Assembly: GCF_028687955.1 (NCBI RefSeq)
Contig: NZ_JAQTZC010000003.1
Location: forward strand, 1-54,146
Length of the DNA: 54,146 nucleotides
Reading direction: 5' to 3'
Source of the DNA: Acidocella sp.
Lineage (GTDB): Bacteria; Pseudomonadota; Alphaproteobacteria; Acetobacterales; Acetobacteraceae
A program made the position numbers and the translations under genes. This document shows positions 1-54,146 of the stretch, one piece after another; position 1 is the first letter of the stretch, and each line of letters begins with the position of its first letter. The notes beneath the pieces are model-generated. The model had not been told where the DNA came from and searched no databases. It saw only the letters and a list, made by a program, of their open reading frames with translations.

Positions 1-146
1 GAGGTTGCAGCCTGGCCATTGCCGCCGACCAGAGCATTTTTGACGATCGGCACGTCCACTGAGGTGTAAGAGCCCCCGGAGTGCGCAAGCGCCATGCCGG
101 CAGACAGAAGAAATACAGCCGACCCCGAGAGAAGAATGTTACGCAT
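1..146 (-). CDS. Exported protein, 5' end only
   Basis: Only the first ~48 residues lie in the window; the gene runs off its left edge. The ATG (144-146, complement) follows a strong Shine-Dalgarno, CGGAGGAC (151-158, complement). The start MRNILLSGSAVFLLSAGMAL is a short positive n-region, a hydrophobic core and small residues before a likely cleavage at ALA, so a Sec signal peptide is clear. The mature start is Gly/Ser/Val rich. Nothing visible identifies the family. It is divergent from the outer-membrane gene at 526. Confidence 0.7.
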   Translation of the reverse strand, partial: MRNILLSGSAVFLLSAGMALAHSGGSYTSVDVPIVKNALVGGNGQAAT

Positions 147-525
147 GATAGTCCTCCGTTTTTAATTTGTGAAAGAATAAGTATCTGAACTCTTATGACG
201 GTTGACTGCGCAACTTCGCCATACCCAACAGAGAGCAAATGCCATGCCAAGACATCAGCGGTGTGAGGCGTGTGCTATTTTTTCAAGTGATTCAGTCTAT
301 TACAGCAGATGCCTGAAGCGATCTGCGCGGTTTTTTCATGTATCATGCTTTGTAAACACTGTTGCAGGATACTGTATCAGTTACACCGTTCATGAAACGC
401 CCGGCGGCTATGGCGGATGTTGTTTGGACCCCGCATAGAAATGAACGCATGCATTAAAGAAACTATAGTTTACAAACCGTATTCAACAGGCTAATCTTGG
501 ATTATAAAATAGAGAGGAGGCTGCA
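147..525. other. Divergent intergenic region, no gene seen
   Basis: This 379-nt stretch separates two divergent envelope genes. It is more AT rich than its surroundings and has no convincing coding frame. A 9-bp inverted repeat, TTTGTAAAC (349-357) and GTTTACAAA (468-476), is spaced 111 bp apart and could be a regulatory pair. GCAGAT (305-310) and ATCTGC (321-326) form a weak stem, followed 4 nt later by six T (331-336), which resembles a plus-strand terminator. A promoter for the downstream gene could not be fixed; TATAAA at 503-508 is one possible -10. Confidence 0.35.
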
Positions 526-1989
526 ATGGCCGTTAAAGCCTATTACTCTTCTAATAAAATAAAAATTCATCCCTTTGAAACGGGGTTCATCAAGAGGTTG
601 AGGTTTGTCCGCCGTCTTAATTCTATTCTGGCCTATATGGCGGGAGGCGCGCTCACCCCGCTCGCCGCGGTTTGCCTGCCGGCGTCTCTTGTTTTTACGG
701 TTTCGGGCAGCGGCACCGCCGAGGCCGCGCCAAGCCAAGCGGATAGTTTGTCCGCGCTGCAAGCGGCCATTGCCGCGCAAGAAGCCAAGTTGCAGCAGGA
801 AGAGTTGCAACTCGAGCAGCAATCACTTGAATTGGATCAGCAGCAGCGCCTGCTCGATAGCCAAATGGCCAAATTACGCGGGACAGGAACAAGCGCGGCC
901 AGCCCCGCGCCGGTGGCGGCCGATACGACGGCCAACAGCGCCGCCACTGCTGCCGCCCCAGCTACGCAAACAGGGCCTGCCAACGGCACCGTGGGCGAGG
1001 AACAGCAGCAGCAACAACAAACAAATCAGCAGGAACAAACAAAAATTATACTTCAGTCATCAACCGTGCTTGCCAACACAGGAGGGGTTTTAACCCCCAA
1101 GGGCCAGTTTGTTATCGACCCTTCAATTGAATATGACTACTGGGCACAAAACCAGCTGGCGTTGAATGGATTTACCATTATTCCCGGCATAACCTTCGGC
1201 AATATTTTCATTGCGCGTGTCGATCAAAACTTTCTGACCGCATCTGTCACGGCCCGTTATGGTCTTACAGACCGGCTGGAGATAAATGCAAAAATTCCGA
1301 TGGTCGTAGGTTATGGCACTTTCACCGCCCAGGCAGCCGGACCGAATGCCCAACCGATCAACGCTAGTGCTAACAATATCAATATTGGCGATATCCAATT
1401 TGGCGGGTCATACCAATTCAATAGCGGAGACAATGGATGGCCTGTTTTCGTTGGAAACCTGACCTTTAAAACCGCCACCGGCGTTAGCCCCTATTCGGTT
1501 CCCATTTACACTGTATATGATAACGGCGGCACTTTTCTTGGGGGCATCCAGAAAAAGCTCCCGACAGGAACAGGGTTTTATTCACTTCAACCCAGTATGA
1601 CGATATTCTACCCGACGGCACCCGGCGTGTTATTTGGCAATCTCGAATACATTTATAATTTCAGCCGGACATTCAATCTTCTGAGCAGTTCCGGCGGAAC
1701 GGCACGGGAAAATCTGGAGCCGGGCAGCGCGGTCGCGGCTACATTTGGCATGGGGTTTGCGCTGAATGACAAGGCGTCGATGACCTTAAGCTACCAGCAG
1801 GAGCATGTGTTTGGCTCCTCGGTGAACAACCGCTCGATTCCCGGTTCCGCCTATGATTTTGGCACCTTCAATTTTGGCCTGGGTTACGCGATTAACGCGC
1901 GGACCAACTTTAACATCGGCGTTGGGATCGGCGCCGGGCCGAATGCGCCGGTCGCTAAAATTCTGTTTGAGATACCTGTGCGGTTTTAG
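526..1989 (+). CDS. Outer-membrane beta-barrel protein with coiled-coil N-terminus
   Basis: This 487-aa exported protein is preceded by GAGAGGAGG (511-519), which supports the ATG at 526. Residues 1-67 form an unusually long signal region: a basic stretch (FIKRLRFVRR, 21-30), a long hydrophobic segment, then AEA before the mature start. Residues ~72-115 are a Glu/Gln/Leu heptad-like coiled coil. An Ala/Thr/Gln-rich linker (~116-175) ends in a run of glutamines. Residues ~185-487 alternate polar and aromatic strands and finish with Phe (IPVRF), the usual BAM recognition end. The barrel resembles the 'meta-pathway/phenol degradation transporter' family (from memory). Substrate unknown. Confidence 0.75.
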   Translation: MAVKAYYSSNKIKIHPFETGFIKRLRFVRRLNSILAYMAGGALTPLAAVCLPASLVFTVSGSGTAEAAPSQADSLSALQAAIAAQEAKLQQEELQLEQQSLELDQQQRLLDSQMAKLRGTGTSAASPAPVAADTTANSAATAAAPATQTGPANGTVGEEQQQQQQTNQQEQTKIILQSSTVLANTGGVLTPKGQFVIDPSIEYDYWAQNQLALNGFTIIPGITFGNIFIARVDQNFLTASVTARYGLTDRLEINAKIPMVVGYGTFTAQAAGPNAQPINASANNINIGDIQFGGSYQFNSGDNGWPVFVGNLTFKTATGVSPYSVPIYTVYDNGGTFLGGIQKKLPTGTGFYSLQPSMTIFYPTAPGVLFGNLEYIYNFSRTFNLLSSSGGTARENLEPGSAVAATFGMGFALNDKASMTLSYQQEHVFGSSVNNRSIPGSAYDFGTFNFGLGYAINARTNFNIGVGIGAGPNAPVAKILFEIPVRF

Positions 1990-2073
1990 AGCCGCGCTGA
2001 CATGAGATGGAGGGCATGAGCAAGACGAGCGACGCCCAGGCTGGCATAACTCGTTGATTTATCTTCTGGATAG

Positions 2074-2121
2074 TGGTGGGCGCGACAGGGATTGAACCTG
2101 TGACCCCCACCATGTCAAGGT
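2074..2121. repeat. attL core: 3' half of tRNA-Val left by integration
   Basis: These 48 bp are identical to 40611-40658, the 3' half of the intact tRNA-Val gene, from the anticodon loop through the encoded CCA. Identity stops exactly at 2121/2122 and at 2073/2074. This is the classical duplication left when a tyrosine recombinase inserts into a tRNA gene. The phage-supplied copy completes the functional tRNA at the right end and the displaced host 3' end stays here. Confidence 0.93.
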
Positions 2122-2170
2122 TGATAAATCGGGGTATAATCTATTGAAATCATTCAAACATTGTTTTTAT

Positions 2171-2188
2171 CTGCCCAGATTTTGCCCA
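2171..2188 (+). repeat. Candidate integrase arm-type site, left
   Basis: CTGCCCAGATTTTGCCCA occurs here, 49 bp inside attL, and again perfectly at 40489-40506, 104 bp inside attR, in the same orientation. In the excised circle the two copies would flank the attP core, which is where a tyrosine integrase or its accessory factors would bind. The function is inferred from position and identity only. Confidence 0.5.
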
Positions 2189-2203
2189 TTTGCAAATCCT
2201 ACC

Positions 2204-2659
2204 CTACCCCGCGAGGATTCGCTCGGCAATCTCCGGGCCGCGTTTGCCCACCTGTCCCCACCACACCGAATTTTTCAACTCGGCAGCGGCCGAGGTCCAA
2301 TCTCCGCGCTGCATCGCGCCGAGGAAATTGTGGAACCCGACCAAGCGACCCCAACCCATGTTGAAATCGAGGTTGATCATCTGCGCCTGGCGCACCGGGC
2401 TCAGGTTGCGCCACCAGGGGATCTGTAAATCCAGCCGTGCCGCGCAGGCCGCCACATCGTCCTGGCACAGATAAGCAGATTCCGCAGTGCTCAACCCGTT
2501 GACCGCCAGGTTGCGGCCGATGCCCACCGTGGGGTTGCCTATGACATGGCTGCCTGCACGAATCGGCAAGCCAGTGGCGTCGTCATACACAAAAAAGCGC
2601 TCACCTTCATCACCGATGAGCTGGCGCACCGTGTAATCAAGGTCATATTTTTGGAACAT
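2204..2659 (-). CDS. Phage endolysin, GH24 T4-type lysozyme
   Basis: This 151-aa lysozyme is the last gene of the late operon. The start at 2659 comes 1 nt after the TGA of the upstream gene (TGATATG). The glycoside hydrolase 24 signature is visible: DEGE (Glu18), YDDATG (Asp26/27) and TVGIG (Thr44) match the Glu-Asp-Thr catalytic layout of T4 lysozyme. The C-terminal half (NLSPVRQAQM, NMGWG, GDWTSAAAE) is typical of phage muramidases. There is no signal peptide, so export would need a holin. It should cleave peptidoglycan at the end of the lytic cycle. Confidence 0.9.
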   Translation of the reverse strand: MFQKYDLDYTVRQLIGDEGERFFVYDDATGLPIRAGSHVIGNPTVGIGRNLAVNGLSTAESAYLCQDDVAACAARLDLQIPWWRNLSPVRQAQMINLDFNMGWGRLVGFHNFLGAMQRGDWTSAAAELKNSVWWGQVGKRGPEIAERILAG

Positions 2660-2660
2660 A

Positions 2661-3035
2661 TCAGGGCACCAATGCGGGGTTGACGTAGAATAGCACCTGC
2701 GCGGACGGGGCTTTGCCCGAGGCCAGCGTGGCCGAGACCGTGACCACGTAGCCGGTGGCTGCCAGGCCACCCGAGAGCGCGAAACTGGCGGCGAGGCCCG
2801 AAATAACCGGCGCGCTTGCCACCAGCGAGCCGCTGGGCGAGATCGCCACCGTTGCAGTAGCCAGCACAATATCCGTGCCGCCCGCCAGCTCGCGGCTGAA
2901 ATCCACTGTATAATCCAGTGCCTCGCCCACGTTGGCGTTGGGCCACGCCAGCGGGAGCACGCTTGCCGCACGGCCGCGCGGGGCGAGACCAACCGGCGTG
3001 CCGGCATAAACAGTGCGCCCTAGCGTGCCGCTCAT
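2661..3035 (-). CDS. Phage fibre-tail adaptor-like protein
   Basis: This 124-aa protein starts with ATG at 3035, overlapping the previous stop (ATGA). It is Ala/Gly/Thr/Val rich. The pattern is an N-terminal LAWPNANVGEALDYTVDFS segment, a beta-rich Ig-like core (TVAISPSGSL, VTVSATLASG) and an end in YVNPALVP. It resembles small 'phage fibre-tail adaptor' proteins known from memory, but its position between a membrane gene and the endolysin is unusual for one. Treat the name as tentative. Confidence 0.5.
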   Translation of the reverse strand: MSGTLGRTVYAGTPVGLAPRGRAASVLPLAWPNANVGEALDYTVDFSRELAGGTDIVLATATVAISPSGSLVASAPVISGLAASFALSGGLAATGYVVTVSATLASGKAPSAQVLFYVNPALVP

Positions 3036-3328
3036 TTCCGCATTTCCTTAATCGCCGTCATAATGCGCGTCTCCATATTAAGGTGATCGGCCTTGGTAGG
3101 CAGGCTGGCGACGGTGCGGATCATATCCTCGCGAAAATCCCGGCTGTTATCGCGCTCGCCATTCAGCGCGGTCCACAAATCCCGGTCACCGGAGGCAGCG
3201 GTGGACCTGGCCGATTCGATTTTGGAATAGACATGCAAAAACAAGGCGCCGATTCCGGTCATCATCGTGCCCATCACGCCAATGAACCACTGAATCAGCG
3301 ATTGGTCCCCGTTGCTCAAATCCTGCAT
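3032..3328 (-). CDS. Small single-TM protein in lysis cluster
   Basis: This 98-aa protein has RBS GAGGGG just before its ATG. Residues ~12-33 (LIQWFIGVMGTMMTGIGALF) form one transmembrane helix. The remainder is charged and alpha-helical (ESARSTAASGDRDLWTALNG onward) and probably a coiled coil. Size, topology and position beside the endolysin would fit a holin or holin-associated protein. A baseplate or lysis accessory role is not excluded. Its stop overlaps the next start (ATGA). Confidence 0.6.
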   Translation of the reverse strand: MQDLSNGDQSLIQWFIGVMGTMMTGIGALFLHVYSKIESARSTAASGDRDLWTALNGERDNSRDFREDMIRTVASLPTKADHLNMETRIMTAIKEMRK

Positions 3329-3343
3329 CTGCCCCTCTTTCGT

Positions 3344-4003
3344 TTAGGCGCGCACGAGATCGAGCGCATAAACGCCCACCACGAACCCGGCCTCGAAATA
3401 GCTTCGGTCAATGTAAAAATCCTGGCCCCAGCTGGTCACGTTCGTAATCGCGCCGTCATAGCCGTCCGCCCACACCGCATGGCCGCCCCAGCTACCAGCC
3501 GCGCCATCGGGCAGCCATACGCGCTGGTTTTGGTTGGCGGTGGAAAGCTCAACACAGAGCAGCACACCACCCCGCGCGCCAATGGCGGCGCGGATCTCGC
3601 CCTCGGCCGTGGGGGCGATCTGGGTAAGTTCGCGCAACCGATACCCGGCCAGCGCGTTTTCTTGCCACCAGGCGAAGCCGGTGTCCGGGTTGGTGCCGTG
3701 GTCACTCGCGGGGTGCAGCGGGGTATAGCCCGTCATCCCGGCATAGGCGTTCACGGCCACTGCATCAGAAAGCGCAATAGTGATGCCGGCGCGATAAATC
3801 AGCGTCTGCACCGCGTTGGCGCAGGCGGTGGGGAAACAATCAGCAAGCTGGTCATTCCGCCCCGCGACACGCGGCGTGGAAACGATGCGGCTATATGCGG
3901 GCGCATAGGCCGGGGCGCTGCCCATGGCGGGCGCGAAAGGCTGGGGGCGCCAGTCACGGCGCACCCCCAGCTTCATGGCGGCAAGTTGCGAGGGAATGAG
4001 CAT
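3344..4003 (-). CDS. Phage papain-like cysteine peptidase
   Basis: This 219-aa protein starts at the ATG 4001-4003, coupled to the tiny upstream gene by TGATG. The order of likely catalytic residues is papain-like: Cys56 in DCFPTACANA at the start of a helix, His175 in SWGGHAVWADGYD, and Asn188 before TSWG (ITNVTSWG). The N-terminal ~45 residues are Pro/Ala rich and may be a propeptide or linker. It sits among lysis-region genes, so it could aid host-envelope breach or virion maturation, or modify a host protein. The fold call is by motif only. Confidence 0.65.
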   Translation of the reverse strand: MLIPSQLAAMKLGVRRDWRPQPFAPAMGSAPAYAPAYSRIVSTPRVAGRNDQLADCFPTACANAVQTLIYRAGITIALSDAVAVNAYAGMTGYTPLHPASDHGTNPDTGFAWWQENALAGYRLRELTQIAPTAEGEIRAAIGARGGVLLCVELSTANQNQRVWLPDGAAGSWGGHAVWADGYDGAITNVTSWGQDFYIDRSYFEAGFVVGVYALDLVRA

Positions 4004-4095
4004 CAAACCTGCGCCATGATGTGCACCAAAAACCAAAGGGCCGCGGCGCCCAAAACCAGCAACGCGGCCACAATGATCAACAGGATTTTGAGCAT
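4003..4095 (-). CDS. 30-aa single-TM peptide, translationally coupled
   Basis: The ATG at 4095 shares its A with the TGA of the lipoprotein gene, and its TGA at 4003-4005 shares its A with the ATG of the peptidase gene (TGATG at both ends). The peptide begins MLKILLIIVAALLVLGAAAL and continues WFLVHIMAQV. It is one hydrophobic helix with a single N-terminal lysine. The double coupling argues for real translation. It could be a holin, antiholin or pinholin-like peptide, or a regulator of the adjacent lipoprotein. No family recognised. Confidence 0.6.
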   Translation of the reverse strand: MLKILLIIVAALLVLGAAALWFLVHIMAQV

Positions 4096-4565
4096 CAGCT
4101 CAGCGGGATCGGGATAGGGCCGGGCACCACGCCAACCGAGGCGCCAACCGTGGCCGGAGCCGTCGCGGGCAGAGGCAATGCCGCCACGAATGCGTCCACA
4201 AGCCCAAGCCCGGCCTGGATCGCCATGGAGGTCGCCGCTGGCAGCGGCAGCACGGCCGTTACCTGCTGCGCCGCGATAAGCACCGCCTGCGCGTCCGCCT
4301 TGGCGCTGGTGGCCGAAAGCTTGCCGGAGGCCAGCGAGGTAACCGCTGTGTCCAAAGCCTTCACCGCCGTGGCGGCGTTGGCCTGGTAGGCGGCGGGGAT
4401 GACCTTGATAAGCGCCGGGGCGAGCTGCTGCACGGCGGTGTTGATCGCCTGCGCCTCCGCCTGCACCGTCGCCAGGGCGTTGGAGCCGCCCAGGCCGCTA
4501 CAGGCCACCAAACCAGACATTAAAATGGCGGCACAAGCCGCCATCGATATACTACGAAACTTCAT
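4095..4565 (-). CDS. Phage-encoded lipoprotein
   Basis: This 156-aa protein starts at an ATG preceded by AAGGA. It has a type II signal peptide: basic n-region MKFR, hydrophobic core, then lipobox LVAC with the lipidated Cys22. The mature part is Ala/Val rich and helical, ending in a Pro-rich tail (LPLPATAPATVG..., PGPIPIPLS). Position among holin-like and endolysin genes suggests an outer-membrane spanin (Rz1-like) or a lysogenic-conversion lipoprotein. No inner-membrane spanin partner is obvious unless the 30-aa or 98-aa TM genes serve. Confidence 0.7.
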   Translation of the reverse strand: MKFRSISMAACAAILMSGLVACSGLGGSNALATVQAEAQAINTAVQQLAPALIKVIPAAYQANAATAVKALDTAVTSLASGKLSATSAKADAQAVLIAAQQVTAVLPLPAATSMAIQAGLGLVDAFVAALPLPATAPATVGASVGVVPGPIPIPLS

Positions 4566-4576
4566 CGAAAAATCCT

Positions 4577-4825
4577 TCAGCTTTGAGAAACCGGAACCGC
4601 CGGTACGGGTTTGGCAACTTCAGGTGCGGCCGCCGCCGGTGCGGGCAGCACCTTGCGCGCGACCAGAAAATGCACGCCCGCCGCCAGCACGGTGGCCAGA
4701 GCGGTCGCGACATCAGCGGGGAGCGAGATGTTTTTGAGCGAGAGCACCCACTGCAAAATAACAATCGCGGCGAGCGAAACAGTGCCGCTCGCCGTGGCGG
4801 CGGAGACGGTGGTGGTGTTTGGCAT
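4577..4825 (-). CDS. Holin-like small membrane protein
   Basis: This 82-aa protein has a good RBS (TGGAGG, 7 nt before the ATG). Residues ~14-33 (GTVSLAAIVILQWVLSLKNI) and ~40-58 (VATALATVLAAGVHFLVARK) are two hydrophobic helices. A Pro/Ala-rich cytoplasmic-type tail (VLPAPAAAAPEVAKPVPAVP) follows. Two-TM small proteins in this position are usually holins that time lysis. The call rests on topology and neighbourhood only. Confidence 0.6.
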   Translation of the reverse strand: MPNTTTVSAATASGTVSLAAIVILQWVLSLKNISLPADVATALATVLAAGVHFLVARKVLPAPAAAAPEVAKPVPAVPVSQS

Positions 4826-4837
4826 TATAACCTCCAG

Positions 4838-5446
4838 TTATGAGATCGGAACAGGCACGGGCGCCGCGAGCGATTCGGCATACGCGGCGATGAGATGATC
4901 GCTGATCGGGTCCAGCGCCGGGCGGCCGATCTGGCGCAGGGGGCGGTCCTGCTTGCCGCCAGGCGGCAGAAGGGGCACCGGATCATCGCCATTGCGCCAG
5001 CGGTTGCCCGGCACACCGGCGAGGACTTTGCCCAGCGTGTTATCAACGCACACGCGGGGCGCGCCGAACGTCTCACAGCGGGCGGCGATAAGGCCGTGAT
5101 GCACCAGCAACCCGGCCGCCGCGACAGCGAGCGCCCCGCCGAGCGAATGGCCGGTGAGCACGAACGGCGCATCCGCGCGCAACACACCTGCAAGGCGCGT
5201 CACCGCCGCCAGCGCGCCGGTTAAAAACCCGCGATAGCAGGGGCCGATATGCGGATTGTTGACGGTCTCAATATCAAAATCCCGTAGCCAATCCTCGATG
5301 CAATCCCATTCCGTGCCGCGGAACGTCACCAGAGTGATGCCGCCGGTCATTTCGAGATGCACATGCACATCCCCGGCCACCACAAAGGTGGCCGGAGCGC
5401 TGTAAGCCTCGGCCGCCGCCGCGCAGAGCGCAACGGTGGAGATCAC
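4838..5446 (-). CDS. Phage lipase, class 3 alpha/beta hydrolase
   Basis: This 202-aa protein most likely starts at GTG 5444-5446, which overlaps the upstream TGA (GTGA); the longer open frame only shadows the upstream gene. The class 3 lipase layout is complete: FRGTEWDCIEDW, nucleophile elbow TGHSLGGALA (Ser101), ETFGAPRV, Asp155 in NGDDPVPLLPP, and His184 in DHLIAAY. This would be a triacylglycerol or phospholipid esterase. There is no signal peptide. It lies between the tail-fibre genes and holin, so it may be a virion-borne envelope depolymerase, a lysis aid or a conversion factor. Lipases are uncommon in this location. Confidence 0.8.
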   Translation of the reverse strand: MISTVALCAAAAEAYSAPATFVVAGDVHVHLEMTGGITLVTFRGTEWDCIEDWLRDFDIETVNNPHIGPCYRGFLTGALAAVTRLAGVLRADAPFVLTGHSLGGALAVAAAGLLVHHGLIAARCETFGAPRVCVDNTLGKVLAGVPGNRWRNGDDPVPLLPPGGKQDRPLRQIGRPALDPISDHLIAAYAESLAAPVPVPIS

Positions 5447-5991
5447 CACACCACCGCCAGCACGGCGGCATTGGTGGTGGCTGCGTTTATCGCGGCGGTG
5501 AGCGCCTGGCGCTTGCCGATAGCCGCCCCAGAAGCCGCCAGATAGGCGCTGGCCTTGGCGAGCACCCCGGCCGCGAGGCTGGCGACGGTAGCACCCGACG
5601 CCGCCGCGATGGCAGAAAGGATCGGCGTGGGCGCGCTGGCCGACGCAGTGACGGCCTGCGCCTCGGCATACTGCTGTGGCCACGTGGCCACCTCAAGGTC
5701 CGGGTACGCCGCCACAATCGCCGCCAGCGCGGCCTGGCACGCGGTATTGACGGCGGCGATCTGCGCGGCCTGCACGGCGGCGAGGGTCGGCACAACAACC
5801 GGCGCCGCATACGGCACCAGCGCGCCGGCCGAAACAACCCATTGACCGGATGTACGCGCCTCCCACTGAGCCGGAGTGAGCACCAGAAGATCGGTTTGCG
5901 GTGGTAAATTTGGATAGTCGAATTCCGCCGTATCGTACCAGCCGATGACTGGCGCGGGCGAAAGGGCCGGGTTGTATTGTGCATATTGCAT
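5443..5991 (-). CDS. Tail-fibre accessory/assembly-like protein
   Basis: This 182-aa protein follows the tail fibre directly. Residues 1-60 (MQYAQYNPALSPAPVIGWYD... and LVLTPAQWEAR) match the start of many small phage 'tail fibre assembly/tail tip' proteins with an aromatic sugar-binding-like repeat. The rest is an Ala-rich helical region (KRQALTAAINAATTNAAVLA) typical of their C-terminal domains. It probably caps or chaperones the fibre. Its stop overlaps the lipase start. Confidence 0.6.
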   Translation of the reverse strand: MQYAQYNPALSPAPVIGWYDTAEFDYPNLPPQTDLLVLTPAQWEARTSGQWVVSAGALVPYAAPVVVPTLAAVQAAQIAAVNTACQAALAAIVAAYPDLEVATWPQQYAEAQAVTASASAPTPILSAIAAASGATVASLAAGVLAKASAYLAASGAAIGKRQALTAAINAATTNAAVLAVVW

Positions 5992-5992
5992 T

Positions 5993-7240
5993 TTAATATC
6001 CTTTCGCCGTGACCAAGCAAGTTACGAGCGTGCCGGTGGTGCCGGTATTATGCATCGCGATGGTTGCGGCTGTTGTCGTGGGCAGGGGCGAGGCAAGCTC
6101 TGGGATTGCCGCTTGCTGCGCCCCCGTTGTCTGGCTGTTAGCGCCGGAGCAATTTTGCCCCGTGACTTCGGTGCAGGCAGTCGGAAACGCAATCGGAAAT
6201 GTCCAGGTGGTTCCAGCGTTTGACCCAGCCCCAGGATCGGCCAGCTGTATATAAGCCCATTGCTCGATTCGCCCGTCAGGCAGCTTACGATAACCCGATG
6301 AGCCAACTGTTCCCGCCGCCGCAGTAGGTGACGGAAGCGTGATCGACGCAGAGCCGCTATGCGTGAATTGCCCCAGTTGCGCCGCGCCCAATACCGGGGC
6401 CGAGCCCGCGAGCACCCGCCAATAGGTCAGGCTGTTATCGAGTATCAGCGTTACAAAATCACCTGGCGATGGTAGCGTCAGAATACCTGTGCTCGTGCTG
6501 TTCGCGTCGATAATGGAATTGCCGTTCGGATTGATCGAGACGACGCCGGTCTCGTTGACCAGAGAGACGGCATAGCCAGCCGCTATGCCGCTGTTAGGCA
6601 GCGTGAACGTAAGCGTGCCATCACCCAGCAGCACTTTACCCGCATCAGACGCCACCAAGGCATAATTGGCGGTTTTTACTTCCACACCGCCCGCACCAGC
6701 GGCACTGGCAAGCACGATATCCCAAACACTCACGCCGTCGCCCGAGATCCACAGCGGCGAGCCGGGCGAAACCGTTGCCGAGGTCGCACCGCCGGGGGCA
6801 TCGGTGTCGCTGCCGGCATCCTGCACCGTTACGGTGTTGGTGCTGGTATCAGTCCGCACAAAAATGAATTCCAGCGGTAATGCGCTGGCCGAGGCCACGG
6901 CAGGCAGCGTGAGGGTGATAGGCCCAGCGGCGGCGTTGACCATCACCAGCCCGGCGTTATCAGCCACCAGCGTGGCGTTAGAGGAAATCGCCATGCGGTT
7001 AGCGGCGCAGATGCGCTTGATCGCCTGGAGCTGCTGGTTAACCAGCGCTTTGTTCGGCGTGATGCCCGCGCCGACCACCACATTGCGGATTTCCTCCACC
7101 AGCGTATGCAAAAACCACGCATCAACCGTGGTAGGCGGTATGCTGGGCGGCGAACCATCAGTATAATACCCTTCGGTGCCGACAGCCGGCATCGGCGGCG
7201 GCGTGGCCGAGGCCGACGCGCTGTCTGGTCTAAAAACCAT
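5993..7240 (-). CDS. Tail fibre protein with gp53-like C-terminus
   Basis: This 415-aa protein starts with ATG behind AAGGAG. Residues 1-85 (YYTDGSPPSIPPTTVDAWFL, VEEIRNVVVGAGITP) form the baseplate-attachment domain common to Mu-like fibres. The middle is beta-rich Thr/Ser/Ala/Gly repeats. The C-terminus (GYRKLPDGRIEQWAYI, TWTFPIAFPTACTEVTG) is the receptor-binding 'gp53-like' tail-fibre domain. It should set adsorption specificity. It follows the gp48-like gene, the usual fibre position in Mu-type tails. Confidence 0.85.
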   Translation of the reverse strand: MVFRPDSASASATPPPMPAVGTEGYYTDGSPPSIPPTTVDAWFLHTLVEEIRNVVVGAGITPNKALVNQQLQAIKRICAANRMAISSNATLVADNAGLVMVNAAAGPITLTLPAVASASALPLEFIFVRTDTSTNTVTVQDAGSDTDAPGGATSATVSPGSPLWISGDGVSVWDIVLASAAGAGGVEVKTANYALVASDAGKVLLGDGTLTFTLPNSGIAAGYAVSLVNETGVVSINPNGNSIIDANSTSTGILTLPSPGDFVTLILDNSLTYWRVLAGSAPVLGAAQLGQFTHSGSASITLPSPTAAAGTVGSSGYRKLPDGRIEQWAYIQLADPGAGSNAGTTWTFPIAFPTACTEVTGQNCSGANSQTTGAQQAAIPELASPLPTTTAATIAMHNTGTTGTLVTCLVTAKGY

Positions 7241-7250
7241 AGAAAACTCC

Positions 7251-7859
7251 TTAATAATTTATGATGAGGATGGAGTACGCGGGTTTAATCCGGTTCAGCA
7301 CGCAGCTCAGTTGCGTGCCCGAATAGGCCACCAGAGGGTCACCGCATTGCGATTGCCCAACCAGGAACGGAAACACCGCCAGCCCCGGCGCATTAACCTG
7401 CCAGACGAACAGCCACGCCGCGCCGTAAAGCGGTGCGCCGCAGGTGAGCACGCCGCATTGCGCGGGGGCAAAGGTGGTGATGGTGATAGTGTAGCCGAGC
7501 GCGGCGGCGACGTTGATAAAATACTCCGCCGTGCTGCCGCCGTTGCTCGCCATGCGCGCCAACACGGCCGCCTGGCGCTGCGGCACGGTGGGGTTAAGCG
7601 GCGTGCATGGGTCCGGCAGGCCGTATTCCGCCTCCCAGGCCGCCAGCAGCTCTTCCGAAAGAAACGGCATGGCCTCGCGCTCGCTCAAATCCGCGCAGCG
7701 TGCATGCAGCCGCGCCAGGCCAGCGGTGGAAGCGTGCACCAGGCCGGTGAGCATTGCATCCGCCTCGCGCGGCCAGGCATCGCCGGGCGGCAACAGGGCC
7801 TGGGCGGCAGCCAGAAAATCACTCTGGCCCGCGAAGGGAATAGTGGCGCTCTGGCTCAT
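7251..7859 (-). CDS. Baseplate wedge protein, Mu gp48-like (DUF2313/YmfQ)
   Basis: This 202-aa protein overlaps the gp47-like stop by ATGA. Typical YmfQ features are LLPPGDAWPREADAML near residue 25, LLAAWEAEYGLPDPCTP, RQAAVLARM and a C-terminal beta domain (AQCGVLTCGAPLYGAAWLFV, FLVGQSQCGDPL). The family sits immediately after the gpJ-like wedge in Mu and related contractile tails and helps link fibres to the baseplate. Confidence 0.88.
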   Translation of the reverse strand: MSQSATIPFAGQSDFLAAAQALLPPGDAWPREADAMLTGLVHASTAGLARLHARCADLSEREAMPFLSEELLAAWEAEYGLPDPCTPLNPTVPQRQAAVLARMASNGGSTAEYFINVAAALGYTITITTFAPAQCGVLTCGAPLYGAAWLFVWQVNAPGLAVFPFLVGQSQCGDPLVAYSGTQLSCVLNRIKPAYSILIINY

Positions 7860-8980
7860 GTGAAGGTGGGCGCCGCGAGCTGCACCATCTGGCCGTATGG
7901 TGCCGTAACGTCCGCCGCCGGGGCCGTGAGGTCAAACGTGCCCACACCCGGCGCGTTGCCGATGGCGGTGGCGATCTGCTCCAGGTAGATGGTGCCGCCG
8001 GTGGCGTAATCCTCCAGCTGCGCATCCCAGCCGTAGCCGCCGGGCGTGGTGGTGTAGTTAAGCGCCGCCACCACCGCCGTGGCGGCCGCCTGGGCCTGGG
8101 CCAGCGTGTAGCCGGGCGCAGGCGTTAGCCCGTGGATCGTCACCGCCGTGGCAAGCGCCGCCTGCGCCACGGCGGCATAACTGCCGATGACCGGCGCCGC
8201 CGCGTTGATCGCCGCCTGCACATTGGCGATATCCGGCGCGAGCGGAATGGGGTTCGCGCGGCCATCGAGCGCGAACATCACCACCACCGTGCCAGGGCCG
8301 TTTTGGGCTGGGTACACCCACACGCGGGTAACGCCCGTCACTGATTTGGCCCAGGCCACGAAATCAGCGTTAGCACCACCCTGCGGCGGGTTACTGAGCC
8401 GCGCACCCAGCCGCACCTGCAATTGCGCGTCCGTTTCCGCCGCCACGCCGCCGCTCAGGCCCGGCGCCACCACCACGCCGTTGGCATTGATGCCCGCCAC
8501 GCCGATGAGCAGCGTCACCGGCGCGTTGGCGGGCAGGTTACCGCCAGAACCGGCGGGCGAGACCACCACCGGCGCGCTTACCGTGCTGCCAGTCCACACA
8601 CCCGCCGCCGTGGTGGTGAGCGTATAGGTGCCGGTGGAATCCTGCATCTGCACCCCCAAGGGCAGCGGCGTGCCGCTGGTGCCCTGGAACGAGACAGTGC
8701 CGGAAGCCGCATAGGCGGGCTCACGCTTCAGGCCCACGCCGCCGGCATAAACATCCAAATACGGCGCCTCGAGCAGTGTGGGCAGCAGGCAGCGGTTGGG
8801 GAAGTTGGCGAGGTAGGCATATTGCCCCGCCGCGAGCTTGGCGAGCACCAGGGTGAACACAGGAATCACCCCCACCGGCAGCGTAACATCCGCCCCCGGC
8901 AGCGCCGAAAAATCCGCCGCGATCTGCTGCACCAAATCCGCGAAGGCGGGCACGGGAAAGGTGGGAACGGGCGTGCTCAT
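7856..8980 (-). CDS. Baseplate J-like protein, Mu gp47
   Basis: This 374-aa protein has ATGA overlaps on both sides. It shows baseplate J/gp47 hallmarks: FPVPAFADLVQQIAADFSAL at the N-terminus, YLDVYAGGVGLKREPAYAAS, GTVSFQGTSGTPLPLGVQ, ETDAQLQVRLGARLSNPPQG, and VWVYPAQNGPGTVVVMF. It forms the wedge of the contractile-tail baseplate. The length is close to the Mu protein. Confidence 0.92.
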   Translation of the reverse strand: MSTPVPTFPVPAFADLVQQIAADFSALPGADVTLPVGVIPVFTLVLAKLAAGQYAYLANFPNRCLLPTLLEAPYLDVYAGGVGLKREPAYAASGTVSFQGTSGTPLPLGVQMQDSTGTYTLTTTAAGVWTGSTVSAPVVVSPAGSGGNLPANAPVTLLIGVAGINANGVVVAPGLSGGVAAETDAQLQVRLGARLSNPPQGGANADFVAWAKSVTGVTRVWVYPAQNGPGTVVVMFALDGRANPIPLAPDIANVQAAINAAAPVIGSYAAVAQAALATAVTIHGLTPAPGYTLAQAQAAATAVVAALNYTTTPGGYGWDAQLEDYATGGTIYLEQIATAIGNAPGVGTFDLTAPAADVTAPYGQMVQLAAPTFT

Positions 8981-9420
8981 GCCGCCACCGCCTGGCCCTG
9001 CCAGAGCACATTAAACACGGCCGAGCCCCCGGTCTGGTTGATCGTCACCGCGAGGTTCATGGTATGCAGCCCGGTTGCCGTGGCCACCACGCTCACGCTG
9101 CCCGCTATTCCAAAATCAATCATCCATTGCAGCGCCTCCATCGCGTAATCCTGTGCCAAATTCAGCGTTTTTTGTGTGAGCACGGTCCGGCGCAGCAGCC
9201 AGAGGCGCGAGCCGAGCTTGAAGCCGAGATACGCATCACCCCACCAGCCGCGCGGGCCGTTATCATCAGGCAGCACATCGCCCGGCGCTGCCTCACGGTC
9301 GCTCAGCAGGCTGATGATGACGGCGGTCTGCAACCCCGCATCGATGGCGATATCGCCCCAGGCCGTAGAGATATCCGCGCATAGGAGCGTGTTGCTCCAG
9401 GTGAGGGCGATGCCGGTCAT
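8977..9420 (-). CDS. Baseplate protein, Mu gp46 family
   Basis: This 147-aa GP46-family protein has LQTAVIISLLSDREAAPGD, the characteristic DDNGPRGWWGDAY segment and LGSRLWLLRRTVLTQKTL, then a helical AMEALQWMIDFGIAGSVSV end. It is the gp25-like sheath-initiator component of the baseplate. It overlaps both neighbours by start/stop overlap. Confidence 0.92.
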   Translation of the reverse strand: MTGIALTWSNTLLCADISTAWGDIAIDAGLQTAVIISLLSDREAAPGDVLPDDNGPRGWWGDAYLGFKLGSRLWLLRRTVLTQKTLNLAQDYAMEALQWMIDFGIAGSVSVVATATGLHTMNLAVTINQTGGSAVFNVLWQGQAVAA

Positions 9421-10550
9421 TATCGTTGCACGCTATAAAGGTAGAAATTGCCGCTGAGAGTGCCGCTTGACACATAAATACTCACACCCGTAATCGCGAC
9501 GGGAGGGCCGTGCTGCCCATTTAACAACGTGTTAAAGTAGGAATCCACCCCCGCAATGCCATGATATTGCACAACACCAGGATCACCCAAAATATCAAAT
9601 CGCCCCGCAGAACCAGATGGCGATGACGTCGAAGATGTCCACATCGGGAACGCAGTTGCTCCTGTCGCCGCCCCGCTGCTGCCATATGCGCGGAACACAT
9701 TCCAAAAATAATGGGCTCCTGTGTCAAGTGCCCCAGCCACGTAAAACCCAATAACAGGTACGACACTTGTTGCGGAGAGATTATCCCACTCGACGAAATA
9801 TCTATACCCAGACACAAGCCCCGAGAAATTCACGGCTGACGCGGCGCTCACAGTCTGCGATGAAACGAGTGCCACCGCACCTCCACCGCCACCACTCGCC
9901 GAAACCGTCAGCGCCGAACCGCCTGGCGTGATCGTCACACCGCTGCCCGCGACCAGCGTGGAATACAGTGTGCCGCCGTAATCAATGCCGCCCGGCGCAC
10001 TAAGCGTATCCCCCGTCAACGTCATTCCCGCGCCGAGTGTGAAAGCCCCTTCGACGCCGTTGATGCTGGTCAGCCCCACCAAATCCAGCGTGGTGCCGGA
10101 GAGCGACAGATTCGGCCCCAGCGTCACGGGTTCAGGTGCGCCGCCAAGCGTTGACGGCCCGAACAGAATTTCACCGGATGCCGCCGCGATTTTTGGTTGC
10201 GCCGCGCTGGCGAGAGTGCCAACCGTTGCCAGCGAATTTGCCAGCGGCCCGCTGGGCGACATCGCCAGCCCGGAGGTTGAGAGCGTGAAATCGCTAGAGA
10301 GCGTAATAACGCCCGCAGCCGTGACAGTGCCCTGTTCAAATTCAGCGCCCGCGCCCGAGGCAATGCTCAACGTCACCGGCAAACCCGCGCCGCCTGTTAA
10401 AACGCCGCCGCCTTCCACCACCAGCGTCGGGGCTCCTTGCGCGAATGTGCCCTGCTCCCAAACCACCGCCGCCGCGCCAACTGGCGTGCCGTTGACATAA
10501 AAGCCTTCACCGGCATCAATCGTGCCGGTCATCGTGATCCCGCTAACCAC
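9420..10550 (-). CDS. Beta-rich fibre/spike-like protein inserted in baseplate genes
   Basis: This 376-aa protein lies between the gp45- and gp46-like genes, where Mu has none. The GTG at 10548-10550 overlaps the gp45 stop; an ATG six codons on (10530-10532) is possible. Residues ~1-235 are Gly/Thr/Ser/Val repeats of tail-fibre style (ITMTGTIDAGEGFYVNG, VTLGPNLSLSGTTLDLVG, a Gly run near 224). Residues ~230-376 form a more globular, aromatic-rich domain (GYRYFVEWDNL, GAHYFWNVFRAYGSSG, NGQHGPPVAITGVSIYVSSG), likely receptor-binding. No catalytic motif seen. Probably an extra tail appendage or central tip protein. Confidence 0.65.
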   Translation of the reverse strand: MVSGITMTGTIDAGEGFYVNGTPVGAAAVVWEQGTFAQGAPTLVVEGGGVLTGGAGLPVTLSIASGAGAEFEQGTVTAAGVITLSSDFTLSTSGLAMSPSGPLANSLATVGTLASAAQPKIAAASGEILFGPSTLGGAPEPVTLGPNLSLSGTTLDLVGLTSINGVEGAFTLGAGMTLTGDTLSAPGGIDYGGTLYSTLVAGSGVTITPGGSALTVSASGGGGGAVALVSSQTVSAASAVNFSGLVSGYRYFVEWDNLSATSVVPVIGFYVAGALDTGAHYFWNVFRAYGSSGAATGATAFPMWTSSTSSPSGSAGRFDILGDPGVVQYHGIAGVDSYFNTLLNGQHGPPVAITGVSIYVSSGTLSGNFYLYSVQR

Positions 10551-10965
10551 CTGATATATTCCCTGTCACATGTAGGTTTCCAGTGATGCTGACATCGCCT
10601 TGGAAGTTGACGAGCGGGGCGATAAGAATAATCTCCGCGGGGTCCACGATCGTCACGCTACCCACGCGCAACAGCACCGTTTTGCCATTGCGCGAGAGGC
10701 CGATCTCGCCGGGTTGCAGGTCCGCCACCGTGTCCGCCGTGCTGTCGCCGCCCAGGGCCACCACATGGCTGCGCAGGCCGTTGGTCTGCAGCAGCACCAC
10801 GTCGCCCCCGGTGGGGTTGGCGACGTAGCCAGGCGGCAGCAAAAGCTCCACGTTGGCGAAGGTCTCGCCGTCCAGCCCTGTCACCTGCAACAACGCCCGC
10901 GCCGCCATACGCGCCAGCACCACTTTTCCGCGCGTGATGAGCGAGGCGAACCGTTCGTGGTTCAT
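10543..10965 (-). CDS. Baseplate spike protein, Mu gp45-like
   Basis: This 140-aa protein's ATG (10963-10965) overlaps the hub stop (ATGA). It shows the Mu gp45/gpV pattern: MNHERFASLITRGKVVL, LQVTGLDGETFANVELLLPP, then an OB-like VVLLQTNGLRSHVVALGGD core. A short beta-prism (VNFQGDVSITGNLHVTGNIS) forms the membrane-piercing tip. It is shorter than Mu gp45 as I remember it, and it lacks an obvious metal-binding apex, so the next gene may supply tip function. Confidence 0.85.
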   Translation of the reverse strand: MNHERFASLITRGKVVLARMAARALLQVTGLDGETFANVELLLPPGYVANPTGGDVVLLQTNGLRSHVVALGGDSTADTVADLQPGEIGLSRNGKTVLLRVGSVTIVDPAEIILIAPLVNFQGDVSITGNLHVTGNISGG

Positions 10966-12137
10966 TCGTCCACCCCGTTCCAATCATACGCCACGCGCCC
11001 CTTGCGGCCTTTTTTGCGGCGGGTTTTCAGCAGCGCCGGGCTGGGGATCGCACCATCCACCGGGCCAACGGTAATCTTGGTGTGGTGGCCGCCATCGAGC
11101 GAATAAGTCCATTCCAGCTTGAGAATGAGCAAATCCTCATCCATGCCCATGCCCGGCGCGCGCACCGGCACCATCTGGTTAATCCGCCAGAGCGTGCCAT
11201 CAGGCTGCACCCAGCCGGGCACAGTGATCTCGGCGGTCAGGCTATGGCCGTAATGATAGCTGCGTTGCCAGTTGGCGCGCAGCTGCATCTGCGCCTGGGT
11301 GAGCTGCCCCTCGGCCATGATGATTTTCGGGCGGTAGATCGGCACGCCAGGGTCCACCGCCACGGCGCGCTGCTGGGTGAGCACCTCGCCGCTGCTGGGG
11401 GTGATGAGCGAGGGCGTGGCATCGCTGCCCGGTGCCGCGTCACCAGCGCCCGATGGAAACCCCGAGGCCCCCGCCGCCGCGCAGATACCCGATTGCCCTT
11501 TGACGATGTAGATCGAAAAGCGCTCAGCGCAATCATCGGTCACCGTCGCCTCGATGATGCCGCCCGGCACGCCTTCAACCAGCGCCCCGGCGGCGCGGTC
11601 CGCGCCCGCGTTGCCCAGCACCAGCGCACCTGTTTCGTCGTCATAGGCCAGCACGCCGCAAATGGTCGCGAGCCTATCGATAAAGCGGAAGGCGGTCTCG
11701 CCGCGCTCGAGCGTGGAATCCGCCAGCGCGGTGTTGGCCAGGGTTGTTTGCAGCTTGGCCGTGAGGCCGAAAATCTGGCACACGGCGCGGGCAATGGCGG
11801 CGAGCGTGTAGCCCTGATACTGCCCGGCCGGAATGTCCGGCGTGCAGTCCACCAGCTGCGCGGTGGCGGAGCGGCCGGTGATGATCGCCTCATGCTTGCC
11901 CACGCCAAAACTGGCGCGGTAGCCAAAAATAAAGCCGGTGAGCAGCGTTTGCCCGGCGTGGCGCAATACCACCGGGGTGAACGGGCGCAGCGGCACCGGG
12001 CTGGCGGCGCTGGCGAAGCGTTCCGGGCAGGTGAGCGAGAATGCCGAGGCGCAGGCATCCATGCCGCGCGAAACGCTCACCTGTGTCCATCCGGTGTAGC
12101 TCACGCCACCGGCTATCAGCTCGAGATCGGTGTTCAT
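10962..12137 (-). CDS. Baseplate hub protein, Mu gpP (gp44)-like
   Basis: This 391-aa protein starts at ATG 12135-12137, overlapping the gpN stop (ATGA). Gp44-family features include SYTGWTQVSVSRGMDACASA at the N-terminus, LRPFTPVVLRHAGQTLLTGF, TLERGETAFRFIDRLA, LVEGVPGGIIEATVTDD and VPVRAPGMGMDEDLLILKLE. The hub trimer sits under the spike in Mu-type and T4-type baseplates. Confidence 0.9.
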   Translation of the reverse strand: MNTDLELIAGGVSYTGWTQVSVSRGMDACASAFSLTCPERFASAASPVPLRPFTPVVLRHAGQTLLTGFIFGYRASFGVGKHEAIITGRSATAQLVDCTPDIPAGQYQGYTLAAIARAVCQIFGLTAKLQTTLANTALADSTLERGETAFRFIDRLATICGVLAYDDETGALVLGNAGADRAAGALVEGVPGGIIEATVTDDCAERFSIYIVKGQSGICAAAGASGFPSGAGDAAPGSDATPSLITPSSGEVLTQQRAVAVDPGVPIYRPKIIMAEGQLTQAQMQLRANWQRSYHYGHSLTAEITVPGWVQPDGTLWRINQMVPVRAPGMGMDEDLLILKLEWTYSLDGGHHTKITVGPVDGAIPSPALLKTRRKKGRKGRVAYDWNGVDE

Positions 12138-13348
12138 GCCTGCAACCAAACCCCGGCGGTGGGCATGAACAGCGGGTGAATGGCCGCATTGAGCGCGGCC
12201 AGCGCGTCACCCTGGGTGCCGTCCTGCATCAGCAGTTGCGCCAGCACCACGTCCGGCAGGCTCACCCGGCGGGAATAGGTGGCGAGGCGCGGCAGGTTCT
12301 GCGCGCGGGTGATGATATCGCGGTTGGCCAGCGCGCCCAGCGCCAGCCAGGCGCGGTACATATCCACCTGCCCGGCATTGACAATGGCAGCGCCCACACT
12401 GTCCATCACCGCGCCGAGCTGCGCGCGCGCCGCCTGCGCCGCCTGCGCGGTGCTGAAGCTGGTTTGCGCATACAGCGCCGCCAGGGCCACCCCGGCGCTC
12501 TGGCGCACCAGCGCCACCACAGCCGCCTGGGCAGTGGCCAGCGTGGCGGGGTAGAGCGCGGGCGCGGGCAGCGTGGCGCCCCATGTGGCGAGCGCCGCCA
12601 GCCCCAGGCTCGGGTCCGCCGGGTATGCCTGCGCCGGAGTGATGCCGCTCACCGGCGTGGTCTGCACCAGCGCGGGGTTGATCTGCGCCACCGCGTTGTC
12701 ACTCACGCTCAGCAGCGCCTGGCTCACCGTGCCGGCGGTCCCGGCGGCATCGCTGGGCGCGGCGGCGAAGGTGGTGGAGACGCCCGAGAGCAGCACCGCG
12801 GGCAACGCCGCCACGCTGGCGGCAGCCGATGAGAGCAAGGCTGCGGCATAACCAGCGATGGCGGCCTGCTGCGCGAGCGGCCCCATCACCGCGCTGTAGC
12901 TGGCCACAATCTGCGCCGCCACGCCGTTGATGTTGGCCAGCAGGGCGCTGGCTGTATCCGCATTGGCGAAAGGCGCGCTGGCGGCGCCGTCATCCACCGC
13001 GAAATTGATCTCGATCTCGCCGTAAGCGCCCAGGGCTTCATCGTCCTGGTAGCTGTAGGTTGAAACGCGGACGTTCAACGGCCCCTTGGTTGGCAGCACC
13101 AGCGTCTGCGCGGTGGCGGAACGGTCCAGCAACGCCACGAACGCCTCGCGCTGCGCCAGCCAGCCGTCGCCGATGAAATACGCGGTGACAACGAAGGATT
13201 TTGGCAGCGGCCCCTGGTCTTCAAAATAGGCGGAGGCAAGCGGAATTTCCTGCTCGATGAGGCGGCGGCCGCCCTTGGCCTTCTGCACCTTCACATAAAA
13301 GCCGACGCCCGCGAACGTGGCGGGGCGGAGCGATAAAATCCAGCTCAT
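12134..13348 (-). CDS. Mu gpN-like tail/DNA-circularisation N-domain protein
   Basis: This 404-aa protein overlaps the tape-measure stop (ATGA). The N-terminal ~120 residues (ILSLRPATFAGVGFYV, GGRRLIEQEIPLASAYFEDQ, REAFVALLDRSATAQTLVLP) are the 'DNA circulation protein N-terminal' domain of Mu gpN. The rest is a long Ala-rich helical region. In Mu-type tails gpN connects the tube end to the baseplate hub. Confidence 0.9.
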   Translation of the reverse strand: MSWILSLRPATFAGVGFYVKVQKAKGGRRLIEQEIPLASAYFEDQGPLPKSFVVTAYFIGDGWLAQREAFVALLDRSATAQTLVLPTKGPLNVRVSTYSYQDDEALGAYGEIEINFAVDDGAASAPFANADTASALLANINGVAAQIVASYSAVMGPLAQQAAIAGYAAALLSSAAASVAALPAVLLSGVSTTFAAAPSDAAGTAGTVSQALLSVSDNAVAQINPALVQTTPVSGITPAQAYPADPSLGLAALATWGATLPAPALYPATLATAQAAVVALVRQSAGVALAALYAQTSFSTAQAAQAARAQLGAVMDSVGAAIVNAGQVDMYRAWLALGALANRDIITRAQNLPRLATYSRRVSLPDVVLAQLLMQDGTQGDALAALNAAIHPLFMPTAGVWLQA

Positions 13349-15036
13349 TGGTTGCGGTGATTCACGATGGTGCCGTTGGTGCCGGTATGCACCACGGGCT
13401 TGCTGGCATTGCCGGCGGTGGTGGTGGTGACGCTGCTGCCCGGTGGCAGACCTTTGATGTTGATCTCCAGCGTATGCCGCCCGCCACCAGCATCATCGCC
13501 CAGGCCCTTGTTAAACCCGGCGGCGAGGCCGCCAAAGCGGCCACCGCGATTGGCCGTTGCGGCAGGCGAATCCGGTGCGGCGCCCCCGCCATTGCCGCTA
13601 CCCTCGGCCCATTGCAGCCCGGCATCGAGCTTATCGATGGTTGCGATGATCGGTCCGAACACTTTATCGAACTCGCTGCCAATGCTGGAAAAAATCACCT
13701 GCAGGCCAGCGTCAAACTCTTTCCAATGGTCCCAAAGCTCATACACCGCGGCCCCCGCCGCCACCGCCGTGAGCACCATCACGCCCAGCGGGTTGGCATC
13801 CATCACCAAATCAAGCGCCGCCACGGCATCCTTGAACGAGGAAATCTCCGGCACCAGCTCGGCAAAGCCGATTCCCAACTCCGCCACCGGCCCGAGTGTG
13901 AGCGCCGCCATTTTGGCCCCCATGCCGCCGAGGGTTAGGCCAATTTCCAAAACCGGCGCCAGAAACGACGCAGCCATCACACCACCAGCGATTTCCAGAA
14001 CCGTTTTTAATCCCCCAACATCATCAATCAATTTTTCAATATGGTGGATAAAAACTTTAGCTTCGGCATTGATCTTTTTAAAATCAATGTCGTGAATATC
14101 ATCACCAATCGTGGAGATAACATCCTTGAGATCGAGCGCGATCAAATCCCGGTTGCTCGCGACGAAGCTGGCGAAATCAGTCAGCAGCGGCGCCATCACA
14201 GGCGCAAGTTTCGCGCTGATCTCGCTGGTCAATCCACGGATCGCCAGCTCAGCCTCGTTCCATGCCGCTTTAAATTGCTCCAACCCCTCCAGATCACCAT
14301 CACTGAACGAATAACCAAATTTATCAAATTGCGCCTGCATCTCCGCCATTTTCGCGGGTCCTTCGGTGAGGAAGGGCAGCAAATTAACACCGCTGCGCTC
14401 AAACAACTGCATCGCCATCGCGGCGCGCGTGGCAGGGTCTTTTGTATCCGCGAAGGCTTTTTCAAGCTGCGGCATCACATCTGCGGCGGATTTTACATGG
14501 CCGGACGCATCTTTCAGCGATATTCCCATTTTTGAAAATAACGATGCGGTTTGTTTATCCAATCCCATCGCGGCGCGCCCCATGCGCACGCTGAGCATTT
14601 CAAAGCCCTTGTTGAGATCGTCCACACCCACGCCGGCTTGTTGGCCCGCGTATTGCAAACTTTGCAATTTCGGCACTGCAATGCCGCTGATTTTCGAAAT
14701 GTTGTCCAGCGCCTCGGCAGCTTCGGATGTGGCGTGCGCCATTTCCAGCAACCCCGCCACGCTGCCCGCGCCGCCAATCGCCCCCAACATCGGCAGCACC
14801 TCGGCGAGGCGGCCACCCATCTCCTGAATACTGCCGCCCAGCTCAGCGAATTTTGATTTCGCCTCGCCTACATGCGAGGTCAGCTCATGCCACAGCTTGG
14901 CGCTGGGCGACATATTGAGCTTGCGCTGGGTGCTGGCTCCGATATTGCCCAGCTTGCCGAGCTTATCCTCCAACCCCACAATCGGGGCGGAGAACTTATC
15001 CAGCACGGAAATAATGGTCTCGTAAGTTTTCGCCAC
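13345..15036 (-). CDS. Tail tape-measure protein
   Basis: This 563-aa protein starts at GTG 15034-15036 behind GGAGG; the G is shared with the stop of the upstream frameshift extension. Residues ~30-330 are helical/coiled coil and carry the phage tape-measure minor-tail pattern (ALDNISKISGIAVPKLQSLQ, RMGRAAMGLDKQTASLFSKM, AAMAMQLFERSGVNLLPFLT). Hydrophobic segments lie near residues 345-440, and a Gly-rich basic tail follows (GGAAPDSPAATANRGGRFGG). It sets tail length; at roughly 1.5 angstroms per residue this implies a tail around 80 nm. Confidence 0.92.
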   Translation of the reverse strand: MAKTYETIISVLDKFSAPIVGLEDKLGKLGNIGASTQRKLNMSPSAKLWHELTSHVGEAKSKFAELGGSIQEMGGRLAEVLPMLGAIGGAGSVAGLLEMAHATSEAAEALDNISKISGIAVPKLQSLQYAGQQAGVGVDDLNKGFEMLSVRMGRAAMGLDKQTASLFSKMGISLKDASGHVKSAADVMPQLEKAFADTKDPATRAAMAMQLFERSGVNLLPFLTEGPAKMAEMQAQFDKFGYSFSDGDLEGLEQFKAAWNEAELAIRGLTSEISAKLAPVMAPLLTDFASFVASNRDLIALDLKDVISTIGDDIHDIDFKKINAEAKVFIHHIEKLIDDVGGLKTVLEIAGGVMAASFLAPVLEIGLTLGGMGAKMAALTLGPVAELGIGFAELVPEISSFKDAVAALDLVMDANPLGVMVLTAVAAGAAVYELWDHWKEFDAGLQVIFSSIGSEFDKVFGPIIATIDKLDAGLQWAEGSGNGGGAAPDSPAATANRGGRFGGLAAGFNKGLGDDAGGGRHTLEINIKGLPPGSSVTTTTAGNASKPVVHTGTNGTIVNHRNQ

Positions 15037-15188
15037 TACCTCCGCCTTTCTGCCACGATCCGGTTTGTTTGCCGCACGTATAAATCAAGCTCTGAGAGGC
15101 TCAGAGCCATCACCTCGCGCAAATCCTGCCAGAAATTCGCGAGGTCAAAATAGGTTTCTAGGATGTGCTCGGGGTCTCCGCATCCGTG
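15036..15188 (-). CDS. Frameshift extension of tail assembly chaperone (gp41/42, E/E' type)
   Basis: This overlapping -1-frame segment is open from the slippery site (15188-15194) to a TAG at 15036-15038. After a -1 slip at T_TTT_TTC it adds 50 residues, starting HGCGDPEHILETYFDL and including ANFWQDLREVMALSLSELDL. The fused protein would be 133 aa. The segment has no good independent start (one internal ATG, no RBS). Its stop overlaps the tape-measure GTG. This matches the lambda G/GT and P2 E/E' chaperone organisation. Confidence 0.8.
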   Translation of the reverse strand, partial: HGCGDPEHILETYFDLANFWQDLREVMALSLSELDLYVRQTNRIVAERRR

Positions 15189-15436
15189 AAAAAACCCACC
15201 ACCTCGCCCATGGCGCGGGAGAAATCAATCACGCTCATCTGCGCCACGCTTGAGGGCGGAATGGATGCCATATCCGAAATCATTCCGGCGATGGCGCGCG
15301 TGTCGATCACCTTATTGCCGGTGCTCTCGACTTTGTAGATAAACCCGTTGCGCGCCAGATCGCCGCCATTCGGTTCGCGAAAGGTCAATTCCGTCACCGT
15401 CTGCCCGTGCGCCTCAATCGGCTTGCTCAGCTTCAT
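15158..15436 (-). CDS. Tail assembly chaperone, Mu gp41-like (unshifted form)
   Basis: This 92-aa protein begins MKLSKPIEAHGQTVTELTFR and continues EPNGGDLARNG, the recognisable phage tail assembly protein (gp41) pattern. It lies between tail tube and tape measure. Codons 82-83 (Phe-Phe) are the slippery TTT-TTC. Without slippage translation ends at TAG after nine more residues. Chaperones of this class coat the tape measure during tail assembly, and a fixed ratio of short to frameshifted product is normally required. Confidence 0.88.
   Translation of the reverse strand: MKLSKPIEAHGQTVTELTFREPNGGDLARNGFIYKVESTGNKVIDTRAIAGMISDMASIPPSSVAQMSVIDFSRAMGEVVGFFTDAETPSTS
15188..15194 (-). promoter_or_regulatory. 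Programmed -1 ribosomal frameshift site T_TTT_TTC
   Basis: On the minus strand TTTTTTC lies in exact zero-frame register (X_XXY_YYZ) at codons 82-83 of the gp41-like gene. The -1 frame then stays open for 50 codons up to the tape-measure start. P2 gene E is known to use the near-identical T_TTT_TTG. A GC-rich stretch just downstream could add a stimulatory structure; I have not folded it. Confidence 0.8.
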
Positions 15437-15439
15437 GGC

Positions 15440-15817
15440 TTACGCTCCCGCCGCCAGAATTTCAGCACAACGCATGCCCTCGAACTTCACCGGCAGCGAG
15501 CCGGTAACGCCATCGAGGTTCGCCTGACCAGAATACCATGCATTGCTCAGCACGTAGGTTTTGCCGTTCACCAGCTCCAGCGTCACGGTGCTGTTGGTGA
15601 TGCCGGTAAGCGCCTGGATCGAGAGGCCGCCGGAATCGGAGATGTCGCCCTCGATGCTCGGCACGTTGTATTTTTCGGTGTAGCCATGCGGGCCATCGGC
15701 GCCGGCCACGCCGGTGCGCTCGATCGTGTTCGGGTAGACCTTGAAACTGCCGCGCAAGAGAAACTGCTGGCCGTCCACTTTCAAAAAAGCGGTGCCGCCG
15801 AGTGCATTGGATGCCAT
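15440..15817 (-). CDS. Phage tail tube protein, Mu gpM-like
   Basis: This 125-aa protein follows the sheath. The family pattern is visible: GTAFLKVDGQQFLLRGSFKV at the N-terminus, RTGVAGADGPHGYTEKYNVP, and SIEGDISDSGGLSIQALTGI. It ends in a Gly/Val/Phe-rich strand (TGSLPVKFEGMRCAEILA). Stacked hexamers make the inner tube of the contractile tail. The length is normal for the family. Confidence 0.9.
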   Translation of the reverse strand: MASNALGGTAFLKVDGQQFLLRGSFKVYPNTIERTGVAGADGPHGYTEKYNVPSIEGDISDSGGLSIQALTGITNSTVTLELVNGKTYVLSNAWYSGQANLDGVTGSLPVKFEGMRCAEILAAGA

Positions 15818-15832
15818 TTGTGTGACCCTTTA

Positions 15833-17344
15833 TTAAACAGCTTGCGCCGGGTTGAGGATGAACTGGTTGATCATCGCCATCATCGAGAGGCCGTTGGCCA
15901 ACTCAGGCCGCCAGACGATATCAAGCCGGTTCGGGTTGGTTGCGTTGATCGCCACCGTGGTGGCCTGCGCCATCGCCGCGGCGTTCACCACCAGGCCGTT
16001 GGCCTCCATAATGTGGTACTGCGCGATGATCTCGGCCAGCGCGACCACGGGCGAGACCACCGGCACATTCTGCCCGGCGCGCGTGCCGTCCGGCACCAGC
16101 AGCGAGCGGCCAAACTTGGTGACCAGCGCGGATTTGATCTGGCGGGTGATCGCCATGAGCGTGAATAGCGTGGTGGGGTAGCGGTAGCTGGCATCCGGCT
16201 GGCCGAATGCGTTGGTTTTGTAGGTGGTCACGTCCTGGCCGACGGTCACGTTGCCGTAGCTGTCCGAGCGCGGCAGCGCGATGCCGGCGGCGTACAGCGT
16301 GTTTTCCTGCGCCAGGGTGAGCCAGTTGGCGCGGGGCGCCGCGGTGACGGTGGAGAGTTTGAGGCTTTGCAGTGGCTGGCTGGGCAAGTTGCGCAGGCTC
16401 ACCGCCGCCGCACCCATCCAATCCGCCACAAAATCCACCGGGTCCGCCAAATAGCCAATGATGCCGAGGCAGTCAGCATGCTGGTCGTTCAGCGTGCCGC
16501 CGTAGGTGAGCAGGCTGCTGATGGTGCCGGGCGTGGCTGTCCACACATGGCCGTAGTCCTGGCGGTTCCAGGCCCAGCGGCCGGTGGTGTCATTCATCGC
16601 CGTGGTCATCTCGCCCATCTGGGCGGTCTCGCCGTAAGGGTGGCCGATAAAATCAAACTGCTGATCGCCAATGCTGGCGGCGACGGTGCCCAGATCCGCA
16701 TCGGTGGCGCCGCCCGCCATGGCGGCGATGGTAACGCCAACGCCCGCCGGCAGCACCTGCCCGGCCACGGGGCCGAGCGGGTTGATGGCGAGGTTGATGT
16801 TATTGCCCTGCAACCCTTTGTTAACGGCCGTGAAGGTGACCACACCCGCCACGGCGGCGGCGGTGACAGGGATGAGCACCAGCGCATTGATGGCCGCCGC
16901 GATGTTGGCGGCGATCACGGTCGCGGTATCACCCACGCTCACGCCCACCGGCACGGTAAAGCGCCCCACGGCGGCGTAGAACGTGCCCGCCGCCGTGGCT
17001 GGGCCGGTGATAGTGAAGGTGCCGGTGGCTGCCGCGCTGCCTGCTGCATCGGCCAGAGGCAACGCGTAGAGCGGCCCCACCGGATCGGAATTGAAATAGG
17101 TGGCGCACATGCGCGCGAGCTGCGAATTTTTGCCGAACAGGTTCATCGCGGCGGATTGGGAAGCGATGTAGACCGGCACACCAGCGGTGGCCGTGCCGGA
17201 TGCCTGCATCTGGCCGATCAACAGCGCGGGCTGTTGCGTGTTGCCCTGCACACCGGCAAGCTGGTTGTTGAACTCAACATAAAACAGCGGCGGAATGAAA
17301 CCGGCCGGGATATTCTGAAAAGGCACGCCAACAGATTGAGACAC
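15833..17344 (-). CDS. Contractile tail sheath protein, Mu gpL-like
   Basis: This 503-aa protein starts with GTG 17342-17344 behind AAGGAG. Mu gpL-type sheath motifs are present: IPPLFYVEFNNQLAGVQGNT, PALLIGQM, YFNSDPVGPLYALPLADAAG, NDTTGRWAWNRQDYGHVW, LPRSDSYGNVTVGQDVTTYK and YRYPTTLFTLMAITRQIKSA. It is the outer contractile sheath, so the virion should be a myovirus. Confidence 0.95.
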   Translation of the reverse strand: MSQSVGVPFQNIPAGFIPPLFYVEFNNQLAGVQGNTQQPALLIGQMQASGTATAGVPVYIASQSAAMNLFGKNSQLARMCATYFNSDPVGPLYALPLADAAGSAAATGTFTITGPATAAGTFYAAVGRFTVPVGVSVGDTATVIAANIAAAINALVLIPVTAAAVAGVVTFTAVNKGLQGNNINLAINPLGPVAGQVLPAGVGVTIAAMAGGATDADLGTVAASIGDQQFDFIGHPYGETAQMGEMTTAMNDTTGRWAWNRQDYGHVWTATPGTISSLLTYGGTLNDQHADCLGIIGYLADPVDFVADWMGAAAVSLRNLPSQPLQSLKLSTVTAAPRANWLTLAQENTLYAAGIALPRSDSYGNVTVGQDVTTYKTNAFGQPDASYRYPTTLFTLMAITRQIKSALVTKFGRSLLVPDGTRAGQNVPVVSPVVALAEIIAQYHIMEANGLVVNAAAMAQATTVAINATNPNRLDIVWRPELANGLSMMAMINQFILNPAQAV

Positions 17345-17355
17345 GATGAAGCTCC

Positions 17356-17937
17356 TTATGGGATGATGATGGTGGCGCCGATGAGATTATCCGCGGGCAG
17401 CGTACCCGGCGGGACGGTGGCGTTGGGCACCGTGGCGTTCACGGTTGCCAGCGCAGGCGCCGCCGTGAGGTTCGGGGCGAACACGTCTGTGCATTGGCAT
17501 TCCAGCAGCATGGTCACCTGCGCCTCATGCTGCTCATTGTTGCCCGGAAATTCGATGGTGGTGTCGATGCTGTTGATGCGCTCCATGGGCGCCGCATAAA
17601 ACGCCGGGCTGCTCAGCAACCCTTGCTCGATCTGTACACGCAACGTATCGGCATCGGTCTCTACCTGCTTAAGGCTCGGCGCCAGCACGCGCGCCACGAT
17701 CGCCAGGTTGATTTTGGCGGTGAACTGCAACGGCGAATCACCCAGCCATGTCCGCGAAATTTTCGGCGTATAGATGGCGATGGCGAACGGATCATCTCCG
17801 GTGAAAGCATCATCGCGCGAGGTCTCCACCTGCGCCAGCGCCAGCGTATTGGCCGCCAGCAGCAGCGTTTGCGCGCGGGCGCGCAGCTGGCTGCACAAAT
17901 CAGCCCCGGCCCCCACCACGCCGAACGCATCGCTCAT
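17356..17937 (-). CDS. Tail terminator-like protein
   Basis: This 193-aa protein overlaps the upstream joining protein by ATGA and sits directly before the sheath. That is where contractile phages encode the tail terminator or completion protein. The visible pattern is an N-terminal helix (LCSQLRARAQTLLLAANTLA), then DPFAIAIYTPKISRTWLGDS and a beta core with TTIEFPGNNEQHEAQVTMLL. The family was not recognised with certainty; the call is mainly positional. Confidence 0.55.
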   Translation of the reverse strand: MSDAFGVVGAGADLCSQLRARAQTLLLAANTLALAQVETSRDDAFTGDDPFAIAIYTPKISRTWLGDSPLQFTAKINLAIVARVLAPSLKQVETDADTLRVQIEQGLLSSPAFYAAPMERINSIDTTIEFPGNNEQHEAQVTMLLECQCTDVFAPNLTAAPALATVNATVPNATVPPGTLPADNLIGATIIIP

Positions 17938-18260
17938 TGCGTCACCCGCTTGAGCTTAAGCAGCAACTGGCCGAAATTGTCCGCCACCGGCTCAGCAATC
18001 TGCCAGAGCGTGCCGTTTACCTGCACCAGCTCGTTGCGTACCGGCAGCGGCGCACCGGCGGGCAGGTCCGCCGCGTTGATCGCCAGCGTGGGCGTAACGA
18101 CTTGCACCACCTGGCCGTCACCGCTGATCTTATCCTCAGTGGCCACGGCGTTGAAGATGCCGGTGAGCGCAATGGGCGCGCCTGCCGCCGGTTGATACAC
18201 CACCGGCTGGCCGAACACCGCGATGCACGGCGCCAGGGTGAGGCTGTTGAAATCGATCAA
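17934..18260 (-). CDS. Head-tail joining protein, gpFII-like
   Basis: This 108-aa protein most likely starts at TTG 18258-18260 behind GAGGAA, since no ATG/GTG gives a sensible N-terminus and the upstream frame is Arg/Trp-rich shadow. The sequence has FNSLTLAPCIAVFGQPVVYQ, IALTGIFNAVATEDKI, VVTPTLAINAADLPAGAPLP, VRNELVQVNGTLWQIAEPVA and LKLKRVTQ. This is the small beta-barrel connector pattern of phage head-tail joining proteins. It begins the tail side of the connector. Confidence 0.65.
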   Translation of the reverse strand: MIDFNSLTLAPCIAVFGQPVVYQPAAGAPIALTGIFNAVATEDKISGDGQVVQVVTPTLAINAADLPAGAPLPVRNELVQVNGTLWQIAEPVADNFGQLLLKLKRVTQ

Positions 18261-18264
18261 CAGC

Positions 18265-18477
18265 CTATTCCTCGTCCGCCACGGCCAACGCGCCATCATG
18301 CGCCACCAGCGTTTTCTGGCGCAGCATGTGGCGCACATCCGCCTCCGGCAGATCGGCGGAGGCAAACACCGTGCCCGCCGCAATGGCGTTGTAGCGCGGC
18401 GGGAAAGTGCCGGGAACGTGATAGCGGATCACTACCGCCGCCCGCACCCGCGCGGGCAGATCGTTGGATTCGTCCAT
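18265..18477 (-). CDS. Small connector-region hypothetical protein
   Basis: This 70-aa protein starts at ATG 18475-18477. It is the first gene after the intra-operon terminator at 18488-18514. The sequence is compact, with RVRAAVVIRYHVPGTFPPRY, AIAAGTVFASADLPEADVRH and MLRQKTLVAHDGALAV. Not recognised. Its place just before the head-tail joining protein suggests a small connector or completion factor. Confidence 0.55.
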   Translation of the reverse strand: MDESNDLPARVRAAVVIRYHVPGTFPPRYNAIAAGTVFASADLPEADVRHMLRQKTLVAHDGALAVADEE

Positions 18478-18487
18478 GAAAACCCCC

Positions 18488-18514
18488 AATAAAAAACCGC
18501 GCCCGAAAGCGCGG
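18488..18514 (-). terminator. Rho-independent terminator inside the late operon
   Basis: CCGCGC (18497-18502) pairs with GCGCGG (18509-18514) around a 6-nt loop. On the minus strand the stem is followed by TTTTTTATTG (18487-18496). It lies after the small gene at 18543 and before 18265, at the boundary between capsid and connector/tail genes. Partial termination would keep capsid transcripts in excess. Confidence 0.75.
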
Positions 18515-18527
18515 CTATTTCAGATCA

Positions 18528-18544
18528 AACGAACGGCGTTCGTT
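18528..18544. repeat. Palindrome AACGAACGGCGTTCGTT (CGAACGSCGTTCG family)
   Basis: This perfect 17-bp palindrome sits at the end of the gene at 18543. Its 13-bp core recurs at 25842-25854 and 34973-34985. Possible protein-binding site or short hairpin; function unknown. Confidence 0.55.
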
Positions 18545-18752
18545 ATTTTTTGGTGGCTTCGGTGGGCTGCACCTCGGCCGGGAGCGGCACAGGCTCCGCC
18601 CGCTCGCCGGAGATGCTGACCGCGCCGATGAGCATCAGCCGCTCGGCCTCGGCGCTCGGCACCGTGAACGTGCTGCCGCGCGGATAGGTCACGCGGCTAT
18701 CCTTGGTGCCACCGTGGATGGTCATCAAGGCTTTTACTTTGATATCCGCCAT
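18543..18752 (-). CDS. Small hypothetical protein after major capsid
   Basis: This 69-aa protein begins MADIKVKALMTIHGGTKDSR, followed by VTYPRGSTFTVPSAEAERLM and an acidic/proline tail (EPVPLPAEVQPTEATKK). Similar tiny proteins with a 'V.Y..G..F.....EA.RL...G' pattern lie next to capsid genes in many prophages (from memory). Function unknown; possibly a capsid-stabilising or completion factor. It ends before the operon-internal terminator. Confidence 0.65.
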   Translation of the reverse strand: MADIKVKALMTIHGGTKDSRVTYPRGSTFTVPSAEAERLMLIGAVSISGERAEPVPLPAEVQPTEATKK

Positions 18753-18773
18753 TTTTTATCTCCTGGCTTCGGT

Positions 18774-19844
18774 TTAAGCGACGGTTGCGCAGAAGCTGGC
18801 GTTCGGCCGCTCCGGCACCACCAGAGGGGCAGACTGCATCATCATGTAGCGCTGCGCCGGGTCTTCCTTGATCCAGGACTTCGGCGCGAATGCGAGCGCG
18901 CCATAGTCGAACTGCGGGTCCATGATGGCGCCGAACATGCGCGTGCCCTGGATATCTTCAGAGCCCATGATGACCTGGTTGCCCGGCATCATTGGCTGCT
19001 GCACGCCGTTCACGTCGATATACCAGTCATTGTAGATCCACAGATCGTAATCGCCCCAGGCGCCTTTGTACTGCACGCCTTTCATTTTCGGCTGGCCACC
19101 GATTCCGCCTGTCAGATCCACGTTTTTGGTCGCCTTGCGCTCGAACGCGGTGATAAGCGGCACGGATTTCAACACCGGATCATTCAAAAACAACTGCCAG
19201 GCGCCAAGCGAGAACACCACATCGGTGGGCACCGAGCCGGAGAGCTTGAGGATCTGCGCGGCCCAATTATCCAGATCCTGGGTGGGCGAGGCAGTTGGCG
19301 TCGCGGGTGCCGCAGGATTAACATTCGCCACGGCCCAGGTGGCCGTGCTGGTGAGCGCCACGGTCAGCGTGGAGTCACGGTTGAAATTCACCACCTGGGT
19401 CTCGTATCCGTCGCCGGTCACCGTTACGGTGCCGGTCTGCAACGCGGAGCAGGCCATCCACACCAGGCGGCGGTTGATCATGTCCGTCTGGTCCTGCAGC
19501 TCGAACTTGAGGTTCGCCATCATGCGCTCGCGGTTGGACATATCGCCGCCAATCCGCTCGCCGATCATGCGGCGCACCGGGCGTTTGAGGTCCGGGGCGC
19601 GCTTGTCTTTGATGTAGGCGGGGCGGAAGGTGTTGGTCTGCACCTGGCGGCTCTCAACGAGCTTGCCTTCCACCAGCGGCGAGACGAAGGGGGCCATGCG
19701 GCGCAGGCCGAGGTCCACGTCCACCGAAAGAAATTCCTCCTCGCTCTCGATCGTACCCTTAAAAAAGGTATCGAGCATGAAGGTTGGCGTGGTGATGAGG
19801 TTTTTAACCACGCCCACCAGCACGTTCGTGTCAAAAATATCCAT
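18774..19844 (-). CDS. Major capsid protein, lambda gpE family
   Basis: This 356-aa protein has RBS AGGGA. It has the gpE pattern: MDIFDTNVLVGVVKNLITTP, TFFKGTIESEEEFLSVDVDL, APFVSPLVEGKLVESRQVQT, then KRAPDLKRPVRRMIGE. The conserved C-terminus is DPQFDYGALAFAPKSWIKED. HK97-fold coat protein. The order after scaffold and decoration protein is as in lambda. Confidence 0.95.
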   Translation of the reverse strand: MDIFDTNVLVGVVKNLITTPTFMLDTFFKGTIESEEEFLSVDVDLGLRRMAPFVSPLVEGKLVESRQVQTNTFRPAYIKDKRAPDLKRPVRRMIGERIGGDMSNRERMMANLKFELQDQTDMINRRLVWMACSALQTGTVTVTGDGYETQVVNFNRDSTLTVALTSTATWAVANVNPAAPATPTASPTQDLDNWAAQILKLSGSVPTDVVFSLGAWQLFLNDPVLKSVPLITAFERKATKNVDLTGGIGGQPKMKGVQYKGAWGDYDLWIYNDWYIDVNGVQQPMMPGNQVIMGSEDIQGTRMFGAIMDPQFDYGALAFAPKSWIKEDPAQRYMMMQSAPLVVPERPNASFCATVA

Positions 19845-19856
19845 AAAATTGTCCCT

Positions 19857-20270
19857 TTACAGAATCGGCGTGGCCACTTGGCCCTGCTTGATGAAGATGG
19901 AGAGAGGGCGGAGCGTGGCCTTGATGGCCGGGTAGGCAAAGCCGGTGCCCAACGTCATCTCGTTGACGTTGAATTCGCCGGTCAGATACACCGGCGCCGG
20001 GGTAACGGCGTTAAAGCCGGTCGCGGTGGTGTCGATATTGTCAGCCAGCACGGCGACAGGGTTTTGCGAGCCGTCCGCGGCGGCGGAGAGCGAGAGGATG
20101 TAGTTGCCGGAGGCGGTGACCATGCCGAGCAGCGCGCCGCGCGTAAGCTGCTGCCCAGCGGCGATGTTCACCGTATCGGTGACGGTGGGGAATACCCCGG
20201 CAATCAGCCGATCCGGCACATAGATTTCATTGGCGCTGGAGGGGCCAAAATTGGAAACGAAAGCGGACAT
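19857..20270 (-). CDS. Head decoration protein, lambda gpD-like
   Basis: This 137-aa protein has RBS AGGAG. The gpD-family pattern is TDTVNIAAGQQLTRGALLGM, LADNIDTTATGFNAVTPAPV, YLTGEFNVNEMTLGTG and a hydrophobic LRPLSIFIKQGQV end. Trimers clamp the expanded capsid at three-fold positions. Confidence 0.9.
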   Translation of the reverse strand: MSAFVSNFGPSSANEIYVPDRLIAGVFPTVTDTVNIAAGQQLTRGALLGMVTASGNYILSLSAAADGSQNPVAVLADNIDTTATGFNAVTPAPVYLTGEFNVNEMTLGTGFAYPAIKATLRPLSIFIKQGQVATPIL

Positions 20271-20285
20271 ATTGAAATTCTCCTG

Positions 20286-20942
20286 TTATTTGCGGGCAGA
20301 TTTGCCAGCGTTCATGATTTGCGCCACCAGCGCATCCGCGCTGCCCGGCGCCGGGCCGGCGGCGGCGCCGGCATTCACCGGCGGCACCACGCCGTGCATC
20401 ATCTGCCCCAGGCGCCCGCGCGCGGTGCCGGCGCTGCGCAGGGCCGCCACGGCTGCCGAGCGCGAGAGCGAGGTGTTGAAGGCCAGCTCGCAAGCCAGCG
20501 CGACGTTGGTGCTGGCGGATTTGTCGCGGAAGATAGCGGCGCAGCGGGCACGCTCGCGCAGGCGGGCGGCGCGGGCCTTGGACTTGGGCTTCATCTCGCG
20601 GTTGTCCGAGGTATCGTCGCCCTCGTCGTCATCGCCGGCCTGATCGGGATCGGCGTTAGGGTCCGCATCGGGGTCCGCGTCCGGGTCCGCGTTAGGGTCC
20701 GCATCGGGGTCCGCGTTAGGGTCCGCATCGGGGTCCGCGTTAGGGTCCGCATCGGGGTCCGCGTCCGGGTCCGCGTTGGGATCGTTCGGCTTGGTGTCAG
20801 GATCATCCTGACCTTCCACCGGCGCGGGCTTGGCCGGTTTGGCCGGTGCCGGAGCGGGCGCGGGTGCGGCGGCGCGGGTGCCGAGGCCCAGGAAATGGGC
20901 AAACGGGCTTGTCGCCGCCAGGAGGGCGGTTTTTGTCGTCAT
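20286..20942 (-). CDS. Putative capsid scaffold with acidic DP repeats
   Basis: This 218-aa protein starts at ATG 20940-20942. Residues ~25-55 are Pro/Ala/Lys rich. Residues ~55-100 are a tandem run of Asp-Pro-Asp/Asn-Ala units encoded by 24-bp DNA repeats. Residues ~115-185 (RARCAAIFRDKSASTNVALA, CELAFNTSLSRSAAVAALRS) resemble the helical scaffold segment found at the C-terminus of lambda gpC-type proteases. It lies between protease and decoration protein, where lambda Nu3 is found. I infer a stand-alone scaffold, split from the protease. Confidence 0.65.
   Translation of the reverse strand: MTTKTALLAATSPFAHFLGLGTRAAAPAPAPAPAKPAKPAPVEGQDDPDTKPNDPNADPDADPDADPNADPDADPNADPDADPNADPDADPDADPNADPDQAGDDDEGDDTSDNREMKPKSKARAARLRERARCAAIFRDKSASTNVALACELAFNTSLSRSAAVAALRSAGTARGRLGQMMHGVVPPVNAGAAAGPAPGSADALVAQIMNAGKSARK
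20645..20785. repeat. 24-bp tandem repeats encoding an acidic DP linker
   Basis: Units of GCGTTAGGGTCCGCATCGGG plus GTCC recur with variants GCGTCCGGGTCC across ~140 bp inside the scaffold-like gene. On the coding strand they give repeating DPDADPNADP. Repeat number is likely to vary between related phages by slippage or recombination. Confidence 0.85.
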
Positions 20943-20957
20943 CGTAATCTCCAATCG

Positions 20958-21833
20958 TTAAAGCTGTTGTACCAATTGCCGGAAAGCCGCATCCGGCGGC
21001 ATCACGGCATCCGCCAGGCCCGCGGCGACACCATCCTGGCCCATGAAACAGGCGGCCTGGGTGGACCTGATCCGCGACACAGACACGTTGCGGTTACGCG
21101 CGACCGTGGAGACGAACATCTCGCCCACCTCGTTCACCTCGTTCTGGATCTGCTTTTGCGCAGCGCCGAGCGGCATATATTCGTTGCCGTCGGTTTTATG
21201 CTCACCGTACTGAATGAGCGTGACGGTAATGCCCGCCTGCTCGATGGCCTTGGAATAATCGACATGCATGCACACCACGCCGATGGAGCCGGTGCCGCCG
21301 GTGCGCGGCACCGTGATCTGGTCGCACGCCGAGGCGATGGCGTAAGCGGCGGAATAGGCGCTCTCATCGAGAATTGCCCATAGCGGCTTGATGCCGCGCG
21401 CCGCGAAAATCTCATCGGACAGATCAAACGCACCGGCAACCTCGCCGCCGGGGCTGTCAATATCAAAGGCGATCGCCTTTACCGCAGGATCTGCCAACGC
21501 CGCAAAAAACGCCTGGCGGATGCCGTCATAGCCGGTCATCCCTGAATAGCTGCGCAGATACCCCAGGCGATGCACGAGCGTGCCGCGCACCGGAATCACC
21601 GCGACGCCGCCCACGGCATCATAACCACGGTCATTCGGGTCACCCTCACCAAAAGCTTGCTCCGATGTCTGCAAATTACCAAAACTCAGCGATTGGAAAT
21701 CATGGTTGCCGCCCACGATGCGCGAGACGCCCAGCCGGTCGGCAATCGCGGAAACGATGATTTCGGCTTTTTGCGGGTGGATCGCCACCGGGCGATTAAA
21801 AACGCGCGCAGCCAAATGCGGAAAATTATTCAT
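20958..21833 (-). CDS. Capsid-assembly protease, S49 (gpC/SppA-like)
   Basis: This 291-aa protein's ATG (21831-21833) overlaps the portal stop (ATGA). The signature is VAVIPVRGTLVHRLG, AIAFDIDSPGGEVAGAFDLS, then the nucleophile Ser in TGGTGSIGVVCMHVDY and the general-base Lys in YGEHKTDGNEYMPL. It should clip portal and scaffold during head maturation. The C-terminus stops soon after the catalytic core, unlike lambda gpC whose C-terminal part is the Nu3 scaffold. Confidence 0.93.
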   Translation of the reverse strand: MNNFPHLAARVFNRPVAIHPQKAEIIVSAIADRLGVSRIVGGNHDFQSLSFGNLQTSEQAFGEGDPNDRGYDAVGGVAVIPVRGTLVHRLGYLRSYSGMTGYDGIRQAFFAALADPAVKAIAFDIDSPGGEVAGAFDLSDEIFAARGIKPLWAILDESAYSAAYAIASACDQITVPRTGGTGSIGVVCMHVDYSKAIEQAGITVTLIQYGEHKTDGNEYMPLGAAQKQIQNEVNEVGEMFVSTVARNRNVSVSRIRSTQAACFMGQDGVAAGLADAVMPPDAAFRQLVQQL

Positions 21834-23443
21834 TGCGGGCGCTCCGTTTTCGCGGCGATCTCGGCCCCGCCCCAATCGGGCAGCGCCAGTTGAAGTGTCT
21901 TGAACATATCGACCTCACGGGCGCGCTGGGCGAGCACTTCTTCCCAATCCAGCCCTTGCTCGGCGCATTCCTGCTCCAGCGTGGTCAAACCCGCGTCCAT
22001 GCGCAGCACGGCCGCCTGGGCTTCCTTCACCGGGTCCACCCAACCACGGGGCGGACCCATCCAGCGGCAGCGGGAATAGGCGGCGCGGGCCTCCAAAAAG
22101 TCCGGCGCATTGGCGGGCAGCGGCAGCTCGCCCCAGTCCATCGCTTCCTCAAGGAATGCGCCGAACACCGGCGAGGCAAACCCGGCCGCGAAGTCCTGGC
22201 GGCGGCGCGCCATGGTTTTCCAGCTTTCCAGCAGGGCGGCGCGGGCGGAGGAATAATTTACCTGCGACCAATCCTGCGAGAGCTGCTCATAGGTCATGCC
22301 CAGCGAGCTGGCGACGTTGCGCAGCATCGCGGACTCAAAGGCCGGAAAATTCGCGGCGGGCCGCGCGGCGTTGACCATTTGCAGTTTTTCGCCGGGGAAC
22401 AGCGTGGCGATGCGTGAGCCGTTGAGCTGATATTTCCGATCGTTATGGAAACCGGCGCGCTGCTCCTGATACGAGCCGACATCGCCCACCAGGCCGTCCG
22501 CCACCAGCGCCGGGTCCATCGGGCTTTCAACGAAGGCGGCGAACATCGCGTTGATCACGGCGGCCTGCAATTCGGTGTCGTCATACTTCGCCAGCATCTT
22601 CATGCGCGCCAGCACGGGGGTGAGAATGCCACCTGCGGCGCGGTGCTGCCCGGCGCGGTCGGCATCGTAATCATGCAGCACGATCGGGCGCCCGAACTCA
22701 GATTCGCGGGGTAGCCGGTCCCAAACCAGCGATTTTGCGGCATCGTACCAATCGCCCTCATGCGCGCGGCGCACATGGTAGGCCAGGGCGGCGCCGTAAT
22801 GGTCAATCTCAACGCCGCCGCGCAGGTTTTCGGTATCGAACATCATGTCCGGATTGCTCAGGCGGTCCGGGTCGATGATCTGCAGGGCGGTGGCGTAGGA
22901 GGCGCGGCCAAACCCCATGCGTTCGGGTATCCAAAGCAGCACCGCGAATGCTTCGCCGTCCACCAGCTTATGGCGAAACGCGAGGCGGAAAAGCTGCGGG
23001 ATGGTGAGGCGGCGCGCCCCGTCGCAAAAGCGGCTGGGGTCATAGGCCCAGGTGCGCCACAGCGCCTCGGCGGCGCGGCCGAATTCCTCGGCCCATACGC
23101 TATCGGCCGCACAGCCCATCTGCGCGAGCGCGCGCCAGTCCGGCTGCGAAACCACTTTGAAATCACCGCCGATGGCACTGTCCAACAGCCGCGTAACGCC
23201 GCCGCTGGCCCAGCCATCGTTGCGCACCAGGTCGCGGATGCGGCCCACGATGCGGTCTCGCCACGGGTTGATCTCGACATCCGGCGACCATAGGCCGGGA
23301 TGCCAGTCATCCATCTCGGTGGTGGCGTATTTGCCCGCATCATACGGCACGCCGCCGTTGCGGGCGCCGGTCATCGCCTGGAGCTTGGCGGCACGGATCG
23401 TCGCGGGCTGCACAACATCGCCCGCCGCGTCAAAAATCGGCAT
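21830..23443 (-). CDS. Portal protein, lambda gpB family
   Basis: This 537-aa protein starts at ATG 23441-23443, sharing one base with the gpW-like stop (TAATG). Lambda-portal motifs include WHPGLWSPDVEINPWRDRIV, RIRDLVRNDGWASGGVTRLL, YAYDPSRFCDGARR-like spacing, GEAFAVLLWIPERMG, EIDHYGAALAYHVRRAHEGD and QLSQDWSQVNYSSARAALLE. The dodecameric portal is the DNA entry/exit channel and docks terminase. Confidence 0.95.
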   Translation of the reverse strand: MPIFDAAGDVVQPATIRAAKLQAMTGARNGGVPYDAGKYATTEMDDWHPGLWSPDVEINPWRDRIVGRIRDLVRNDGWASGGVTRLLDSAIGGDFKVVSQPDWRALAQMGCAADSVWAEEFGRAAEALWRTWAYDPSRFCDGARRLTIPQLFRLAFRHKLVDGEAFAVLLWIPERMGFGRASYATALQIIDPDRLSNPDMMFDTENLRGGVEIDHYGAALAYHVRRAHEGDWYDAAKSLVWDRLPRESEFGRPIVLHDYDADRAGQHRAAGGILTPVLARMKMLAKYDDTELQAAVINAMFAAFVESPMDPALVADGLVGDVGSYQEQRAGFHNDRKYQLNGSRIATLFPGEKLQMVNAARPAANFPAFESAMLRNVASSLGMTYEQLSQDWSQVNYSSARAALLESWKTMARRRQDFAAGFASPVFGAFLEEAMDWGELPLPANAPDFLEARAAYSRCRWMGPPRGWVDPVKEAQAAVLRMDAGLTTLEQECAEQGLDWEEVLAQRAREVDMFKTLQLALPDWGGAEIAAKTERPQ

Positions 23444-23727
23444 TAAAATCCAAACCTTATGGGGCGGCGGGCACGGGTGCCCAGGGCATAGGTGAGCTGG
23501 GTGATCCACATTTGCAGATCGCTCATTTTGGCGCGCGTGTAGGTAACTTGGCGGTGGCCGGAGCCCTCGGCATATTGCACGTTAACCACCTGCGCCCCGG
23601 TCATCAGCACGTTCATGGCGTTCTGCGCGCCGCTCAGCCAGAGCTGGAGCGTGACCTGGGGCACGCCGGCCAAGGCGCTTGGCACCGGCGGCGGAGCCTG
23701 CACCCAGACGGTGGTGCAGCCGCTCAT
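23443..23727 (-). CDS. Head-tail connector, gpW-like
   Basis: This 94-aa protein overlaps the terminase stop. It has LAGVPQVTLQLWLSGAQNAM, VVNVQYAEGSGHRQVTYTRA and MSDLQMWITQLTYALGTRAR, the compact gpW pattern with a basic C-terminus (RRPIRFGF). In lambda gpW joins the head before gpFII. It lies between terminase and portal, exactly as in lambda. Confidence 0.88.
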   Translation of the reverse strand: MSGCTTVWVQAPPPVPSALAGVPQVTLQLWLSGAQNAMNVLMTGAQVVNVQYAEGSGHRQVTYTRAKMSDLQMWITQLTYALGTRARRPIRFGF

Positions 23728-25799
23728 GCGAGCCTCTGCGAAAGCGGGATGCGAGACGCCGGCGCCCGTGCCGTCTCAGGCTGCACGGGCGCGCTCGGGC
23801 TGCTCTCGGGGGGTGCATCGAGGGAAACCAAGTTAAAATTCTCGGGGCAATCGCGCGCCCATACCGGCAGCGCATCCCAGCGGAAGCGGCTGATGCCGAA
23901 CAAAAACGCGAGCACATGCGTGCCCACCATCAAATCCAGCGCCTCGTTGGGCTGACCTTCCTGGCGGCGCGCCCAGCGGCCGGATTGTTGACGGTCTTCC
24001 GCCACCAGCTGCTCGAACCACGGATGCGGCGGCTTGTCGGCAGCCAAGGCGCGCGGAAAGCGGACAGACCAGGGCACATCCTCGGCCAGGATGAGCTGGC
24101 CGTTAAGGTCATCCTTGAAATTGTTGGGGTTGAACACGCCAAGCGGCACTTCACCGCGCGCCTGGGCGAGACGGTCCCCGCGCTGAGCGTTGGGATAGAC
24201 CACCTGCAGGCGCGGCGCCTGGAGCGTGGATGCGCCCTTCATGGGCAGCACGGACCAAGCGGGGCGGCCATCGATACGGCCGAGCATGCGCAGCCCCCTT
24301 GCCGCTTTCAGGCGGCGCCAGGCATCATACGCCTGGGTGGTGACACCCGGCGCACCGGCGGAGTCAAACCCTACCACCAGCGCCTTCATGCCACGCCCAG
24401 GCTGCCCGGCGAGCGGCCATGCCGTTGTGGTAGCCAGCTTGAGCATATCGTTCCAATCCGCCGCCGAGGTGCCTGGAGAGGCTTCTATGCGGCGGAAATC
24501 AACCACGGTGGAGCGGCCGCCATCGCCCCAGCCGCGCGCCAGCAGCTCAAACCGGCTGCCCTGCACGTCAATAAACACCGTGATGAAGCACACCCAGGCG
24601 GGAACCACGCCCAAAACCAGATCCGCCTCGGCGCGGTCGGCCAGCATGGTGGCGTCGATGGTATCGGCATTTTTCTGGCGGGCAAGCGGCATACCCCATT
24701 GCTTGGAGATGACCTCCTTGAGCGCCCGGCGATCGTTATCGATCGCATATTTGCGTTCGGCGCGCACGCGGGCCACGGCCAAGCCGCCGATGCCGCCAAA
24801 AATGAAGGGCGACATCGCGCCCACAATCCAATGCCCGGCGATATCGCGCTTGACCAGCGCGCCGGTCACGGTGCCATCCTCATCGATCTGCTGGCCCTGG
24901 CCGATCCAGCGGCCGGTGAGGTTCATGGCGTAGCGCTGGCTGTCCTCGATGAGGCAGCCATTCACCGGGCAGAGCAACCGCGCCATGTCGCGGATCTCAT
25001 CATCGGGGGCGCGATCGTTATAATGGATCGTCATCACCCGTGCGGCCGTGGGGTTGGGCGAGCTGTAGCAACCGCATTCCGGGCATTGCCAGACCCAGAT
25101 GCGGCGGTCGCTGTCGCGGTACAGCTCCATGATGCCAGCATTCCAATCCTGCGGCTCCAGGCCCTCGGCGAGATCAGGATGGGAGAGGCACAGCAGCTTG
25201 GAACGCTCACCAAAGGTCTGGCGGCGCACATCGAGCAAGGATTTCGCGTTCGGTACGCCCTTACAAATGGCGTCCCACTCGTCGCCCAAGATACGTGGGG
25301 CACTTTTGGCAATAAAATTTGACATGATGCCGGCGAGGAATTGCACGGACATCGAGCCGAAACGTTTAAAAAACAGGCTGTTGTTCGAGAGGATGGCGCG
25401 CAGCTCCGGGTGATCCTGGATCATGCGCGTGATGTTGATTTTCGACTCGGTGGTGACCTGCGGCTCAGAGCCGGAATACCAGAGAAAATCCGCTGGGTCC
25501 GAGATCACAGAGGCAAATAACCAGTTGCGGCCGATTTCGGATTTGCCGCACTGGCCGGGGCCAGCCACCACCTGGGTGGGGTATGCGGTTTCAGAGAGTA
25601 AATCCATCGGCTCCATGAGAAAGGGCGCCTGGTCGTGGTTCCACCGGCCCACGTAGCCGCCGCCTTCGTTGCTCAGCCAGCGGTGCGCCGCCGCGCAGTC
25701 CGCCACGTTGACAGGCTCGGCCGGCAGAAACGCCTTGAGCGCCTCGGCGACCAGGTGCGCGCCGGAAGCAAAATTACCCGAAGAGAGAGCGAGGCTCAT
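23724..25799 (-). CDS. Terminase large subunit, lambda gpA family
   Basis: This 691-aa protein has ATG 25797-25799 six nt after AAGGAGG; the two upstream candidate starts lack that spacing. Walker A is AGPGQCGKS (~residues 79-87). A Walker B-like RILGDEWDAI follows. A zinc-finger-like CPECGC is near residue 260. The nuclease region carries FIDVQGSRFELLARGWGDG and a conserved VGFDSAGAPGVTTQAYDAW. The C-terminus has DLMVGTHVLAFLFGI. It cuts and pumps DNA into the prohead. It overlaps terS by 26 nt. Confidence 0.95.
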   Translation of the reverse strand: MSLALSSGNFASGAHLVAEALKAFLPAEPVNVADCAAAHRWLSNEGGGYVGRWNHDQAPFLMEPMDLLSETAYPTQVVAGPGQCGKSEIGRNWLFASVISDPADFLWYSGSEPQVTTESKINITRMIQDHPELRAILSNNSLFFKRFGSMSVQFLAGIMSNFIAKSAPRILGDEWDAICKGVPNAKSLLDVRRQTFGERSKLLCLSHPDLAEGLEPQDWNAGIMELYRDSDRRIWVWQCPECGCYSSPNPTAARVMTIHYNDRAPDDEIRDMARLLCPVNGCLIEDSQRYAMNLTGRWIGQGQQIDEDGTVTGALVKRDIAGHWIVGAMSPFIFGGIGGLAVARVRAERKYAIDNDRRALKEVISKQWGMPLARQKNADTIDATMLADRAEADLVLGVVPAWVCFITVFIDVQGSRFELLARGWGDGGRSTVVDFRRIEASPGTSAADWNDMLKLATTTAWPLAGQPGRGMKALVVGFDSAGAPGVTTQAYDAWRRLKAARGLRMLGRIDGRPAWSVLPMKGASTLQAPRLQVVYPNAQRGDRLAQARGEVPLGVFNPNNFKDDLNGQLILAEDVPWSVRFPRALAADKPPHPWFEQLVAEDRQQSGRWARRQEGQPNEALDLMVGTHVLAFLFGISRFRWDALPVWARDCPENFNLVSLDAPPESSPSAPVQPETARAPASRIPLSQRLA

Positions 25800-26340
25800 C
25801 GCCATCCTCCTTCGTCGCCAGGGCCGCCGTGGTGTCGCGAACGAACGCCGTTCGCGCTTCTGCAAACTCACGCTCTAGCACGCGCTTGACGGCTTCCGGC
25901 AGGTTATGGGCCTTACAGACACGATCGAGCGCGCTGTTCTGCATCTGGCCGTAGCGGCGGAACGCTTTTTCGAGCGCGTCGCGGACCTCATGTGTGGGAA
26001 CCAGGAAGCGGCTTTCCTTCAGTTCCTCACGCTCAGCGGCGCGCAGTTTGACGGCTTTGAGCTTGTCATCGAGGGAAACCTCGGCGCCGGTCTCATCGCG
26101 CCGCGAGATCGGCAGGGTGAGCTGGGCCAGAGCCTCGTTGCGCTGAGCAGCGAGGGCGAGCTCCTCATCGCGCTTGGCCTGCAGAAAGGCGATGACGGCG
26201 CCAGCATCAAACCGCCATTGCTTCCCCATGCCGCCGCGCTCGATCACAGGCAGGTCAGGATAGTCCTGGATGAGCTTGCGGGCGGTCGGCAGGGAGCATT
26301 GGAGCTGCTGAGAAAGCTGATCCAGGTTCACCTCGACCAT
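25774..26340 (-). CDS. Terminase small subunit, Nu1-like
   Basis: This 188-aa protein most likely starts at ATG 26338-26340 rather than the upstream TTG. An N-terminal winged helix (VNLDQLSQQLQCSLPTARKL, GKQWRFDAGAVIAFLQ) matches the Nu1/DUF1441 type. A Glu/Leu/Arg helix (LDDKLKAVKLRAAEREELKE) and VPTHEVRDALEKAFRRYGQM follow. It should recognise the packaging (cos) site and recruit the large subunit. Confidence 0.85.
   Translation of the reverse strand: MVEVNLDQLSQQLQCSLPTARKLIQDYPDLPVIERGGMGKQWRFDAGAVIAFLQAKRDEELALAAQRNEALAQLTLPISRRDETGAEVSLDDKLKAVKLRAAEREELKESRFLVPTHEVRDALEKAFRRYGQMQNSALDRVCKAHNLPEAVKRVLEREFAEARTAFVRDTTAALATKEDGDEPRSLFG
25842..25854. repeat. Palindrome CGAACGCCGTTCG, copy 2
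   Basis: This copy matches the cores at 18530-18542 and 34973-34985. It lies inside terS near its 3' end, just upstream of the terminase large-subunit start. That could place it near the packaging initiation region, but there is no direct evidence. Confidence 0.5.
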
Positions 26341-26449
26341 CAGCACAAACCACAACAAAAAATGGATTTTTCAATCCGCAAAGCGCGACCAAAACCGGGG
26401 TTTGAATTACCCCGGTGGGCGGATTTGGGCAGGAGGGACCCGCGGCTTT
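26341..26449 (-). terminator. Hairpin between terS and upstream gene
   Basis: ACCGGGGT (26394-26401) and ACCCCGGT (26409-26416) form a perfect 8-bp stem with a 7-nt loop. On the minus strand it is followed by only a short T run, so it is a weak terminator or attenuator candidate. A second small stem, GGATT/AATCC, lies at 26364-26377. No coding frame is supported in this gap. Confidence 0.45.
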
Positions 26450-27175
26450 TCATAGAAACGAGTACAGTGCGATCTTGAGTTCTTCGGGGAAGATGCGTGC
26501 TGCATCTGCCTGCACCAGCGCATCGAACGGGAGCCTCACCCGATACTCGGGAGTTTTCTTCACAAATCGCATCAGGCAGACCACGCCGGTTTCTGTCCTG
26601 CGGTAAACTCCCGGCTTGAGATCGTTGACGTTATCGCCAACGCGCACCGCAAAGATTTGCCCCACTTCACTCTTATGCGCCCAGCCTTTTGTGCGGTTGG
26701 CTCGATAGCCACGTTCACCAAAAGCCCGCAATACCGAGAGTATTTTCACAACCTCGGCGCTTTGCTGGTTGCCATACTGGTTCATCGCGGCACCTTTACC
26801 CGGCACAAGAAACCCGCCGGGTTGCAGATATTGTGCCGAGGCCAACGCCTTTTCCGACCGCTTCTGGCGGCGTGGGCCGCCGTCCACTTCTGGGCCGAGG
26901 AAATACTCCGCCGGCGTGCCCTTGCCGCCGAACTCGCGCAGCAGCACGGCGGAGGCCATTGTCTGCTTGGTTGCGGGCACAGCGCGGGCGGCGTTAATGG
27001 CGTAGGGGGTTGGCCGGTCGAAGGCTTTTTCGATATGGCCTTTCATCAGGTCGCGGCATTTGTTGGCGGTGCGCGTGAGCGCCACAACGCAGGCAAACGG
27101 CATCTTGGTTTGGAACTCCGCCTTCAAATCCTCCCGCAACGCCTCTGCGGTGTCCCTGAACGAAATAAAGGCCAC
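26450..27175 (-). CDS. Phage protein upstream of terminase, function unknown
   Basis: This 241-aa protein starts at GTG 27173-27175 behind GGGAG. It is basic and mixed alpha/beta. The central part (ANKCRDLMKGHIEKAFDRPT, ASAVLLREFGGKGTPAEYFL, GPEVDGGPRRQKRSEKALAS) is shared with hypothetical phage morphogenesis proteins known from memory. The C-terminus ends YRVRLPFDALVQADAARIFP. Minor tail or head-completion function is possible; no catalytic motif seen. Confidence 0.65.
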   Translation of the reverse strand: MAFISFRDTAEALREDLKAEFQTKMPFACVVALTRTANKCRDLMKGHIEKAFDRPTPYAINAARAVPATKQTMASAVLLREFGGKGTPAEYFLGPEVDGGPRRQKRSEKALASAQYLQPGGFLVPGKGAAMNQYGNQQSAEVVKILSVLRAFGERGYRANRTKGWAHKSEVGQIFAVRVGDNVNDLKPGVYRRTETGVVCLMRFVKKTPEYRVRLPFDALVQADAARIFPEELKIALYSFL

Positions 27176-27183
27176 TCAAGCTC

Positions 27184-27220
27184 CCAACAAAAAACCCGCC
27201 GAGCTTTCGCTGGCGGGTTT
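27184..27220 (-). terminator. Rho-independent terminator after DUF6362-like gene
   Basis: ACCCGCC (27194-27200) pairs with GGCGGGT (27212-27218). On the minus strand the stem is followed by GGTTTTTTGTTGG. It separates the replication-region gene at 27224 from the late operon that starts at 27175, so late genes probably have their own promoter or need antitermination. Confidence 0.8.
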
Positions 27221-27223
27221 GGT

Positions 27224-27727
27224 TCAGTGGCGCATCTCTGCACCAGAGCCGTTTTCATAGCCGTTCGTGAGGCGTTTGAGAAGCCCCTCGTAAATTATTT
27301 TTATCCCCTGCGCGTGCCTCCGCTGCACGCCCTTATAATCCATGTGCATCACCTCACCCAGGCGCCGCCAAGGGTACATGTGCACGCCGCTCAGCGGATG
27401 CACCATCAACCGGCATTGCACGATCCGGCGCACTTCCACCTTGCTTTCCGGGATCAACAGCACCCAATCGGGCAGCACTTCGTCCATCACGCGAATATCT
27501 TCCATCGTGGGGGCGGGTGCGCGCAGAACCGGCGCGTTGGTCCAGCTGAATGCGTCCCAGATGCTGCGCACGATCTCATGCTGCCTTTGTGCCAGCCCTG
27601 GCTTGTACCCCTTGTCAGGCATCGCCAGAAGCGTCTTTCCGGCACGTTCCAAACGGGCGATAATGTACTCCTCGCTGGCGGTCACAGAAACACAATCGGT
27701 CACAGGGCGGTCACAGCTATTTGTCAC
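27224..27727 (-). CDS. DUF6362-like phage protein
   Basis: This 167-aa protein's first ~20 codons overlap the GGTCACAG iteron cluster, so the true start may be downstream. The core (VRSIWDAFSWTNAPVLRAPA, LPDWVLLIPESKVEVRRIVQ, VHPLSGVHMYPWRRLGEVMH) resembles a small phage family with a predicted HTH, often near terminase/replication genes (from memory). It may bind DNA at the adjacent repeats; that is inference from position. Confidence 0.6.
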   Translation of the reverse strand: MTNSCDRPVTDCVSVTASEEYIIARLERAGKTLLAMPDKGYKPGLAQRQHEIVRSIWDAFSWTNAPVLRAPAPTMEDIRVMDEVLPDWVLLIPESKVEVRRIVQCRLMVHPLSGVHMYPWRRLGEVMHMDYKGVQRRHAQGIKIIYEGLLKRLTNGYENGSGAEMRH

Positions 27728-27944
27728 AGTTATTACCTTTATATATCAATAGTTTAGTAAAAGCTGTGACCCTGTGACCGCCTTAACCTGCTACAAAGAA
27801 AAAAACAGTGGTCGAAAACCGTTTTCTTAGCGCGTTCGTTTTTAGGGGTAACAGGGTCACAGCAGCCAAAATCAAGGCGTTAAGCGGTCACAGCTCCGGT
27901 CACAGGGCGGTCACAGCCTCTTTCAAAACGGTCACAGGTCACAG
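27680..27944. repeat. Iteron cluster GGTCACAG, candidate phage origin
   Basis: Twelve copies of the octamer are present, one missing its first base. Direct: 27680, 27698, 27709, 27723 (GTCACAG), 27855, 27886, 27898, 27909, 27930 and 27937. Inverted (CTGTGACC): 27764 and 27772. The inverted pair flanks an AT-rich stretch (27730-27762) of almost pure A/T. The cluster fills the gap between the replication ATPase gene and the DUF6362-like gene. Repeated initiator sites next to an unwinding element, beside a helicase-type gene, are the hallmark of a phage or plasmid origin. Confidence 0.75.
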
Positions 27945-27945
27945 G

Positions 27946-29697
27946 TTAATCTTCGGAATGGCCATCTATATCGGCCCAGGAAATCCAGATCGCCTTTCCA
28001 GGCCCGATTTCACTTACCCTCACGTTCTCACGCGCCTTTTTCGCCGACGGCAATCGCCTCAGCTCCATAATCCAGCGCCCACCGTCATAGGGCGTACCTG
28101 CGAAGATCGCTTTCAGGGGTTGCCACCTGTCATCAATCCATAAACCGTCACCCTCGGCCAATCGCGGCACCGCGCGGCCCTGGCGGTCCACCAGGTCGCA
28201 GGCGCGCACCGGACGAATCCCCCAGCGCGATAATACCCGCACATACTGCTCGCGCAATGCGGTTTCTTCCGATAGGTCGCCGAAACATAATCGGAGAAGC
28301 TTGGCGATTGAATCCTCATCCGTGCTGCGGTCCAGTTTCACCACTTTGGAGAGCAGCATCGCCAGTACGGCGCGCGGCGCGCTATCTTGCCGCATCTCTT
28401 CCGCACCCACGATAAAACCAGCGACCATCTTCACCAATTGCATCGCCGTAATGGCATCGGGCAGGCCATTTTCGGCCAGCACCCAATAGCCGGCCAATAT
28501 CGCGCCGAGCTGGTCCATCTCGCGCGCCACGCAGCCTGCGGCGCCCAAGGCGGTGCGGAATGCGCCCAGCGAATCCTTGTAGCGGTTAAATCCCTGCAAC
28601 GCCCTGGCAAACAACGCAGGCCCCGCCGCCTTGGCGCGCGCGATGGCGGCATTCATCGGCGCGGTGTTATCCTCGCCCTCATCCGGCCGGAGCAGCTCCA
28701 CGATAGCAAAGCGCGAGCGATGCTGCGGCTGCATCTCCGGCGGATTGATGCTGGCCATGATCGCGCTGCCGACAACCTCAATCGTCCGCACGCCGCCGTC
28801 CACCGTGCCGCGATGGCCTTTTGTGCCCTCGCCGCTGCTTGATGAGAGCACCATATCCAGCAGCACCTGCGCGCCCTGCCCACCGGCACGGTCTGAGCTT
28901 TCATCAATGAAAATCGGCAGCGCCCGCCCGGCCACCGCGCCCTCCACGCCGGCCTTGCTGGTCTCGTTGGTATAATGGCTCAGTGGCACCATGCCGTGCA
29001 GCAGCTCAAGCAATTTGCTCTTGCCGGAGTTGGAACCGCCGCAGATAAACCCGTTGGCGCGCCAGCTCAGCGCCGCGGCGAGATATCCCTGGCCAACCAG
29101 GCCGAGCGCGATGATCTCGCCGCCCTCGATCGCCAGCTTCCAAAAATTGCGGATATCATCGGCGAAATCCCGCGCCACCAGCACGTCCGCCGGTTTTGCC
29201 GCTGGATAGGCCATGCGCGGCGCGGTGGCGAAGATCTGCCCGGCCACTTTCTGCCCGGCGGGGAATTTTTCACCCTCGATGAAAAGCGCATCGCCGCAAT
29301 GGGCCACCGGCACGCCGTTCTCGCCCAACCAAACCCCAGGCCGGCGGATGATCACATGCTCGCCGAACATCCCCGCCTCGCGGCAGGCGGACATCAGATA
29401 CTCGCATGCTTTCGAGATTTTGAAGCCGTTAGGCTGCCCCTCGGGCGTAAAAGCCTTAAAGCTGCGCTCGAGCCATGCCATATCGCCCAAAAACAGCGCC
29501 GCCAGCTCTGCCCGCGCGCCCAGCTGGCGAGCCGACAAATCGCGCTTCTCGCCAACGATGTTGAGGAACCAGAACTTGCCGTTAAAATGCCCCAGCGGCG
29601 TTACCGGGCATGCAAGCTCTGTTTCATCTTCTGGCATCTGGTTATCCATGTTGCGCTTGCGCCTTGCCTGGGCGAGCGAAACCGGCGCCGCGCTCAT
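27946..29697 (-). CDS. Phage replication P-loop ATPase/helicase-like protein
   Basis: This 583-aa protein's ATG (29695-29697) overlaps the upstream stop (ATGA). Residues ~50-190 are an N-terminal domain (FLNIVGEKRDLSARQLGARA, ACEYLMSACREAGMFGEHVI) of the DUF927-like type. Walker A is GGSNSGKSKLL (~residue 230) and Walker B is PIFIDESSD (~275). An arginine-finger candidate lies in QHRSRFAIVELLRPDEGED. It probably opens or unwinds DNA at the iteron cluster immediately downstream. The C-terminus is a small winged-helix-like region (DGLWIDDRWQPLKAIFAGTP). Confidence 0.78.
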   Translation of the reverse strand: MSAAPVSLAQARRKRNMDNQMPEDETELACPVTPLGHFNGKFWFLNIVGEKRDLSARQLGARAELAALFLGDMAWLERSFKAFTPEGQPNGFKISKACEYLMSACREAGMFGEHVIIRRPGVWLGENGVPVAHCGDALFIEGEKFPAGQKVAGQIFATAPRMAYPAAKPADVLVARDFADDIRNFWKLAIEGGEIIALGLVGQGYLAAALSWRANGFICGGSNSGKSKLLELLHGMVPLSHYTNETSKAGVEGAVAGRALPIFIDESSDRAGGQGAQVLLDMVLSSSSGEGTKGHRGTVDGGVRTIEVVGSAIMASINPPEMQPQHRSRFAIVELLRPDEGEDNTAPMNAAIARAKAAGPALFARALQGFNRYKDSLGAFRTALGAAGCVAREMDQLGAILAGYWVLAENGLPDAITAMQLVKMVAGFIVGAEEMRQDSAPRAVLAMLLSKVVKLDRSTDEDSIAKLLRLCFGDLSEETALREQYVRVLSRWGIRPVRACDLVDRQGRAVPRLAEGDGLWIDDRWQPLKAIFAGTPYDGGRWIMELRRLPSAKKARENVRVSEIGPGKAIWISWADIDGHSED

Positions 29698-30362
29698 GCC
29701 GCCACCAATATCTGCGGGCCGTCATAGGCGCGCTTGAGCTTTTTTTGCAGCGCCTGGCCGTGCGCCACGTCATCGGTGACAATTCCACCCGCGCACTGGC
29801 GCAGCCAATGGATATTCTCTTCTTCATCGCCCAGCAGCACCACGCCCGCGCATCCCGCACGAAACCAGGCATCCACCCCGCGAAACACCCGCACCGGCGC
29901 ACCGGCATCAGCCGGATGCTGCGGCGAGCCGAGCACGCAGGTATTGCGCAGCAGCGTGCCGTAGCATCGCGCGAAATCCAGCGAGTACGCCACCAGATCA
30001 ATAATATCCGGCCCAAAAACCGCGTTGGCGTAGCATTCCAGCGCCGGGTCATCCTCCACGGCGTTTTTCCACTCCTGCCAGTCGAGCGTGCCGAGCAGCG
30101 CCAGCTTGCGGGCGGAATACCCGGCGCGCACCGCCAGCAACCACACCCAGCTTTTCTGGCTCGCTTCATCCGGCCTGGGGTGAAGCTGCCAGATCACCGC
30201 GCCATCATCAGCCTTTTCCACCACCACCTGCGCCGCCACGGCGAGCGAGGCGAACGCTAGGGTGGGCGCATACACCGCGCGGCCATGCGGAAAGCGCCCG
30301 GCCTGCGCCTGCAGAACAAACCGCCCGCGGCACCACGAGATTATCCGTTCGAGGTCTTCCAT
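29694..30362 (-). CDS. Replication-region protein, possibly TOPRIM-like
   Basis: This 222-aa protein starts at ATG 30360-30362 (TGATG with the upstream stop). It has AVYAPTLAFASLAVAAQVVV, YSARKLALLGTLDWQEWKNA and a C-terminal alpha/beta segment, AWFRAGCAGVVLLGDEEENI then IVTDDVAHGQALQKKLKRAY. That segment has a hydrophobic strand followed by acidic residues, like a degenerate TOPRIM or primase half. It is co-transcribed with the ATPase. Function not established. Confidence 0.55.
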   Translation of the reverse strand: MEDLERIISWCRGRFVLQAQAGRFPHGRAVYAPTLAFASLAVAAQVVVEKADDGAVIWQLHPRPDEASQKSWVWLLAVRAGYSARKLALLGTLDWQEWKNAVEDDPALECYANAVFGPDIIDLVAYSLDFARCYGTLLRNTCVLGSPQHPADAGAPVRVFRGVDAWFRAGCAGVVLLGDEEENIHWLRQCAGGIVTDDVAHGQALQKKLKRAYDGPQILVAA

Positions 30363-31129
30363 CACGCACCCCGCCCGCGTTGCAGCTCGAATAGCGGCAG
30401 ACCCAAGGCCACGCGCTTGGTGTTAACCACCTTCATGTCCAGATCGCTCTCGAACCCGTTGCAAATCCCGCGTTGCGCCGCCCAGGCGCGCGCTTCGTCA
30501 ATGGAGACGCGGATTTTATGGCCGCTCAGCGGCTTGGCGGCGGCAGGCGGCGGCGCGGGCGCTGGCGCGGGCGCTACCGGCGGCAGCGGCGCCACAGGTT
30601 CCGGCGCTTTGGCAACCACCTCCGGCACGCTCGCCACCACCAGCGGCGGTTCCGCAACCACTTCCGGCACTTTGGCAACCGCCAGCACACGCGGCGGCAG
30701 AATTCCTTCAAGGCGGAGCTTGTGGAATTTAACAGATACGGCATTCGCGGTGGTCACCGGCGGCCCCGCCAGGCAATTCACCTCACTCATGATTGTATGC
30801 CAGTCATGCCCTTCCGCGCGCATCTCAATCAGCAGCGCCACACGGTCATCAGACCATTTATCGCGCGGATGCTTCGCCCCTGGCTGCGAAAAGACCGCCG
30901 GAGCTTTTGGCTCCGGCGGCAAGTTCAGGGAGGAAACGCCAGCAGCGGGCGCGGCGGGAGACTGGCCGTTGGAGGCAACCTCCGCATCCGCGCCGTTCCG
31001 TGGCGCTGGCCCCACGGAATTTGGTTGCACCGGAGCCGGACCATGCAGGAGCGACGCCGCCATGGATTTAAAAAGCAATTCCGCCGCCAGCCCAAACTCC
31101 AGCCGCACATTAACATTCACCTCGATCAT
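30362..31129 (-). CDS. GcrA/Myb-like HTH protein with Pro/Ala-rich linker
   Basis: This 255-aa protein starts at ATG 31127-31129, overlapping the GcrA-like stop (ATGA). Residues ~90-145 (KWSDDRVALLIEMRAEGHDW, HTIMSEVNCLAGPPVTTANA) form a SANT/GcrA-type trihelical HTH. A Val/Pro/Ala-rich linker (~150-205) follows. A conserved C-terminal tail (GHKIRVSIDEARAWAAQRGI, LGLPLFELQRGRG) suggests a second small domain. It is probably a DNA-binding regulator working with its neighbour. Confidence 0.6.
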   Translation of the reverse strand: MIEVNVNVRLEFGLAAELLFKSMAASLLHGPAPVQPNSVGPAPRNGADAEVASNGQSPAAPAAGVSSLNLPPEPKAPAVFSQPGAKHPRDKWSDDRVALLIEMRAEGHDWHTIMSEVNCLAGPPVTTANAVSVKFHKLRLEGILPPRVLAVAKVPEVVAEPPLVVASVPEVVAKAPEPVAPLPPVAPAPAPAPPPAAAKPLSGHKIRVSIDEARAWAAQRGICNGFESDLDMKVVNTKRVALGLPLFELQRGRGA

Positions 31130-31557
31130 GCCGCACTCCTCACTGTCGCTAATTCTTGATGTTGCCTGCAATACGGTTTGCCGGGCACGCCGGGCGCCTC
31201 GCAAAACCTAAACTCCGGCTTGCGCGGGTCGCCAAAGGGCCAGCAGCACGGCCTGGGGCGCATGGTGCTGGCCACAACTTCAACCGGCGGCATGGCGCGC
31301 ACCGCCTCCACCGGCACGGGGCGGCGAACGCGCTCCACCATTGTGCCAGGAAGCCGCTCGATCTTTTTAACCGGCGCCCGCGCACCATCGCGCTTTATCG
31401 GGCTGCACCGCGCGGGCAATTTCAGCCGGTGCGCTTTGCCCAGCACGGAATTCTTGCTGGTCCCCATTTTTTCGGCGATTTCGCTGCCCGTAAGCCCATC
31501 AGCCCAAAAAGCGCGCAACCTGCGCACATTGTTTTCATCATCCCAGTTTATGCTCAC
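31126..31557 (-). CDS. Phage-encoded GcrA-family cell-cycle regulator
   Basis: This 143-aa protein has both GcrA ends. The N-terminal HTH is NWDDENNVRRLRAFWADGLT, GSEIAEKMGTSKNSVLGKAH, RLKLPAR. The C-terminal Cys/His motif is CCWPFGDPRKPEFRFC then PGVPGKPYCRQHQELA. Host GcrA is an alphaproteobacterial sigma70-associated activator acting at methylated GANTC promoters. A phage copy could steer host or phage promoters with the cell cycle. Overlaps its downstream neighbour by ATGA. Confidence 0.9.
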   Translation of the reverse strand: MSINWDDENNVRRLRAFWADGLTGSEIAEKMGTSKNSVLGKAHRLKLPARCSPIKRDGARAPVKKIERLPGTMVERVRRPVPVEAVRAMPPVEVVASTMRPRPCCWPFGDPRKPEFRFCEAPGVPGKPYCRQHQELATVRSAA

Positions 31558-32021
31558 GGCCGCGCCTCATCCGCGCGGCCCACATATTCCAGCGCCTCGC
31601 GGGAGGCATCTATCAGCTCGCGCAGATCATCCTGCAGCTTGCGGCGCTCCCGGTCCGAGATGCGCCGGTGCGAGAGCGCGGTGGAGATATCGCCGAACAA
31701 CACCCCGGCATCCTGGCCGATCCGAGCCATCAGCACCGCAAGGTCGCTCTTGGCGCGCAACGGTTCCACCACCACCAGCGCACGGCCTTGCATCGCCGCC
31801 AGGGCGCTGGTGGCGTGCGGGCGGCCCGAGATCAACTCCAGATCAAGCACCACATCCAGCGGCGGCATCTTGTCAGATTCCACATTGCCGTAATCGGAGA
31901 GATGGCTGGGGCTAACGCGCGTGCAGCTCGCCGCGCAGGCGAGGCCGCCGAGGTCCGCCACCACCCGCTTGAACGCCGTTTTCAAACCGTTCCGCATCTG
32001 CAAATCGCACTGGCGCGTCAT
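31554..32021 (-). CDS. CII-like phage regulatory protein
   Basis: This 155-aa protein's ATG (32019-32021) overlaps the upstream stop. The N-terminal part (NGLKTAFKRVVADLGGLACA, SHLSDYGNVESDKMPPLDVV) has the look of the phage regulatory CII/CP76 family with an HTH that reads 'RVS.S.LS.Y.N'. The C-terminus is a basic helix (RRISDRERRKLQDDLRELID). It probably controls early transcription or lysogeny choice. Confidence 0.6.
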   Translation of the reverse strand: MTRQCDLQMRNGLKTAFKRVVADLGGLACAASCTRVSPSHLSDYGNVESDKMPPLDVVLDLELISGRPHATSALAAMQGRALVVVEPLRAKSDLAVLMARIGQDAGVLFGDISTALSHRRISDRERRKLQDDLRELIDASREALEYVGRADEARP

Positions 32022-32287
32022 CCCCGCTTCCCTTCACGTTTAATTTCGGCGGCCACGCTCTCCGGCGTGGATACACGCTCCCAAACCGGCCGAGCCTGCG
32101 CATATTGCGGGGCATCGGCACCGGGCAGCACAACATAACCGGGCACTTGTGGCATGGTATCCAACCCGGCGCGGAAATCCTCAAGCCAGCGCAACGCCGG
32201 GCCGGGATACTCATCCTCAGCCGCCGCCACCACCGCCTCGGCGCACCGCGCCACCACGCCGCGCACAAGCTGGCCGATGGTCTTCAT
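32018..32287 (-). CDS. Small early hypothetical protein
   Basis: This 89-aa protein starts at ATG 32285-32287; the frame upstream of this reads through a REP-like hairpin and is discarded. It begins MKTIGQLVRGVVARCAEAVV and contains YPGPALRWLEDFRAGLDTMP. No family recognised. It is the first gene of the leftward early block after the accessory gene at 32404, to which it is divergent. Confidence 0.55.
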   Translation of the reverse strand: MKTIGQLVRGVVARCAEAVVAAAEDEYPGPALRWLEDFRAGLDTMPQVPGYVVLPGADAPQYAQARPVWERVSTPESVAAEIKREGKRG

Positions 32288-32311
32288 GCCGCCACCACCG
32301 GCAACATAGTC

Positions 32312-32331
32312 ACCCCAGCGAAAGCTGGGGT
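32312..32331. repeat. REP-like hairpin ACCCCAGC-GAAA-GCTGGGGT
   Basis: This perfect 8-bp stem with a GAAA loop lies between divergent genes. This sequence type (CCCCAGCGAAAGCTGGGG) is a common short dispersed repeat in several proteobacteria (from memory). Only one copy is in this window. Confidence 0.7.
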
Positions 32332-32403
32332 CTCCCCTTGCCAACCCAACCGCAACGCAGGATTGTTGCGCCGCCGGTAATCAGGCCGGGAAGGAGAAAA
32401 CTC

Positions 32404-33066
32404 ATGAAGGTTATAAAATCGTTTTTTGTTGCCGCCCTGGCCCTTTTGGTTATCGTGTTTGTCGTCAGCGCCATCGGCGGAAACAACCAACCCGCAGCCA
32501 ACCAACCCAACAACCAAACTGAACCGGCGGGGGCAGCTCAAGCCATTCAGCAAACGGCGGCGCCAGCCGTTCCGGTGCCGCCTATGGAAGCTAAAATTAT
32601 AAGCATCGTGAATGACTACGCCGCCAAATACGACGCCGCCCCCAACCAAATGGCTCAAGGTGCTCTTCGCCCTGCACGCGCCCGCGAAATCTGCCACGTC
32701 ATGGCGGCTCTCAATGGCGCCGCAGACCCATTTCAACTGAACAACTGGGTAGGCATAGTGCAAACCCTGAGTTCCAACAATGATGGCAAAGGCGTTTTGG
32801 CGATCGCGATCAGCGGCAATACCATCTTCACCACCTGGAACAACGATTTGTCCGATATCGGCGACAACACCCTCATTCAGCCAGGAACCGCCCTGCTCAC
32901 CAAAGCCTCCGCCCTCAGTGTGGGGCAGCAGGTCTATTTCAGCGGCAGGGTATTTGTAAACAAAAAGGATTGTCTTGAGGAACAAAGCCTTACCATGGAC
33001 GGTGCCATGAAAAATCCAGCCTTTACCTTCAAATTCACTGACGTTCGTCCGGTCTCGGCCAACTAG
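32404..33066 (+). CDS. Membrane-anchored accessory (moron-like) protein
   Basis: This 220-aa protein starts at ATG 32404 behind AAGGAG. Residues 5-25 (KSFFVAALALLVIVFVVSAI) are an uncleaved signal anchor or signal peptide. An Asn/Gln/Pro-rich linker (~28-62) follows, then a soluble domain with REICHVMAALNGAADPFQLN, TTWNNDLSDIGDNTLIQPGT and the C-terminal pattern KDCLEEQSLTMDGAMKNPAF, TFKFTDVRP. It is transcribed against its neighbours in the immunity region. Superinfection exclusion or surface modification is plausible but unproven. Confidence 0.65.
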   Translation: MKVIKSFFVAALALLVIVFVVSAIGGNNQPAANQPNNQTEPAGAAQAIQQTAAPAVPVPPMEAKIISIVNDYAAKYDAAPNQMAQGALRPARAREICHVMAALNGAADPFQLNNWVGIVQTLSSNNDGKGVLAIAISGNTIFTTWNNDLSDIGDNTLIQPGTALLTKASALSVGQQVYFSGRVFVNKKDCLEEQSLTMDGAMKNPAFTFKFTDVRPVSAN

Positions 33067-33167
33067 CCCCACGCCTGCCCGGCCGGGAGTCTTGCCACTC
33101 ACCAGCCGGGCGTAACGCATCCGCATGACGGGGTGAGGAAATCCCGTCACGGTGCGTTCCATGTTAT
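33067..33167. terminator. Convergent-gene hairpins
   Basis: GCCCGGC (33077-33083) pairs with GCCGGGC (33105-33111), and GACGGG (33126-33131) pairs with CCCGTC (33142-33147). Neither is followed by a T run. They sit between convergent genes and may act as barriers or bidirectional terminators. Confidence 0.35.
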
Positions 33168-33380
33168 TCACAAGGCTGATCCCACTATATCGAGACCGGA
33201 GGCGCTCTCCGGTGCCCAGTTCACCCCGAGACGCTTGGCGACGCGCCAGACGGAAATATGGAATGCCGCCGGTATTTCATTTCGCGTGCCCCACATGCTC
33301 ACGGCCTTGGGAGACGCCCCTATTTCCGCGCCTAATGGCCCCGGACCGCCCAATGCTAGAATGAGGTCTCTGATCTCCAT
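33168..33380 (-). CDS. Cro-like repressor
   Basis: This 70-aa protein starts at ATG 33378-33380. The HTH is GPLGAEIGASPKAVSMWGTR then NEIPAAFHISVWRVAKRLGV, the Cro/YdaS-like pattern. It is divergent from the CI-like gene. Its promoter (-35 TTGCAT 33411-33416, -10 TTTAAA 33387-33392, minus strand) carries an operator in the spacer. The predicted transcription start falls on or next to the ATG. Confidence 0.75.
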   Translation of the reverse strand: MEIRDLILALGGPGPLGAEIGASPKAVSMWGTRNEIPAAFHISVWRVAKRLGVNWAPESASGLDIVGSAL

Positions 33381-33386
33381 GCCGGT

Positions 33387-33416
33387 TTTAAACCACATAA
33401 CGTGGATTCCATGCAA
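33387..33416 (-). promoter_or_regulatory. cro (leftward early) promoter with operator O1
   Basis: Minus strand: TTGCAT (33411-33416), 18-nt spacer, TTTAAA (33387-33392). The operator CCACGTTATGTGG (33393-33405) abuts the -10. A GANTC methylation site (33405-33409) overlaps the upstream edge of the operator. Confidence 0.65.
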
Positions 33417-33442
33417 CCATTATGTGGAGAGAGTTTTATAAG
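33417..33442 (+). promoter_or_regulatory. cI maintenance promoter region with partial operator
   Basis: The operator-like CCATTATGTGG (33417-33427) keeps one half-site, TTATGTGG. TATAAG (33437-33442) is a good -10, but no strong -35 is present. A weak, autoregulated promoter for the CI-like gene is the simplest reading. Confidence 0.45.
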
Positions 33443-33464
33443 CATACGGCCCACAATTGGTGGC

Positions 33465-33884
33465 ATGACAAAAGTGAAAAAACCGCAAGACATCATGATG
33501 ATGGCAGGACTCAGACTCAAAGCCGTGCGCCTCACGCTCGGCTTTGACCGGCAGGACACGTTTGCGGCAAAACTTGGGTGCACGCCCACACGTTACAACA
33601 ACTGGGAGACTGGAGAACGCTTCCCGGCGCCGGAGGTCATGGTTCGTATTCTCCAATTGTTCGGGATCGGGCCAGATTTCATCTACGGCGGCTCCATGCG
33701 GGGCATACCTAACGACTATTCGGATATCCTTGAGCAAAAATGCGCCGAACTTGGCGCGGTCATTCACGCGCCAACCGCCGAATGGCCGATGCAAAAACGT
33801 CCTGGGCCCCCTCGGCTGCCAGGCGCAGTGCCCAAGCTGCGTGCAAAACCCCACGGAACCCTGCACGAACCGAGAAAAACTTAG
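33465..33884 (+). CDS. CI-like XRE repressor without peptidase domain
   Basis: This 139-aa protein starts at ATG 33465. The XRE HTH is LRLKAVRLTLGFDRQDTFAA, KLGCTPTRYNNWETGERFPA, PEVMVRILQLFGIGPDFIYG. The C-terminus is a short, basic, Pro-rich tail (KRPGPPRLPGAVPKLRAKPH) and lacks the LexA/CI S24 autocleavage domain. Induction would therefore need another mechanism, such as an antirepressor. It probably binds the CCACATAWCGTGG operators on both sides. Confidence 0.8.
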   Translation: MTKVKKPQDIMMMAGLRLKAVRLTLGFDRQDTFAAKLGCTPTRYNNWETGERFPAPEVMVRILQLFGIGPDFIYGGSMRGIPNDYSDILEQKCAELGAVIHAPTAEWPMQKRPGPPRLPGAVPKLRAKPHGTLHEPRKT

Positions 33885-33901
33885 GGCGTTGACCCACTAA
33901 A

Positions 33902-33951
33902 CCACATATCGTGGATTTTTCTTGACATGAGTTCCACATAACGTGGATAAC
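33902..33951 (+). promoter_or_regulatory. Rightward early promoter with two operators
   Basis: TTGACA (33922-33927), an 18-nt spacer and GATAAC (33946-33951) form a good sigma70 promoter. Operator CCACATAACGTGG (33934-33946) lies in the spacer. A second operator, CCACATATCGTGG (33902-33914), lies just upstream of the -35. The spacing mirrors the cro promoter. It drives the right arm starting at 33978. Confidence 0.75.
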
Positions 33952-33977
33952 GCTTCCATCAACCCGATGGAGGCATC

Positions 33978-34295
33978 ATGCTTACGCAATCTCCCCCCGC
34001 CGCGAACGCCGGTCGCCCGCCTTGCACATTCAGCGAGACGATGGAGCCCACCCGCGTCATGGTGGTCAATTTCCACGGCGAGCCGCTGGGCATGGGCCAG
34101 TGCCTTGCCCGTCACCTGCACATGGGCGCGCTGCACGGCTATCTGGTGGCGCTGGATGATGGCACGCGCCTTTCGGTAACGCCGCACAACATCCGCGACC
34201 CTGAGAACGTGGTGATGCCGCCCATCCAGAGCTGGGCGCTGAACCGCATTGCACGGTCGATCCCCACCGATGACACGCCGCCGAGCGCCGCATGA
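33978..34295 (+). CDS. Right-arm hypothetical protein
   Basis: This 105-aa protein is the first gene behind the rightward promoter, with RBS GGAGG. Residues ~27-75 (RVMVVNFHGEPLGMGQCLAR, HLHMGALHGYLVALDDGTRL) suggest a small beta-barrel, possibly Sm/KOW-like. Not recognised. It is joined to the next gene by an ATG/TGA overlap. Confidence 0.55.
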   Translation: MLTQSPPAANAGRPPCTFSETMEPTRVMVVNFHGEPLGMGQCLARHLHMGALHGYLVALDDGTRLSVTPHNIRDPENVVMPPIQSWALNRIARSIPTDDTPPSAA

Positions 34296-34504
34296 TGCAC
34301 CAGCCGCCCGATAAAACCGGCCGCCTGCTCAAGGCGATCGAGCAGGCGCTGAAAGCCCGCCATGAGCGCGTTGAGGCGGAGCGCAGCGTCACCAATCTGC
34401 GCGTGGCCGAGGGCTTCGCGATGTTTCACCTGGGCCTCGCCTACGCCACTTGCAACGATGAGATGCCGTCCGAGGATCTCCCCGAGCCTGGAGGCGTTGC
34501 CTGA
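34292..34504 (+). CDS. Small helical hypothetical protein
   Basis: This 70-aa protein overlaps both neighbours (ATGA and TGATG). It is largely alpha-helical and basic (DKTGRLLKAIEQALKARHER). No recognised family. The start could be either of two adjacent ATG codons. Confidence 0.5.
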   Translation: MMHQPPDKTGRLLKAIEQALKARHERVEAERSVTNLRVAEGFAMFHLGLAYATCNDEMPSEDLPEPGGVA

Positions 34505-34761
34505 TGATCTTTGAAACGCCCTTCAGCCGCGTCATAGACCTCTCGAACCTGCCGTGGGGCACCGGCCATCTTATCCTCTGCTCGCTGCGCAACCCGCGCT
34601 GTTCGTCCGATCTGGTGCTGGTTCTGGCTGATAGTATCGCCGAGCTGCGCGCCCACCTCACCACCAACCCGGTGTACGCCCAAGCCTGCGCCCGTACCGA
34701 GGCCGCGCTGCGCGACCTCGCCCCGCTTTACGCCGGAGGCACCGATGCAGCCGCGCTATAA
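34504..34761 (+). CDS. Small hypothetical protein
   Basis: This 85-aa protein is coupled to its neighbour by TGATG. It has FSRVIDLSNLPWGTGHLILC, NPRCSSDLVLVLADSIAELR and a helical end. No recognised family or catalytic motif. Confidence 0.5.
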   Translation: MIFETPFSRVIDLSNLPWGTGHLILCSLRNPRCSSDLVLVLADSIAELRAHLTTNPVYAQACARTEAALRDLAPLYAGGTDAAAL

Positions 34762-34867
34762 ATCCGTGGCGCTCCTGGGGTTCGTCTTCGGCCTCGCCTT
34801 CATGGCGGTGGCCAAATACCTCATCGCCGCCGCGATGGTCTACGATGCGCTGGTGATGGCGCTATGA
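34745..34867 (+). CDS. 40-aa membrane peptide
   Basis: This short frame overlaps the preceding gene and continues the coupled chain. It begins MQPRYKSVALLGFVFGLAFM and ends in DALVMAL. The middle is hydrophobic enough for one or two short membrane helices. Its stop overlaps the next ATG (ATGA), which supports translation. Confidence 0.45.
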   Translation: MQPRYKSVALLGFVFGLAFMAVAKYLIAAAMVYDALVMAL

Positions 34868-34947
34868 CCCACAACGACAAAACCGCCGCGGCGGCAGCGC
34901 TCACGGCGCTGGGCATTCTCGCCCTGAGTATCGCTCTCTTCTGGTAA
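34864..34947 (+). CDS. 27-aa membrane peptide
   Basis: The ATGA overlap with the preceding peptide supports it. It begins MTHNDKTAAAAALTALGILA and ends LSIALFW, a single hydrophobic helix. Function unknown. A weak stem CTGGT/ACCAG followed by seven T (34941-34963) downstream may be a terminator. Confidence 0.45.
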   Translation: MTHNDKTAAAAALTALGILALSIALFW

Positions 34948-34972
34948 AACCAGCCGTTTTTTTCAACCGCCG

Positions 34973-34985
34973 CGAACGCCGTTCG
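34973..34985. repeat. Palindrome CGAACGCCGTTCG, copy 3
   Basis: This intergenic copy is extended to 17 bp (34971-34987, CGCGAACGCCGTTCGCG). It lies 17 bp upstream of the gene at 35003, an operator-like position. Confidence 0.55.
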
Positions 34986-35002
34986 CGTGAAAGCGCCACA
35001 TA

Positions 35003-35206
35003 ATGGCAACCATATCATTCGATGTTTCCGATTACCTCTACGAGCTGACAACGCAAGAGCTTCTAACGGAACTTACGCGCCGGACCGGCAGAAGCCTGGT
35101 AGCTTGCGGCTTCACTTATTCAAAAGCCGACCTGATCGCGGCGATCGACGCCGGCGACGGGACACACATCAACATCGTGATCGATAATCTCGACCTCTCG
35201 ACCTGA
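35003..35206 (+). CDS. Small hypothetical protein before parB-like gene
   Basis: This 67-aa protein begins MATISFDVSDYLYELTTQEL and has LTRRTGRSLVACGFTYSKAD and INIVIDNLDLST. The start is weakly supported by an RBS. No family recognised. It may be co-transcribed with the ParB-like gene 12 nt downstream. Confidence 0.55.
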   Translation: MATISFDVSDYLYELTTQELLTELTRRTGRSLVACGFTYSKADLIAAIDAGDGTHINIVIDNLDLST

Positions 35207-35217
35207 AAGCATCAGCC

Positions 35218-36894
35218 ATGGCCCCCAAACCCAAACTAACGCCTGAGCAAATCGCCGCCATCGCCGCGCGCCTGGAGGCGGACCCGTCGCTCACCGCCGC
35301 CGCCGAGGCGCAGGCCGCCGGCGTGCATGAGGCCAGCCTCTCGCGCGCGCTGGCGAAACACCGCGCCACGCTGCCCGGCGCTGCTCCTGGCGCGTCCATC
35401 GTGGAGCTGCACCATGCATCTCTCCATCCCTCGGCCTATAACCCGCGCAAAACCTTTGATGACGACAAAATCGAGGAGCTGGCGGCGAGCATCGCCAAAA
35501 GCGGGTTATTGCAAAACCTTGTGGCGCGGCCTGCCTTTGCGCCAGGGCAATTCGAGATCATCGATGGAGAACGCCGCTGGCGCGCGATCAAACTGCTGAT
35601 TGAGCGCAACGGCCATGCCGATCTCATCCCGGTCAAAATCATCGAGACGGATGCCGCAACACACCAGATGCTCAGCCTGCTGGCCAATCTGCAGCGCGAG
35701 AACGTGCCGCCGCTGGAAGAGGCGGACGGCATCGCCGCCCTCCACGCCATGGACCCGCAGACATGGACCACGGCCGAGATCGCCGCCAGCATCGGCCGCA
35801 GCCAGCGCTATGTGCAGCACCGTCTCGCGATCGCCAACAATCTGGTCGTTCCCGCCAAGGTGCTGCTGCGCCGGGGCTATATCACCATAGAGGCAGCGCG
35901 CCTGCTCGCGGCCGAGCCGCACACAACGCAGCTTACCGCGCTGGCGGATTACGATTGCGCCGAGATCACCGAGGCCACCGAGTTTGACGATGCCGAGACT
36001 GATTACACCATCACCACCGAGGAAATCGCAGGCGCCATCTCCTGGATACACCGCCAGGCCGAGCAAGAGAAAGCCGACGCCGCCAAAGCCGCGACCCCGC
36101 CGCCCGAGGCGCAGATGCGCCTGGATGCCCCCGGCCGCGCCGAGCGCGCCGACGCCGGGGATGCCGGGGATGACGATGCCCCCACCGCCGAACCCGCCGC
36201 CACGGCACCCGCCGAGGATGAACCCGCCGCCGAGCTGTTCACCAGGGCGCATATCTACCACGCCCACCAGCGCAAAACCCAGGCGCTGCAACGCGCCGTG
36301 GCCGAGGCGCACACCCATGCAATGCGCCTGGTTATCATGGCGCTGCTGGGTCCCCAGAGCGTGGTGCTCCTGAGCCGCAAATACGGATGGAGCGATGACA
36401 TGCCCGAGGATGACGAGCAGATCGAGAACATCATCACCAGGCATCTCGCGGGCGTGGAGCCACCCGAATATCTGGGTGAGACCAAGCAAGAGCTGGCTTT
36501 GTGGAAGCACCTCTGCGGGTTGGAGGTGCTGGCGCTCACCGAGCTGTTCGCCGCCGTGGTGGCGCGCCAGGTGCATACGCCATCCGGCCACCAGGCGTTG
36601 CTGGGCGATAACCCCCTGGCCGAGGCCGTGGCCAAAACCCTCGGCGTGGCCGGTGATGAGGCGGACCACGGGCTGACCATCCGTGATGAGCAGGACCTCG
36701 CCGGCCTGCGCAAACCCTTGCTGCTGGCCGTGGCCGAGGCCACCCACACCGCCGGCATAACCTCCAGCACCCGCACGGCGGACGTAACCAGCGGCATCCT
36801 CGGGCGCCTGCTGAACCACGACTACATCCTCCCCACGCTGAAATTCGCCAGCACCAAGGCGATAGAGAGCGCGATTAAGAAGATGGTGGCGTGA
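35218..36894 (+). CDS. Phage ParB-like protein, large
   Basis: This 558-aa protein's residues ~1-50 carry an HTH-like start (TPEQIAAIAARLEADPSLTA). Residues ~60-160 are the ParB N-terminal domain: LHPSAYNPRKTFDDDKIEEL, SIAKSGLLQNLVARP, FEIIDGERRWRAIKLL. Then comes LLANLQRENVPPLEEADGIA and an HTH, TTAEIAASIGRSQRYVQHRL. The C-terminal ~250 residues are Ala/Glu rich and phage-specific. No ParA accompanies it, so a transcriptional or DNA-organising role is more likely than partition. Confidence 0.85.
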   Translation: MAPKPKLTPEQIAAIAARLEADPSLTAAAEAQAAGVHEASLSRALAKHRATLPGAAPGASIVELHHASLHPSAYNPRKTFDDDKIEELAASIAKSGLLQNLVARPAFAPGQFEIIDGERRWRAIKLLIERNGHADLIPVKIIETDAATHQMLSLLANLQRENVPPLEEADGIAALHAMDPQTWTTAEIAASIGRSQRYVQHRLAIANNLVVPAKVLLRRGYITIEAARLLAAEPHTTQLTALADYDCAEITEATEFDDAETDYTITTEEIAGAISWIHRQAEQEKADAAKAATPPPEAQMRLDAPGRAERADAGDAGDDDAPTAEPAATAPAEDEPAAELFTRAHIYHAHQRKTQALQRAVAEAHTHAMRLVIMALLGPQSVVLLSRKYGWSDDMPEDDEQIENIITRHLAGVEPPEYLGETKQELALWKHLCGLEVLALTELFAAVVARQVHTPSGHQALLGDNPLAEAVAKTLGVAGDEADHGLTIRDEQDLAGLRKPLLLAVAEATHTAGITSSTRTADVTSGILGRLLNHDYILPTLKFASTKAIESAIKKMVA

Positions 36895-37436
36895 TGAATA
36901 GCCCGCTCATCAACACAACGCCGGAGCATTGGACGGCTACGGGAATTTTCAGTTTCCGCCGTGGATTATTCGGAGGTGCAGTCCTGTACATTGAAGAGAT
37001 CAAAAGTGAATTTCGGCCTAAGTTTTCCGGCCATACCCCGGCCAACTGGATTTTGGCCCACCGCTGGCGCCGCGCCAAATTGCATGAGGCGCGGTCCATC
37101 CACTCCCGCAAAACCGCTCCATTTTTTCACCACAAAATTCAAGAAATGGTGCCGCGCATGAGCACCCAAATTTTACCAGAGGCGCTATTCTACGCCGCGC
37201 TGATAGACGCAAAAATCTGCCCGCAGACGCTCGAAGAATTACGCAGCGTTGTGCCGGGAAGCTGCATGCGGCGTAAGCTGGATGCAGTATTAGCGGCGCA
37301 CAACCACCTCGTAGCCCAAGCCGTGAAAGCGGCGCGGATTGAGGCGCTGCGGGAGGCTTCTGAAATAGTGGGTATGCCGCTCCCGGAGCGTATTGCAGCG
37401 TTTCAACGCCTAATCGACAAGGAGGAAGCGAAATGA
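36894..37436 (+). CDS. Right-arm hypothetical protein
   Basis: This 180-aa protein starts best at ATG 36894 (TGATG with the ParB-like stop). The N-terminal part (ATGIFSFRRGLFGGAVLYIE, NWILAHRWRRAKLHEARSIH) is basic and may bind nucleic acid. The C-terminal half from MSTQILPEALFY onward is helical and could be a separate unit with its own internal start. No family recognised. Confidence 0.55.
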   Translation: MNSPLINTTPEHWTATGIFSFRRGLFGGAVLYIEEIKSEFRPKFSGHTPANWILAHRWRRAKLHEARSIHSRKTAPFFHHKIQEMVPRMSTQILPEALFYAALIDAKICPQTLEELRSVVPGSCMRRKLDAVLAAHNHLVAQAVKAARIEALREASEIVGMPLPERIAAFQRLIDKEEAK

Positions 37437-37810
37437 TCACCTCCGGTTTCCCCATCGCCCTATCCATCCGCCAGCCCTGGGCATGGCTCATCGTCAATGG
37501 TCACAAAGACCTGGAAAACCGCGACTGGCCCACCAAATTTCGCGGCCGCGTGCTCATCCATACCGGCAAAAAATATGATGATGGATTTACCACTGACGCA
37601 AGAGGCTGGCCATGGGCCTTCATCGATCCGCCGCAACACTTCGATCTGGGCGGCATCATCGGCGAGGCCGAGATCGTGGATTGCATCACCGCCAGCAGTT
37701 CGCCTTGGTTCCAAGGTCCATACGCCTTCGTGCTGCGCAACGCCAAACCGCTGCCTTTTGTGCCCTACAGGGGCAAGCTTGGTTTTTTTGAAGTGGAGAT
37801 GATGTTGTGA
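37433..37810 (+). CDS. ASCH-domain protein
   Basis: This 125-aa protein overlaps its neighbour by ATGA. It is a clear ASCH-fold protein: ALSIRQPWAWLIVNGHKDLE, NRDWPTKFRGRVLIHTGKK, FDLGGIIGEAEIVDCI, PWFQGPYAFVLRNAKPLPFV, GKLGFF. The fold is PUA-like and usually binds RNA or modified bases. It is common in phage right arms; its exact role is unknown. Confidence 0.88.
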   Translation: MITSGFPIALSIRQPWAWLIVNGHKDLENRDWPTKFRGRVLIHTGKKYDDGFTTDARGWPWAFIDPPQHFDLGGIIGEAEIVDCITASSSPWFQGPYAFVLRNAKPLPFVPYRGKLGFFEVEMML

Positions 37811-38073
37811 ACGACGAACAAAAAAAACTTGCGCGCCACGCTTTGGGACTTCGAAACGGGCAAAAAACGTCCTGCCGCAACCATTTTGTGGCAGGTGTCG
37901 GCCATACAGATTGGTCGAATCTCATGGAGATGGTAAAATCCGGCGATGCCATCATGCGAAAAGGGTCGGTATTGTCCGGCGATGATCCAGTCTTTTTTAT
38001 TACCGCTCAAGGTGCAAAAGCCGCGATTTTACCGGGCGAGAAGCTTTGCGCAAAAGACTTTCCCAATGCCTGA
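37807..38073 (+). CDS. Small hypothetical protein
   Basis: This 88-aa protein starts with GTG overlapping the upstream TGA. It contains HALGLRNGQKTSCRNHFVAG, LMEMVKSGDAIMRKGSVLSG and FFITAQGAKAAILPGEKL. It resembles small phage proteins with a 'NHF..G.GH.D...L..LV..G' pattern, from memory. Function unknown. Confidence 0.6.
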   Translation: MNDEQKKLARHALGLRNGQKTSCRNHFVAGVGHTDWSNLMEMVKSGDAIMRKGSVLSGDDPVFFITAQGAKAAILPGEKLCAKDFPNA

Positions 38074-38081
38074 CCGCCCCC
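38063..38081 (+). repeat. 19-bp direct repeat, copy A
   Basis: CCAATGCCTGACCGCCCCC is identical at 38388-38406. Each copy spans the end of one gene and the start of the next, so the two repeats bracket the DUF4326 gene exactly. Confidence 0.8.
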
Positions 38082-38398
38082 GCCGCATTCGCCTTTCCCG
38101 CGCCAAAGGCTGGAAGATGCCAGAGAACACCGTGAAGGTTGACCGCACAACTCCATGGGGCAATCCCTTTGTCGTCGGGGAGTTCAGCGTCGCCGCCGAC
38201 TGCGTGGAACACTATAAAATGATGCTCGCAGGCTATCTCACCATTAGTTGCAGCGCAGAGGTTTATCACGCACAGCGCGCCGTCCGGGATCATGCCGCCA
38301 AACACCTACCCACGCTGCGCGGCAAAAACCTCGCTTGCTGGTGTGCGCTCGGCGCCCCCTGTCATGCCGACGTGCTGCTGGAGATCGCCAATGCCTGA
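38066..38398 (+). CDS. DUF4326-family protein
   Basis: This 110-aa protein starts at ATG 38066, with an 8-nt overlap with the previous gene (ATGCCTGA). The family signature is KGWKMPENTVKVDRTTPWGN, PFVVG and LRGKNLACWCALGAPCHADV. The paired Cys and His near the C-terminus look metal- or nucleotide-related. Biochemical function is not known to me. It is bracketed by identical 19-bp repeats, suggesting it moves as a cassette. Confidence 0.85.
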   Translation: MPDRPRRIRLSRAKGWKMPENTVKVDRTTPWGNPFVVGEFSVAADCVEHYKMMLAGYLTISCSAEVYHAQRAVRDHAAKHLPTLRGKNLACWCALGAPCHADVLLEIANA

Positions 38399-38406
38399 CC
38401 GCCCCC
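38388..38406 (+). repeat. 19-bp direct repeat, copy B
   Basis: Second copy of CCAATGCCTGACCGCCCCC. Recombination between copies A and B would remove the DUF4326 gene and join the flanking genes with the same overlap. Confidence 0.8.
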
Positions 38407-38753
38407 TAACCCTGGAGCAAGCCGCCGCCTATTTCAGCGTCTCTCCGCGCAAATTGCGCGAGCTGGTGCGCCAGCATCACCCAAGGGTGTTGCGTCCTGG
38501 GCGTGATCTGTTGTTCGATGCTCAGGCGATCAACGATCTAACGGAGGCGATGCGATGCCACTCAATTTGCGCAAACGCGGTGAAATCTGGCACGCGCGGG
38601 GCACGGTCCGTGTCGGCACGGACTCAATCCACATCGCCGAATTCAGCACAGGAGCGCGTTCGCGAACTGCTGCGGAAGCCATCGCCGGAGAACGAGAAGC
38701 CCAGATCCGCCGCGAGGGGCTTGAGGGCGATCGAGGGCGGCAAGCGCGCCTGA
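38391..38753 (+). CDS. Excisionase-like HTH protein
   Basis: The first ~57 residues (TLEQAAAYFSVSPRKLRELV, HPRVLRPGRDLLFDAQAIND) are a MerR/excisionase-type winged helix (helix_turn_helix_17). The frame then runs 63 more codons in Ser/Arg-rich sequence overlapping the integrase start at 38555 by ~200 nt. The useful protein may be shorter. It is placed directly before the integrase, as xis genes often are. Confidence 0.65.
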   Translation: MPDRPLTLEQAAAYFSVSPRKLRELVRQHHPRVLRPGRDLLFDAQAINDLTEAMRCHSICANAVKSGTRGARSVSARTQSTSPNSAQERVRELLRKPSPENEKPRSAARGLRAIEGGKRA

Positions 38754-39637
38754 CTATATCAGACTGTTTTGCCGCCTACCTCACCCGCCCCGGCGGCATC
38801 AAATCCTACGACAAATCCCGCATCGATGATTTCAACGAGCACCTCGGCCCCCGCAAGCTGGCCGAGGCATCTGCCGCATGGGCCGAATGGGTCGCCACCC
38901 GCGGCGCCAAAATGGCGCCGGCCACCGTCGCACGCTGGCGCGCTATTTTCATGGCAGCCCTGCGCACCGGGACTGAGGCGCTGGATGCCCCGCTGCCCAA
39001 AATTCCCGCCGTCACCGGCAAAACCGAGCAGACCCTGCGCACCCTCACAGACCAGGAGCGCACGGCCCTGCTGGCCGCGTACAACCCCGCCGCCGCGCCG
39101 GTGTTCCTCACCCTCGCCTACCAGGGCCTGCGCACGCAGGAGGCGCTGCGGCTAGACTGGCGGCATGTGTTCTGGGTCAACGCCGGTAGCCTCTACATTC
39201 CCCGCAGCAAATCGGGCAAACCCCGCAGCGTGCCGATGCACGCCAAGGTGCGCGCCAGGCTATACCAAATCTGGGAAGCCGCCGGCAAACCCGAATCCGG
39301 CCCCGTGTTCCTCTCCAGCCGCCGCGAAGCCGCCCAAACCCCCGAGCAAGCCACCCGCGCCGGCAGCCAGCAGCGCCCCCGCCTGCCCTATGCCGACACC
39401 AAGGGCAAAGGCGGCAACCCGCTTAAACGCGCCCACCAAACCGCATGCAAAGCCGCCGGCGTGCAAAACTTCCGCATCCACGACTGGCGCCACGACTGCG
39501 CCGCCCGCATGGTCATGGCCGGGGTGGACATGCTCACCATCATGAAACTCTTCGGCTGGAGCGACCTGCGCATGGTCCAAATTTATGCCAGCATCACCTC
39601 AGACCACATGGCCGAAGCCGTGCAGAAAATTGCTTAA
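38555..39637 (+). CDS. Tyrosine integrase
   Basis: This 360-aa site-specific recombinase has a basic N-terminal arm-binding region (~1-65), a SAM-like core-binding domain (~66-150, CFAAYLTRPGGIKSYDKSRI) and a catalytic domain. Arg193 is in YQGLRTQEALRLDW, His309/Arg312 in IHDWRHDCA, Trp335 in LFGWSD, and the nucleophile Tyr344 in IYASIT. It integrates at the tRNA-Val 3' half; attR lies ~970 bp downstream. Confidence 0.95.
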   Translation: MPLNLRKRGEIWHARGTVRVGTDSIHIAEFSTGARSRTAAEAIAGEREAQIRREGLEGDRGRQARLTISDCFAAYLTRPGGIKSYDKSRIDDFNEHLGPRKLAEASAAWAEWVATRGAKMAPATVARWRAIFMAALRTGTEALDAPLPKIPAVTGKTEQTLRTLTDQERTALLAAYNPAAAPVFLTLAYQGLRTQEALRLDWRHVFWVNAGSLYIPRSKSGKPRSVPMHAKVRARLYQIWEAAGKPESGPVFLSSRREAAQTPEQATRAGSQQRPRLPYADTKGKGGNPLKRAHQTACKAAGVQNFRIHDWRHDCAARMVMAGVDMLTIMKLFGWSDLRMVQIYASITSDHMAEAVQKIA

Positions 39638-39660
39638 CTGCCGCAAATAATGCTTGCGCT

Positions 39661-39679
39661 ATGCGCTCATTGAGCGCAT
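39661..39679. repeat. 19-bp palindrome after integrase
   Basis: ATGCGCTCATTGAGCGCAT is perfectly palindromic except for its centre base. It lies 23 bp after the integrase stop and is not followed by a T run. It may be an operator for the next gene or part of a processing/termination hairpin. Confidence 0.55.
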
Positions 39680-39742
39680 ACATAATTCACCGAGCCGGTT
39701 TGGTTCGGACCGCGCCTCGGGGACCAGGGGCAGAGATGTAAG

Positions 39743-40045
39743 ATGCACATCATTCTTCCCCACGCTCATTTCGACGCTGCCCACCTTGAAGCCGTTAAAG
39801 CCGAGATGCTCACGCTGGGCGCTCCCGCCATCCTGGCTATCGACTGCGGCGATCACTACGTTGCCCTGGAGGGTGCCCACCGCATCCGCGCCGCGCACGA
39901 CCTCGGCCTGACCCCTGTGATTATCGAGGTCGAATACGATGCCGACGCAGAGACGGATGATGTCGCTCCCGGCTCCTACCAGGACAACTACACCCTGGCC
40001 GAGATCGTTGGCCGGGCGCACAAGTCCGTCCCAATGGAGTTTTGA
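39743..40045 (+). CDS. Mini ParB/sulfiredoxin-fold protein
   Basis: This 100-aa protein contains AHLEAVKAEMLTLGAPAILA, IDCGDHYVALEGAHRIRAAH and DLGLTPVIIEVEY. The GAHRIRAA box corresponds to the ParB GERR.RA motif, without HTH or dimer domains. Related small proteins may bind or hydrolyse nucleotides (CTP/ATP). Function here unknown. Confidence 0.7.
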   Translation: MHIILPHAHFDAAHLEAVKAEMLTLGAPAILAIDCGDHYVALEGAHRIRAAHDLGLTPVIIEVEYDADAETDDVAPGSYQDNYTLAEIVGRAHKSVPMEF

Positions 40046-40048
40046 GCT

Positions 40049-40273
40049 ATGACAAGTCACCCCAATCGTTCGCGCGGCCCGTACACAGCCGCAATCGGAG
40101 GAAGCTCTTGGTCTCACGGGCCAACCGCTGAGTTTTCCACGATCCGTGAGGCCCGTGCCTGGGCCGAGGAGTACGGCAACACCGCCGATTACTGCACCAT
40201 CACTGACAAAAAAGGCCGCGTTGTTGCCAGCCACCGTCAAGTCAACGGCCACTGGTATCGGGTGGCACCATGA
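40049..40273 (+). CDS. Small hypothetical protein
   Basis: This 74-aa protein has GGAG 9 nt before its ATG. It contains FSTIREARAWAEEYGNTADY, CTITDKKGRVVASHRQVNGH and WYRV, a pattern seen in small phage and plasmid proteins with a beta-alpha-beta unit. Function unknown. It overlaps the next gene by ATGA. Confidence 0.6.
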   Translation: MTSHPNRSRGPYTAAIGGSSWSHGPTAEFSTIREARAWAEEYGNTADYCTITDKKGRVVASHRQVNGHWYRVAP

Positions 40274-40467
40274 CCCCCGCCGAACTCCACGCCGCCCGTA
40301 CTGCCTTGGGGATGACCCAGGGCGCGCTTGCATCAGCTCTGGGCGTCGGGCGCCGCACAATCCAGCAATACGAGGCCGGTGATCGTGCAATACCCGAGCT
40401 GGTGGCGCGAATTGTCCGCGCGGCCATAAAAAACCGAGAAATACTTAACGCGATTGCGGCCGCATAA
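40270..40467 (+). CDS. Mini XRE-family regulator
   Basis: This 65-aa protein is essentially one HTH_3 domain: TPAELHAARTALGMTQGALA, SALGVGRRTIQQYEAGDRAI, PELVARIVRAAIKN. It is the last prophage gene before attR. It may regulate the integration arm. Confidence 0.8.
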   Translation: MTPAELHAARTALGMTQGALASALGVGRRTIQQYEAGDRAIPELVARIVRAAIKNREILNAIAAA

Positions 40468-40488
40468 GCGGAACACCCCATGAACACA

Positions 40489-40506
40489 CTGCCCAGATTT
40501 TGCCCA
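40489..40506 (+). repeat. Candidate integrase arm-type site, right
   Basis: Perfect 18-bp copy of 2171-2188 in the same orientation, 104 bp inside attR. See the left copy. Confidence 0.5.
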
Positions 40507-40610
40507 GATGACAGCGTGGAATCATGTTCTGTTCCGCTATTTCGCGTCTTGATTCGCCAGGGAAAGCCCCTGGTATAACGTCATAAACCATTGATTTCTT
40601 TAAGAGGATT

Positions 40611-40658
40611 TGGTGGGCGCGACAGGGATTGAACCTGTGACCCCCACCATGTCAAGGT
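40611..40658. repeat. attR core
   Basis: The 48 bp are identical to 2074-2121. They form the 3' half of the functional tRNA-Val gene and were contributed by the phage. Confidence 0.93.
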
Positions 40659-40685
40659 GGTGCTCTACCGCTGCGCTACGCGCCC
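40611..40685 (-). tRNA. tRNA-Val (GAC), prophage integration site
   Basis: The 75-nt cloverleaf runs from GGGCGCG (40685) to an encoded CCA (40611). The acceptor stem GGGCGCG pairs with CGCGCCC. The anticodon stem is CCACC/GGTGG with loop TTGACAT, so the anticodon is GAC (40651-40653). The T-arm GGTTCAATCCC is canonical. It lies on the same strand as, and ~205 nt after, dnaE. Confidence 0.97.
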
Positions 40686-40891
40686 ATATCCGCCGCGGTG
40701 TTTAGCCGTGTTGCGTTTTGGAGGCAAGTGCCCTTGTGACGGATGGTTCAGGATTTCGGATGGAAACGCGGATCGCCGGTGCGCGGGCGCGGGTAAAACG
40801 GCGGGCAGGCAGCCGGAAACCTGGGTTGGGCGGTAGGCGAGAACACGCACATGCCCCGCAGGGCCGGGGATGTTGAGGGTCTCAAAATTGT

Positions 40892-43800
40892 TTACATATC
40901 CTCGACACGCTCCACGCCGGGGATAAGTTTCATCGCCTGCGCCAGCCGGGCGGTGACGTTAAAACCGCCGGGGAGGATGACATCGAGATTGCGCTCCAGC
41001 CCGGTTTTAGGAACCAGCGTGACGCGGCCTCGGCCTTTGCCCTCACGCTCCAGCAGGGAGCGGATATGCGCCAGGGCCTCGGTGCGGTCCAGCCAGATGC
41101 GCAAACTGGCACCAGCCTTGGCGGCGGCATCGTCAAGCGGGGTGACATCCACGGCGGTGATGCGCAGCGATTCGCCTTCGATCTTCACATCGGCGGTGAC
41201 CAGCAGGGCCGTGCCCTCGACCAGGATTTCGCGCACGCGGCCCAGCACCTCGGAAAACAGAGTGACCTCGAAGCTGCCCTCCATGTCCGAGAGGGTGAGC
41301 CAGAGCATACGGCTGCCGGTGCGGGTGATGCGCTCCTTTTTGGCGCCCACGGTGCCCGCGAGTTTAAGCCGCGTGGCCCCCGCCTGTGCCCGGCGCTCGA
41401 TACTGCCGGAGGCGGCCACGCCGAGGCGCTTGAGCGCGATGGCATACATATCCAGCGGGTGGGCGCTCACATGAAAGCCGATGGCCTCGGCCTCGGCGGC
41501 CAGGCGGTCGGTTTCGGGCCAGTCCGGGATGCTGGGCAGGCGGATGCTCTCAGGCTCCACGCCGCCGAACAGGCCGATCTGGCCGGATTGCTTCTCCTCC
41601 GCCTGCGCCTGCGCGGTGCGGATGATGGCCTCCGCCGCGCTGAACACCCTGGCGCGGTTGGGCTCAAGGGATTCGAACGCGCCGGCCTTGGCGAGGATTT
41701 CGACATGCGCGCGGGTCAGGGATTTGGGGTCGATGCGGGCGGCGAAATCGGAAATGTCCTTGAAGGGCCTGTTGCCGCGCGCCTTGGCGAGATCCGCCAT
41801 CGCGGCGATGCCGACCCGCTTGATGGCGCCCAGTGCGTAGCGGATGGCGAGGCTGCCATCGGGCAGGGTTTCCGGTTTGAAGTCGGCGCCGGAATAATTG
41901 ACATCAGGCGGGAGCACCTGGATGCCCATGCGCATTGCGTCGGCGCGCAGGATCGCCAGCTTGTCGGTGTTGGTGATGGATAACGACATGCACGCGGCGA
42001 GGAAGGGAACGGGGTGGTTGGCGCGCAGATAGGCGGTTTGGTACGAGACCAGCGCATAGGCCGCCGCGTGGGATTTGTTGAAGCCGTAATCGGCGAATTT
42101 CGCCATGAGATCGAAGATCTCGTTGGCTTTTTCCTCGGTGAAGCCCTGCTTCAAGGCGCCTTCGCAGAAGATTTTGCGCTGGGCGTCCATCTCGGCGCGG
42201 ATTTTCTTGCCCATGGCGCGGCGCAGCAGATCCGCCCCGGCGAGGGAGTATCCCGCCATCACCTGGGCGATTTGCATCACCTGCTCCTGATAGACGATGA
42301 CGCCGTAGGTCTCGGCCAGGATGTCATGAATCGCGACATCCGGCGCGGTCCAGGCGGCGCCGTGCTTGCGGGCGCAATAGTCGGGGATGTTGGCCATCGG
42401 GCCGGGCCGGTTGAGCGCCTGGATGGCGATGAGGTCCTCGAAACGGTCCGGGCGCATCTGTTGCAGGGCGCTGCGGTAACCCTGGGTTTCAAAGGTGAAC
42501 ACGCCGCCGGTGTCGCCGCGCGCGATCATCTCATAGGTTTTCAGATCATCCATCGGGATGGCGGAAAGGTCGATCTCGATGCCCTGCTCGCGCAGGAAGC
42601 CGAGCGCGCGGTCCAGCACAGTCAATGTCGTCAGGCCCAAAAAGTCAAACTTCACCAGCCCGGCCTGCTCGACGTATTTCATCGAGAACTGAGTGACCAG
42701 CATCTCCGAACGGGGGTCTTTATAGAGCGGGACGAGCTGGTCGAGCGGACGGTCGCCGATGACGACGCCGGCGGCGTGGGTGCTGGCGTGGCGGTAGAGA
42801 CCTTCGATCTGCAAGGCGATTTCCATAAGCCGGGCCAGGCCTTCGTCAGAATCGCGCAGCTCGCGCAGCTTCACCTCACCGTCGATCGCCTGTTGCAGCG
42901 TCACCGGCTTGGCCGGGTTGTTGGGGATGAGCTCGGCCACCTTGTTGACCTGGCCGTAGGGCAGGCCCAGCACGCGGCCAACATCGCGCACCGCCGCGCG
43001 GGCTTGCAGCTTGCCGAAGGTGATGATCTGCGCGACGCGCTCGGCGCCGTATTCGCGGGTGACGTAGGCGATCACCTCGTCGCGGCGCTCCTGGCAGAAG
43101 TCGATATCGAAATCGGGCATGGAGACGCGCTCAGGGTTGAGGAAGCGCTCGAAGAGGAGGCCATAGCGCAAGGGATCAAGATCGGTGATCAGCAGCGCCC
43201 AGGCGACGACGGAACCAGCGCCGGAACCACGGCCGGGGCCGACGGGGATTTTCTGCTCCTTCGCCCATTGGATGAAATCCGCCACGATGAGGAAGTAGCC
43301 GGGGAAGCCCATCTGGACGATGGTGCCCAGCTCGAATTCAAGCCGCTTGCGATAGGGTTCACGCGCCTCTTCCGGCAGACCCTGCGCATTCAGCCGGGCT
43401 TCCAGCCCTTCCTCGGCCATGGCGCGCACCGTCTGCGCCTCGGTGGTGCCGGGGCGGACTTTTGGGCAGGTGGGCAGCAGGGGCTTGCGCGATTGCGCCA
43501 TCACCGCGCAGGAACGCGCGATGGCCAGCGTGTTATCGCAGGCTTCGGGCAAGTCCGCGAATAATGCGCGCATGGTGGCGGCGGGCTTGAACCAGTGCTC
43601 GGGCGTAACGCGGCGGCGCTCCGGCTCGGCCAGCACCCGGCCCTCGGCGATGCAGAGCAGCGCGTCATGCGCCTGGTGCATCGAGGATTTGGCGAAAAAG
43701 CACTCGTTGGTGGCAACCAGCGGCAGGGCGCGCGCATCGGCCAGGGTGATCAGGCCGGGTTCGATGGCCTGTTCCAATTTTTCACCATGGCGTTGCAGCT

Positions 43801-44305
43801 CCACCGCGATGCGGTTGGGAAAGGCTTCCGCCAGGGCGGCGAGATATGCCTCGGCCGCGGCCATCTGCCCCTCGGCGAGCAACCGGCCGATGGGGCCGTG
43901 CGCGCCACCGGTGAGCAGAAACAGGCCCTCGGCATGGGCGAGCAAGGTCTCCAGGGTGATCTGCGGTTTTGGCGCGCCATCAGAGAACAGATAGCTGGCG
44001 GAGGAGAGTTTTTGCAGATTGGCGAAGCCGGCCGGGGTTTGCGCCAGCAGCACCACCGGGTCCGGCGCCAGGTTGACGCCGCCGCGCGCCAGGCCAAGCT
44101 GGCAGCCGATGATGGGCTGCACCCCGGCGCCAGCGCAGTATTGCGAGAACTCCAGCGCGCCGAACATGTTGGAGCTGTCAGTGATCGCCACCGCGGGCAT
44201 GGAGAGCTCACGCGCCAGTGCGGCGATCTTGTCCGGTTTGATCGCGCCCTCAGACAGCGAGAAGGCGGAATGGACCCGCAGATGGACGAAAGTCTCGTAA
44301 GGCAT
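40892..44305 (-). CDS. dnaE: DNA polymerase III alpha subunit
   Basis: This 1137-aa replicative polymerase has an N-terminal PHP domain (VHLRVHSAFSLSEGAIKPDK, PAVAITDSSNMFGALEFSQY), palm with PDFDIDFCQERRDEVIAY (~395-412), and GRGSGAGSVVAWAL before it. The finger and tau-binding regions follow. The OB-fold C-terminus carries LAGTVGAKKERITRTGSRML. Full length for the DnaE1 type. Host gene directly flanking the prophage insertion. Confidence 0.98.
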   Translation of the reverse strand: MPYETFVHLRVHSAFSLSEGAIKPDKIAALARELSMPAVAITDSSNMFGALEFSQYCAGAGVQPIIGCQLGLARGGVNLAPDPVVLLAQTPAGFANLQKLSSASYLFSDGAPKPQITLETLLAHAEGLFLLTGGAHGPIGRLLAEGQMAAAEAYLAALAEAFPNRIAVELQRHGEKLEQAIEPGLITLADARALPLVATNECFFAKSSMHQAHDALLCIAEGRVLAEPERRRVTPEHWFKPAATMRALFADLPEACDNTLAIARSCAVMAQSRKPLLPTCPKVRPGTTEAQTVRAMAEEGLEARLNAQGLPEEAREPYRKRLEFELGTIVQMGFPGYFLIVADFIQWAKEQKIPVGPGRGSGAGSVVAWALLITDLDPLRYGLLFERFLNPERVSMPDFDIDFCQERRDEVIAYVTREYGAERVAQIITFGKLQARAAVRDVGRVLGLPYGQVNKVAELIPNNPAKPVTLQQAIDGEVKLRELRDSDEGLARLMEIALQIEGLYRHASTHAAGVVIGDRPLDQLVPLYKDPRSEMLVTQFSMKYVEQAGLVKFDFLGLTTLTVLDRALGFLREQGIEIDLSAIPMDDLKTYEMIARGDTGGVFTFETQGYRSALQQMRPDRFEDLIAIQALNRPGPMANIPDYCARKHGAAWTAPDVAIHDILAETYGVIVYQEQVMQIAQVMAGYSLAGADLLRRAMGKKIRAEMDAQRKIFCEGALKQGFTEEKANEIFDLMAKFADYGFNKSHAAAYALVSYQTAYLRANHPVPFLAACMSLSITNTDKLAILRADAMRMGIQVLPPDVNYSGADFKPETLPDGSLAIRYALGAIKRVGIAAMADLAKARGNRPFKDISDFAARIDPKSLTRAHVEILAKAGAFESLEPNRARVFSAAEAIIRTAQAQAEEKQSGQIGLFGGVEPESIRLPSIPDWPETDRLAAEAEAIGFHVSAHPLDMYAIALKRLGVAASGSIERRAQAGATRLKLAGTVGAKKERITRTGSRMLWLTLSDMEGSFEVTLFSEVLGRVREILVEGTALLVTADVKIEGESLRITAVDVTPLDDAAAKAGASLRIWLDRTEALAHIRSLLEREGKGRGRVTLVPKTGLERNLDVILPGGFNVTARLAQAMKLIPGVERVEDM

Positions 44306-44352
44306 GGCGACTCCGGTGAAGCGGGTCAGCTTCGGCTAAAACAGCGAGCCGA

Positions 44353-45111
44353 TCAACTTAAACCTAGATCGGACGCATACCCAACGCTGACGAAGTAGAG
44401 CCCTTCGGCGGGGGCGGTGGGGCCTGCCACGGCGCGATTTTGCGCGGCCAAAACCTCCGCCACGCGCGATTCCGGCCAGGCCCCCTCCCCCACCATCTTC
44501 AAACTGCCCACCATGTTGCGGACCTGATGATGCAGAAAACTGCGGGCCTTGGCGTGGATGATGAGATGCGCCCCCTCGCGCGTCACGCTCAGCTCGTCCA
44601 GCGTGCGCAGTGGCGATTTGGCCTGGCAGGCTGAGGCGCGGAAGGAAGAGAAATCATGATGGCCGAGCAGTTGCTGCGCGGCGCGGTGCATGGCGGCCTC
44701 GTCAAGCGGCTGGCGCACATGCCACACGCGGTTGAGCTCCAGCGCGGGGAACGCAGGGCGGTTGGAGATGATATAGCGGTAGCTGCGCCAGATGGCGGAA
44801 AACCGCGCGCTCCAGCCAGCCGGGGCCGGAGCGGCGCGCAGCACCACCACGGGGTGCGGCTTCATGTGGTAGTTGAGCGCCTCGCGCAGGCGGTGGGGCG
44901 AGAAATCCGGCAGCTCCATCTGCACGATCTGGCCCAGGGCGTGCACCCCGGCATCCGTGCGCCCGGAGGCAACCGCGGCGGGGATAACACCGTTGCAGAG
45001 TTTGGCGCCGGCTTCCTCCATCACCTGCTGCACCGCCAGCCCGTGCTTCTGGCGCTGCCAGCCCATGAAGCCGGTGCCGTCGTATTCAACTTCCAGCGCC
45101 CAGGGGATCAA
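44353..45111 (-). CDS. truA: tRNA pseudouridine(38-40) synthase
   Basis: This 252-aa protein's ATG overlaps the fmt stop (ATGA). The catalytic Asp is in ASGRTDAGVHALGQ. The N-terminus ALEVEYDGTGFMGWQRQK and the C-terminal FLHHQVRNMVGSLK are typical. It isomerises uridines 38-40 in the tRNA anticodon arm. Third gene of the def-fmt-truA operon. Confidence 0.97.
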   Translation of the reverse strand: MIPWALEVEYDGTGFMGWQRQKHGLAVQQVMEEAGAKLCNGVIPAAVASGRTDAGVHALGQIVQMELPDFSPHRLREALNYHMKPHPVVVLRAAPAPAGWSARFSAIWRSYRYIISNRPAFPALELNRVWHVRQPLDEAAMHRAAQQLLGHHDFSSFRASACQAKSPLRTLDELSVTREGAHLIIHAKARSFLHHQVRNMVGSLKMVGEGAWPESRVAEVLAAQNRAVAGPTAPAEGLYFVSVGYASDLGLS

Positions 45112-46046
45112 AAGAAGCGGGCACCTTCGGGCAGGGTGAAGCCGCGCAGAAAATCTGCCGTGGCCATGGCGGCCTTGCCGGGACGCTGGATTTCCAGAGG
45201 GCGCAGCGCGGTGCCGCCGCCGCAGGCGATGGTCATGGCGGCATCCAGAATATCACCGGGGCGGGTGTCCTCGGTAAGGCCGGGGGCCGTGACAACCTCG
45301 GCGCGGAGGAATTTGAGGACAATTTCCCCCAGCAGCGCCAGCGAGCCCGGCCAGGGGTTGTTGGCGCGTATCTGGCGCTCCAACGCAACGGCGTGCTGGG
45401 TGAAATCCAGCCGCGCATCCTCACGGGTGCGCTTGCGGGCGTAGCCGCCATCCTCGTCATTGGCCGGGGCGGGCGGTTGCGTCACCGGTTCACTGGGATC
45501 GCTGAGTTCTTCCACGATCAGCGCCGCGCCGATCTGCGCCAGACGGTCGTGCAGATCCCCCGCCGTATCACGCGGGCCGATGGCGGTGGCCTGGTGGCGC
45601 AGCATGGCGCCAGTGTCCAGGCCCTCGTCCATCTGCATGATGGTGATGCCGGTGAAGGGGTCGCCAGCCAAAATAGCGGCCTGGATGGGCGCCGCGCCGC
45701 GCCAGCGCGGCAGCAGGCTGGCATGAATGTTCAGGCAGCCGCGCAAGGGCGCGTGCAAAATTTCGGGCGGCAGGATGAGCCCGTAGGCGGAGACGATGGC
45801 GGCATCGAGGCCAAGGGCCCGGAAAAACGCGGCCTCCTCGGCATTGCCTTTCAGCCGCCTGGGCGTGCGCACCGGCAAGCCAAGCTCCAGCGCCGCCTGA
45901 TGCACCGGGCAGGGAGTCTCGCGCTGGCCGCGCCCGGCAGGTTTTGGCGGCTGGGCATACACCACGGCCACCTCGTGCCCTGCCTCAACCAGTGCGCGCA
46001 GGGCCGGAACCGAGAACGCGGGCGAGCCCATGAAGGCAAGCTTCAT
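45108..46046 (-). CDS. fmt: Methionyl-tRNA formyltransferase
   Basis: This 312-aa protein has the formyltransferase core MKLAFMGSPAFSVPALRALV, the catalytic-loop region LRGCLNIHASLLPRWRGAAP and FTGITIMQMDEGLDTGAM. The C-terminal tRNA-binding OB domain ends at the truA overlap. It formylates Met-tRNAi for initiation. TAATG overlap with def. Confidence 0.98.
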   Translation of the reverse strand: MKLAFMGSPAFSVPALRALVEAGHEVAVVYAQPPKPAGRGQRETPCPVHQAALELGLPVRTPRRLKGNAEEAAFFRALGLDAAIVSAYGLILPPEILHAPLRGCLNIHASLLPRWRGAAPIQAAILAGDPFTGITIMQMDEGLDTGAMLRHQATAIGPRDTAGDLHDRLAQIGAALIVEELSDPSEPVTQPPAPANDEDGGYARKRTREDARLDFTQHAVALERQIRANNPWPGSLALLGEIVLKFLRAEVVTAPGLTEDTRPGDILDAAMTIACGGGTALRPLEIQRPGKAAMATADFLRGFTLPEGARFF

Positions 46047-46618
46047 TACTTGCGCCCCCGCCGCTCCTTTTGGTCCTTCAGCTCTTTGGCCAGCTTGCGG
46101 AGCAGAATATTGCGTTTGAGCGGGGAGAGATAATCCACGAACTGCACGCCGTTGAGATGGTCGATCTCGTGTTGCAGGCAGGTGGCGAGCAGGCCGTCAG
46201 CCTCGACCTCCTGTTTGGCGCCGTTTTCGTCCTGGTAGCGCACCTTCACCCATGAGGGGCGCACGACCTCGGCATACTGGTCCGGCAGTGAGAGACAGCC
46301 CTCCTCGCGGGAGCATTTGTCCTCCGAGGCGGCGATGACCTCCGGGTTGACCAGGGCAAGCGGCGCCGGGACTTTATCGGGCGCCACATCCACCACGATG
46401 ACGCGCAGCAGCCGGCCCACCTGCGGGGCGGCAAGGCCAATGCCAGGAGCCGCATACATGGTGGCGAACATGGAGGGGATGAGCGCGCGCACCTCATCGT
46501 AATCAGCCGGGGTTACCGCGCGGGCGTGCTTGCGCAGCACCGGGTCGGGCACCACGAGGATGGGCAGCAGCGGCGCGGCGGGGGCGGTGGTTTCAGGGAT
46601 GGCTTGTGTGACTGACAT
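46046..46618 (-). CDS. def: Peptide deformylase
   Basis: This 190-aa protein starts at ATG 46616-46618 (MSVTQAIPE...). Three metal-site motifs are present: GIGLAAPQVG, EEGCLSLP (Cys ligand) and QHEIDHLNG (HExxH). The C-terminus is basic (KELKDQKERRGRK). It removes the N-formyl group from nascent proteins and is paired functionally with fmt. Confidence 0.97.
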   Translation of the reverse strand: MSVTQAIPETTAPAAPLLPILVVPDPVLRKHARAVTPADYDEVRALIPSMFATMYAAPGIGLAAPQVGRLLRVIVVDVAPDKVPAPLALVNPEVIAASEDKCSREEGCLSLPDQYAEVVRPSWVKVRYQDENGAKQEVEADGLLATCLQHEIDHLNGVQFVDYLSPLKRNILLRKLAKELKDQKERRGRK

Positions 46619-46776
46619 GCCGAGACACTTAATGCCGCGCCTGCCCCGCTGCAACGCCGGGCTTGCGCCGCTTGCGCATGCGGGACTTGCATCCGGCCAG
46701 ATTTATGACAACATAAGCCTCGGACGCCTTCGGGGTCTGAATTTTGCTTCGCTCACAACTGGGGGGGCCTGCCTTT
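46619..46776 (+). promoter_or_regulatory. hsp20 upstream region, possible structured leader
   Basis: This gap separates def and hsp20, which are divergent. A small stem GAC(G)CC-TTCG-GGGTC (46725-46739 region) is followed by TTTTGCTTCGCTC and a GGGGGGG Shine-Dalgarno. A UUGCU-like motif ahead of a G-rich SD is reminiscent of ROSE-type thermometers that control alphaproteobacterial small heat-shock genes. No clear sigma32 promoter was found. Confidence 0.3.
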
Positions 46777-47253
46777 ATGAGTACCCGCGTTTTCACCTCG
46801 CCTTTGTTTCTGGGCTTCGACCATCTGGAACAGATGATCGAACGCGCCGCGAAAAACTCCTCCGACGGCTACCCGCCGTACAACATCGAACAGCTCAGCC
46901 CGGTATCGCTGCGCATTACGTTGGCGGTGGCCGGTTTCACCATGGACGACCTGCAAATCACCCTGGAGGATAACCAGTTGGTAATTCGCGGCCGCCAGAC
47001 TGACGACGGACAAGGGCGCGTGTTCCTCCACAGGGGGATTGCCGCGCGCCAGTTCCAACGGGCGTTCGTCATCGCGGAGGGAATTGAGGTGAAGGGAGCC
47101 TGGCTCGACAATGGGCTTTTGCATGTTGACCTGGTGCGCCCGGTGCCGCAGCCGGTGGTGAAAAATATCCCCATTTCGCGCGGGCAGGGCAAAACAAATG
47201 TGGCGCCGACTCGGGTGGTGGATGGAGACTCGCGAGATTCTTCCCAGGGCTGA
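46777..47253 (+). CDS. Hsp20 small heat-shock protein, IbpA class
   Basis: This 158-aa protein starts at ATG 46777 (MSTRVFTSPLFLGFDHLEQM) behind a G run. The alpha-crystallin domain (~32-125) has YPPYNIEQL, SLRITLAVAGFTMDDLQITL and DNGLLHVDLVRPVP. The C-terminal IxI anchor is NIPISR. It is an ATP-independent holdase. The DUF1150 gene follows ~100 nt downstream, an arrangement conserved in alphaproteobacteria. Confidence 0.93.
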   Translation: MSTRVFTSPLFLGFDHLEQMIERAAKNSSDGYPPYNIEQLSPVSLRITLAVAGFTMDDLQITLEDNQLVIRGRQTDDGQGRVFLHRGIAARQFQRAFVIAEGIEVKGAWLDNGLLHVDLVRPVPQPVVKNIPISRGQGKTNVAPTRVVDGDSRDSSQG

Positions 47254-47355
47254 ACGGCCTCCAGGCGTCCCTAATTAAAACACAACGCGGCGGTAGACTA
47301 ACCAGACACAGCTTCGCGCAAGATTAACCTGGCTCATTTGAGAAGGAATTTTTCC

Positions 47356-47610
47356 ATGGACATCAAGACACATGACGGAACAGCGAATTTCGTGCCCGGG
47401 ACCGTGCTCGACATCCACCACATCACGGCGGCCCAGCTGGCTGGGCTGGGAATGGAGGAAATCGCCTTCGTGAAACCGGTGATGACCGAAAACGGCCCGG
47501 CCTTTGCCATCCACGCCGCCGACGGCACGCCAATGGCCATCGCCTCCAACGCGCCGCTGGCCGCCGCCGCCATCATCCAGAACGACATGGTGCCAAGCCT
47601 GGTGCATTAG
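47356..47610 (+). CDS. DUF1150-family protein
   Basis: This 84-aa protein starts at ATG 47356 with AAGGA upstream. The family pattern is GMEEIAFVKPVMTENGPAFA, IHAADGTPMAIASNAPLAAA, AIIQNDMVPSLVH. It usually accompanies Hsp20 in alphaproteobacteria. Molecular function unknown, probably stress-related. Confidence 0.88.
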   Translation: MDIKTHDGTANFVPGTVLDIHHITAAQLAGLGMEEIAFVKPVMTENGPAFAIHAADGTPMAIASNAPLAAAAIIQNDMVPSLVH

Positions 47611-47636
47611 GTAATGCCGTGCTGACAATGCAGCAT

Positions 47637-47669
47637 GAACACCGCCCCCTCTCAGAGCGGGCGGCGTTC
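47637..47669. terminator. Hairpin between convergent genes
   Basis: GAACACCGCC (47637-47646) and GGCGGCGTTC (47660-47669) form an imperfect 10-bp stem between the converging DUF1150 and OmpA-like genes. It lacks a long T run on either strand, so it is a moderate bidirectional terminator candidate. Confidence 0.4.
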
Positions 47670-47704
47670 TCCAGCCAGAGGCAACCGCCGCGCTTATGCC
47701 CCAG

Positions 47705-48406
47705 TCAGGGCGTCTGCGCGCCTGCCGGTTGCGCCGGGAAGGCCACGTAAATTTCCACACGGCGGTTGGCCGCGCGCCCGGCGGCCGTGGCATTGCTGGC
47801 CACCGGGTTCTGCGGCCCCATGCCCTGGATGGTAATCCGCTGGCCATTAACCCCGCGCGAGACGAGATAAGACTGCACGCTTCCCGCCCGGTGGTCGGAC
47901 AGCGGATAGTTGATGCTGCTGGAGCCTGTGCTGTCTGTGTAGCCAACAATTTGCACCGTCTCGGAAGGGTTCTGCTGCACGCCGGAAGCCAGCTGATCGA
48001 GAATTGGATCGATGCGCGGGTTAAGCGTCGCGCTGCCAGTGTCGAAACCGGCGTCGGCTGGAATGTTGACCTTCAGGCGATTATCCGCCGTCTGGGTGAC
48101 CTGCACGCCGGTCCCCTGCGCGGATTGCTGCAATTGCTGCTTCTGCGCCTGCAGATGCTGGTTCCAGAGATACCCGCCAAGGCCGCCGGCCGCCGCCCCG
48201 CCCAGCGCGCCGATAATCGTGCCGCGGGCATGGCCGCCACTGGCCAGCGCGCCGATCAACGCACCACCTACGGCGCCAATTCCCGCCCCCGTGGCGGCAC
48301 TGGTGGCGCCGGGATTGTTCTGGGCATATTGCTGGCTGCACCCCGCGAGCAGCGTGACGCACATAAAGGCCGCGGCCGTCCGGTGAACGGTTCTGGTCAT
48401 TTGCAT
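47705..48406 (-). CDS. OmpA-family lipoprotein with glycine-zipper domain
   Basis: This 233-aa protein has lipobox LLAGC (Cys23). Residues ~37-85 are Gly/Ala zippers (GAGIGAVGGALIGALASGGH, GALGGAAAGGLGGYLW). Residues ~105-225 are an OmpA C-terminal peptidoglycan-binding domain (IVGYTDSTGSSSINYPLSDH, RAGSVQSYLVSRGV, NRRVEIYV). It anchors the outer membrane to peptidoglycan (YiaD-like). Confidence 0.93.
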   Translation of the reverse strand: MQMTRTVHRTAAAFMCVTLLAGCSQQYAQNNPGATSAATGAGIGAVGGALIGALASGGHARGTIIGALGGAAAGGLGGYLWNQHLQAQKQQLQQSAQGTGVQVTQTADNRLKVNIPADAGFDTGSATLNPRIDPILDQLASGVQQNPSETVQIVGYTDSTGSSSINYPLSDHRAGSVQSYLVSRGVNGQRITIQGMGPQNPVASNATAAGRAANRRVEIYVAFPAQPAGAQTP

Positions 48407-48758
48407 CGGCGTTCTCCTGATGAATTTTCAGTTTCATACGTCTCGCCAGGTAATTGCAAACAGCGTAGGGCATGAATTACCGGGCGCATCGGCTCGTCTG
48501 CCGCGCCCAAGTCTAAGCCATTTTTTAGTGGTGGAGCAAGCGGTTGGCCGGGGTGTAAGGGCTGCGCCCGCGCCTGCGGCGCCCCCGCACATTGCGCAAA
48601 TACAAAAAACAGGGTCGTGCCCCCGTCCGTGGTGTAGCATCTGTGGGTAAGTAGCCTGCCGGAGCGACCGCCACGAGTCTGGCGCAGGCGGGCTACCTAC
48701 CCACAGCGGTGGTCATCGTCGTTCTTCGGTTAAGGTTGGCATTGCAACCGACCAACCA
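48407..48758. other. Intergenic region holding the left end of an IS256-type remnant
   Basis: The first ~230 nt hold only the presumed promoter region of the lipoprotein. A long imperfect hairpin follows: 48641-48660 (CTGTGGGTAAGTAGCCTGCC) pairs with 48687-48706 at 18 of 20 positions across a 26-nt loop. The sequence then leads into the transposase fragment. GGTTG/CAACC (48733-48748) forms a smaller stem. The large hairpin is probably part of the element's terminal region. Confidence 0.5.
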
Positions 48759-49067
48759 TTGACCAGAGGAGATGACAACGATGACCGACCCTACTATGGC
48801 CTGCGCGCGCTGCTGGAAAAGAGTTCCGATACCGAGCTTTTGCGCGAGATGGTGGGCTTTACCGCCCAGCGTCTGATGGAGCTGGAAGCGGAAAGCCTGA
48901 CCGGCGCGCCCTATGGCAAGCGCAGCGGCGAGCGCGTGAACCAGCGCAAAGGGTATCGCGACCGAACCTGGGAAACCCGCGCCGGCACCATCGAACTGCG
49001 CGTGCCGAAACTGCGGCAAGGCGGCTATGTCCGTCATCTGGGGTGGGAAAGGCATGTTGCTGTCTAG
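48759..49067 (+). pseudogene. IS256-family transposase, N-terminal fragment
   Basis: This 102-aa remnant has YYGLRALLEKSSDTELLREM, VGFTAQRLMELEAESLTGAP, YGKRSGERVNQRKGYRDRTW and ETRAGTIELRVPKLRQGGY, the start of IS256/Mutator-type transposases. After KLRQGGY the family sequence is lost (VRHLGWERHVAV, stop). The DDE catalytic part is missing, so it is inactive. It borders the glycosyltransferase cluster. Confidence 0.88.
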
Positions 49068-49097
49068 CCGTTAGACAATATGATAAGTCTGCCTGCG

Positions 49098-49955
49098 TTA
49101 GAAATCAGCTGCAGGGCTATCGAACTGTTTCTCAAGGGAAAACAAAAAATCCTGAGTGATAAATTCTCCCTGATATATCTGGCTCTCCTGGTGGACACTT
49201 ACTGAATCAAGAAAACGCTGGTCAAATTCACCTTCTGTCTCTTCTCCCAGCTTCGGTTTATTCGAGAAAAATTTTGCGACACTGATTAAATGCTCCGCGC
49301 CAACCGCAAAATATGTATGCTCCGACGTACCCGGCGTGAGACCTGTGAGCATTTTTTCATTCCAAATTATTCGGGCTTTAATATCTGCCCATTTGAGGTG
49401 GAAATTATATAAGCATGAAAAGTGAGGGGATACATTCGCACCATGAAACCCAGGAGCCCAACGCAAAGGCACCGTGGTCAGACACGTCTTATTCAAGGCT
49501 GCCGAACGTAGGCCATAGTGCCGCTGATTTCCCAAAATAGGCGCATTCGAATCAAGCGGCAGATCATCTTCCAGCTCAATCACATCCACTCCGCGCGCTG
49601 TAACATAGGGTTGTTTATTTTTTTCAACAAAATCAGCGAGATTCAAAAATCTAGCCGGGTCAGGGAACAAAAATTCATCAACATCGCAGCGCAGCACTAC
49701 ATCGTAGCTATTTAGCAATATGGCAACAAAATCAGCAATCAAATCAACCCGCAGTTTATCATCGTATGGCCTGTTTACCTCCCAGATATTGCCCACTTGA
49801 ACGTCACGAAACAACGGCTTCATGCCCGCATATGTGATAACATGCAGATTCTCCGGACCAAACAAACCACCATAGTAACGCTGCCAGCGGGGGAAAAAAA
49901 ACGCCGGCGAAATTGCGTCCGTGATTACCGCAACCTTTTTTACAAGTAGGCCCAT
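49098..49955 (-). CDS. Glycosyltransferase family 2-like protein
   Basis: The 285-aa form starts at ATG 49955; an ATG at 49982 is in frame but sits directly against its SD-like AGAGG. The N-terminus is VKKVAVITDAISPAFFFPRW. A DxD-type motif, VLRCDVDEFLFPDPARFL (~90), marks nucleotide-sugar/metal binding. LRWAPGFHGANVSPHFSCLY lies further on. It resembles the Glyco_tranf_2_4/DUF23-like group. More AT rich than flanking host genes. Probably surface polysaccharide synthesis. Confidence 0.75.
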   Translation of the reverse strand: MGLLVKKVAVITDAISPAFFFPRWQRYYGGLFGPENLHVITYAGMKPLFRDVQVGNIWEVNRPYDDKLRVDLIADFVAILLNSYDVVLRCDVDEFLFPDPARFLNLADFVEKNKQPYVTARGVDVIELEDDLPLDSNAPILGNQRHYGLRSAALNKTCLTTVPLRWAPGFHGANVSPHFSCLYNFHLKWADIKARIIWNEKMLTGLTPGTSEHTYFAVGAEHLISVAKFFSNKPKLGEETEGEFDQRFLDSVSVHQESQIYQGEFITQDFLFSLEKQFDSPAADF

Positions 49956-49986
49956 TTCTCGCCAGCATTGACTCGATAACATCCTC

Positions 49987-51267
49987 TTACGCCGCCGCCG
50001 CGCTTACGTTCACGCCCTCATAGACCTCCAAAAATCCCGCCACCATATCCGCACGGCTGGCAGGCGGCGTAATCCCGGCTGCCAGGGCGTCCCACAAGCC
50101 CTTCTCAGTGCAGGCGCGGCGGATGGTTTCCGCCAGGGCGCGGGCATCGCCCATCTCGAACAACAAGCCGTCCACACCATCGGTAATGCGCTCGGCCGGG
50201 CCGCCGGCGTTAGAGGCGATCACCGGCCGCCCAAAGCTCCAGGCTTCCGAGATCACCAGGCAAAAAATTTCCCACCATACTGAAGGCACCACGACCCAGT
50301 CCACCCGCGCCATGCGCCCAGGCAATTGGTCATGATGGTAGGAGCCATTAAAAATTACATTACGATCCGCCAGCGGCAACGCCTCTTCAGCGGCAAGAAA
50401 ATCCTCAATCTCCTGGCGCCGTGCCGGAGTTGCAAACTGGATGTTATCGCCATTGATCTCAACGATAAAATCATTAAATCCGCTGGCGCGAAGCAATGTC
50501 ACCGCTTGCATCAAAACATGCAGCCCCTTGGCGTCTACCAGCTGCGCAAAAAAACCAAAGCGGTTGCGCCGCCCCCCGGCTGAGGCCGCCGGGGGCCGCA
50601 CGCCACGTGGTAACAGCCCGTTGGTAACATGCACAAACTTCGAACGCTCCAGGCCCCAGTTCTCAAACTGGTCGATCATGAACCGGCTGGGCGTGGTAAA
50701 AATATCAACCACGTCCAGATGCCGCTTCATCCACATTTCGCGCATAAAATAATGTTCCGGCGCGCGGTCCGGCAAACATTGGTGGCAGCGCACAGCAGAG
50801 GCGCGCGAACAAAGCGAGGAGTCGGTACGCCGCACCATATGCCCGTTGGCGGGGCAGATGGTCAGGAACTCATGCGCGGTGAATACAATTTTCACCTCTG
50901 GCAACACACGGCGCGTTAGGGTCAAAAAATCAATACCGATGGTAAGAAAATGATGAAAATGCACCACATCGGGCTTAATCAGCAGCAAAAACTCTGCATA
51001 GGCTTCCGCCAGCAGGACACTGCCGCTCTTCTCCCAAACATAATCATATTCCTGGGTGAGCATGAGATACTCATCCGGCCTGCCATCAAATCCCGTTATG
51101 CGCGCGCCACTTTTATAAAGTGCTGGCGAGGAATGGTCGATGGACGCCAGCAATACCGGCTCCACATCTGGCCTTTCGCGCAAACCCTGGAACAATTCAT
51201 AAGCCACCGTCTGCGCACCGCCCCGCACCAGCTCGGGATGATAGAGGCTAACCAGCAAAACCCTCAT
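49987..51267 (-). CDS. Glycosyltransferase family 4 (GT-B)
   Basis: This 426-aa protein overlaps its upstream neighbour by ATGA. The N-terminal Rossmann half is MRVLLVSLYHPELVRGGAQT with DVVHFHHFLTIGIDFLTLTR. The C-terminal half has NRFGFFAQLVDAKGLHVLMQ, the donor-site region VWWEIFCLVISEAWSFGRPV and IASNAGGPAERITDGVDGLL. Cys clusters (CSRASAVRCHQCLP) mid-protein are seen in some surface-glycan GTs. Role: transfer of a sugar to a surface glycan or protein. Confidence 0.9.
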   Translation of the reverse strand: MRVLLVSLYHPELVRGGAQTVAYELFQGLRERPDVEPVLLASIDHSSPALYKSGARITGFDGRPDEYLMLTQEYDYVWEKSGSVLLAEAYAEFLLLIKPDVVHFHHFLTIGIDFLTLTRRVLPEVKIVFTAHEFLTICPANGHMVRRTDSSLCSRASAVRCHQCLPDRAPEHYFMREMWMKRHLDVVDIFTTPSRFMIDQFENWGLERSKFVHVTNGLLPRGVRPPAASAGGRRNRFGFFAQLVDAKGLHVLMQAVTLLRASGFNDFIVEINGDNIQFATPARRQEIEDFLAAEEALPLADRNVIFNGSYHHDQLPGRMARVDWVVVPSVWWEIFCLVISEAWSFGRPVIASNAGGPAERITDGVDGLLFEMGDARALAETIRRACTEKGLWDALAAGITPPASRADMVAGFLEVYEGVNVSAAAA

Positions 51268-52895
51268 GGCGCTGCCTCTCCACCCAGACCAGCATAACTA
51301 GGCTGTGGCCCCAGCAGGCCATTATGCACCATTTCGCCCCAGCTACGGCTGAACAGCCAGCGATTAACGACTGATCCACCTTCATGCTGCGGGAGGCGCG
51401 CGGAGCCCTTGCCCTCCAAATGCCAGAGGCGGATATCATGCAACCACGGCAGGCACCCGGCCTCAATGCTTTTCAGGCACAAATCCGCATCCTCATAATG
51501 GCCAAACACATAATCCTGAGTGAAGCCGCCAAGCTGCTCAAACCAGGCCCGCTGCACAGACATAAACGCGCCCGTGACCGCGGGAACAGGCCGGGGTTTT
51601 AAAAACGCCGCCGTCTCCGGCGGGGCGCCCTTGCCGTAATGTTCCACGCGCAAAATACTGGTCTCGCGCTTACGGTGCCCGGCAAAATCAGGCATCGTAT
51701 CTTCACAAAAATACATGCCCGCATGCATCAACGATCCATCATCATAATACAGCGGCGCGCCAAACAGCGCGGTCTGTTCATGCGGCAGGGCCTCGATCAG
51801 CATAGTGTGTTTTTCCGCCCAGTCATTATCGTAGGGGAACACGTCCGGGTTCATGATCAACAGCCGGTCAGAGCTTGCAAATTGGGCGGCGGCATTATTG
51901 GCGGCGCCGAATCCAGCGTTGCTGTTAAGGATCACGACACTCATATCCAATCCATAGATCAACGCGCAGCGTTTTGCCTCACGCAACGTCTGCTCGGCAA
52001 TCCAGGGGCTGTTGAGCACGTAGATGAATTCATAATCCTGAATGCCCGGAATTTTCGAGAACAGCGCTTGTTGCAGGAACATATATTCCGCTTTGCCGTA
52101 AAGGCACACGATAATCGAGCCTTTATAGCTCCGCCCTGTCGCGCCAAAGCGCTCGGCATATGGCGCGTTTACCGCGCGGCGGCTAAGCATCTTGTTAAAG
52201 TCAATCATCTGTTCGCCGATGGCGGCATCAATCGCCGCCACAGCATCAAAATACGGGTTGCCAAAATATTTCGCTTGCACAAGATGCGTCAGCGTGACCT
52301 TGCGCATCTCCTGGTCCTCCACCAGCTCGGCGGTGACCATGAAGCTGAGTTCTGCGCCGGATTTAAGCCGCAGCACCACGCTGCACACCCCGGCCGGCAG
52401 CCTTCTGGCCGCGAACATGAAGCCCCACCATCCGTAAGGGTGCCGCCCCCCATTGGCCAAGGCAATCTCTGCGTCCTCCCGGCGTTCACGTGCCAGGCTG
52501 TTGCCCTCGAGGGAAACCGACCAGTTGGAAAAATACAGGTCCAGACTGTCCAGCCGATCGCTGGCATCGTTAATCCATCCGACAACATAAATGCCGCCGG
52601 AACGAGATACCTGGACCGCATCAACCGCCGCGGCCGGAAGTTTCACTTTTTCGCGACGGGCATCCGGCGAGGCCGTCATCACGATGCGCCCACGCACACC
52701 GCCTTGCGGCATTATGAAGGGCCTCCCCTCTGCGCGGCCGTATCTGTCATAATGGTCACGCCCTGAATGGAAGCTCCCACTGGCCACAGCCAAACGAACA
52801 TCCGGGTTCAGGCGCAGGTAGGTTTCCTCATCAAACGCCACGCCCACGCTGGCTTCTCCTGCCGCCATCACTGCCGGATCATCGATATCTGCCAT
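51264..52895 (-). CDS. Glycosyltransferase family 2 with N-terminal accessory domain
   Basis: This 543-aa protein's residues ~18-60 carry FDEETYLRLNPDVRLAVASG then HYDRYGRAEGRPF, a short repeat found at the head of some surface-glycan enzymes. Residues ~90-215 form a beta-rich domain. The GT-A domain (~258-520) includes SIIVCLYGKAEYMFLQQALF, LNSNAGFGAANNAAAQFASS, LLIMNPDVFPYDNDWAEKHT, AVTGAFMSVQRAWFEQLGGF and FGHYEDADLCLKSIEAG. First gene of the three-gene cluster. Confidence 0.9.
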   Translation of the reverse strand: MADIDDPAVMAAGEASVGVAFDEETYLRLNPDVRLAVASGSFHSGRDHYDRYGRAEGRPFIMPQGGVRGRIVMTASPDARREKVKLPAAAVDAVQVSRSGGIYVVGWINDASDRLDSLDLYFSNWSVSLEGNSLARERREDAEIALANGGRHPYGWWGFMFAARRLPAGVCSVVLRLKSGAELSFMVTAELVEDQEMRKVTLTHLVQAKYFGNPYFDAVAAIDAAIGEQMIDFNKMLSRRAVNAPYAERFGATGRSYKGSIIVCLYGKAEYMFLQQALFSKIPGIQDYEFIYVLNSPWIAEQTLREAKRCALIYGLDMSVVILNSNAGFGAANNAAAQFASSDRLLIMNPDVFPYDNDWAEKHTMLIEALPHEQTALFGAPLYYDDGSLMHAGMYFCEDTMPDFAGHRKRETSILRVEHYGKGAPPETAAFLKPRPVPAVTGAFMSVQRAWFEQLGGFTQDYVFGHYEDADLCLKSIEAGCLPWLHDIRLWHLEGKGSARLPQHEGGSVVNRWLFSRSWGEMVHNGLLGPQPSYAGLGGEAAP

Positions 52896-52981
52896 CTAAG
52901 CCCCACCTTTACGCCACCATACCGAGCAGAAGCATAACACCCAAATTACCTATACGGCTAACCATACAAGAATTAAACCGC

Positions 52982-53459
52982 CTAACGCCCATTGCGCTGG
53001 CCTGCCGGACGTTTGGGGTGAGTGACACCTGTTATCGCTATACGCCGAAGCTTGTTGGCGAAACTGAGAAAGCGAATATAATCCTGATGCCGGTGCTTTT
53101 GCTTGCACCGGCCGACTACTTTACCATCCAGCACGTTGAGGGCGGCAAACAGCGTGGTCGTGCCATGCCGGCGCCAAATCCGCTGCACCGAACTCATGCT
53201 GATACCTTGAAGTTTGGCCATGGCGGGCGAAGCCCCCGGTCATGAAGCGTTCCTGCCAGCGCCAGACAGACGTTTTGCTGGTGCCGCTGCCGCGCATGAC
53301 CGCGGCCGTGCCGCACCCGTCGACGGTCAGCAGGATGATCTGCGACCGCCAGACGTGTTTTTGCGGGCTGTTCCGATCCGCGACAACCGCTTCCAACTTG
53401 GCGTGGTCCTGGGCGGTTACTGTCACTGTGATACCATTCAGCATGCCGCAGATTCGCAT
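52982..53459 (-). pseudogene. IS630-family transposase, internally deleted
   Basis: Two frames are recognisable. 53121-53459 has the N-terminal HTH ([39 protein letters not shown]). 52982-53221 has [10 protein letters not shown] fused directly to [20 protein letters not shown]. In intact IS630 transposases these two motifs are separated by the first DDE aspartate block, so that block has been deleted. The C-terminal catalytic part is also missing. A non-functional remnant. Confidence 0.85.
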
Positions 53460-53536
53460 CTTGGCATGCTGATTAGAATCCTAAATCGGGCTCAAACGTC
53501 GGATTTTATCCCCCAGGTTGGGTTGGGTTGGCGCAA

Positions 53537-54146
53537 TCAAGTATTCACAGTCATGAAGCGATCATTTAGCTCTTTCTCATAGTAAAAGATTGCCTTTCCG
53601 GCATTTTCAGCTTGCCAGACCCGACGCGGATTATCGGGATAATAGGAGTAGCCGCCGCTGAACGTTTCGTTCCGGTTTCCAGATGGATCAAAGAAATAGA
53701 TCGTTTGTCCGCGGGTAATACCATGGCGTGTCGGCCCGATATCCAATGGAATATCATACCGGCTGATGATATCCGCGGCATGACCAACATCGTGCCAGGA
53801 TTCAAGGTTGAATGAGGTATGATGGATCTTTCCGTTCCCTGGATAAGCAAGAAAAGCTACATCATGAGCCTTGTTGCTGCAGCTCAAGAAAATGCCAAGC
53901 CGTGTACCGTTGCTTTCGTCCACCAATTCTTCTGTAACTGAAAAATCAAGCGCTTCAATAAATATCTTGGCCGATCCAGAAATATCCACACCATTGAGCG
54001 CACAATGGTCAAACCGTACGGCCCGCATACCACGAGGCTCGACATCCCAAAGATCAGGATTTTTTATTGCAGGTCCATGATCCGACAAATCCATTTCCGC
54101 ATAAAGTTCGAATACATGTTCTGTAGGCGTATTAAAACGAACCTTG
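53537..54146 (-). CDS. Extradiol (catechol 2,3-type) dioxygenase, C-terminal part
   Basis: The frame is open to the window edge, so the N-terminal part is missing. Visible are the vicinal-oxygen-chelate residues of type I extradiol enzymes: His in VRFDHCALNGVD, His in GKIHHTSFNLESWHDVGHAA and Glu in PSGNRNETFSGGY. IGPTRHGITRGQTIYFFDPS is characteristic of the XylE-like group. It would cleave a catechol ring using Fe(II). It ends ...NDRFMTVNT. Start lies beyond 54146. Confidence 0.88.
   Translation of the reverse strand, partial: KVRFNTPTEHVFELYAEMDLSDHGPAIKNPDLWDVEPRGMRAVRFDHCALNGVDISGSAKIFIEALDFSVTEELVDESNGTRLGIFLSCSNKAHDVAFLAYPGNGKIHHTSFNLESWHDVGHAADIISRYDIPLDIGPTRHGITRGQTIYFFDPSGNRNETFSGGYSYYPDNPRRVWQAENAGKAIFYYEKELNDRFMTVNT

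Follow-up and report, generated by a model that had tools for sequence, protein, structure and literature searches.

What is a dense array of octamers doing directly behind a replication ATPase gene in an Acidocella prophage, and which protein reads it? The window analyzed here is the whole 54,146-nucleotide stretch of contig NZ_JAQTZC010000003.1 (Acidocella sp.), and an initial annotation of it had proposed that the array is an origin to which an initiator binds. On the basis of the repeats' density and orientation, their adjacency to a helicase gene, and relatives that keep the architecture while the octamer changes, we conclude that 27680 to 27945 is very probably the replication origin of the prophage. 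It would be of the type known from SaPIs and PICIs, placed directly 3′ of a self-loading initiator helicase that reads the octamers. Comparisons of sequences strongly support this reading of a prophage origin recognized by the adjacent helicase.

The Array Lies in a Complete-Looking Prophage

The window contains an element bounded by attachment sites:

2074-2121 and 40611-40658: exact 48-bp direct repeat, attL/attR, 3′ part of tRNA-Val
40611-40685, minus strand: tRNA-Val
38555-39637: integrase gene

From these att repeats, the prophage spans about 2074 to 40658 (∼38.6 kb). It looks like a complete, contractile-tailed prophage, since it has its own integrase, portal, head protease, tail sheath, tape measure, baseplate, and terminase subunit genes; because it carries these genes, the element is not a PICI, a candidate that we considered and rejected. 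The contig has no terminal repeat that would mark it as circular. Elsewhere in the prophage, an ORF at 20286 to 20954 (minus strand) carries a long DPNADPDAD repeat stretch, and in the early region a GcrA-like cell-cycle regulator gene (31126 to 31557, minus strand) adjoins a CII-like regulator gene (31554 to 32021, minus strand).

Exact copies of GGTCACAG number 13 in the whole window, where 0.88 are expected and the largest count in 100 shuffles was 4. Eleven of them fall within 27680 to 27944. The remaining two, at 2098 and 40635, sit within the 48-bp att repeats, the 3′ part of tRNA-Val, which explains these strays. The array comprises the following elements:

27680, 27698, 27709, 27855, 27886, 27898, 27909, 27930, and 27937 (plus-strand starts): direct exact copies of GGTCACAG
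27764 and 27772: inverted exact copies of GGTCACAG
27723-27729: twelfth repeat, GTCACAG
27847-27854, no strand given: degenerate iteron GGTAACAG, one mismatch
27855-27944, minus strand: iteron block A, six CTGTGACC in the sense of the ATPase gene (plus-strand starts 27855, 27886, 27898, 27909, 27930, and 27937)
27764-27779, plus strand: iteron block B, two copies in opposite orientation
27680-27729, minus strand: iteron block C, in the sense of the ATPase gene, three CTGTGACC plus one CTGTGACA, extending into the next ORF at its annotated 5′ end
27730-27763: AT-rich core, 34 bp, 82% AT, putative melting site between GTCACAG at 27723-27729 and the inverted copies
27744-27756, minus strand: exact IHF consensus match TAAACTATTGATA, inside the AT-rich core
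27870-27882, minus strand: second exact IHF consensus match TAACGCCTTGATT, between block A iterons

The twelve copies in 265 bp that the initial annotation had counted, one of them lacking its first G, thus correspond to 11 exact octamers and one GTCACAG, and its ten direct and two inverted repeats beside an AT-rich stretch were found again in the same numbers, with the core now placed at 27730 to 27763. The cluster also abuts the P-loop ATPase gene as described there, its last iteron ending at 27944 and the ATPase stop codon occupying 27946 to 27948. A genome-wide count, which the annotation had suggested, gave 42 octamers in the 2.15-Mb host genome, 11 of them in the cluster, and 27 occurrences of the reversed pattern, so that in the rest of the genome the octamer stays close to its background frequency. 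The window holds four strict IHF-consensus matches, two of which lie inside the array, and the host has four HU/IHF-family genes.

Searches of the array region for promoters, terminators, and Rfam families found none. The cumulative GC skew of the window has no extremum at 27.8 kb, which counts against an origin there. With a single hand-chosen boundary, the mean GC skew is 0.000 from 15 to 27.7 kb and −0.109 from 27.7 to 40 kb, a shift that is seen although minus-strand genes lie on either side (window positions 15000 to 40000) and to which we attach little weight.

The Adjacent Gene Encodes a Putative Initiator Helicase

Read along the minus strand, the end of the helicase gene is followed by the array and then by a DUF6362-like ORF; upstream of the helicase gene lies a further ORF:

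27946-29697, minus strand: putative initiator helicase, 583 aa, P-loop AAA+-like core and C-terminal domain, PHROG_21086/phrog_35358 (“DNA primase”)
29694-30365, minus strand: 223-aa ORF upstream of the helicase gene, no family match, in the position of the CHC2 primase of some relatives

The AlphaFold2 model of the window helicase has a pLDDT of 89.6, and its best PDB match in Foldseek is the SCCmec protein Cch (5dgk; E 1.5e-8, 11 to 12% identity, with a TM-score of only 0.41 to 0.46). Further matches include the African swine fever virus (ASFV) PrimPol, the C-terminal region of NrS-1, the SaPI5 primase-helicase (7ola), MPXV E5, and MCM. Sequence similarities are mainly short and confined largely to the P-loop. 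No family of the DUF927 or D5/Primase_Cterm kind was matched when the window helicase was compared with Pfam; among its relatives, there was one DUF927 match below the cut-off and a DUF5906 match in 2 of 63. A Rep_3/RepA iteron plasmid origin was rejected, because the products of the array-adjacent genes matched no plasmid Rep family in Pfam, PHROGs, or NCBIfam and the iterons are 8 bp long and arranged in inverted blocks. The model of the C-terminal domain has a pLDDT of 90. Its possible winged-helix fold is a reading taken solely from the order of helices and strands, because the isolated domain matched no PDB entry at E ≤ 0.001, and we keep it as such rather than as an identification.

In some relatives (Synechococcus phage MinM1 and a Phaeobacter plasmid), the helicase is separate and encoded shortly behind a CHC2 primase gene, and in others it is fused to the CHC2 primase. 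No similarity was detected between the 223-aa upstream ORF and the CHC2 primases of four relatives with a primase in that position, and a CHC2/Toprim ancestry of this ORF is unsupported (hhalign probability 0.4%). No primase was recognized among the window neighbors tested.

Arrays Recur Behind the Helicase Gene with Different Words

The orthologous loci L016 and L017 (Acidocella metagenome-assembled genomes, 56 to 59% identical) and L009/L010 (viral contigs, 65%), have arrays in the same place. Their words are CTGTGAAC in L016, TTGTGACC in L017, and CTGTAAC[C/G] in L009, and among these four each word is confined to its own locus: CTGTGACC occurs 11 times in the window, CTGTGAAC nine times in L016, TTGTGACC nine times in L017, and CTGTAAC[C/G] 11 times in L009, with zero occurrences of each in the other three. 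The comparison of orthologues proposed in the initial annotation, which asked whether repeat number and phase are kept while the sequence diverges, shows the same block layout with the octamer replaced in all copies at once.

The wider family was scanned by a de novo search for clustered 7-mers around the helicase gene. The score threshold of 10.5 was chosen after simulated nulls (ten per locus, maximum 10.4) and was then fixed for a later set. The first set began with 110 helicase-bearing loci and was reduced to 84 at <93% identity and to 83 with ≥800 bp of room on the 3′ side; L011, L182, and L027 to L030 (duplicates), three loci with <420 profile positions matched, 17 rows at ≥93% identity to a kept row, and one locus with <800 bp of 3′ room were dropped. 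A significant cluster lay within 1 kb 3′ of the helicase gene in 31 of the 83 loci, within 1.5 kb 5′ in 2, and elsewhere in 7, and 43 had none. For 31 of 40 clusters to fall in a 3′ zone that averages 17% of the locus corresponds to p of about 5e-17. Even in the 43 negative loci, the best subthreshold window was in the 3′ zone in 19, where about 7 would be expected from that 17%; L018, L020, and L026, in which iterons are visible by eye below the threshold, were counted as having none. The lytic phages ZRG1, PBb001, and MQ-4 have no visible array just behind the helicase gene.

For the later set, with the method and threshold fixed, 299 genomes within the same order were searched and 32 regions of other genomes were taken. 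Twenty-nine were testable after removal of L211 (the same as L017) and of L224 and L240 (no 3′ room), with the near-identical pairs L217/L218, L219/L220, and L225/L226 retained. The cluster was in the 3′ zone in 22 of the 29, elsewhere in 0, and absent in 7. Across the 53 positive loci, there are 35 different heptamers, and every locus has copies in both orientations. The initial annotation had named related phages that replicate normally without the cluster as evidence against an origin, and on this point the outcome is divided: the 3′ cluster recurs in both sets, yet no significant cluster is present in 43 of the 83 first-set and 7 of the 29 later-set loci, so that some members of the helicase family appear to use none.

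The word itself is not diagnostic. A scan of viral contigs for three CTGTGACC returned 73 stretches (1 to 14 kb each), and because none of the 73 carries a window-type helicase, CTGTGACC alone marks nothing and was rejected as a signature of this helicase system. Many of these stretches are one-orientation runs with spacings in multiples of 12, which we read as coding repeats. A few resemble real origins beside other primase-helicases, as in L148 (Prim-Pol/VapE) and L109 (Prim-Pol/AAA_25). The array of L148 (5825 to 6051) has CTGTGACC in both orientations beside the Prim-Pol/VapE protein and an integrase-like ORF, the same word next to a different initiator family. Tandem CTGTGACC runs such as these could suggest that the window array, too, is a chance or repeat-expansion product without function. 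We give this explanation next to no weight: the array in the window is irregularly spaced, of mixed orientation, and mostly intergenic, homologous arrays with different words occupy 53 loci, and the later set, in which the 3′ zone again held the clusters, makes an artefact very unlikely.

Array Architecture Includes Oriented Blocks and IHF-Like Boxes

Within the 53 positive loci, the iterons form alternating oriented blocks, with 166 orientation changes vs. 210 ± 9 when orientations were permuted within loci, and iterons of the same orientation are mostly spaced 8 to 12 bp apart. The polarity of the motif toward the AT-rich core varies between subfamilies. For the gap between inverted iterons and for the IHF boxes, the 22 later arrays were analyzed along with 34 first arrays, namely those of the 31 positive loci and those of L023, L103, and L060, three loci with a cluster that is not in the 3′ zone. 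A gap of exactly 34 bp, as in the window, occurs 12 times in 11 of the 34 first arrays and five times in the later 22. These counts vary somewhat with the choice of 7-mer frame and with common descent, and some gaps of this length are not AT-rich (for example, 53% AT in L102).

Using the IHF consensus given in PMC10380432, we found 11 strict matches in 8 of the first 34 arrays (0.54 expected) and 4 matches in 4 of the later 22 (0.18 expected), so the majority of arrays have no strict match. A relaxed pattern, which unlike the strict consensus was picked after inspection of the first set, gave 28 matches in 20 of 34 arrays (1.8 expected) and 15 in 15 of 22 (0.75 expected).

In iteron plasmids, extra iterons serve copy control. 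By analogy, the locus may combine an origin with an autoregulatory or copy-control site, where binding of the helicase, or of some other initiator, to the extra block A would limit initiation or transcription; the six iterons of block A, 84 bp from block B (start to start), would be the counterpart of those extra plasmid iterons. However, a third, gene-side block is also present in loci with other downstream genes, and we regard such a dual role as possible but rather unlikely.

The DUF6362-like Protein Is Not Consistently Linked to the Iterons

The helicase is common to all loci by construction of the set, and therefore the other neighbor of the array was the one to test:

27224-27727, minus strand: DUF6362-like ORF (phrog_6836), not needed for iterons in relatives

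Its DUF6362 match is weak (21.4 bits, below the Pfam cut-off of 31), and its phrog_6836 match has an E of 7e-14. A second, clearer DUF6362 gene (E 6.7e-11) is present elsewhere in the host genome (G000:C117, 1607 to 1876).

The array could be an operator, with the DUF6362-like protein binding the octamers to regulate its own operon and the AT-rich core serving as the promoter. In favor of this, the gene's annotated 5′ end is in contact with four iterons (with the GTG start at 27727, three lie within the first codons and the fourth lies across the start), the AT-rich core comes just before the gene, and the window shares with L016 and L017 a DUF6362-like gene behind the array. Against this, DUF6362 comes directly after the array in only 3 of 31 first-set and 5 of 22 later-set positive loci (8/53), and 45 of the 53 have none there, including the orthologue L009, in which the gene after the array is not recognizably DUF6362. 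One further locus, L242, has DUF6362 about 1.6 kb from the array, and profiles with 3 and 33 members found these same nine loci and no additional ones.

The converse comparison used 30 DUF6362 loci from a search that matched 51 of 289 genomes. None has a window-type helicase within the fetched 2 to 3.3 kb, a span beyond which a more distant helicase would escape. Twenty-seven of the 30 lack a cluster within about 1.5 kb. The remaining three do have one, located at the 3′ end of another type of primase-helicase gene (two of the DUF7146-Toprim and one of the Toprim-AAA_25 type), which shows that the array layout is broader than the window helicase family. A search for sigma-70-like promoters in 27550 to 28100 found none, a weak test with 0.4 expected by chance. 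In the L213/L214 pair described below, moreover, the iteron word switches along with the helicase tail, and the downstream ORF looks HNH-like from its sequence. We thus consider an operator improbable, and on the 8/53 linkage together with the 27 of 30 cluster-free DUF6362 loci we reject DUF6362 as the probable iteron binder. The ATPase, rather than the DUF6362-like protein, is likely the reader of the iterons.

Mixed-orientation arrays at the 3′ ends of DUF7146-Toprim or Toprim-AAA_25 genes were seen in L273 (3051 to 3340), L274 (3109 to 3353), and L275 (5355 to 5513), those in L273 and L274 lying inside the primase-helicase ORF as called.

A Natural Swap Points to the Helicase Tail

Genome G901 contains two window-type prophages, L213 and L214, whose helicases agree at 405 of 409 core positions, at 76 of 76 positions in the region 430 to 500, and at 55 of 64 in the tail, and whose iteron words are ATGTGAC and TGTAACC, respectively. 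Across the 3 kb that lead up to the ORF end, their DNA identity is 0.93 to 1.00 per 100 bp in all but the final 100 bp. Over the next 350 bp it is 0.42 to 0.71 in 50-bp bins, followed by a bin at 0.88, and thereafter it is again 0.93 to 1.00 to +2.2 kb and 0.85 to 0.98 beyond. The divergent segment of about 350 bp covers the last ∼33 helicase codons and the whole array. The simplest reading of this one event in one genome is that these codons and the array were exchanged as a single segment. A locus from another genome, L212, has the word of L214; its tail matches L214 at 60 of 64 positions vs. 51 of 64 for L213, and its core is about equally distant from both (378 and 375 of 409). These data support the view that the tail of the helicase is the repeat reader and part of a cassette exchangeable in one step. 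In the window, the corresponding segment is as follows:

27949-28047, minus strand: last ∼33 codons of the helicase gene, putative iteron-specificity tail, holding N558 and G567 (from the L213/L214 swap and a post hoc residue association)

The residues reading the octamer would then be encoded within the last ∼100 bp of the gene, beside the array, so that one exchange could replace the specificity along with its cognate sites. Consistent with this, when the core is controlled for, iteron similarity is associated with the C-terminal region (partial Mantel 0.20, p 0.001), whereas no association with the core is left once the C-terminal region is controlled for (−0.01); these values, like the Fisher values, ignore shared ancestry. 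In a post hoc comparison, asparagine is present at position 558 in 6 of 9 loci with GTGA-type words vs. 1 of 44 others. The association holds for the L213/L214 and window/L009 contrasts; the exceptions are L017, L015, and L031, which are of the GTGA type without Asn, and L242, which has Asn without GTGA.

The swap also bears on a further alternative, that the array is a parS-like partition centromere for the ParB-like protein encoded in the prophage at 35218 to 36894. Apart from the presence of that gene, the evidence goes the other way: in relatives the array goes with the helicase gene and is exchanged together with its terminal codons, the octamer is not a palindrome, and an AT-rich core with IHF-like boxes is an origin feature. 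A centromere is accordingly very improbable.

Returning to the origin read by the helicase, we put at about even the chances of a broader proposal: that specificity is a transplantable cassette (the last ∼33 codons plus the origin), that word turnover tracks its exchange or retuning and would let co-resident prophages escape cross-recognition or origin-directed attack, and that the tail contains a partly decipherable code, such as Asn558 with GTGA-type words. An origin-directed nuclease would require the C-terminal domain in stand-alone form, and no such copy was found among ORFs of at least 60 residues in the loci searched for it. In another genome (G1020), the co-resident loci L225 and L226 match at 395 of 396 core and 64 of 64 tail positions and share the same iteron word; co-residence therefore does not force different words.

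Proposed Mechanism and Comparison with Known Systems

In the mechanism that we propose, the helicase would bind the octamers through its C-terminal end and assemble on the oppositely oriented blocks on either side of the 34-bp AT-rich core. Two helicase rings would probably form, helped by IHF bending, and these rings would melt the core and start replication, as the Rep proteins of SaPIs and PICIs are believed to do. Lambda provides a phage precedent, as its initiator O binds iterons beside an AT-rich stretch at ori-lambda; in lambda, gene O itself contains the iterons and the helicase is a separate, recruited protein, whereas the window iterons lie after the helicase stop codon. The alpha protein of phage P4, a multifunctional helicase whose C-terminal domain recognizes short iterons, is a lead only.

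The closest layout is that of the PICI origins: according to passages of PMC6092414, they directly follow the initiator gene on its 3′ side and have an AT-rich region between two sets of iterons. Like the Rep-ori modules of EcCICFT073, SaPI1, and SaPIbov1 as presented there, the window origin is immediately 3′ of the initiator-helicase gene and its iteron sets flank an AT-rich region. It differs in its carrier, which is not a satellite island but a prophage encoding a portal, tail sheath, terminase, and integrase of its own, and in its helicase, which by sequence belongs to another family. Further differences are the 35 words in 53 loci and, in part of the loci, a third block of iterons, IHF-like boxes, and an inner gap that is repeatedly 34 bp long. 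The same passages state that no other known bacterial replicon shares the PICI layout (PMC6092414); our results run against that statement and would extend the layout to complete-looking prophages with a different helicase family. Among the matches listed in a search of open-licence PMC articles excluding preprints, none concerned iteron origins of the window helicase family, as judged by title or the start of the abstract.

Cch and the SaPI5 primase-helicase are similar to the window helicase in structure, Cch being the best match and 7ola a further one, although the low identity and TM-score given above and the different mobile element set Cch apart. In the sections of PMC7581432 that address it, origin recognition is assigned to the C-terminal domain in SaPI Rep and Cch2, and that of Cch2 binds repeats downstream of its gene, as we propose here; the putative Cch2 origin differs in having three 5-nt iterons. 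PLE satellites of Vibrio cholerae offer a parallel to the swap: in the portions of PMC8263062 that treat them, the DNA-binding part of the initiator RepA covaries with the origin, RepA/ori modules are swapped, and an origin-directed nuclease is a selective force. RepA differs as a RepA_N initiator with three ∼30-bp semi-palindromic iterons, and its N-terminal part covaries with the origin (PMC8263062), whereas in the window family the part exchanged is the C-terminal tail that adjoins the origin. The fast origin turnover seen here would fit origin-directed attack of the kind described for PLE (PMC8263062).

The 53 initiator-origin pairs with their 35 words form a natural series for studying how a self-loading helicase recognizes and melts its origin. 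Within it, the L213/L214 pair reduces the search for specificity to about 33 residues, and the long-standing question of how initiator and origin change specificity jointly thereby becomes directly testable with natural proteins.

Other Repeats near the Helicase Gene

Two further kinds of repeat were observed on the 3′ side of the helicase gene. TAGTACA repeats of alternating orientation lie about 2658 to 2789 bp from the gene end in L057 and about 2263 to 2315 bp from it in L107, and look like operators of another regulator. Tandem repeats with a 26-bp period are present in L071 and L104 (6 and 7 copies, respectively), about 3.3 to 3.5 kb 3′ of the helicase gene end.
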